Below are positions 1 to 25,385 of a stretch of DNA of 25,385 nucleotides, piece by piece. Both the position numbers and the translations under genes were made by a program. Positions within the stretch are counted from its first letter, which is position 1. Every line of letters starts with the position of its first letter. The DNA is from a virus. Where the stretch lies: the IMG/VR virus record IMGVR_UViG_3300029309_000319, positions 1-25,385 of that record; one strand, given 5' to 3'. The notes below the pieces were generated by a model. It saw only the letters and a list, made by a program, of their open reading frames with translations, did not search any database and was not told the origin of the DNA.

Positions 1-1
1 C

Positions 2-70
2 TTTAAGACTTTCAGAGATGACTTGAGAACAAAGTCGGTCAATGAAAGAGAGTCAATGAAACATTTATAG
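2..70 (+). CDS. C-terminal end of an upstream gene (partial)
   Basis: One frame is open from the first bases of the window to a TAG at 68-70; the other two + frames stop almost at once. It would give the last 22 residues of a protein ending ESMKHL. It stops 13 bases before the next gene, the usual spacing here, so a real gene end is likely. Too little is present to name a product. Confidence 0.4.
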   Translation, partial: FKTFRDDLRTKSVNERESMKHL

Positions 71-83
71 AAAGGATAGTTTT

Positions 84-302
84 ATGACAATTAAAAAATC
101 AAAATGCCAAAGAGTAAAAGACCATTTGCTTGATGGCTATAAAATAACTGGTTTAGATGCAATTAGAGATTTTGGTCTATATCGGTTAAGTTCTACAATC
201 CACGAATTAAGAAAAGATGGTTTTGATATTAGAACCAATATGATAGCAAAAAATGGCGTTAGATTTGCTGAATATGAATTAGTGGGGAAAATTGATGAAT
301 AG
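84..302 (+). CDS. Small helix-turn-helix protein
   Basis: A 72-residue basic protein. The pattern KCQRVKDHLLDG, then an A-I-R-D-F-G-L-Y-R-L turn region, then HELRKDGFDI and a short beta wing is that of the small phage helix-turn-helix domain family (winged HTH, HTH_39-like by recollection), which covers the whole length. It probably binds DNA, perhaps as a regulator of the early genes that follow, but the target is unknown. The ATG is preceded by AAAGGA at 8-10 bases. Its stop overlaps the start of the next gene, so the two are probably translationally coupled. The fold is a confident guess; the role is inference. Confidence 0.75.
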   Translation: MTIKKSKCQRVKDHLLDGYKITGLDAIRDFGLYRLSSTIHELRKDGFDIRTNMIAKNGVRFAEYELVGKIDE

Positions 303-516
303 TCTTAGTAAAATTCAAAAATTATGTTCAGCACAACATAAAGAAATTGTAAATCAAGATATTAAAATTATTGAAGATACTTTGTTTAATTTAAGAAAGT
401 ATAAAATTCATTTTGGTATTTGCAGTAATGTTTATGATGATATTTCTGGACTTATTGAGAAAATAGAAAAAAATCTTTCTGTCTGTAAAAAATATGTGAG
501 GTCTATAGATGATTGA
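295..516 (+). CDS. Small unknown protein, likely helical
   Basis: A 73-residue protein that I do not recognise. It is rich in Lys, Ile and Glu, and the pattern suggests two or three helices. I chose the ATG at 295, which overlaps the stop of the HTH gene; a TTG one codon earlier is also possible. Its 3' end overlaps the start of the nuclease gene by 8 bases. Cysteines occur at about residues 11, 44 and 66 but form no metal-binding pair. The tight coupling suggests a co-expressed accessory protein of early functions. Confidence 0.6.
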   Translation: MNSLSKIQKLCSAQHKEIVNQDIKIIEDTLFNLRKYKIHFGICSNVYDDISGLIEKIEKNLSVCKKYVRSIDD

Positions 517-1300
517 GCATTTTAAAAAATTTGATAGGGGCGATAAGAGTTTATTGCCCTTATCGTTTAGTCATTTGAATGAGTTTGCTTTCTATAGAGA
601 AAGATGGGCTTTACGCAGGATATTTGGCTATGAGTTCCCAAGTAGTGCTTCAGCAGAAAGAGGTACAGCAGTAGAAAGTGGTTTGCATATGTTTTTAAGG
701 GGCATGGAAAAAGAACAAGCTATAGAACGTATGTATAAGATATTTGACGATAATTGCTCTAATTTGACCGATACAAGGGTTGAAGAAGAAAGAGCCAATC
801 TTATACCATTATTAGACTTAGGGGCTTCTCAGTTCCAAGAAAACGCCTTTAAATGGGAATTGTTGGATTATCAAAAGAAAGTAGAGTTGGAAATATTTGA
901 TATACCGATTATTGGATATACTGACTTTCATTTTGAGGATAAGAACACTAAAGAAGATTTTTTTATTGATCTAAAAACCTCAAAAATAATGCCAAGTACA
1001 ATATCTTTAAGCCATGCTATGCAACAAGCCATTTATCATAAGGCTACAAATTCAAGGCAAATGCTCTGGTATTTAAAAACACCTACAAAGACAAAAGATG
1101 CTGAGTTTAAACCTTTGGAACTTTATGAATATAGCCATCATTTAAAGATATGTGAGCATATAGTCAAAGCTATGGCACTTTTTCTTAGTAAGGTTGATAC
1201 ACCAGAGGAAATAAAACAAATACTTATACCAAATTCAGATAACTGGATATGGAAAGAAGAAACTGTTTTAAATGCTAGAAAAGAAGTCTGGGGGTTCTAA
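509..1300 (+). CDS. PD-(D/E)XK nuclease, RecB/Cas4-like
   Basis: A 263-residue protein with the order of motifs expected of the RecB/Cas4-type exonuclease family (PDDEXK_1-like): an N-terminal LSFSHLNEF segment (residues 18-26), G-T-A-V-E-S-G-L-H at 52-60, G-Y-T-D ending at Asp139, Asp154-Leu-Lys156 as the (D/E)XK core, and Gln172-x3-Tyr176 as the QxxxY motif. Such enzymes resect or trim DNA in phage recombination and replication. There are no four cysteines, so a Cas4-type iron-sulphur cluster is not expected. No recombinase (RecT or Erf) is next to it in this window. Confidence in the fold is high; the exact substrate is unknown. Confidence 0.85.
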   Translation: MIEHFKKFDRGDKSLLPLSFSHLNEFAFYRERWALRRIFGYEFPSSASAERGTAVESGLHMFLRGMEKEQAIERMYKIFDDNCSNLTDTRVEEERANLIPLLDLGASQFQENAFKWELLDYQKKVELEIFDIPIIGYTDFHFEDKNTKEDFFIDLKTSKIMPSTISLSHAMQQAIYHKATNSRQMLWYLKTPTKTKDAEFKPLELYEYSHHLKICEHIVKAMALFLSKVDTPEEIKQILIPNSDNWIWKEETVLNARKEVWGF

Positions 1301-1313
1301 CCTAAAACAAACT

Positions 1314-1334
1314 ATAGGTTTACTAAAAGCCTAT
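1314..1334 (+). other. Intergenic hairpin
   Basis: An 8-bp inverted repeat (ATAGGTTT with AAGCCTAT, one G-T pair) around a 5-base loop lies between the nuclease and DUF1376 genes. No T run follows it, so it is not a standard terminator. It may be an RNA processing or stability element, or chance in AT-rich DNA. Confidence 0.3.
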
Positions 1335-1368
1335 TATAAATTATAAACAAATGAGATTGGAGTTAATT

Positions 1369-2241
1369 ATGTTTATAGAAGAAAATTCAAAACCAAATGA
1401 AAAACTAAAGGCTTGGTATCTTTTTACAGAGGATTTTATAGCAGGTACTCAGCATTTAACAAATGAGCAGGTTGGTATTTATATTAGATTGCTTTGTTGG
1501 AACTGGAATAAGCGTTGTATTGGTATACCAAGAGATGAAATGACATACCATAGAATAGCAAGTTGTATTACTGATAATGAGAAAAAATCTTGCACAAAAA
1601 TATTAAATGAATTTTTTCATTTAGTAGATGAAGTTTTTCAAAACGAAAGACAATTACAAGAATACTTGTTTATTACCAGAAGAATAGAAGCGTCTAAGCA
1701 AAATGGTAGATTAGGTGGTAGACCAAAAAAACCTAGACCAGAACCTAAAGCTAACCTAGGGGGTAACCTAGACAAAAGCCCCCTAACCCTAACCCCTACC
1801 CCTACCAATAAACCTAAAACCAATATAAATAAAACTTTCTCTCTTTTTTGGAATAAAGTGTCTTATAAAATTGGAAAAGGTGTTTCTGAAAAGAATTATG
1901 CTAAACTAGAAAAAGACTGGATAGGTAAACCAGAAGTATTAGCTGATATGTATAATAAATATTACAATTCGTTAGGAGATAAAAAGTTTGCTAAACACCC
2001 TGCTTTTTGGTTGTCAGATAAACGCTACTTAGATGAAGCACCAAGCCAGACAAACGATAGAATAGACGAGTATGCTTTTTATACAGAGAAATTTGTGGAA
2101 ATAATACAAAAGAAGAAGCCTAATTCTGCTATCTCAAAGATTGCTCAAAACAAACCAGATATGGTCAAAAAAGCAATCAATGAAAACAAGTTCACAAGAG
2201 ATGAAGCTATACAATATCTGGATATGGGGAGTTGGTTATAA
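1369..2241 (+). CDS. DUF1376-type replication protein
   Basis: A 290-residue protein. Residues about 10-100 match the DUF1376 (YdaU-like) pattern: KAWYLFTEDFIAGT, then NEQVGIYIRLLCWNW and PRDEMTYHRIA, followed by the basic GGRPKKPRPEPK stretch. This domain usually starts phage replication-initiator-like proteins, often beside helicase loaders. A low-complexity Pro/Thr/Asn linker (about residues 118-148) joins it to a second helical domain with the signature FAKHPAFWLSDKRYLDE. I start it at ATG 1369, which has GGAG six bases upstream, rather than the ATG at 1351, which has no ribosome site. The linker DNA carries repeats described separately. A role in replication is inferred from the family. 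Confidence 0.8.
   Translation: MFIEENSKPNEKLKAWYLFTEDFIAGTQHLTNEQVGIYIRLLCWNWNKRCIGIPRDEMTYHRIASCITDNEKKSCTKILNEFFHLVDEVFQNERQLQEYLFITRRIEASKQNGRLGGRPKKPRPEPKANLGGNLDKSPLTLTPTPTNKPKTNINKTFSLFWNKVSYKIGKGVSEKNYAKLEKDWIGKPEVLADMYNKYYNSLGDKKFAKHPAFWLSDKRYLDEAPSQTNDRIDEYAFYTEKFVEIIQKKKPNSAISKIAQNKPDMVKKAINENKFTRDEAIQYLDMGSWL
1731..1818 (+). repeat. Iteron-like repeats and C-rich run in the DUF1376 gene
   Basis: Inside the linker-coding part of the DUF1376 gene, ACCTAG/ACCTAA occurs at 1731, 1743, 1754, 1766 and again at 1812; the first four are 12, 11 and 12 bases apart, about one helical turn. TAGGGGG at 1757-1763 and CCCCCTA at 1779-1785 form a perfect 7-bp inverted repeat. From 1779 to 1802 there are four C runs of 5, 3, 4 and 4, which on the - strand fit a G-quadruplex pattern. 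This could be a replication origin placed as in lambda O, or just repeats forced by a Pro/Thr/Leu-rich linker. Confidence 0.4.
2227..2240 (+). promoter_or_regulatory. Ribosome site with AUA start codon
   Basis: GGGAGTTGGTTATA: a strong GGGGAG ribosome site (2226-2231), six bases, then ATA at 2238-2240. The ATA overlaps the upstream TAA as ATAA, like the ATGA junctions seen elsewhere. The only canonical alternative is TTG at 2232, which has no spacing from the ribosome site. The same context recurs at 22931-22944 with 12 of 14 bases identical. Confidence 0.45.
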
Positions 2242-2453
2242 AGATAGAATTTGATAATGGGCTTACTGCCGAACAACAAGCAGAAGTAGATGCTAAATAT
2301 GAGGAAGCTATGCAAATTGTTAAAGAAAAAGACAGTAAGCTATATCAAAAAATGATGAGTGAAGTTATAACTTATGAAAAGTTTATGAAAATCAAAGAGT
2401 TAGACGATAAAGCTATCAAAGTAGATCAAGATAATCAGATGAATTTGTTTTAA
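2238..2453 (+). CDS. Small acidic protein with clamp-binding-like C-terminus
   Basis: A 71-residue protein (73 if the TTG at 2232 is used). It begins (M)KIEFDNGL, has a helical, Glu/Lys-rich middle and ends in DNQMNLF. The final Q-M-N-L-F fits the bacterial sliding-clamp (DnaN) binding consensus QL(S/D)LF, placed at the free C-terminus after a flexible acidic stretch, as in many clamp partners. It follows the DUF1376 gene with overlapping ends, which fits a role at the replication fork. I do not recognise the rest. The start is unusual: the best-placed codon is ATA 2238. The gene is well supported; the function is inference. Confidence 0.65.
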   Translation: MKIEFDNGLTAEQQAEVDAKYEEAMQIVKEKDSKLYQKMMSEVITYEKFMKIKELDDKAIKVDQDNQMNLF

Positions 2454-2485
2454 TTATTAGATTTTTGGTTCTAAATTTGATAAAA

Positions 2486-2501
2486 ATAGTTACCAAACTA
2501 T
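2486..2501 (+). other. Short palindrome before the terminase genes
   Basis: ATAGTT-ACCA-AACTAT is a perfect 6-bp inverted repeat with a 4-base loop in the 60-base gap before the small terminase gene, the boundary between early and late-type genes. There is no T run after it. It could be an operator, a weak RNA hairpin, or chance. Confidence 0.3.
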
Positions 2502-2513
2502 GGGTAAATAGGA

Positions 2514-2819
2514 ATGGCTAGACCAAAAAAATATACAATAGATACAAAACAACTTCAAAAACTTGCTAAATTTGGTTGCACTAATAAAGAAATGGCTGAC
2601 TTTTTTGGTTGTTCAGCAGACCTTTTAGAAAAGAATTATTCGGAATTTATGACAAAAGGTAGAGCAGAGCAAAAACTAAGACTAAGACAACTGCAATGGA
2701 AGTCAGCAGAAAAAGGTAATGTAACTATGCAGATATTCTTAGGTAAAAACATATTAGGGCAAAAAGATAGAATAGAAGAATCAGAAACAGAAGAGCCTTT
2801 GCAATGGTCATATGATTAA
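2514..2819 (+). CDS. Terminase small subunit (probable)
   Basis: A 101-residue basic protein directly upstream of the large terminase and overlapping it by one base (TAATG). The N-terminus MARPKKY and the segment CTNKEMADFFGCSADLLEKN form a helix-turn-helix of the kind used by small terminase subunits to recognise the packaging site. The C-terminal half (KSAEKGNVTMQIFLGKNILG and an acidic tail) is also typical, with its NVTMQIFLGKN motif. It should form a ring that selects the viral concatemer and stimulates the large subunit. The assignment rests on both motif and position. Confidence 0.85.
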   Translation: MARPKKYTIDTKQLQKLAKFGCTNKEMADFFGCSADLLEKNYSEFMTKGRAEQKLRLRQLQWKSAEKGNVTMQIFLGKNILGQKDRIEESETEEPLQWSYD

Positions 2820-4036
2820 TGGCACTTACTAAACCACAAACGGAAGTTATAAAGAATGATGCAAGATTTAGGGTTCTTATTACTGGTCGTAGATTTGGTA
2901 AAACATTTGTAGCAATCAATGAAATAGCTAAGTTTGCAAGTATTCCTAATAAAAAGGTCTGGTATGTTGCACCCAGTTATAGACAAGCAAAAGCTATTTG
3001 TTGGGGCGTATTAAAAGAAAAGATGATTTATCATAAATGGGTAAAAAGTATAAACCATAGTGATTTGACAATTACACTTAAAAACAACAGCCAGATTACA
3101 CTTAGGGGTTCAGACAACGAAAGTAGCCTAAGAGGTGTTGGGTTACACTTCATAATTCTTGACGAATTTCAAGACATAAACAAAACAGCTTGGTATGAGG
3201 TGTTAAGACCAACATTATCAGATACTAAAGGTCATGCGTTGTTTTGTGGTACGCCAAAAGGTTTTGGTAATTGGTCATATGAATTATATAAACAAGCTGA
3301 AAGCAATAAAGAATGGAAAAGTTTTCAATATACAACTTTAGATGGTGAACAAGTATCAGAAGATGAAATAGAACAAGCAAAACAAGATTTAGATTTAAGA
3401 ACATTTCAGCAGGAATATGAAGCTACATTCGTAAACTACTCTGGCATGATTTATTACAATTTCAGTAGAGATAAAAACATTATTGAAACATTTCGTAACA
3501 ATTCAAACACATTGCACATAGGTTTAGACTTTAATGTTGACCCCATGTGTGGTGTAGTTTGTATGATTGAAAACGATAAAATAATTGTAATAGATGAAAT
3601 ACAGATATACAGTAGTAATACGAATGAAATGTGTGAAGAAATTAGAAACAGATACAAAAATAAACAAATAGCAGTTTATCCAGACCCTAGTGCTAGACAA
3701 AGAAAAACTTCAGCAGGTGGATTAACTGATATAGCGATATTGAAAAATGCAGGATTTCATGTAAAATGTAGAAATACAGCACCTCTAGTGAGGGATAGGA
3801 TTAACGCAGTTAATTCAAAACTAAAAAATGTAAATGGTAAAAATAATTTGTTTATTCTAAAATCTTGCAAAAATGTTATCAAAAGTTTAGAACGACAAAT
3901 ATACAAAGAGGGTACACACATACCAGATAAGGATAGTGGGTTCGATCATATGAATGATGCTTTAGGATATTTGATTGAGTATTTATTTCCCCTTAAAAGG
4001 AATTTTGTGCCTAGTCCAGTTCAGAGGTGGAGTTAA
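2819..4036 (+). CDS. terL: Terminase large subunit
   Basis: A 405-residue packaging motor. The ATPase part has Walker A GRRFGKT at residues 23-29 and Walker B FIILDE ending at Glu116, followed by a coupling-motif region around FCGTPKGFG. The nuclease part has Asp237 (GLDFNVDP), Asp259-Glu260 (VIDEIQ) and Asp376-His-x2-Asp380 (DHMNDAL), the acidic RNase H-like site that cuts the concatemer. The protein works at the portal of the empty head, with the small subunit just upstream. It starts in a TAATG overlap and ends overlapping the portal start. At about 405 residues it is on the short side for a terminase but keeps all core motifs. Confidence 0.97.
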   Translation: MALTKPQTEVIKNDARFRVLITGRRFGKTFVAINEIAKFASIPNKKVWYVAPSYRQAKAICWGVLKEKMIYHKWVKSINHSDLTITLKNNSQITLRGSDNESSLRGVGLHFIILDEFQDINKTAWYEVLRPTLSDTKGHALFCGTPKGFGNWSYELYKQAESNKEWKSFQYTTLDGEQVSEDEIEQAKQDLDLRTFQQEYEATFVNYSGMIYYNFSRDKNIIETFRNNSNTLHIGLDFNVDPMCGVVCMIENDKIIVIDEIQIYSSNTNEMCEEIRNRYKNKQIAVYPDPSARQRKTSAGGLTDIAILKNAGFHVKCRNTAPLVRDRINAVNSKLKNVNGKNNLFILKSCKNVIKSLERQIYKEGTHIPDKDSGFDHMNDALGYLIEYLFPLKRNFVPSPVQRWS

Positions 4037-5451
4037 TGAATAAAGAGTTCTTACAGAAAAAACACGATTTATGGCACGCTAATATCGAAAGATGGGAGTT
4101 TTATATCCGTAGCTATTTAGGTGGTGATGATTATAAAAATGGATATTACCTGCATAGATATATTTTAGAAACTCCAGAGGAATATGATGCAAGAATAAGG
4201 CATACGCCAGTAGACAATCATTGCAAGAATGTTGTTCAAATTTATACAAGTTTTTTATGGAGAGTTTCACCAACTAGAGATTATGGAAGTTTAGATGGTA
4301 ACCCACAACTTTTATCATTTTTAAAAGATGCAGATTTAGATGGTAGAAACTTTAATACTGTAATGCGAGAAGTTCAGATGAACGCTAGTATCTATGGTAA
4401 TTGTTGGGTAATTGTTGATAAACCACAATCAAATGCTAATACAAGAGCAGAAGAATTAGCCCAAGATATAAGACCTTATATTTCTATTTACACGCCAGAA
4501 AATGTTATTAACTGGAATTATGTTAGAAGCCCTAGTGGTAGATTTTATTTAGATATGTTAGTTTTAGTTGAGGACATAAATTCAGAAAGAGCCATTATCA
4601 AAGTTTTTACAGAAGAAACTATAATGACTTATGAGTTTGAAGAATATGACAAAGAATATACAGAAAAAGAGCCAAAATTAATTGATGAAATACCTAATCC
4701 CATTGGTGTTATCCCTGCTGTTAATGTTTATAATCTTAGGGGAAATAAACGCCCTATAGGTATATCAGACCTTGCAGATGTATCTCATTTGCAACAATCA
4801 ATCTATAATGACTATAGCGAAAAAGAACAGCTTATTAGATTGGCAAACCACCCAAGTTTAGTTAAAACACCTAATGTTGAAGCAAGTGCAGGGGCAGGTT
4901 CAATTATTGAGATACCAGAAGATTTAGAAGCTAGTCTAAAGCCATATATAATTCAACCATCTGGTCAAAATTTAGATGGTATAATGAAATGTATTAATAA
5001 TAAAATAGATGCCATTGATAGAATAACACATATGGGAAGCGTAAGGGCTACTGGTACGCAGGTTGCTAGTGGAATTGCTTTACAAACCGAGTTTCAGTTA
5101 TTAAATGCTAAGTTATCTGAAAAAGCAGATTATTTAGAAAATGCCGAAGAACAGATATGGTCATTATTTGCTAGATGGCAAGATGCTCAGTTTGATGGTT
5201 CTGTAAACTATCCAGATACATTTGATCTAAGAGATTGGGCTAATGATTTACAATATCTACAGATGGCAAAAGCAAGTGGCATTAGATCAGAAACATTCAA
5301 CAAAGAAATCGATAAACAGATTGCAGATGCAGTAATTGATGATAGTGAAAAGATAAGAACAATAAATGATGAGATTGATTCATCAAGAACTGTAAGAGGG
5401 CAGTTTCAAACAACAGAAGTAGAGGGCGAAACAGTTGGCGAGGAAACGTAG
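4036..5451 (+). CDS. Portal protein, DUF4055-like
   Basis: A 471-residue protein immediately after the terminase, in the place of the portal. The N-terminal segments WHANIERWEFYIRSYLGGDD and TPVDNHCKNVVQIYTSFLWR, and the later PAVNVYNLRGNKRPIGISDL, resemble the DUF4055 portal family of siphoviruses. The portal forms the ring at one head vertex through which DNA is pumped and later leaves. I use ATG 4036 (TAATG overlap with the terminase stop, GAGGTGGAG just upstream) rather than the GTG at 4027. The 3' end overlaps a small basic gene by 17 bases in another frame. Confidence 0.9.
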   Translation: MNKEFLQKKHDLWHANIERWEFYIRSYLGGDDYKNGYYLHRYILETPEEYDARIRHTPVDNHCKNVVQIYTSFLWRVSPTRDYGSLDGNPQLLSFLKDADLDGRNFNTVMREVQMNASIYGNCWVIVDKPQSNANTRAEELAQDIRPYISIYTPENVINWNYVRSPSGRFYLDMLVLVEDINSERAIIKVFTEETIMTYEFEEYDKEYTEKEPKLIDEIPNPIGVIPAVNVYNLRGNKRPIGISDLADVSHLQQSIYNDYSEKEQLIRLANHPSLVKTPNVEASAGAGSIIEIPEDLEASLKPYIIQPSGQNLDGIMKCINNKIDAIDRITHMGSVRATGTQVASGIALQTEFQLLNAKLSEKADYLENAEEQIWSLFARWQDAQFDGSVNYPDTFDLRDWANDLQYLQMAKASGIRSETFNKEIDKQIADAVIDDSEKIRTINDEIDSSRTVRGQFQTTEVEGETVGEET

Positions 5452-5614
5452 AGTACCCAAAGATAAAAAAACCAAGATACCTAAAAAATATTTATCTGGT
5501 TTAAAAGGTGCTAAAAGAAGTGCTAGGGCTAATTTATTGAAAAGAATTAGTGCTTTATACAAAGCAGGTCTAAGAATACCCAGATCATTATTACAACGTA
5601 GGAACAGATCATAA
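5435..5614 (+). CDS. Small basic protein of marine phage type
   Basis: A 59-residue, strongly basic protein starting at TTG 5435 inside the portal end, with AGAGGG about nine bases upstream, and ending in a TAATG overlap with the next gene. It reads MARKRRVPKDKKTKIPKKYL, then a KRSARANLLKRISALYKAG segment. I recall this pattern (ARK-VP-DKK-PKKYL-Y-AG) from small proteins of marine phages, without a known function. It is the first of three small basic proteins between portal and head-morphogenesis genes; nucleic-acid or capsid association is plausible only by charge and position. Confidence 0.75.
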   Translation: MARKRRVPKDKKTKIPKKYLSGLKGAKRSARANLLKRISALYKAGLRIPRSLLQRRNRS

Positions 5615-5883
5615 TGGCTATAAAAAGAAAACCTTTATCAGCAAAAACAGTTGCAACCCTAAAAGCTAAAGCTAAAAAATCTAAATTATTTAATCTTGCA
5701 GACTTAAAGGCTTCTTTTCGTAGAGGTCAAGGTGCTTTTCTTAGTGCAGGAAGCAGACCTAGAATACCTATGTCAGCTTGGGCTATGGCAAGAGTAAACA
5801 AACTTATAAGCAGAGGTAGGTCTGGAACATTTGATAAAGATATTATTTCCAGAGCCAGTAAAAGAAAAAGGAAAAAAAAGTAA
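5614..5883 (+). CDS. Small basic protein, DUF5824-like
   Basis: An 89-residue protein with about one third Lys/Arg. The core FRRGQGAFLSAGSRPRIPMS followed by WAMARVNKLI matches the RRG-x-A-x-GHRPG...WA-x-ARVNSF pattern of a family common in marine phages and cyanophages (DUF5824, as far as I recall). Its function is unknown. It ends in a Lys/Arg tail (KRKRKKK). It sits second in the basic-protein cassette after the portal, with a TAATG start. It may bind DNA or be packaged in the virion; neither can be shown from sequence. Confidence 0.8.
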   Translation: MAIKRKPLSAKTVATLKAKAKKSKLFNLADLKASFRRGQGAFLSAGSRPRIPMSAWAMARVNKLISRGRSGTFDKDIISRASKRKRKKK

Positions 5884-5884
5884 T

Positions 5885-6043
5885 TTGCCTAAACTTTGTT
5901 TAAGGTGCAAGATTGCTTTGCAGGAAGTTATAAAAAGTGTATGGAAATGTCCAATGTGTAAGACAATAATAAACGATAGATTAAAAGACTTATCCTGGGA
6001 AAAACCCAATAAAAACAATGACTTAGGTAAAGATAATGGCTGA
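5885..6043 (+). CDS. Mini zinc-ribbon protein
   Basis: A 52-residue protein when started at TTG 5885, one base after the previous stop. An earlier TTG in the same frame (5831) would give 70 residues but would overlap the previous gene by 53 bases. It contains C-L-R-C near the N-terminus and C-P-M-C about 16 residues later, the two knuckles of a zinc ribbon, followed by a Lys/Asn-rich tail. The AAGGA motif 12 bases upstream is a distant ribosome site, so the start is uncertain. The 3' end overlaps the next ATG by 8 bases. It is likely a nucleic-acid or protein-contact module; no precise role is visible. Confidence 0.65.
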   Translation: MPKLCLRCKIALQEVIKSVWKCPMCKTIINDRLKDLSWEKPNKNNDLGKDNG

Positions 6044-6323
6044 ATATCAAGGAAGAAAAGTTACACTTAATAAACCATTTAGATTATCGACAGCAGAATC
6101 TAAAAACAAAAAGTTTGGTGTATATGTAAAAAATAAATCTACTGGGAGAATTAAAAAAGTAACTTATGGTGCTAGGGGTATGTCTATTAAAAAGAATAAC
6201 CCTGCTAGACAAAAAAATTTTTTAGCTAGAATGGGTGGAGTTTTAAAAAAAGTAAAAGGTCAGAAAACTTTAAGCCCTGCTTACTGGTCTATTAGGGCTT
6301 GGAAGAAAAGTTCTACCCTATAA
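6036..6323 (+). CDS. Small basic marine-phage protein
   Basis: A 95-residue basic protein. The series KVTLNKPFRLSTAESKNKKF, VYVKNKSTGRIKKVTYGARG, MSIKKNNPARQKNFLARMGG and finally KTLSPAYWSIRAWKK matches a recurring family in marine phage contigs (x-V-TLNKPxR, KKF-VYVK, NPARRKSFRARH, ARYWSCK-W). Typical members carry a Cys/His pair in RARHNC...YWSCK; here those positions are LARMGG and YWSIRAW, so a metal site seems lost. Function is unknown. It is the last of the basic cassette before the head-morphogenesis gene. Confidence 0.75.
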   Translation: MAEYQGRKVTLNKPFRLSTAESKNKKFGVYVKNKSTGRIKKVTYGARGMSIKKNNPARQKNFLARMGGVLKKVKGQKTLSPAYWSIRAWKKSSTL

Positions 6324-6326
6324 TTT

Positions 6327-8090
6327 ATGTCAAGGATATTAGAAAAACTAGCCGATCAACATGAAGAACGTATGATAAATGTTCTTTACAAATTAGAAGA
6401 TGACGTAATCAAAGAAGTTACAAAAGCCACAAAAGGGGAATTAGTTTCTCAAAGACTAGCTATACAGTTACAGCCACAATTAAGGCAGGTGATAGAAGAA
6501 AACTTTTTAGGTGAAGCTGATCTAATTATAAATGAAGAATATAACAAAATAGCTAAAGAGGTATTAGATAATTTTGGAAAACTTAATATACCTCAAAACT
6601 TTAAAAGTCTTACAGAAATAGATTTGCAAACTATTAACGCTTTGAAATATCAAAGTTTTTCTGGTTTTGAGGATATTGCAGAAAGATTTATTAAAGTTAT
6701 TAATGATGAGGTTTATCAAAGCACAATAGCAGGTAGACCATTTGACGATATGGTTTCTAATATTAGATCACACATAAATGGCGTTTACAAAAGGTCTAAT
6801 AGTGCAGAAATAAATGAATTAGTTGATTTCATAAATGAAAATAAGTTTGATTCAGCAAAAAAAGTACAAGTAGAAGATGCAATACGAAAATTACATACAC
6901 AATATGCGTCAGATAGGGCAGGAAACAACCTAAGACGATACGCAGGTCAAATAGCCCACGATAGCGTAATGCAGTTTCATGGTCAATTTACAGTAGCTAA
7001 AGCAAAAGAATCTGGAATTGATAAGTTTACATATACTGGCACATTAGTTAGAGATAGTAGAGATTTCTGCGTTGGTATGCTCAATAAAGTTCTTACTGAG
7101 GAACAAATTAGAGAAATATGGAATAGCAGGGGTTGGCAAGGTAAATCAACTGGCGACCCATTTATAGTTAGAGGTGGATATAGATGCAGACATACTTGGA
7201 TACCAACAGTAGAGGAAATCATAGACGAACAACCACCAGAGCCAGAAGTAGAGGAAACTCAACCAGAGCCACTTAAAAAAGGTCGTAAGTCAAGTTTAAA
7301 AAATCCAGTCAAAGAAGATGAAATAGATATAATTTCAAGTACACTTGTTGCTGACAGATTACAAAAACAAATAACTAAAAATGCAAAAGACGAAAGATAT
7401 GATATTGGCTCAAGGTTTAGAACAAGTAATGTCGGAAAAGTTACTGGGGTAGAGAAATTAGACGATGAAATAGCAAGTCAATTAAATGCAATAATGCAAG
7501 AATTAGATGATTTAGCACAATTATATAATGTTCCAAAATTGAGGTCTGTAACAGTAAGTGCTAAAAGACGAGCATTGATGTCAATGGGAGATGGAAACTT
7601 ATCTATAAATCAAAAATATTTTAATAGAAAAAATGTAGATGGTAGAACACAAAGAGATTTTAGAAATGCTTTTTTAGGAAAAGGTTATTATAAACCAGAG
7701 CAAGATTTAGCTAATCAATTTCCAAATATTTTAAACCCATCAAGATTAGTTAAATTAGAGAAAAAAAAGAAATCAGATAGTTGGGTAAGACCACACAATG
7801 CCTTTTATTATTTTGAAGATGAAATAGATAGATTTAGGAATATTCTTTATCACGAATTTGGACATCAAGTTCATCAAATGAAAAATAAAACAAAAGGTCT
7901 TTGGGATTTAGCCCCAATAGAAAATTCTTTAAGGCAAAAAGTAAGAAGCATTAATGGTGGGTCATCTAGATATTCTAATGCAAACACCAAAGAGTGGTTT
8001 GCAGAGAACTTTAGTTTATATCATATGGGTAAAGAAAATCTTGTAGACCCAAAATTTATAGAATTTTTAGAAAATGAGGTATTAAAATGA
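6327..8090 (+). CDS. MuF-like head protein with C-terminal zinc metallopeptidase
   Basis: A 587-residue two-part protein. Residues up to about 300 form a MuF/SPP1-gp7-like minor head domain: a helical N-terminus, LVRDSRDFC at 240-248, and the closing GGYRCRHTW at 283-291. A Pro/Glu/Lys linker follows (about 298-325). The C-terminal part has the zincin motif H509-E-F-G-H513, preceded by RNILY, with WFAENF (Glu556 or Glu560) as a likely third zinc ligand about 45 residues on. MuF proteins sit inside or at the portal of the head and some carry toxin or enzyme C-termini injected with DNA. The peptidase could act on head proteins or host targets. The fusion is seen; the target is inference. Confidence 0.88.
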   Translation: MSRILEKLADQHEERMINVLYKLEDDVIKEVTKATKGELVSQRLAIQLQPQLRQVIEENFLGEADLIINEEYNKIAKEVLDNFGKLNIPQNFKSLTEIDLQTINALKYQSFSGFEDIAERFIKVINDEVYQSTIAGRPFDDMVSNIRSHINGVYKRSNSAEINELVDFINENKFDSAKKVQVEDAIRKLHTQYASDRAGNNLRRYAGQIAHDSVMQFHGQFTVAKAKESGIDKFTYTGTLVRDSRDFCVGMLNKVLTEEQIREIWNSRGWQGKSTGDPFIVRGGYRCRHTWIPTVEEIIDEQPPEPEVEETQPEPLKKGRKSSLKNPVKEDEIDIISSTLVADRLQKQITKNAKDERYDIGSRFRTSNVGKVTGVEKLDDEIASQLNAIMQELDDLAQLYNVPKLRSVTVSAKRRALMSMGDGNLSINQKYFNRKNVDGRTQRDFRNAFLGKGYYKPEQDLANQFPNILNPSRLVKLEKKKKSDSWVRPHNAFYYFEDEIDRFRNILYHEFGHQVHQMKNKTKGLWDLAPIENSLRQKVRSINGGSSRYSNANTKEWFAENFSLYHMGKENLVDPKFIEFLENEVLK

Positions 8091-8299
8091 GAGATATTAT
8101 AGCAGAAGCAGGGGATATAGTAGAAAAAGAAAACTTAACACTACAAGATTATCAGAAATTTAGAAAAATAGGTAGAGAATTAAAAACAGAAGATACTTTG
8201 TATTTCGCTAGTTATGATGAAATTATGTTTCAAAGATTACACGAGATAGCAGAAAAAGAGGGTAATTATAATTGGCTAGAGCCAGAAGATGAAGAGTAG
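8087..8299 (+). CDS. Small acidic protein coupled to the MuF-peptidase gene
   Basis: A 70-residue acidic protein (over a quarter Asp/Glu, ending LEPEDEE) that starts in an ATGA overlap with the stop of the MuF-metallopeptidase gene. It appears helical, with one compact segment YFASYDEIMFQRLHEIAEKE. I do not recognise the family. Coupled translation and acidity would fit a chaperone, inhibitor or immunity partner for the upstream peptidase domain, or simply a small head protein. It has no signal peptide or membrane segment. Confidence 0.75.
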   Translation: MRDIIAEAGDIVEKENLTLQDYQKFRKIGRELKTEDTLYFASYDEIMFQRLHEIAEKEGNYNWLEPEDEE

Positions 8300-8324
8300 T
8301 AGCAATTTGTAAAGAAATTTGCTA
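8300..8324 (+). other. Intergenic hairpin before scaffold gene
   Basis: TAGCAA (8300-8305) pairs with TTGCTA (8319-8324), extended by three T-A pairs across a bulge, with a 6-base loop. It follows the stop of the acidic gene and is not followed by a T run. It may be an RNA processing or stability site between the head-morphogenesis and scaffold/capsid genes. Confidence 0.3.
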
Positions 8325-8351
8325 TAAATAACAAAAACTTAGGAGTATTAA

Positions 8352-9071
8352 ATGGAAGAAAACAAAGTGGAACAGACCACGCAAACTCAAGAACAAGTAG
8401 AGCAACCAGAGGTACAAGAAACACCACCTCCAGAGAGGGCTTTTAAAACTCAAGAGGAAGTGAATCATTTTGTAGAAACAAGACTAGCAAAAGAACGCAA
8501 GTCAGTTCTTAATAAATTAGGTGTAGATAATCTTGATGTTGCAATACAATCTGTAAAGACACAAAAAGAATTAGAAGAAAAGCAAAAGATACAAAAGGGC
8601 GAGTTTGAGGAAATAATTAAAACCAAAACTCAAGAATGGCACAAAGAGAAAGCCCAGTTAGAAAGTCAGCTTAAAGATATAAAGATAAATAAGTCATTGT
8701 TACAATCTGCGTCAAAGAATAAAGCAATCAATCCAGATCAAGTTGTATCGTTATTACAACCCCAAATTCGATTAAATGATGAGGGAAATGTAGAAATACT
8801 TGATAATCAAGGTTTGGCAAGGTATAACAATAAAGGGGAACTTTTTACTACTGACGAGTTAGTACAAGAGTTTTTAACACAAAACCCACACTTTGTTAGT
8901 GCAACTCCAAGTGGCTCTGGCACAGTGTCAAATGTGGATAGGCAAGAACTCAATAAGCCTTTAAATATTGGGGAATTAGATTTAAATAATCCAGAGGACA
9001 AGAAAAAATATGCTGAATGGCGTAAACAAAGAGATTCTAAAGCCACTGTAATAAATCTAAATAATAATTGA
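8352..9071 (+). CDS. Capsid scaffolding protein
   Basis: A 239-residue hydrophilic, Glu/Gln/Lys-rich protein directly before the major capsid gene, the standard place of the scaffold. It has an acidic, Pro-containing N-terminus (residues 1-28), a short FKTQEEVNHFVETRLAKER segment, a long coiled-coil region (about 70-115: KTQKELEEKQKIQKGEFEEI and on), and a C-terminal part ending in basic AEWRKQRDSKA, as expected for the capsid-binding end. This order resembles DUF4355-type scaffolds. It would direct procapsid assembly and then be removed. The start has AGGAG at seven bases. Confidence 0.85.
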   Translation: MEENKVEQTTQTQEQVEQPEVQETPPPERAFKTQEEVNHFVETRLAKERKSVLNKLGVDNLDVAIQSVKTQKELEEKQKIQKGEFEEIIKTKTQEWHKEKAQLESQLKDIKINKSLLQSASKNKAINPDQVVSLLQPQIRLNDEGNVEILDNQGLARYNNKGELFTTDELVQEFLTQNPHFVSATPSGSGTVSNVDRQELNKPLNIGELDLNNPEDKKKYAEWRKQRDSKATVINLNNN

Positions 9072-9097
9072 AGCTATATTTTTTATAAGGAGTAATT

Positions 9098-9937
9098 ATG
9101 GCTAACGAAACAACCAGTAGTACCATTTCGGAGTTATACACCGAGATAGTACAAGAAGCATTGTTCGTGGCAAGCGAGCAATCAATTATGAGAAATCTTG
9201 TCAGAAACTACACAATCGTGGGTGGTGGAAAGTCAGTTGAAGTTCCTATTTATGCGACAGTTTCAGCGTCAGCAGTAAATGAAGCGACAGACCTCTCTAA
9301 TACAGCAGTAAATCCAACATCAGTTACTATTACAGCTTCTGAAGTTGGAATTATGACTACACTAACTGATCTTGCAAGAAACTCTGCACCAAGAAATGTT
9401 GCAGGTGATATTGGAAGATTATTTGGTGAAGCAATAGCTAGAAAAGTTGACGCTGATTTATCAGCATTATTTACTGGCTTTTCAACTGAAAGAGGTGGTG
9501 GAGCAGGTAATGAATTAACTGTTCAAGACTTATTCGAAGCTAGTGCAGATTTAAGAACTGCTAATGCACCTGCACCTTACTATGGTGTATTTCACCCAAA
9601 GCAAATATTTAATGTTAAAAAATCATTAACAAATACATTTGTTGGTAGAGATACAGAACTTTCTAATGAAGCAATGAGAAGTGGCTTTGTTGGAAGTATT
9701 GCAGGTATACAGATTTTTGAAAGTTCAAATATTTCTGTAGATGGTTCAGATGATAGTATTGGTGGTGTATTTTCTCAAGATGCACTTGCATTAGCAATGA
9801 TGCAAGACCTCAAGATTGAATCACAAAGAGATGCTTCATTAAGAGCAGATGAGATAGTTGCTACAGCAGTTTATGGCGTTGGCGAAATCCATGATAGTTA
9901 TGGAGTTAAGTTAACAGCAGATAGCTTGGCTAACTAA
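9098..9937 (+). CDS. Major capsid protein (HK97 fold)
   Basis: A 279-residue protein following the scaffold, with a strong AAGGAG ribosome site. The composition is unlike its neighbours: Ala, Ser, Thr and Gly rich, almost no Cys or Trp. Segments such as IVGGGKSVEVPIYATVSASA, VNPTSVTITASEVGIMTTLT, RLFGEAIARKVDADLSALF and YYGVFHPKQIF fit the HK97-type capsid fold (E-loop, spine helix, P domain), and residues near the end (ATAVYGVGEIHDSYGVKL) give the last strand. It is short for this fold, with no visible N-terminal delta domain, consistent with a separate scaffold. It is the last gene before a strong terminator. Confidence 0.93.
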   Translation: MANETTSSTISELYTEIVQEALFVASEQSIMRNLVRNYTIVGGGKSVEVPIYATVSASAVNEATDLSNTAVNPTSVTITASEVGIMTTLTDLARNSAPRNVAGDIGRLFGEAIARKVDADLSALFTGFSTERGGGAGNELTVQDLFEASADLRTANAPAPYYGVFHPKQIFNVKKSLTNTFVGRDTELSNEAMRSGFVGSIAGIQIFESSNISVDGSDDSIGGVFSQDALALAMMQDLKIESQRDASLRADEIVATAVYGVGEIHDSYGVKLTADSLAN

Positions 9938-9945
9938 AAACTTAT

Positions 9946-9968
9946 GGGGTGGGAAACCACCCCTTTTT
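9946..9968 (+). terminator. Intrinsic terminator after the capsid gene
   Basis: GGGGTGG (9946-9952), loop GAAA, CCACCCC (9957-9963), then five T residues. The perfect 7-bp G/C-rich stem with a GNRA-type tetraloop and T run, nine bases after the capsid stop, is the clearest intrinsic terminator in the window. It probably lets the capsid message end here while partial read-through feeds the tail genes. Confidence 0.93.
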
Positions 9969-9985
9969 ATTAAGGAATTGCACTT

Positions 9986-10195
9986 ATGGAAATGGTAAAA
10001 CTTGTAAAAGGTAATAGATTAATCGAAAGAAGAAAAATAGATTATGATAACAATAAAGACATTTGGGATAGACGAGGTTGGGCTTTAAGTGATGGCAAAC
10101 CTGCAAAGCCAGAACCAAAACCAGAACCACCAAAAGATCAAATTATTATTGAAGAAGAACCTGAACCTAAAAAGACAACCAAAAAGGCTGAGTAA
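9986..10195 (+). CDS. Small protein between capsid and connector genes
   Basis: A 69-residue protein. The first 35 residues (VKLVKGNRLIERRKIDYDNN, then IWDRRGWAL) look like a small folded unit seen in other phages just after the capsid gene; the rest is a Pro/Glu/Lys-rich disordered tail (KPEPKPEPPK). The start has AAGGA nine bases upstream, just after the terminator. It ends in a TAATG overlap with the next gene. A head-decoration or connector accessory role is possible; no function is known to me. Confidence 0.7.
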   Translation: MEMVKLVKGNRLIERRKIDYDNNKDIWDRRGWALSDGKPAKPEPKPEPPKDQIIIEEEPEPKKTTKKAE

Positions 10196-10671
10196 TGGCT
10201 ACTAACGAATTTAATGTAACAAATACAAGTCTTACAAAAATTCAACCAGATATCCTAGGATTTGGTATAGCAGATTTTGCCGACCAATTACAATTCGCAG
10301 AAAATGATGTTTTAAGGCGTATTCGTGAGGAATGGTGGGAAAGATATCGTCATCAAGTCAGATATAAAGACATTACTAAAGTTTCATCAGTAGAAATGGA
10401 TAGTTCTAAGCTAACTGATTCACAATGGACACAATCAGTAGTTTATTTATGCTTATGGAAGTATGTTTATCCACAATTAACCAAATGGCGTGACCCAGAT
10501 ACTGGCGAGGGAAAAGATGCTTTCCAAGTACAAATAGATTTCTACCGAGATAGATATGAAGAAGAATTCCAAGCTATTCTCAGAGATGGCGTGGAGTATG
10601 ATGAAGATGGTGGAGGTACAGTTTCTGATTCTGAAAAAGAACCAATACATCATTTACGTTTAGTGAGATAA
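10195..10671 (+). CDS. Head-tail connector (adaptor) protein, probable
   Basis: A 158-residue protein in the position of the head-completion adaptor. The segment FADQLQFAENDVLRRIREEW begins a helical bundle; WTQSVVYLCLWKYVYPQLTK is the second hydrophobic helix region, followed by a third helix (FQVQIDFYRDRYEEEFQAIL). This resembles gp6/gp15-type adaptor proteins that sit beneath the portal. The C-terminus is acidic and then loose (EYDEDGGGTVSDSE). It is flanked by TAATG overlaps on both sides, as part of the neck operon. The call rests on topology and place rather than a diagnostic motif. Confidence 0.7.
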   Translation: MATNEFNVTNTSLTKIQPDILGFGIADFADQLQFAENDVLRRIREEWWERYRHQVRYKDITKVSSVEMDSSKLTDSQWTQSVVYLCLWKYVYPQLTKWRDPDTGEGKDAFQVQIDFYRDRYEEEFQAILRDGVEYDEDGGGTVSDSEKEPIHHLRLVR

Positions 10672-11135
10672 TGGAAATAAAAACAGATATTAATTCTATT
10701 GAGGTCACAAATTTTCTAAAAAAACTTTCTAGAAAACAAAAATCTGTAATAGATAAAGCACTTAAAAGAGTATCTAATATGGCTATTCTTATGATTACAA
10801 AGCGTACACAAGCAGGTAAACTGCCAGATGGTGGTAAAATGCGTTCTTATGCAAGAAGTACTGTCAGAAGCCGAAAAAAGAGGGGTAGACAAACTGGTTT
10901 TGTAGACCTTACTGATACTGGAAAGATGTTTAGAAGTTTAGACTTTAGAACTGGTGGTTTAAAAAGCACATTATTTTTTGCTAATAAAGAAAGAGAAAAG
11001 ATAGCTTCGTTTCACGATAGTTTAGGTGTTGGCAAAAGAAAAATTACACGACCTTTTTTTGCCATTGGTGATAAAGAAGAAGATAAGTTGAGAAGTGAAT
11101 TTTCAAAATTTTATTTTAAACAGATGCGTATATGA
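10671..11135 (+). CDS. Virion morphogenesis / tail completion protein
   Basis: A 154-residue basic protein. The order of an N-terminal helix (NFLKKLSRKQKSVIDKALKR), the loop AGKLPDGGKMRSYARSTV with KKRGRQTGF, then VDLTDTGKMFRSLDF and a late RPFFAIGD motif matches the Mu gpG-like virion-morphogenesis / HK97-gp10-like neck proteins, which join the tail to the head. It lies between the connector and the tail terminator candidate, as expected. It starts in TAATG and ends in an ATGA overlap. Confidence 0.82.
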   Translation: MEIKTDINSIEVTNFLKKLSRKQKSVIDKALKRVSNMAILMITKRTQAGKLPDGGKMRSYARSTVRSRKKRGRQTGFVDLTDTGKMFRSLDFRTGGLKSTLFFANKEREKIASFHDSLGVGKRKITRPFFAIGDKEEDKLRSEFSKFYFKQMRI

Positions 11136-11575
11136 GCAAAAGAGAAAACATAGCAAGTGATATAATTACTAAACTTGATGCTGTTACAAGCCCTATTGAG
11201 TTTAAAAAAATTACAAGAGAACCATTTGAAGTTGAAGAACTTTCAGATGCACAGTTTCCTGCAATGTTTATACAATCTGGTGATGAAACAAGAGAAGTTT
11301 TAAGCATTGGCGATACTGGTAGTGGCACATATTCTGGTACAATAGATTTTCTAATTGTGGCTTTTGGTAAGGGAACAACATCAAATATTGATACAGTAAG
11401 AAATCAAATTGTTGAAGTTATTGAAGAAACACTTGATAATGATGTTACAAGAAATGGAAACGCTTTAGATACACAAATTGTTGACGTTACTACTGATGAG
11501 GGTACAATTTACCCTTATGGGGGCGTTAGAGTTACAGCAAGAGTATTCTATGAATTTACAAGAGGGAGTGCATAA
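11132..11575 (+). CDS. Tail terminator-like protein
   Basis: A 147-residue protein upstream of the major tail protein. It has an N-terminal helix (ENIASDIITKLDAV), strands carrying the loop EELSDAQFPAMFIQSGDETR, a strand YSGTIDFLIVAFGKG, a helix (TVRNQIVEVIEETLDND), and final strands with YPYGGVRVTARVFYEF. This alpha/beta pattern is that of the gpU/HK97-gp10-type tail terminator or minor tail protein family, which caps the tail tube. Position agrees. It overlaps both neighbours (ATGA and TAATG). Confidence 0.8.
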   Translation: MSKRENIASDIITKLDAVTSPIEFKKITREPFEVEELSDAQFPAMFIQSGDETREVLSIGDTGSGTYSGTIDFLIVAFGKGTTSNIDTVRNQIVEVIEETLDNDVTRNGNALDTQIVDVTTDEGTIYPYGGVRVTARVFYEFTRGSA

Positions 11576-11733
11576 TGGCTAAAGATATTACAATGATAAA
11601 AGGTGATGACGAAATTACCATAACAGAAGATTTTTTGGAGCATTACAAAAAATTAGGCTACAAAACTAATGAAAAAAATGTTACAAAGAAAAAAGAAGAA
11701 GTGATAAAACAAGACGAGCAAAAGGAGGTCTAA
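11575..11733 (+). CDS. Small protein upstream of the major tail gene
   Basis: A 52-residue protein starting in a TAATG overlap with the tail terminator gene. It has a short folded part (KGDDEITITEDFLEHYKKLG) and then a Lys/Glu-rich tail. It resembles in layout the 69-residue protein after the capsid gene (small domain plus charged tail). Its last codons carry the ribosome site of the major tail protein gene. It may be a minor tail component; no family is recognised. Confidence 0.65.
   Translation: MAKDITMIKGDDEITITEDFLEHYKKLGYKTNEKNVTKKKEEVIKQDEQKEV
11722..11728 (+). promoter_or_regulatory. Strong ribosome binding site for the major tail protein
   Basis: AAGGAGG (followed by T) lies five bases before ATG 11734 and is the closest match to the anti-16S sequence that I saw. 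It lies inside the end of the 52-residue gene and fits the need for many copies of the tail tube protein. Confidence 0.85.
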
Positions 11734-12120
11734 ATGGCTACACATCACGGAAAAGAGGGCGTTGTTACTGTAGGTGGAACTGCAATCGGTAATGTTACTG
11801 GTTTTACAATAGACACTACACATGACGTTGTTGAAGATACTTCATTAGAAGATTCAAGCAAAACTTTTAAAGCAGGTAGAGGTACATTTACAGCTTCTAT
11901 TGATATGAACTATAATGAAGAAAATGCACAACAAGAATCATTAACTCAAGGTTCAAGTTTATCTTTTGTGTTTTTGCCAGAGGGTAACAGTTCTGGAGAT
12001 CAAAGCTTTACTGGAACTGGCATTGTTACAAGTATGTCAGTTGGCGTTACTTTAGATGGAATGACTACAAGAACAGTTGCACTTCAAGGTAATGGAGCAT
12101 TAACAATCGGCACAGTTTAA
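11734..12120 (+). CDS. Major tail protein (tail tube)
   Basis: A 128-residue, Gly/Thr/Ser-rich beta protein placed just before the tail chaperone pair. It begins ATHHGKEGVVTVGGTAIGNV, runs through GFTIDTTHDVVEDTSLEDSS and a FKAGRGTFTASIDMNYNEEN segment, and ends with TSMSVGVTLDGMTTRTVALQ, the pattern of the small siphoviral tail tube protein family. Many hexamers would stack around the tape measure to form the tube. The best ribosome site in the window supports high expression. Confidence 0.9.
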   Translation: MATHHGKEGVVTVGGTAIGNVTGFTIDTTHDVVEDTSLEDSSKTFKAGRGTFTASIDMNYNEENAQQESLTQGSSLSFVFLPEGNSSGDQSFTGTGIVTSMSVGVTLDGMTTRTVALQGNGALTIGTV

Positions 12121-12123
12121 TAT

Positions 12124-12474
12124 ATGTCAGAAAATTTTGATTATTTTGATGGCATAAGAGATCATTACAGTAACCTTGACACTCAAATAATTGAAGTACC
12201 AGAGTGGGGTTTGGTTGGAGAAAAAGCGATTTATTGCAAACCTTTTAATATGCTTGAAAAACAAAAGATATTTAAAGGTGCTACAAATACTGATTTGATT
12301 GTTTTGATTGATGTGATTATTGAAAAGGCTTTAACAAAAGATGGTGATAAAATGTTTAATTCAAGTCATATCTTGAAGTTTAAGACAAAAGCCGACACAA
12401 ATATAATTGCTGAAGTTGCTACTAAAATAATGGGAACTGGAAACTCAGACCTAGAAGATAATAAAAAAAACTAA
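12124..12474 (+). CDS. Tail assembly chaperone G (unshifted product)
   Basis: A 116-residue acidic protein between major tail and tape measure genes, the place of lambda gpG. It has an N-terminal strand region (IIEVPEWGLVGEKAIYCKPF), then a helical part (NMLEKQKIFKGA and IVLIDVIIEKALTKDGDKMF), and ends at TAA 12472 straight after a run of eight A residues. The final codons read AAA AAA AAC TAA, a -1 slippery site, so a fraction of ribosomes continue into the T region. It would bind the tape measure protein during tail assembly. Confidence 0.85.
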   Translation: MSENFDYFDGIRDHYSNLDTQIIEVPEWGLVGEKAIYCKPFNMLEKQKIFKGATNTDLIVLIDVIIEKALTKDGDKMFNSSHILKFKTKADTNIIAEVATKIMGTGNSDLEDNKKN

Positions 12475-12650
12475 AGAATAACCCAGAACTATACAATATC
12501 TTTGGTTTAGCAGAAAAACTTCATAAGTCGGTTTCCGAAATCTTGCAAATGACAGTTGATGAGTTTAATATGTGGGTAGCATATTACGAACTTCAAAGGA
12601 TAGAGCAAGAAAGACAAGAAAGATTAGCAAAGGCAAGGCGTGGCAACTAA
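12124..12650 (+). CDS. Tail assembly chaperone GT (-1 frameshift fusion)
   Basis: The product is join(12124..12471, 12471..12650), about 175 residues: the whole G part, then a T part beginning LKNNPELYNIFGLAEKL, continuing SVSEILQMTVDEFNMWVAYY and ending in a charged helix QERQERLAKARRGN. The T part has the usual pattern of siphoviral T domains (LAE-L-K-V-EI-MT-EF-W-AYYEL). In lambda, G and GT in a set ratio keep the tape measure protein soluble and load tail tube subunits on it. The T frame has no good start of its own. Its stop lies 8 bases inside the tape measure gene. Confidence 0.88.
12465..12471 (+). promoter_or_regulatory. -1 ribosomal slippery site (A AAA AAC)
   Basis: The heptamer A-AAA-AAC is in the right phase (zero-frame codons AAA, AAA, AAC, then stop TAA). 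A -1 slip here makes the next codon CTA at 12471 and opens a 59-residue extension ending at TAA 12648-12650. The slip-prone heptamer, the stop next to it and the conserved GT gene place together make programmed frameshifting very likely. Confidence 0.9.
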
Positions 12651-14673
12651 ACAAGTAAATATTGATATTATAGCCAAAGACAAGACCAGAATGGCTATGC
12701 AATCAGCCACAAGAGGGGTAGATAAACTTAAATCATCTGTATTTAATCTTAGAAATGCTTTGCTAGGTTTAGGTGCAGGTTTTATTGCAAAAGGTTTTTT
12801 AGACACAGCCAGAGAAGTCGAAAGACTTAGGGTAAGGTTCAAATTCCTATTTGATGACGCTAGAGAGGGTGCAAAAGCCTTTGACAGTTTAGTGAAGTTT
12901 GCAGGGCAAGTACCCTTTTCATTACAAGAGATACAAAGAGGTTCTGCAAATCTTGCAGTAGTTTCTAAAAATGCAGATGAATTAAATACATTACTAAAAA
13001 TTACTGGAGATATTGCTTCTGCGTCTGGTTTAGATTTTGCAACTACAGCAGAACAAATACAAAGAACTTTTTCTAGTGGAATAAACTCAGCAGATTTATT
13101 TAGAGAAAGAGGTGTTAAGGCTTTATTAGGTTTTGAAGCAGGCGTTAAGATTAGTGCTGAACAATCAAGACAACATATATTAGATGCTTTTAGAGATGGT
13201 ACATTAGCAGTTGTAGGTGCTAGTGAAGATATGGCAAAGACTTTTGATGGTACTTTGTCAATGATTGGCGATAAGGTCACAAGATTTCAATTAGCTGTAA
13301 TGGATTCTGCTCCATTTGAATTTCTAAAAAAAGCCATGATGCTTGTAGAAAGAGAATTAGAAAAGAACTTTGGTAGTATTGAAAAAGCAGGAGAAAAATT
13401 TGGAAAAACTCTTGTAGAGGGGTTTAAAGATATTTTGATAGGTAGTGCAAAAGTTTTAGATTTTTTAACCCCTATGTTTTCTTTTTTAACAAAATCAATA
13501 GTAAATCTTGTCAATCTTGCTCAAAGCGTTCCTGCACCATTTGATACTTTGGGGATACTTGGATTTTTGATGTTAGGTAGAAAAGGTAAGGCACTTATAT
13601 TGCTAATCGGTGGGTTTATGGACAATATAAGGTCTGGTCTTGGCTCAATATTAGATACAATGATTGACATTGAGGAATTTGGTCACAGATTTGGTGGTTC
13701 GTTATTTATGACAGATGAAGAAAAAAAGAAGTTTAACGATAACATGAAATCTCTAAGGGAAAGAGTTAAAGAACTTAAAACTCCACTTGCCGAAATAGAT
13801 GACACTGCCGAAAAATCTGGAGATTCAATAACATTATTTGGCAAAAAGTTTTCATCAACATTAGATTTAGGAATAGAAAAATCAGATAAATTTGAAAAAA
13901 TAGTAAGAAAGTTTTTAAAATCTATTGAGGGTACAAAAGAAATAGATAAGGTTTTTCCAGAAAAGTTTGTTGATATTGGCATGGGTGATGAGATAGATAA
14001 CGAAATACAAAAAGTTGGAATGTTACAGCAAGCCTATCAAAGTTTCGGTGTTGGTTTTATGGAAGCAGTTAACAAACAAAAAGATGGTTTTAAACAAATA
14101 GAAGATATTGGAAAGGCTACTTTTGGTAAATTAAAACAAACACTTACAGATTTTGTAATGACTGGTAAATTAAACTTTGCAGATTTAGGTAGATTTGTTG
14201 TTAGAATGTTTATTGAGATGCTTATAGGTGAAGCAGTAAAAATGGCGTTTGCAAAATCTATGGCTATGTTTAAAGCTGATGCTATTAAAAGAGCAATGAT
14301 TAACCTTTTTGCAGGTGCAATGGAAACTTTTAAATCAATACCATTTCCTTTAAATATTGTGGCTGTTGGTGGGGCTTTGGCTTTTGGAGCAAGTTTAGTA
14401 AATAAAATAAAAGGATTTGCAGAGGGTGGTAGACCCCCAGTAGGTAGACCAAGTATAGTTGGTGAAAAAGGTGCTGAGTTATTTGTTCCAGATCAAGCAG
14501 GAACTATAGTGCCAAATGATAAACTAGGCATGGGGCAACCAGTAACAGTTAATTTCAATATTAATACAGTTGATGCCAGAGGGTTTAATGAGTTATTAGT
14601 TAATAGCAGAGGGGTTATCGTTAATATGATAAATCAAGCTGTAAATGAAAAGGGTAGAATGGCAATAATATGA
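12640..14673 (+). CDS. Tail tape measure protein
   Basis: A 677-residue protein starting at GTG 12640 within the T region (AGGCAAGG upstream). The N-terminus (IDIIAKDKTRMAMQSATRGV, then LLGLGAGFIAKGFLDTAREV) and the QEIQRGSANLAVVS / ASGLDFATTAEQIQRTFSSG part match the lambda-type tape measure core. Hydrophobic stretches lie at about 305-325 and 555-590, and a Gly/Pro loop (EGGRPPVGRPSIVGEKGAEL, about 593-612) stands near the end, as in many tape measures. It sets tail length and helps DNA passage through the membrane. By the usual length rule, 677 residues suggest a tail of roughly 100 nm. Confidence 0.93.
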   Translation: MATKQVNIDIIAKDKTRMAMQSATRGVDKLKSSVFNLRNALLGLGAGFIAKGFLDTAREVERLRVRFKFLFDDAREGAKAFDSLVKFAGQVPFSLQEIQRGSANLAVVSKNADELNTLLKITGDIASASGLDFATTAEQIQRTFSSGINSADLFRERGVKALLGFEAGVKISAEQSRQHILDAFRDGTLAVVGASEDMAKTFDGTLSMIGDKVTRFQLAVMDSAPFEFLKKAMMLVERELEKNFGSIEKAGEKFGKTLVEGFKDILIGSAKVLDFLTPMFSFLTKSIVNLVNLAQSVPAPFDTLGILGFLMLGRKGKALILLIGGFMDNIRSGLGSILDTMIDIEEFGHRFGGSLFMTDEEKKKFNDNMKSLRERVKELKTPLAEIDDTAEKSGDSITLFGKKFSSTLDLGIEKSDKFEKIVRKFLKSIEGTKEIDKVFPEKFVDIGMGDEIDNEIQKVGMLQQAYQSFGVGFMEAVNKQKDGFKQIEDIGKATFGKLKQTLTDFVMTGKLNFADLGRFVVRMFIEMLIGEAVKMAFAKSMAMFKADAIKRAMINLFAGAMETFKSIPFPLNIVAVGGALAFGASLVNKIKGFAEGGRPPVGRPSIVGEKGAELFVPDQAGTIVPNDKLGMGQPVTVNFNINTVDARGFNELLVNSRGVIVNMINQAVNEKGRMAII

Positions 14674-15077
14674 GTGGTGCTTTACCAAATGTTAGATTTA
14701 GTGCTTTAAATTTTAAGAATAATCAAAAGACATTATTCTCTGAAACCGATAGTGGTAAATCTTTTAGACGGCAGGTACAAGGGCAAAGGTTTAGTTTTAC
14801 AGTTTCATATCCTCCTATGAAACGATCAGAGTTTGCCCCAATAATGGCTTTTATAATTAAGCAAAGGTCAAGAAAAGAAAACTTTACAATTACATTGCCG
14901 AGTTATATGAACGCCCAAGGTAATGAAACTGGCACTTTGTTAGTCAATGGGGTACACTCTGCAAGCGATACTACTATTGCCATAGATGGTTTTGCAAGTG
15001 ATGGAGCAGGTAGATTAAAAGCAGGTGATTTAATTAAGTTCGCACATAGTAAAGTTTATATGGTTGTAGTTCAGTAA
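14670..15077 (+). CDS. Distal tail protein, N-terminal part (frame disrupted)
   Basis: A 135-residue protein after the tape measure (ATGA overlap). It has LPNVRFSALNFKNNQKTLFS, then SGKSFRRQVQGQRFSFTVSY and ITLPSYMNAQGNETGTLLVN, and a late GRLKAGDLIKFAHSKVYMVV, the pattern of a distal tail/minor tail protein of marine siphophages. The frame stops abruptly at TAA 15075 just after KVYMVVVQ, while a clearly protein-like continuation is open in the -1 frame up to the next gene. The intact gene would be longer, so this is either a mutated gene or a sequence or assembly error. Confidence 0.75.
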   Translation: MSGALPNVRFSALNFKNNQKTLFSETDSGKSFRRQVQGQRFSFTVSYPPMKRSEFAPIMAFIIKQRSRKENFTITLPSYMNAQGNETGTLLVNGVHSASDTTIAIDGFASDGAGRLKAGDLIKFAHSKVYMVVVQ

Positions 15078-15202
15078 CTTATGATAGTGTGCCATTTACA
15101 GTACATTTAACAAGTGATGTTCAAGAGTTTAATTCAAGCCAAATAGCAAAAGATGGAGAATTATTATATAATTACCAGTTTGATGTTATAGAAAGTTTGT
15201 AA
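15074..15202 (+). pseudogene. Detached C-terminal part of the distal tail protein
   Basis: In the -1 frame, codons from 15074 read VTYDSVPFTVHLTSDVQEFN and finish with NYQFDVIESL and TAA at 15200-15202, which overlaps the next ATG as TAATG, just as intact genes here do. The frame has no ATG or TTG start; only a GTG at 15089 is possible. It looks like the real C-terminus of the preceding gene, with a short piece missing or shifted in between. No slippery heptamer is seen near the junction. Confidence 0.65.
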
Positions 15203-15768
15203 TGGCTAGAGGGTTAACAAGTGCAGTTAAAACCGAACTAGCAACTGGTAATATTGAGCCAATTTTATTAGTAGAACTTGGTTTTGGAACGCCAGTATAT
15301 TTAACTAATGCAAGTTTTGACATAACCTCTAGTGTATCTGGTTCATCAAGAACTTATTTAGCAAATGGACATTTTAAAGGTATTACTGGAGTAAGCGAAA
15401 CAAATAAACCTACAAAAAACTCTTTAGCTGTTAGTTTATCTGGCGTAGATCAAACGTATATTTCTATTGCATTGAATGAAAACATTATTAATGATGATGT
15501 ATTTATTTACAGAGGTTTTTTAGACAATAATTTAGCAGTAATCTCAGACCCATTTTTGTTATTTTATGGAACGATAGATGAGTACAAAATTAGCGACAAT
15601 ACAACTACAGCCAATATAAATTTAACAGTTACATCACATTGGGGTAATTTTAGTAAAACCAGTGGTAGATCAACAACCGACAATTCTCAACAAAGATTTT
15701 TCTCTGGGGATAAAGGCATGGAGTTCTCTGCACTTACTGTTAGGGATATTAAATGGGGTAGAGTATGA
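15202..15768 (+). CDS. Minor tail protein, DUF2163-like
   Basis: A 188-residue protein beginning MARGLTSAVKTELATGNIEP and containing ILLVELGFGTPVYLTNASFD, then KPTKNSLAVSLSGVDQTYIS and FLLFYGTIDEYKISDNTTT. It ends with FFSGDKGMEFSALTVRDIKW (the 'DKGFE...I-WG' closing motif). This matches the DUF2163-type tail protein that lies between the distal tail protein and the tail-tip protein in many alphaproteobacterial phages and gene transfer agents. It is likely part of the tail hub or baseplate. It overlaps both neighbours (TAATG, ATGA). Confidence 0.82.
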   Translation: MARGLTSAVKTELATGNIEPILLVELGFGTPVYLTNASFDITSSVSGSSRTYLANGHFKGITGVSETNKPTKNSLAVSLSGVDQTYISIALNENIINDDVFIYRGFLDNNLAVISDPFLLFYGTIDEYKISDNTTTANINLTVTSHWGNFSKTSGRSTTDNSQQRFFSGDKGMEFSALTVRDIKWGRV

Positions 15769-16208
15769 CAAGTGTTCATTTATACCAAGCAGAGAAAAAA
15801 GACGTAGAAAACATTTATGATTTGCTTGTAGAATTTAAAGATGAAGATTTATCTGATTTGAATTTACCAGATGTAGATAAACCAAAACTTTTAACATTTA
15901 TAAATGCAATGTTACAAAAAGGGAAAATTATACTTTTAAAAAATTTAGACAAAAATAAATTAGTTGGTTTGTGTATATTTTACAAATCTGAGTTATGGTT
16001 TAGTAAAGAACAAGTAATGAACATTCATGTTATTTATATTAAGAAAAATTTTAGAAGTTATAAATTATTAAAAACAATGATTGATAGTGTAAAAAAAGTT
16101 TCTGATGGATTACCCATATTTTTAGCTATAACAACTGGGTTGAAAATTGATGCTGTTTTCAAAAGATTAGGTTTTGAAAATTTAGGCAGTAACTGGAGAA
16201 TGATGTAA
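15765..16208 (+). CDS. GNAT-like acetyltransferase in the tail operon
   Basis: A 147-residue protein with the GNAT order: an N-terminal strand and helix (VHLYQAEKKDVENIYDLLVE), paired strands IILLKN and LVGLCIFYKSE, the motif A strand-helix NIHVIYIKKNFRSYKLLKTM, and the closing FKRLGFENLGSNWRMM (motif B). The usual pyrophosphate loop R-x-x-G-x-G/A is degenerate (NFRSYKLL, no glycines), so catalysis is uncertain. In related phages an NlpC/P60 peptidase often stands at this spot. Overlaps with both neighbours tie it to tail-tip expression, so it may modify a tail protein or have a structural role. Confidence 0.7.
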   Translation: MTSVHLYQAEKKDVENIYDLLVEFKDEDLSDLNLPDVDKPKLLTFINAMLQKGKIILLKNLDKNKLVGLCIFYKSELWFSKEQVMNIHVIYIKKNFRSYKLLKTMIDSVKKVSDGLPIFLAITTGLKIDAVFKRLGFENLGSNWRMM

Positions 16209-19200
16209 TGTGTGGTTTTATTACCGACATTGTAGATAGCATTGTCGATATTGTAACTGATGTTGTTGATATTGTTGTTGATGTTGTTGAAGATGTAGTG
16301 GGTTGGCTAACCCCAGAAGTTGATATACCAGATTTTTCACAAATACAAGCCGATCAAAATGCAAGAGGTGTATTAGTCAATAAAATTAGTGCGAATAGTT
16401 TTATATCAGTAGTTTATGGAACACGCAAAGTGGGTGGTAATATTGTTTTTTTAGAAACTTCTGGAACTGATAATCAATATTTATATATGGCATTGGTTTT
16501 AAGTGAGGGGGAAATAGATAGTATTTCATCACTTTTTGTAAATGATAATCTAGTCACTTTAACTGGTTCTTTAACAGATAGCACAACAAGAGAGGTTGCA
16601 AGTACTGATTCTAATTTTTTTGATGGTTCAAGTTTGATACAAGTTCAAGCAAAACTTGGTGCTGATGACCAAACAGCTTGTTCAGTTTTAACACCATTGA
16701 GTTCATGGACAACAAATCATAGACTTAGAGGGTTAGCATATTTAGCTTTGAGATTTACATGGAACGCTGATAAATTTGGTTCACTACCAACTGTTCAAGC
16801 AATAATTAAAGGTAAAAAAGTATATAATCCAAACCTTGATAGTACAGTTACTGGTGGTAGTGGCTCACATAGAAAAGATACAAGTTCAACATGGGAGTAT
16901 TCAGATAATCCTATTTATCAATTATTAGATTATTTAAGAAACGATAGATTTGGAATGGGTATTGTAAACAGCTATTTCGATAGTAATTTTGCCGATTGGC
17001 AGGTTGCAGGTGATGTTTGCGATACAAATATAACCCCTTTTTCTGGTGCTAGTCAGATTGATTTGATGGATAGTCATACAGTTGTAGATACTTCAAAAAA
17101 AGCAATAGACAATGTAAAAGACTTTGTAAGGGGTTCTAGAGCCTATTTAAACTTTACTGGTGGTAAGTATAATATTTTGGTTGAAAGCACTGGTAGTGCT
17201 TCTATAACTCTTACAGAGGATAATATTATTGGTGGCATTACAGTTCAAAGCAAAAACAAAAACTCAAGATATAATAGGGTTGTTGTAAGTTTTATAAACC
17301 CAGATAAAAATTTTCAATCAGATACAGCACAATTTCCACCAGTAGATGAAACTGGTTTAGCAAGTGCAGATCAATTTGCTAATATGCAGACAGCAGATGG
17401 TGGACTATTACTAGAGGGTAGATTTGACTTTTCTATGTTTACAAGCCCATATCAAGCCCAAGAGATGGCAGAAATCATTTTAAGGCGTTCTAGGTCAAGT
17501 TTAGATATATCCCTCAGAGCAGACGCTACAGCCCTTGATTTAGCTATTGGTGATATTGTTAATGTTACTCATGCAACACCAAGTTTTTCTGCAAAACCTT
17601 TTAGAGTGCAGGGAATGACAATAAATGCAGATCATACAGTAAATTTACAATGCTCAGAACATCAAGATAGTTTTTATACTTTTGGCACTCAGCAAGAAGT
17701 AGCAACAATACCAGATACAACTTTACCTAACCCATTCAGTGTTCAGCCACCTGCAAGCATTACATTAGATGATGAATTAGTAGAGTATGCAGATGGAATT
17801 GTTATTACTAGATTATTAATTACTATTGGGGCTTCTCCAGATCAATTTGTTGATAATTACGAAGTTCAAATAAAACAAACTTTAGACCCTAATGGAAACG
17901 CAGTTTCAGATTCTTTTAGAGAAATAGCAGTGGGAAAAATACTTGAATATCAACATCTTAACGTAATTGATGGGGCAACTTATCAAGTCAGAGTGAGGGC
18001 TGTTAATACTATTGGTTCTAAAAGCACATTTATTTCAACTACAAGAACAATAATTGGTGGAGTTGATGCACCAAGTAATGTTGAAGATTTTGCAGTAGAA
18101 CTGCATGGTCAAGACCATTTAAAACTTACATGGACACCACCCTCTGCAAATAGTGATTTAGATATATCTTTTTATGAAATAAGGTATCAAAATGTTACAA
18201 CTGGTGCAAACTGGCTAAATTCAACAAACTTAGTAAGATGCCCTAGAAGAAAATGTGATAATGCTATAGTTCCTGCAAGAGTTGGTTCATATTTGATTAA
18301 AGCAGTTGATAAAAATGGAAATACATCAGCAGAAGCTACAATAATATCAACGAATATATCTGGAATACAAGCCTATCAACAAATATCAACATTTTCAGAA
18401 ATACCAAATACATTTACTGCATTAGATCAAATGGACACAACTTTTCCATTAGCTGTAAAAATTGATGCGTCTGGAGATACAGTTTTAACTTTAGATACTG
18501 TAACTGATTTTGATGATACAGTTGGTAATTTTGATAGCCCAACTGGTGATTTTGAGTTAGGTGGTACAGACACAACTTCAAATCCAAACTTTAATAACTC
18601 AAATAGAGATGCAAAAGGATTTTACAATTTTATAAATAGTTTATCTTTGCCACAAATATATGATGGTAATGTTGAACCAACAATTACCCTTGATGCAGAA
18701 AACCCATATGATTTATTTGATAGTGGCAGGGGTGCATTATTTTTTGATTCAGCTAAAGCACCATTTGATGGCACTGAACAAATACATGCTTTTCATAGAG
18801 TGCAAATTGCAACATCTACAACATCTTTAGCAGATTGCACATCTTTTGGGGATATAAGTCAATCAGCTACTTTCAAATTTAAATTCGCAAAGTTTAGGTT
18901 AAAATTAACAAATGATGATAGTCAAACCTCTAGTAATGTGAAACAAATAGATATAAAATTAAATATGGAAGAAAGAACTTTCGCAGAAAATGATTTGCAA
19001 ACCTCTAGTGGGAGTAAAACAATAACTTATACAAACCCTTTTTTTAGTGTTCCTGCTATTGGTGTTTCAGCACAAAATATGACAACTGGAGATGTATTCA
19101 CAATATCTTCAAAAACAGTAAATGGGTTTACTATTGCTTTTACTAACTCAAGTGGTTCAGCAGTAGATAGAACTTTTGATTACATAGCAAAAGGTTTTGG

Positions 19201-19216
19201 ATTGCAAAGTACATAA
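16208..19216 (+). CDS. Tail-tip / host specificity protein (J-like)
   Basis: A 1002-residue protein, the largest here. It opens with a repetitive Asp/Val/Ile stretch (about residues 4-36) of 7-residue period. The central part (VLVNKISANSFISVVYGTRK, ALVLSEGEIDSISSLFVNDN, YQLLDYLRNDRFGMGI) follows the tail-tip J-like phage protein family. A fibronectin type III unit begins near residue 620 (PSNVEDFAVELHGQDHLKLT). After an Asp/Phe/Gly-rich insert (near 765-790) it ends in a beta domain (VNGFTIAFTNSSGSAVDRTF). It closes the tail tube and contacts the host. It starts in a TAATG overlap with the GNAT-like gene. Confidence 0.92.
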   Translation: MCGFITDIVDSIVDIVTDVVDIVVDVVEDVVGWLTPEVDIPDFSQIQADQNARGVLVNKISANSFISVVYGTRKVGGNIVFLETSGTDNQYLYMALVLSEGEIDSISSLFVNDNLVTLTGSLTDSTTREVASTDSNFFDGSSLIQVQAKLGADDQTACSVLTPLSSWTTNHRLRGLAYLALRFTWNADKFGSLPTVQAIIKGKKVYNPNLDSTVTGGSGSHRKDTSSTWEYSDNPIYQLLDYLRNDRFGMGIVNSYFDSNFADWQVAGDVCDTNITPFSGASQIDLMDSHTVVDTSKKAIDNVKDFVRGSRAYLNFTGGKYNILVESTGSASITLTEDNIIGGITVQSKNKNSRYNRVVVSFINPDKNFQSDTAQFPPVDETGLASADQFANMQTADGGLLLEGRFDFSMFTSPYQAQEMAEIILRRSRSSLDISLRADATALDLAIGDIVNVTHATPSFSAKPFRVQGMTINADHTVNLQCSEHQDSFYTFGTQQEVATIPDTTLPNPFSVQPPASITLDDELVEYADGIVITRLLITIGASPDQFVDNYEVQIKQTLDPNGNAVSDSFREIAVGKILEYQHLNVIDGATYQVRVRAVNTIGSKSTFISTTRTIIGGVDAPSNVEDFAVELHGQDHLKLTWTPPSANSDLDISFYEIRYQNVTTGANWLNSTNLVRCPRRKCDNAIVPARVGSYLIKAVDKNGNTSAEATIISTNISGIQAYQQISTFSEIPNTFTALDQMDTTFPLAVKIDASGDTVLTLDTVTDFDDTVGNFDSPTGDFELGGTDTTSNPNFNNSNRDAKGFYNFINSLSLPQIYDGNVEPTITLDAENPYDLFDSGRGALFFDSAKAPFDGTEQIHAFHRVQIATSTTSLADCTSFGDISQSATFKFKFAKFRLKLTNDDSQTSSNVKQIDIKLNMEERTFAENDLQTSSGSKTITYTNPFFSVPAIGVSAQNMTTGDVFTISSKTVNGFTIAFTNSSGSAVDRTFDYIAKGFGLQST

Positions 19217-19235
19217 AAAAGAGGTATAAAAAATT

Positions 19236-19550
19236 ATGGCACAAGTTTCAGATGTAAGTTTAGCGAATCAAGGATTTAGCAGTTTTAGAACTGAACTCAA
19301 TAATATTTTAACAGCTTTAAACACTTCTCATATAGGAAGTTCAGCCCCAAGTAGTGTAGCTACTGGAACAATTTGGGTTGATAATGGAACAAGTGGGGTT
19401 TTAAAAGTAAAGATTAATGATGGTTCTGATAATGTTGAGTTATTTCAAATAAATATAAGTAGTAATGCAATAACAAGTAATATGTCAGTAACTGGCACAA
19501 TATCAGAAACAGACCCAAATGCTTTGCCTTTGGCAATAGCTTTAGGATAG
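19236..19550 (+). CDS. Small tail fibre / adhesin protein
   Basis: A 104-residue protein. Its pattern (FRTELNNILTALNTSHIGSS, then TGTIWVDNGTSGVLKVKIND) is the short domain often found at the start of marine and alphaproteobacterial phage fibres, where the conserved form is N-IL-AI-S-N-G-P-PS...G-W-D...G. Here it stands alone, with a short C-terminal tail. It is the first gene of the fibre module, 20 bases after the tail-tip stop, with a GAGG ribosome site. It likely attaches to the tail tip or begins a multi-part fibre. Confidence 0.7.
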   Translation: MAQVSDVSLANQGFSSFRTELNNILTALNTSHIGSSAPSSVATGTIWVDNGTSGVLKVKINDGSDNVELFQINISSNAITSNMSVTGTISETDPNALPLAIALG

Positions 19551-19559
19551 GGAGAATAT

Positions 19560-19907
19560 ATGGCAAATACATTTAAAGTTAAAACAAATGGGGCTATGCC
19601 AACCAGTGGTTCAGCAGAAATACTTTACACAGTTCCCAGTTCAACAACCACAGTGGTTATAGGTTTACTGCTTTGTAACATACATACGACAGCAGTTACA
19701 GTTGATGTTTCATTAGAGTCTGATACTTCTGATACAGAAACAAATTCAAATGTTTCATTAGCAAAAACTGTTAGTATACCAAGTGGCTCTACATTAGAAC
19801 TTTTGACTGGTGGTAAAGTTGTAATGCAAACTACTGATGTTTTGAAAATAAACTGTAGTGTTCAACAAAAAATAGATGCTACATTAAGTATTTTAGAAAT
19901 TACATAG
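19560..19907 (+). CDS. Small beta-rich tail-associated protein
   Basis: A 115-residue, Thr/Ser/Val-rich protein with beta strands throughout: EILYTVPSSTTTVVIGLLLC, then TTAVTVDVSLES and VSIPSGSTLELLTGGKVVMQ. The last part (DVLKINCSVQQKIDATLSIL) closes a beta sandwich. It looks like small tail-associated proteins of marine phages, in which a carrier domain displays an 'NxxxxxVTVDV' strand pair. A part in the fibre or virion decoration is likely by place; there is no specific motif. The start has GGAG five bases upstream. Confidence 0.65.
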   Translation: MANTFKVKTNGAMPTSGSAEILYTVPSSTTTVVIGLLLCNIHTTAVTVDVSLESDTSDTETNSNVSLAKTVSIPSGSTLELLTGGKVVMQTTDVLKINCSVQQKIDATLSILEIT

Positions 19908-19914
19908 GTGAAAT

Positions 19915-20598
19915 ATGGGATTTATAGGAGTACAACCTGCAACAGTACCATTAACATCATCAGATATAACAGATGGTATTATATCAACTGCAAAGATTGC
20001 AGATGATGCAGTAGGAAATACAAAATTAGATTTAAGTGCAAATTATGCTTTTACTGGTACTGTAAGTGGTGTTTCTGATTTAGTTTTATTAGCAAATATA
20101 AGTAATACTTCTGTAGGTGCTACAACATTTGAATGGTCTATGGATTATGATGATTATGATTCTTTTTATATTAATGTAATGAGAATACAAGGTAGTAGTT
20201 CAAGTAATACAAGTTTAGAAATTGAATTTAAATTTAATGGCTCTTATGGTGGTGGTCAAACCAATCCTTATTTCATTGAGGGTCAAGCAGGGGGAGCAGG
20301 TACTGGTAGAAATTACAATTCAAATGGTGATGGCGAATTGATGTTTAACAATGTACCTGCAAAATACTGGTCAGGATTTATGAGATGTGTGAATTTTAGA
20401 GGTTTAGGTAATGGTATACCTACTATTGTTTCTGAGTTAGGTGGCACTACACTTGCTAATAATAATCATGGTAGCTTTTATATGACAACTGGTTTGCATA
20501 CTGTAAATACTCATCAAATAACAGATTTAAGAATTAATTTTGGAAGTGGTGATGTGAGTGTTGTTAAAATGGACATTTATGGATTAAGGAGAACATAG
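19915..20598 (+). CDS. Tail fibre protein 1
   Basis: A 227-residue protein. The N-terminus (MGFIGVQPATVPLTSSDITD, then DGIISTAKIADDAVGNTKLD) is the attachment and stalk repeat found in many marine phage fibres. After that comes a beta-rich knob with aromatic and Gly loops (EWSMDYDDYDSFYINVMRIQ, then FKFNGSYGGGQTNPYF and KYWSGFMRCVNFRGLGN). It ends VVKMDIYGLRRT, as receptor-binding knobs of this kind do. It is followed directly by an assembly-chaperone-like gene with no gap. It likely binds the cell surface. Confidence 0.75.
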   Translation: MGFIGVQPATVPLTSSDITDGIISTAKIADDAVGNTKLDLSANYAFTGTVSGVSDLVLLANISNTSVGATTFEWSMDYDDYDSFYINVMRIQGSSSSNTSLEIEFKFNGSYGGGQTNPYFIEGQAGGAGTGRNYNSNGDGELMFNNVPAKYWSGFMRCVNFRGLGNGIPTIVSELGGTTLANNNHGSFYMTTGLHTVNTHQITDLRINFGSGDVSVVKMDIYGLRRT

Positions 20599-20874
20599 AT
20601 GAAAACTTTTATACATGGTGTAGGATTAAAAGATTTACCAAAAGAAGAAGCAGATAAAATAAAAGCAAGACAATCAGTAACAGCACCTAAAAAATTAGAC
20701 ATATTACGATTAGAAAGAAATAGGTTATTAGCTGAAACAGATTTTTATGCTTTATCAGATGTAACTATGACAGATAATATGAAAGCATATAGGCAAGAAC
20801 TTAGAGATATCACTAAGAAATTTCAAAGTATGGAACAAAAAGATTTTAAATTTCCAACCAAACCAACGGATTAA
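20599..20874 (+). CDS. Tail fibre assembly chaperone-like protein 1
   Basis: A 91-residue protein. The core RLERNRLLAETDFYALSD, then MKAYRQELRDITKKF and a final FKFPTKPTD follow the phage tail assembly chaperone pattern (Phage_tail_APC-like: R-x-RN-LL-x-TDW...YR-x-LRD-t...P-x-P). Such proteins help fold or trimerise fibres. It starts straight after fibre 1 with AAGGAG upstream. A second, shorter copy is at 22724-22930; both end in KDFKFP-KPTD. Confidence 0.8.
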   Translation: MKTFIHGVGLKDLPKEEADKIKARQSVTAPKKLDILRLERNRLLAETDFYALSDVTMTDNMKAYRQELRDITKKFQSMEQKDFKFPTKPTD

Positions 20875-20876
20875 TT

Positions 20877-21866
20877 ATGGCATATATAGGTAAATCACCA
20901 CAAGTAGGAAACTTTGTTAAGTTAGATGCAATATCAACATCTAGTACAAATACATATAATTTATTAAATGGTGGTGTAGCATTTACTCCAGAGTCAGCAA
21001 ATCATATGATTGTAAGCTTAAATGGAGTTATACAAGCCCCAAATACTGCTTTTAGTGTTTCTGGTTCAACAATAACATTTTTGCCCTCTAGTGGCACATT
21101 ATCTTCAGCAGATACAATAGATTTTATTATGGTATTAGGTAATGTTTTAGATATTGGAACACCAAGTGATAGTACAGTAACAAACGCAAAGACAAACTTT
21201 GTTTCAAGTTCATCAAATGCAGGGTTATCTATTAAAGGTGATGGAACATCAAGTGGAACTGGTGGAGTGTTACAGTTAAATTGTAGCAATAATAGTCATG
21301 GTATAAAATTAGAATCACCTGCACATTCAGCAGGTCAATCTTATACACTAAAGTTTCCAACTGGTAATGTAACAGCAGGTACAGCCTTGACAGTTGATAG
21401 TATTACTGGTTCTGGAACAACTGCTGTAGGACAATTAGCTTTTGGTAGTGCAGGTGGAATATTGCAAGTAAAAAGCACAAGTAGTTCAAGTGAAAGTTCA
21501 TCAGATAGCACTTCATATGTAAACAATGGAGTTTCATCTTTATCAATTACACCATCTTCAAGTTCAAATAAAATTTTAGTTATGTTTAGCGTACCTGTTT
21601 ATACTTCAAGTGGTGGAAATTCAACAGTAACTGTATTTAGAGATTCAACCGACTTAGCAGGAGCGACTACTTATGGATTTGGTTATAATGGTGCAAATGT
21701 TCCAAATAATTGTACAGCAATATTATTAGATAACCCATCAACAACAAGTTCTATAACTTATCAACTAAAACATAAAAGATTAAGTGGTGCTTATGTTTAT
21801 AGTCAAATTAATGCTACAACATCAACATTCACAATAATGGAAATAGCTTCAAGTGTATTAACATAG
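20877..21866 (+). CDS. Tail fibre protein 2
   Basis: A 329-residue, Ser/Thr/Gly-rich protein. It begins AYIGKSPQVGNFVKLDAIST, followed by AFTPESANHMIVSLNGVIQA and DTIDFIMVLGNVLDIGTPSD, a stalk-attachment head common in marine phage fibres. The middle (LQLNCSNNSHGIKLESPAHS, then QSYTLKFPTGN) is a beta-helix or shaft-like stretch, followed by a Ser-rich linker (residues 201-212). The C-terminal beta sandwich (SLSITPSSSSNKILVMFSVP to STFTIMEIASS) is shared in pattern with the fibre at 22182-22724. It most likely binds host surface sugars or proteins. Confidence 0.8.
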   Translation: MAYIGKSPQVGNFVKLDAISTSSTNTYNLLNGGVAFTPESANHMIVSLNGVIQAPNTAFSVSGSTITFLPSSGTLSSADTIDFIMVLGNVLDIGTPSDSTVTNAKTNFVSSSSNAGLSIKGDGTSSGTGGVLQLNCSNNSHGIKLESPAHSAGQSYTLKFPTGNVTAGTALTVDSITGSGTTAVGQLAFGSAGGILQVKSTSSSSESSSDSTSYVNNGVSSLSITPSSSSNKILVMFSVPVYTSSGGNSTVTVFRDSTDLAGATTYGFGYNGANVPNNCTAILLDNPSTTSSITYQLKHKRLSGAYVYSQINATTSTFTIMEIASSVLT

Positions 21867-21875
21867 GATAATTAT

Positions 21876-22178
21876 ATGATAAAAATAGCAGACACATTAG
21901 TTGAATTAGGTATAAAAGATTGGACACTTACTGGAGAACCAACAACAGAATCACAGTTTAAAAAAAGTTTTAGAAAAGTTATTGGAGAAGATTCAAATGG
22001 TTCAGCTATATTAAGTGATGATGAATCTAAGTTTGGTGTTACTTGGTCACAAATAAAAACTAAGAAAACGGAATTAGAAACAGCAGAAAAAAATATGAGT
22101 GATAAAGATAAAGGCAAACAAAAATTAAAAGATTTAGGTTTGTCTGATGATGAAATTACAGCATTGATAGGTGGGTAA
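21876..22178 (+). CDS. Small protein in the fibre module
   Basis: A 100-residue, mixed-charge protein. The sequence IKDWTLTGEPTTESQFKKSF, then KVIGEDSNGSAILSDDESKF, is a recurring small-protein pattern (W-x-GEPT-E-F...G...A) near fibre genes of marine phages. The second half is helical (TWSQIKTKKTELETAEKNM), ending with DLGLSDDEITALIGG, an acidic helix resembling short SHOCT-like C-termini. It has no known function. It sits between two fibre genes, with an AGGAT site before the ATG, so a role in fibre assembly is plausible. Confidence 0.65.
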   Translation: MIKIADTLVELGIKDWTLTGEPTTESQFKKSFRKVIGEDSNGSAILSDDESKFGVTWSQIKTKKTELETAEKNMSDKDKGKQKLKDLGLSDDEITALIGG

Positions 22179-22181
22179 ATT

Positions 22182-22724
22182 ATGCCATTAACAAAAATAA
22201 ATTTTTCACTACAAGCACCTACTGGTGCTGTATTACAGACAGTTACTCATCATTCAAAAGCACATACTGAATCTGCTTCTCATTTATTTGGCACAAATGA
22301 AGTTGTTTGTTTAACAGCAAATATTACTCCATTTTCAACAAATAGCAAAATACTTATCATGGGTTTTTTACAAGTATCTACCACAATGAGTAGCACAGTA
22401 GAACATTATGGTACAAAAATATTTAGAGCTTCAACAGAAATAGGTAAAGGAGATACCACACAAAGCAGTTTTTCAAGTGGTAATGCTGAAATGCACTCAA
22501 GTACTAGAGGTGATGGTAGTACTTATGCAGGTTCAAATTGTATACCTTTTCATTTCTTAGATTCACCAAGCACTACCTCTCAAACAACTTATAATATTAA
22601 AGGTTATGCTAGTAAAAGTGGTAATAGTGGTACATTCTATTTAAATAGAGGTGGCTATAACTATAATACTATTGAGGGTCAAACTGCTACATCTAATTTA
22701 ACATTGATGGAGATTCGAGGATAA
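22182..22724 (+). CDS. Tail fibre protein 3 (knob only)
   Basis: A 180-residue beta-rich protein. After a short N-terminus (PLTKINFSLQAPTGAVLQTV) it consists of a single knob: NITPFSTNSKILIMGFLQVS, then KIFRASTEIGKGDT, the loop FLDSPSTTSQTTYNIKGYAS and a closing SNLTLMEIRG. The same landmarks (SNKILVMF, FRDST, LDNPSTTSSITYQLK, FTIMEI) occur in the C-terminus of fibre 2, so the two knobs are related. It starts three bases after the previous gene and ends in a TAATG overlap with the second chaperone-like gene. Confidence 0.75.
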   Translation: MPLTKINFSLQAPTGAVLQTVTHHSKAHTESASHLFGTNEVVCLTANITPFSTNSKILIMGFLQVSTTMSSTVEHYGTKIFRASTEIGKGDTTQSSFSSGNAEMHSSTRGDGSTYAGSNCIPFHFLDSPSTTSQTTYNIKGYASKSGNSGTFYLNRGGYNYNTIEGQTATSNLTLMEIRG

Positions 22725-22930
22725 TGGCAAGTGCAGATTTAATTATGTTAAGACAGAAAAGAAATGAATTACTTAAAGAAAGTGATTGGGTAGTAGTAAA
22801 GGCTCAAGAAACTAACACAACAATACCATCAGATTGGAAAACATATAGACAAGCCTTACGAGATATTACAAAAACATTTTCTAGTATTCGAGATAAAGAT
22901 TTTAAGTTTCCCGATAAACCCACAGACTAA
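22724..22930 (+). CDS. Tail fibre assembly chaperone-like protein 2
   Basis: A 68-residue protein with the same core as the 91-residue chaperone-like protein: LRQKRNELLKESDWVV, then WKTYRQALRDITKTFSS and KDFKFPDKPTD. It lacks that protein's first 32 or so residues and is reduced to the conserved APC-like core, including the tryptophan typical of the family (SDW; the other copy has TDF). It overlaps fibre 3 (TAATG), so each fibre set appears to carry its own helper. Confidence 0.8.
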   Translation: MASADLIMLRQKRNELLKESDWVVVKAQETNTTIPSDWKTYRQALRDITKTFSSIRDKDFKFPDKPTD

Positions 22931-22944
22931 GGGAGTGAGTTATA
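22931..22944 (+). promoter_or_regulatory. Ribosome site with AUA start codon
   Basis: GGGAGTGAGTTATA: AAGGGAG (22929-22935), six bases, then ATA at 22942. In this frame, no ATG, GTG or TTG exists between the in-frame TGA at 22936-22938 and ATG 23038, although the stretch is protein-like. It agrees at 12 of 14 positions with the context at 2227-2240. Confidence 0.5.
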
Positions 22945-23424
22945 GACCCTGCAAGCATAGGATTATTATTAGCAGGTGCAACTAAGTGCGTTGATTACCT
23001 TAAACAAGGCATTGCACTAGGCAAAGATATATCTGAAATGTCATCTCAAGTTTCTACTTTTATGCAAAATAGTAGCGATATTGAGCATATGGAAAAAAGA
23101 GCCAAGAACCCTACTTTTTGGCAATCTATGTTTAACAGTCAGAATATAGAAAAGGTCGCTTTAGACAGCCTTATAGCTAAAAAGAAGATGCAAAAACACC
23201 GACAAGACCTAAAAAATATGATAATGATGTCATATGGGCAAGCAGGGTGGGAAGACTTTATTAAAACCGAAATTTCCATAAGAAAAAAACGAGCAGAGTT
23301 AGTCCATCGCAAGCAGGAGCAAATGGACAAGATAATTAATATTATTGCTATAATAGGCTTGGTAATAACTATAGTTGGATTTTTTGTTTTATTATTTTTT
23401 ATATGGAAAGCAAATAAGGGCTAG
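22942..23424 (+). CDS. Small membrane-anchored protein with AUA start
   Basis: A 160-residue protein if started at ATA 22942; the first ATG (23038) gives only 128. The extra N-terminus (DPASIGLLLAGATKCVDYLK, then QGIALGKDISEM) is a hydrophobic helix and amphipathic segment like the start (M-x-DP-...-A...K-G...GKD) of small virion-associated proteins of marine phages. The centre has EKRAKNPTFWQSMF, then a charged helix, and the C-terminus is one membrane segment (about residues 130-156, IINIIAIIGLVITIVGFF). It may be linked to lysis or to membrane contact; no function is known to me. Confidence 0.7.
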   Translation: MDPASIGLLLAGATKCVDYLKQGIALGKDISEMSSQVSTFMQNSSDIEHMEKRAKNPTFWQSMFNSQNIEKVALDSLIAKKKMQKHRQDLKNMIMMSYGQAGWEDFIKTEISIRKKRAELVHRKQEQMDKIINIIAIIGLVITIVGFFVLLFFIWKANKG

Positions 23425-23425
23425 T

Positions 23426-23491
23426 ATGTTTATAAGAATTACAATTATAATATGGACACTTAGTTTTTTAGGGGGCTTTTATGTCGGATAA
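23426..23491 (+). CDS. Tiny hydrophobic peptide (possible)
   Basis: A possible 21-residue peptide (MFIRITIIIWTLSFLGGFYV, then Gly) starting one base after the previous stop and overlapping the next ATG by 11 bases. It would be a single membrane-inserting helix. Only length, hydrophobicity and packing support it, and no good ribosome site is seen, so it could be chance. Confidence 0.35.
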   Translation: MFIRITIIIWTLSFLGGFYVG

Positions 23492-23681
23492 AAAAACATT
23501 AGATGTTAAAGTAGGCGAAAATAGTTTTGAATTAATACTAAGAATACTTGGAAACGAGTTTGTTGCTATAAGATTAGGTTCTACAAACTTTTCTGGCAAA
23601 CTTATATTTGGTGGAGTTTTATTATTATTCTTTACCTTTATGATGTTAGAGGTTTTTGGCTTAAATGAGGTTTTGAAATGA
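23481..23681 (+). CDS. Small membrane protein
   Basis: A 66-residue protein. The first 35 residues are soluble and charged (SDKKTLDVKVGENSFELILR), followed by one clear membrane segment at about 40-60 (KLIFGGVLLLFFTFMMLEVF) and a short tail. The ATG has a G-rich site (AGGGGG) five to ten bases upstream. It lies in the stretch of small membrane proteins before the lysozyme, so a lysis-accessory or superinfection role is possible. I do not recognise the family. Confidence 0.65.
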   Translation: MSDKKTLDVKVGENSFELILRILGNEFVAIRLGSTNFSGKLIFGGVLLLFFTFMMLEVFGLNEVLK

Positions 23682-23728
23682 GGACGTACCCTGGGAAAAT
23701 AGTCAATAAAATCAATGGCTTAGCATGA
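23678..23728 (+). CDS. 16-residue coupled mini-ORF (possible)
   Basis: ATG 23678 overlaps the stop of the membrane protein gene (ATGA), and its own TGA at 23726 overlaps the next ATG at 23725 (ATGA). The peptide would be MRTYPGKIVNKINGLA. Such a mini-ORF could carry ribosomes from one gene to the next. The two exact overlaps are notable, but the size means it could be chance. Confidence 0.35.
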   Translation: MRTYPGKIVNKINGLA

Positions 23729-23925
23729 AGCCCTGCTTTATTTTGATATGCTATTTATCTAATCCTTTGGCATTTGAGGGTGATTTAAAGTTTGCCAACA
23801 TTAACAATTGTACCTATTTTCGTGATAGATTAAATGGTCAAGTACAAAGAATGGGTGAACAAGAAAGAGAAATGAGTTGCATTTGTAAACTCAAATCTGT
23901 ACCAGAGAATACTAGATTATATTGA
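23725..23925 (+). CDS. Small secreted-type protein
   Basis: A 66-residue protein with a signal-peptide-like start (KPCFILICYLSNPLAF; cleavage likely near residue 16-18). The mature part has three cysteines (29, 52, 54) and the pattern FANINNCTYFRDRLNGQV then QEREMSCICKLKSV, so one disulphide is possible in the periplasm. No lipobox is clear, so I do not call it Rz1. It lies before the lysozyme and holin genes; a role in the envelope is inferred from the signal only. Confidence 0.6.
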   Translation: MKPCFILICYLSNPLAFEGDLKFANINNCTYFRDRLNGQVQRMGEQEREMSCICKLKSVPENTRLY

Positions 23926-23956
23926 AATTTTAAGTAAAAAAATATAAGGTTGAAAA

Positions 23957-24151
23957 ATGGCAAAACTAGAACCAAAAACAAGCAAAGAGCATTTAGTTAA
24001 TCTCTACAATAAGATAGAACATCTGGAAACTAATCATATTTATCATTTGCAAAAAGAGGTAAAGAAGTTGAACTATGTTCTCTGGGCTATTGGTTTTATG
24101 GTTGCCACACAATTCATAGCTTTTGTTTTACAGAGGGTGCAATGGATATAG
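23957..24151 (+). CDS. Small membrane protein with coiled coil
   Basis: A 64-residue protein. Residues about 8-38 are a charged heptad-like helix (LVNLYNKIEHLETNHIYHLQ, then KEVKKL), followed by one membrane segment (about 40-58, VLWAIGFMVATQFIAFVL) and a short end. This topology, an N-terminal coiled coil then one C-terminal membrane helix, is that of XhlA-like lysis accessory proteins, but the likeness is in layout only. It overlaps the lysozyme gene by 10 bases, which supports a link with lysis. Confidence 0.65.
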   Translation: MAKLEPKTSKEHLVNLYNKIEHLETNHIYHLQKEVKKLNYVLWAIGFMVATQFIAFVLQRVQWI

Positions 24152-24582
24152 AAAGACTAAAAGAAGAAATAAAAGCTGATGAGGGCTACAAGAACGAAAT
24201 ATATTTAGATCATTTAGGCTTGCCAACTTTGGGCGTGGGGCATTTAGTAAAAAAAACAGACCCAGAGTTTGGTTTAGAAGTTGGTACAAAAATTGATGAT
24301 GAAAGAGTAAATGAACTATTTGAACAAGATTTAAATGTTACAATAGATGAGTGTACTTATTTATATGAAGATTTTTATATTTTACCAGAAGAAGCACAAT
24401 TGATTATTGCAAATATGATGTTTAATCTTGGTCGCCCTCGTTTAAGCAGATTTTTAAAGATGAAGAAACATATTGATAATAGAGATTTCAAATCTGCAAG
24501 TTTAGAGATGAAAAATTCCAAATGGTATCGGCAAGTAACTAACAGAGCCGAAAGATTATGTGAAAGAATGGCAAAGATATGA
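24142..24582 (+). CDS. Endolysin: T4-type lysozyme (GH24 muramidase)
   Basis: A 146-residue enzyme that cuts the glycan chains of peptidoglycan to release phage. The catalytic set of T4-type lysozymes, E-x8-D-x5-T, is intact: Glu14, Asp23 and Thr29 within KADEGYKNEIYLDHLGLPTL, followed by GVGHL. The second domain has IIANMMFNLGRPRLSRFLKM and the closing KWYRQVTNRAERLCERM. There is no signal peptide, so it needs the holin next door to reach the wall. It overlaps both neighbours. Confidence 0.93.
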   Translation: MDIERLKEEIKADEGYKNEIYLDHLGLPTLGVGHLVKKTDPEFGLEVGTKIDDERVNELFEQDLNVTIDECTYLYEDFYILPEEAQLIIANMMFNLGRPRLSRFLKMKKHIDNRDFKSASLEMKNSKWYRQVTNRAERLCERMAKI

Positions 24583-24968
24583 TAGCAAGTTTAGTACCAG
24601 TAGCGTCAAAGCTATTAGGCAAGTTTATAGAGGACAAAGACACTAAAAATAAACTAGCCCACGAAATATCCACAATGGCTGAAAAACACGCTCAACAATT
24701 AGCTTTGGCTCAAATAAAGGTTAATGAAGCTGAATCAAGGGGGAACTGGTTTCAAAGTTCTTGGCGACCTTTAGCAGGATATGTAGCTGTTTTAGGAATG
24801 GCTATAAATTTTCTTGTAAGTCCAATTTGTGCAGGATTTGGTGTAATCATACCACAAGCTGATATGTCGGTTATGATGCCACTTTTATTAGGTATGCTTG
24901 GAATAGGTGGCATGAGGTCATTTGAAAAGGTTAAGAAAGTAGATACAAAAAAGGGAGTTAGCAAATGA
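24579..24968 (+). CDS. Holin, three-helix type (Holin_3TM-like)
   Basis: A 129-residue membrane protein right after the lysozyme (ATGA overlap). It has an N-terminal helix (ASLVPVASKLLGKFIEDKDT), a charged middle (EISTMAEKHAQQLALAQIKV), the signature NWFQSSWRPLAGYVAVLGMA, and membrane segments at about 64-90 and 96-112 (MPLLLGMLGIGGM) ending RSFEKVKKV. This is the arrangement of the 3TM phage holin family (also in gene transfer agents). It would open the inner membrane and time lysis. Confidence 0.88.
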   Translation: MIASLVPVASKLLGKFIEDKDTKNKLAHEISTMAEKHAQQLALAQIKVNEAESRGNWFQSSWRPLAGYVAVLGMAINFLVSPICAGFGVIIPQADMSVMMPLLLGMLGIGGMRSFEKVKKVDTKKGVSK

Positions 24969-25078
24969 AAGACTTTTTTTTAAAAATTTGGGAAACTTTT
25001 GAAGAATTAAAAACATGGGTTCAGATTTTAATATTTTGTGTTATCCTTATAGTAATACATTCAACAGTTTTACATTAA
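24965..25078 (+). CDS. Tiny membrane protein after the holin
   Basis: A 37-residue protein starting in an ATGA overlap with the holin stop. An amphipathic start (KDFFLKIWETFEELKTWVQ) is followed by one membrane helix (ILIFCVILIVIHSTVLH). It may regulate the holin (an antiholin-like role) or support lysis. The exact overlap with the holin gene makes it likely to be real. Confidence 0.6.
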   Translation: MKDFFLKIWETFEELKTWVQILIFCVILIVIHSTVLH

Positions 25079-25087
25079 GAGGTAAAA

Positions 25088-25189
25088 ATGAAACTCACAA
25101 AAAAACAAAAGAAGTTACCTAAAGGCTTACAAATGGCAATTTTAAAAAGTCAGAAGAAAGGTAACAAGAAAAAGAAAGGGAAAAAATAA
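25088..25189 (+). CDS. Lys-rich mini-protein A
   Basis: A 33-residue protein, over 40 percent Lys: MKLTKKQKKLPKGLQMAILK, then a tail of KKGNKKKKGKK. It has an AGAGG site seven bases before the ATG, and a TAATG overlap with the next gene. Similar small Lys-rich proteins occur in marine phages; a nucleic-acid or condensation role is a guess. Three such genes in tight overlap argue for real coding. Confidence 0.65.
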   Translation: MKLTKKQKKLPKGLQMAILKSQKKGNKKKKGKK

Positions 25190-25284
25190 TGCCTTATCAT
25201 TATGGAAGTAGAGCAAGTTCAAAGCCTATGAATAAGAAAAAGAAGAAAAAGAAAAAAAATAAAATGAAGATGAGAAAGAAATAA
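25189..25284 (+). CDS. Lys-rich mini-protein B
   Basis: A 31-residue protein: MPYHYGSRASSKPMN followed by an almost pure Lys tail (KKKKKKKK, then NKMKMRKK). The short M-P-Y-x-Y-G head plus poly-Lys tail resembles tiny proteins seen in pelagiphage-like genomes. TAATG overlaps on both sides. Function is unknown. Confidence 0.6.
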   Translation: MPYHYGSRASSKPMNKKKKKKKKNKMKMRKK

Positions 25285-25385
25285 TGGTTAAAGTTGCTTC
25301 TATTAAAAGGTTTACTAAAGACTTAACCTCAAGACAAAAAAAGACAATGAACCGACACGCCAGACACCATACTTTGAAACATATG
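25284..25385 (+). CDS. Small His/Lys-rich protein (partial)
   Basis: The first 34 codons of a gene cut by the window end, starting in a TAATG overlap. It reads MVKVASIKRFTKDLTSRQKK, then TMNRHARHHTLKHM. The LT-RQ-KTM-x-H-x-HHT-KHM pattern is one I recall from small marine phage proteins that continue with a short Gly/Ser/Lys-rich part. The histidines could bind metal. Function is unknown. Confidence 0.65.
   Translation, partial: MVKVASIKRFTKDLTSRQKKTMNRHARHHTLKHM

Follow-up and report, generated by a model that had tools for sequence, protein, structure and literature searches.

A putative AUA start codon at a conserved gene junction downstream of DUF1376 in a phage related to Pelagibacter phages

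In a 25.4-kb phage sequence, a 71-codon ORF follows directly on a gene for a DUF1376 replication protein, and an ATA stands at the position where most related junctions have the ATG of the downstream gene. The ATA junction is present in other contigs and is no artefact. AUA at position 2238 is the best single explanation for the start of this ORF, a reading that we hold tentatively and a little short of an even chance. The conserved docking site around the junction and the missing ATG can be read directly from the sequences, and the N-terminal part of the encoded protein appears, on few changes, to be under selection. That translation begins with codon 2238, and not with TTG 2232 or a second ATA at 2244, and that it is coupled to the upstream gene, is inferred.

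Results

The junction and its candidate start codons

The sequence studied, referred to here as the window, is the whole 25,385 nucleotides of the IMG/VR virus record IMGVR_UViG_3300029309_000319. It contains terminase, portal and capsid-type genes, and its large terminase shares 57-58% identity with the enzymes of the Pelagibacter phages HTVC026P, HTVC202P, HTVC112P and HTVC111P. The DUF1376 gene is followed by the 71-codon ORF and then by the small and large terminase genes. Further along, a TTG at 5435 (MARKRRVPKDKK) is a probable conventional start for the gene at 5435-5614, whose first 17 bases would overlap the end of the portal gene. The features of the junction, all on the + strand, are as follows.

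1369..2241, + strand: gene for a DUF1376 / primosomal-type replication protein, with the docking site in its conserved 3' end (Pfam DUF1376, E 7e-12; PHROG primosomal protein, E 6e-18; 51 homologous loci)
2224..2241, + strand: docking site, ATGGGGAGTTGGTTATAA here and ATGGGGAGTTGGNTATGA elsewhere (pattern scans of IMG/VR and junction table)
2226..2231, + strand: Shine-Dalgarno-like GGGGAG, inside the conserved M-G-S-W codons of DUF1376 (sequence; duplex of -8.1 kcal/mol with an assumed anti-Shine-Dalgarno)
2232..2234, + strand: TTG, rival start codon, lying within the AGT TGG codons that are conserved in DUF1376; matches the ATG of L001 in an ungapped alignment
2238..2240, + strand: ATA, preferred start codon, at the position that the ATG has in most other junctions
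2244..2246, + strand: second in-frame ATA, rival start codon; aligns ungapped with the ATG in the majority of the distant family members
2238..2453, + strand: 71-codon ORF of the family 'DNGLTxEQQxxxDxxYE', with a helical N-terminal part and a variable linker (23 distinct members aligned; AlphaFold2)
2436..2450, + strand: C-terminal QMNLF, resembling the beta-clamp-binding motif QL(S/D)LF (23-member alignment; consensus from PMC9690074)

A check against the sequence found every position in the preliminary description to be correct (GGGGAG at 2226-2231, TTG at 2232 and ATA at 2238), and a GTT at 2235 stands between the two candidate codons. ATA 2238 lies on the DUF1376 stop codon TAA (2239-2241) in an exact ATAA overlap, and this had rightly been compared with ATGA overlaps used elsewhere in the window, of which there are five (at 8087, 11132, 14670, 15765 and 24579). 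The ATAA overlap alone is weak evidence, because any TAA after a codon ending in A will produce it. The frame of the ORF is open from 2205 and ends at TAA 2451-2453, 71 codons when counted from 2238; between 2205 and 2238 it holds neither ATG nor GTG, which makes TTG 2232 the only conventional start. If the start is at 2238, ATAA at 2238-2241 and GGGGAG at 2226-2231 within DUF1376 have the layout of an overlapping gene pair, and a start at TTG 2232 would also overlap the DUF1376 stop.

L003, L004 and L002/L095 have this junction without a single base difference, and in L092/L034 it is almost unchanged. As it was found in four further IMG/VR contigs with four other dataset identifiers, an assembly error was rejected as the origin of the ATA.

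A conserved docking site at the 3' end of DUF1376

Relatives of DUF1376 were found at 51 IMG/VR loci. The 3' ends of these genes carry a conserved site, GATATGGGGAGTTGGNTATGA, after which different phages have unrelated genes; GATATGGGGAGTTGG is present in most of them, and two bases further on there is usually an ATGA. Among the 29 distinct junctions of the TTR-GAY-ATG form, a count to which the window lineage (CTG-GAT) does not belong, 20 have an ATG precisely at the counterpart of 2238, ahead of unrelated genes. ATA at this position is followed by an ATG 2-5 bases later in 7/29, and in the other two TTG or TTA is followed directly by ATG. The window lineage (the window, L003, L002/L095, L004 and L092/L034) has ATA followed by AAG or AAA, with no ATG within reach. 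A second lineage without the docking ATG consists of L069-L072, where TTA ATT TTG follows the site (gene L069:922-1143).

The genes docked after DUF1376 include Mom-family DNA modification genes (L042:3379-4026 and L104:1902-2552; Pfam E 3e-37 and 5e-28) and a Vut_1-type transporter gene (L037:3379-3855; Pfam E 3e-7). Because such genes dock there too, the 3' end of DUF1376 looks like a slot for exchangeable genes, as a description of the pattern, the mechanism being putative.

The open frame from 2205 could also point to a -1 frameshift inside the end of DUF1376, yielding a fusion protein. No canonical slippery heptamer was seen by eye, however, and the GGGGAGTTGG context is conserved ahead of unrelated genes that have their own ATG; a frameshift fusion, to which we give next to no probability, was rejected as being without support.

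Ribosome-site strength

Duplex energies were calculated with an E. coli-type anti-Shine-Dalgarno sequence, which was assumed to hold for the host. On this assumption GGGGAG pairs at -8.1 kcal/mol and lies 6 bases before ATA 2238, giving this codon the best ribosome-site energy and spacing among the start candidates. TTG 2232 is less badly placed than had been claimed: GGGGAG does abut it directly, with a gap of 0, but GGAUAUGGG upstream of this codon forms a weak duplex of -4.0 kcal/mol with the same assumed anti-Shine-Dalgarno, much as at the ordinary genes at 2514, 5614, 6036 and 21876 in the window. The structures obtained by RNA folding of the region were all weak (-3.3 to -8.7 kcal/mol) and gave no ground for choosing among the candidates.

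A start at TTG 2232, giving MVIKIEFDNGL and a 10-base overlap with DUF1376, would mean that the docking ATG was lost and that translation fell back on the in-frame UUG of a conserved W codon. UUG belongs to the conventional start codons, and the same phage probably uses it at 5435; it is generally a better start codon than AUA, and its output in E. coli is about 30% of that of AUG (PMC11497404), so this alternative stays strong, although we rate it below ATA 2238 and as rather less likely than not. Against it, the coding sequence of DUF1376 itself brings a TTG to most docking sites, also to those where the start is clearly an ATG. The homology of the docking site and the strength of the ribosome site favour ATA 2238.

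N-termini of homologues

An alignment of homologous N-termini had been proposed as a check, in which an ATG on 2238 would count as support, and the outcome was mixed. Only L104 aligns ungapped with 2238, while other members match 2232, 2244 or 2235 (the last in L019-L021). In L001, whose protein is 94% identical, the ATG (MIKKIEFDNGL) aligns ungapped with TTG 2232, which speaks for a start there; the L001 copy of the ORF sits behind a different gene, however, and its N-terminus may have been recombined.

In the majority of the distant members the ATG aligns ungapped with ATA 2244 (MKYDNGL, MTYDNGL, MPFDNGL, MFLDNGL and MKFDNGL). A start at this second ATA, giving MEFDNGL, would agree with the ATG of most family members, but its distance of 12 bases from GGAG exceeds the usual one, even if the gap is also about 10-11 in L041 and L087, where members of the family are docked on DUF1376. 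We regard this start as quite improbable. A start at AUA 2238 thus has the equivalence with the docking-site ATG, the best ribosome-site energy and spacing, and the purifying selection described below on its side, and the mixed homologue N-termini against it.

Is the frame still a gene?

The frame is intact in the four ATA-bearing copies. Over the first 47 codons these copies differ by 6 synonymous and 4 nonsynonymous changes, ten changes only, of which 17-24% would be expected to be synonymous under neutrality (P 0.003-0.016, varying with kappa). Among the ATA copies other than the window, the changes are 6 synonymous and 1 nonsynonymous (P 0.0002-0.0012). When the whole ORF is taken, the signal is weak (P 0.03-0.2 for the window, L003 and L002), and L004, which has a different linker, shows a dN/dS near 1 against the window. 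The N-terminal part of the ORF thus appears, on few changes, to be under selection at the protein level and, because of the excess of synonymous changes in the first 47 codons, the ATA-bearing gene is probably still translated.

The frame could instead be a cargo gene in decay, deprived of its start and no longer translated to a useful degree. In L092/L034 the ATA-led frame is cut to 13 codons, so that most of the gene is lost, and elsewhere the slot is occupied by different genes; the gene is therefore dispensable. Decay of the window copy is nevertheless improbable in view of the intact frame in four ATA-bearing contigs, the synonymous excess and a C-terminal motif that is kept in these copies despite the change of linker.

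Direction of the ATG/ATA change

A tree was built from 39 DUF1376 proteins. It places the ATA copies in a single group (support 100/100) with the ATG-bearing L001, L032/L110 and L036/L141, which are their closest DUF1376 relatives and keep the docking ATG. A change from ATG to ATA in the window lineage is likely on this tree, which supports the group but gives no order within it. The present sequence could have arisen from ATGA by a single G-to-A change to ATAA or from ATGATAAAG by a 3-base deletion, as either gives the same letters. Seven junctions have ATAA with a later ATG, and the ATA therefore need not descend from a start codon. Two pattern scans returned no close relative that has this junction with an ATG, and the seven other hits of one of these scans were unrelated sequences. 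Low-level translation had been suggested as the purpose of the AUA; it is no less likely that the lineage simply lost its ATG as a derived change.

A protein family with a clamp-motif-like C-terminus

In the family, with 23 distinct members, DNGLTxEQQ is conserved in the start region, the body is helical and the linker varies, while a Gln close to the C-terminus is invariant. AlphaFold2 predicted helices at residues 9-29, 31-40 and 44-50 of a 69-residue query, with a mean pLDDT of 72. No relative of the ORF was found in annotated phage records, PDB gave no meaningful match, and PHROG and Pfam gave no convincing family for its protein. A scan of GTDB genomes returned one relative, L149.

The bacterial clamp-binding motif QL(S/D)LF is found at C-termini (PMC9690074). 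The C-terminus of the ORF resembles it, and in 23/23 members the Gln is followed by x-x-[L/M/F] and then by a mostly hydrophobic residue, a relaxed form of the consensus; endings include QMNLF, QMEMLF, QIEMLF, QLEMNL, QYQLNL, QFDLF, QYQLF, QLEFF and similar. Because of this tail and the neighbouring replication gene, our comparison suggests, as a lead only, that the ORF product is a small protein that binds the sliding clamp of the host. Database matches speak neither for nor against it. The motif, known here from sequence, is the only thing that the family has in common with beta-clamp-binding proteins, with no sequence relative in PDB or PHROGs.

Discussion

The arrangement can be explained if the 3' end of DUF1376 acts as a ready-made coupled ribosome-binding site for exchanged small genes, in which the ATG of the incoming gene usually overlaps the DUF1376 stop as ATGA and the window lineage has ATA instead. 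Ribosomes would terminate DUF1376 on UAA 2239-2241, and GGGGAG would keep them in place with AUA 2238 close to the P site; a restart at this codon with low efficiency would give weak translation of the DNGL-family gene.

Natural AUA starts behind strong ribosome sites have been described for infC, ccpN and citZ of S. aureus, with an output of about 10% (up to 30%) of AUG for ccpN and citZ (PMC13009471). The window resembles these in having a putative AUA start behind a Shine-Dalgarno motif, where a reduced output would also be expected. The S. aureus starts are bacterial and were mapped by initiation profiling and reporters, whereas the start in the window is deduced and lies in a phage gene overlap with a moderate ribosome site. 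Coupled overlapping gene pairs are common in prokaryotes, and the role of the Shine-Dalgarno sequence in them is variable (PMC6728339). The junction shares the stop/start overlap and the ribosome site within the upstream gene with the coupling described at ATGA and TGATG; it differs in that the overlap is ATAA, the overlapping start is not AUG, and coupling is putative. A search for literature on non-canonical starts in pelagiphages returned nothing.

Use of AUA 2238 would provide a phage example of a natural AUA start, and gene finders that accept ATG, GTG and TTG would call TTG 2232 and give a wrong N-terminus. In its fullest form, the explanation would be that one lineage switched its docking site from ATG to AUA and so keeps the output of a clamp-binding replication effector low and coupled, a case of natural start-codon attenuation in a marine phage; taken as a whole this is distinctly improbable. 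The sister phages with an ATG on the same ribosome site offer a matched comparison of start-codon strength, and the clamp-binding-like tail provides a testable function for an unannotated phage family located beside a replication gene.
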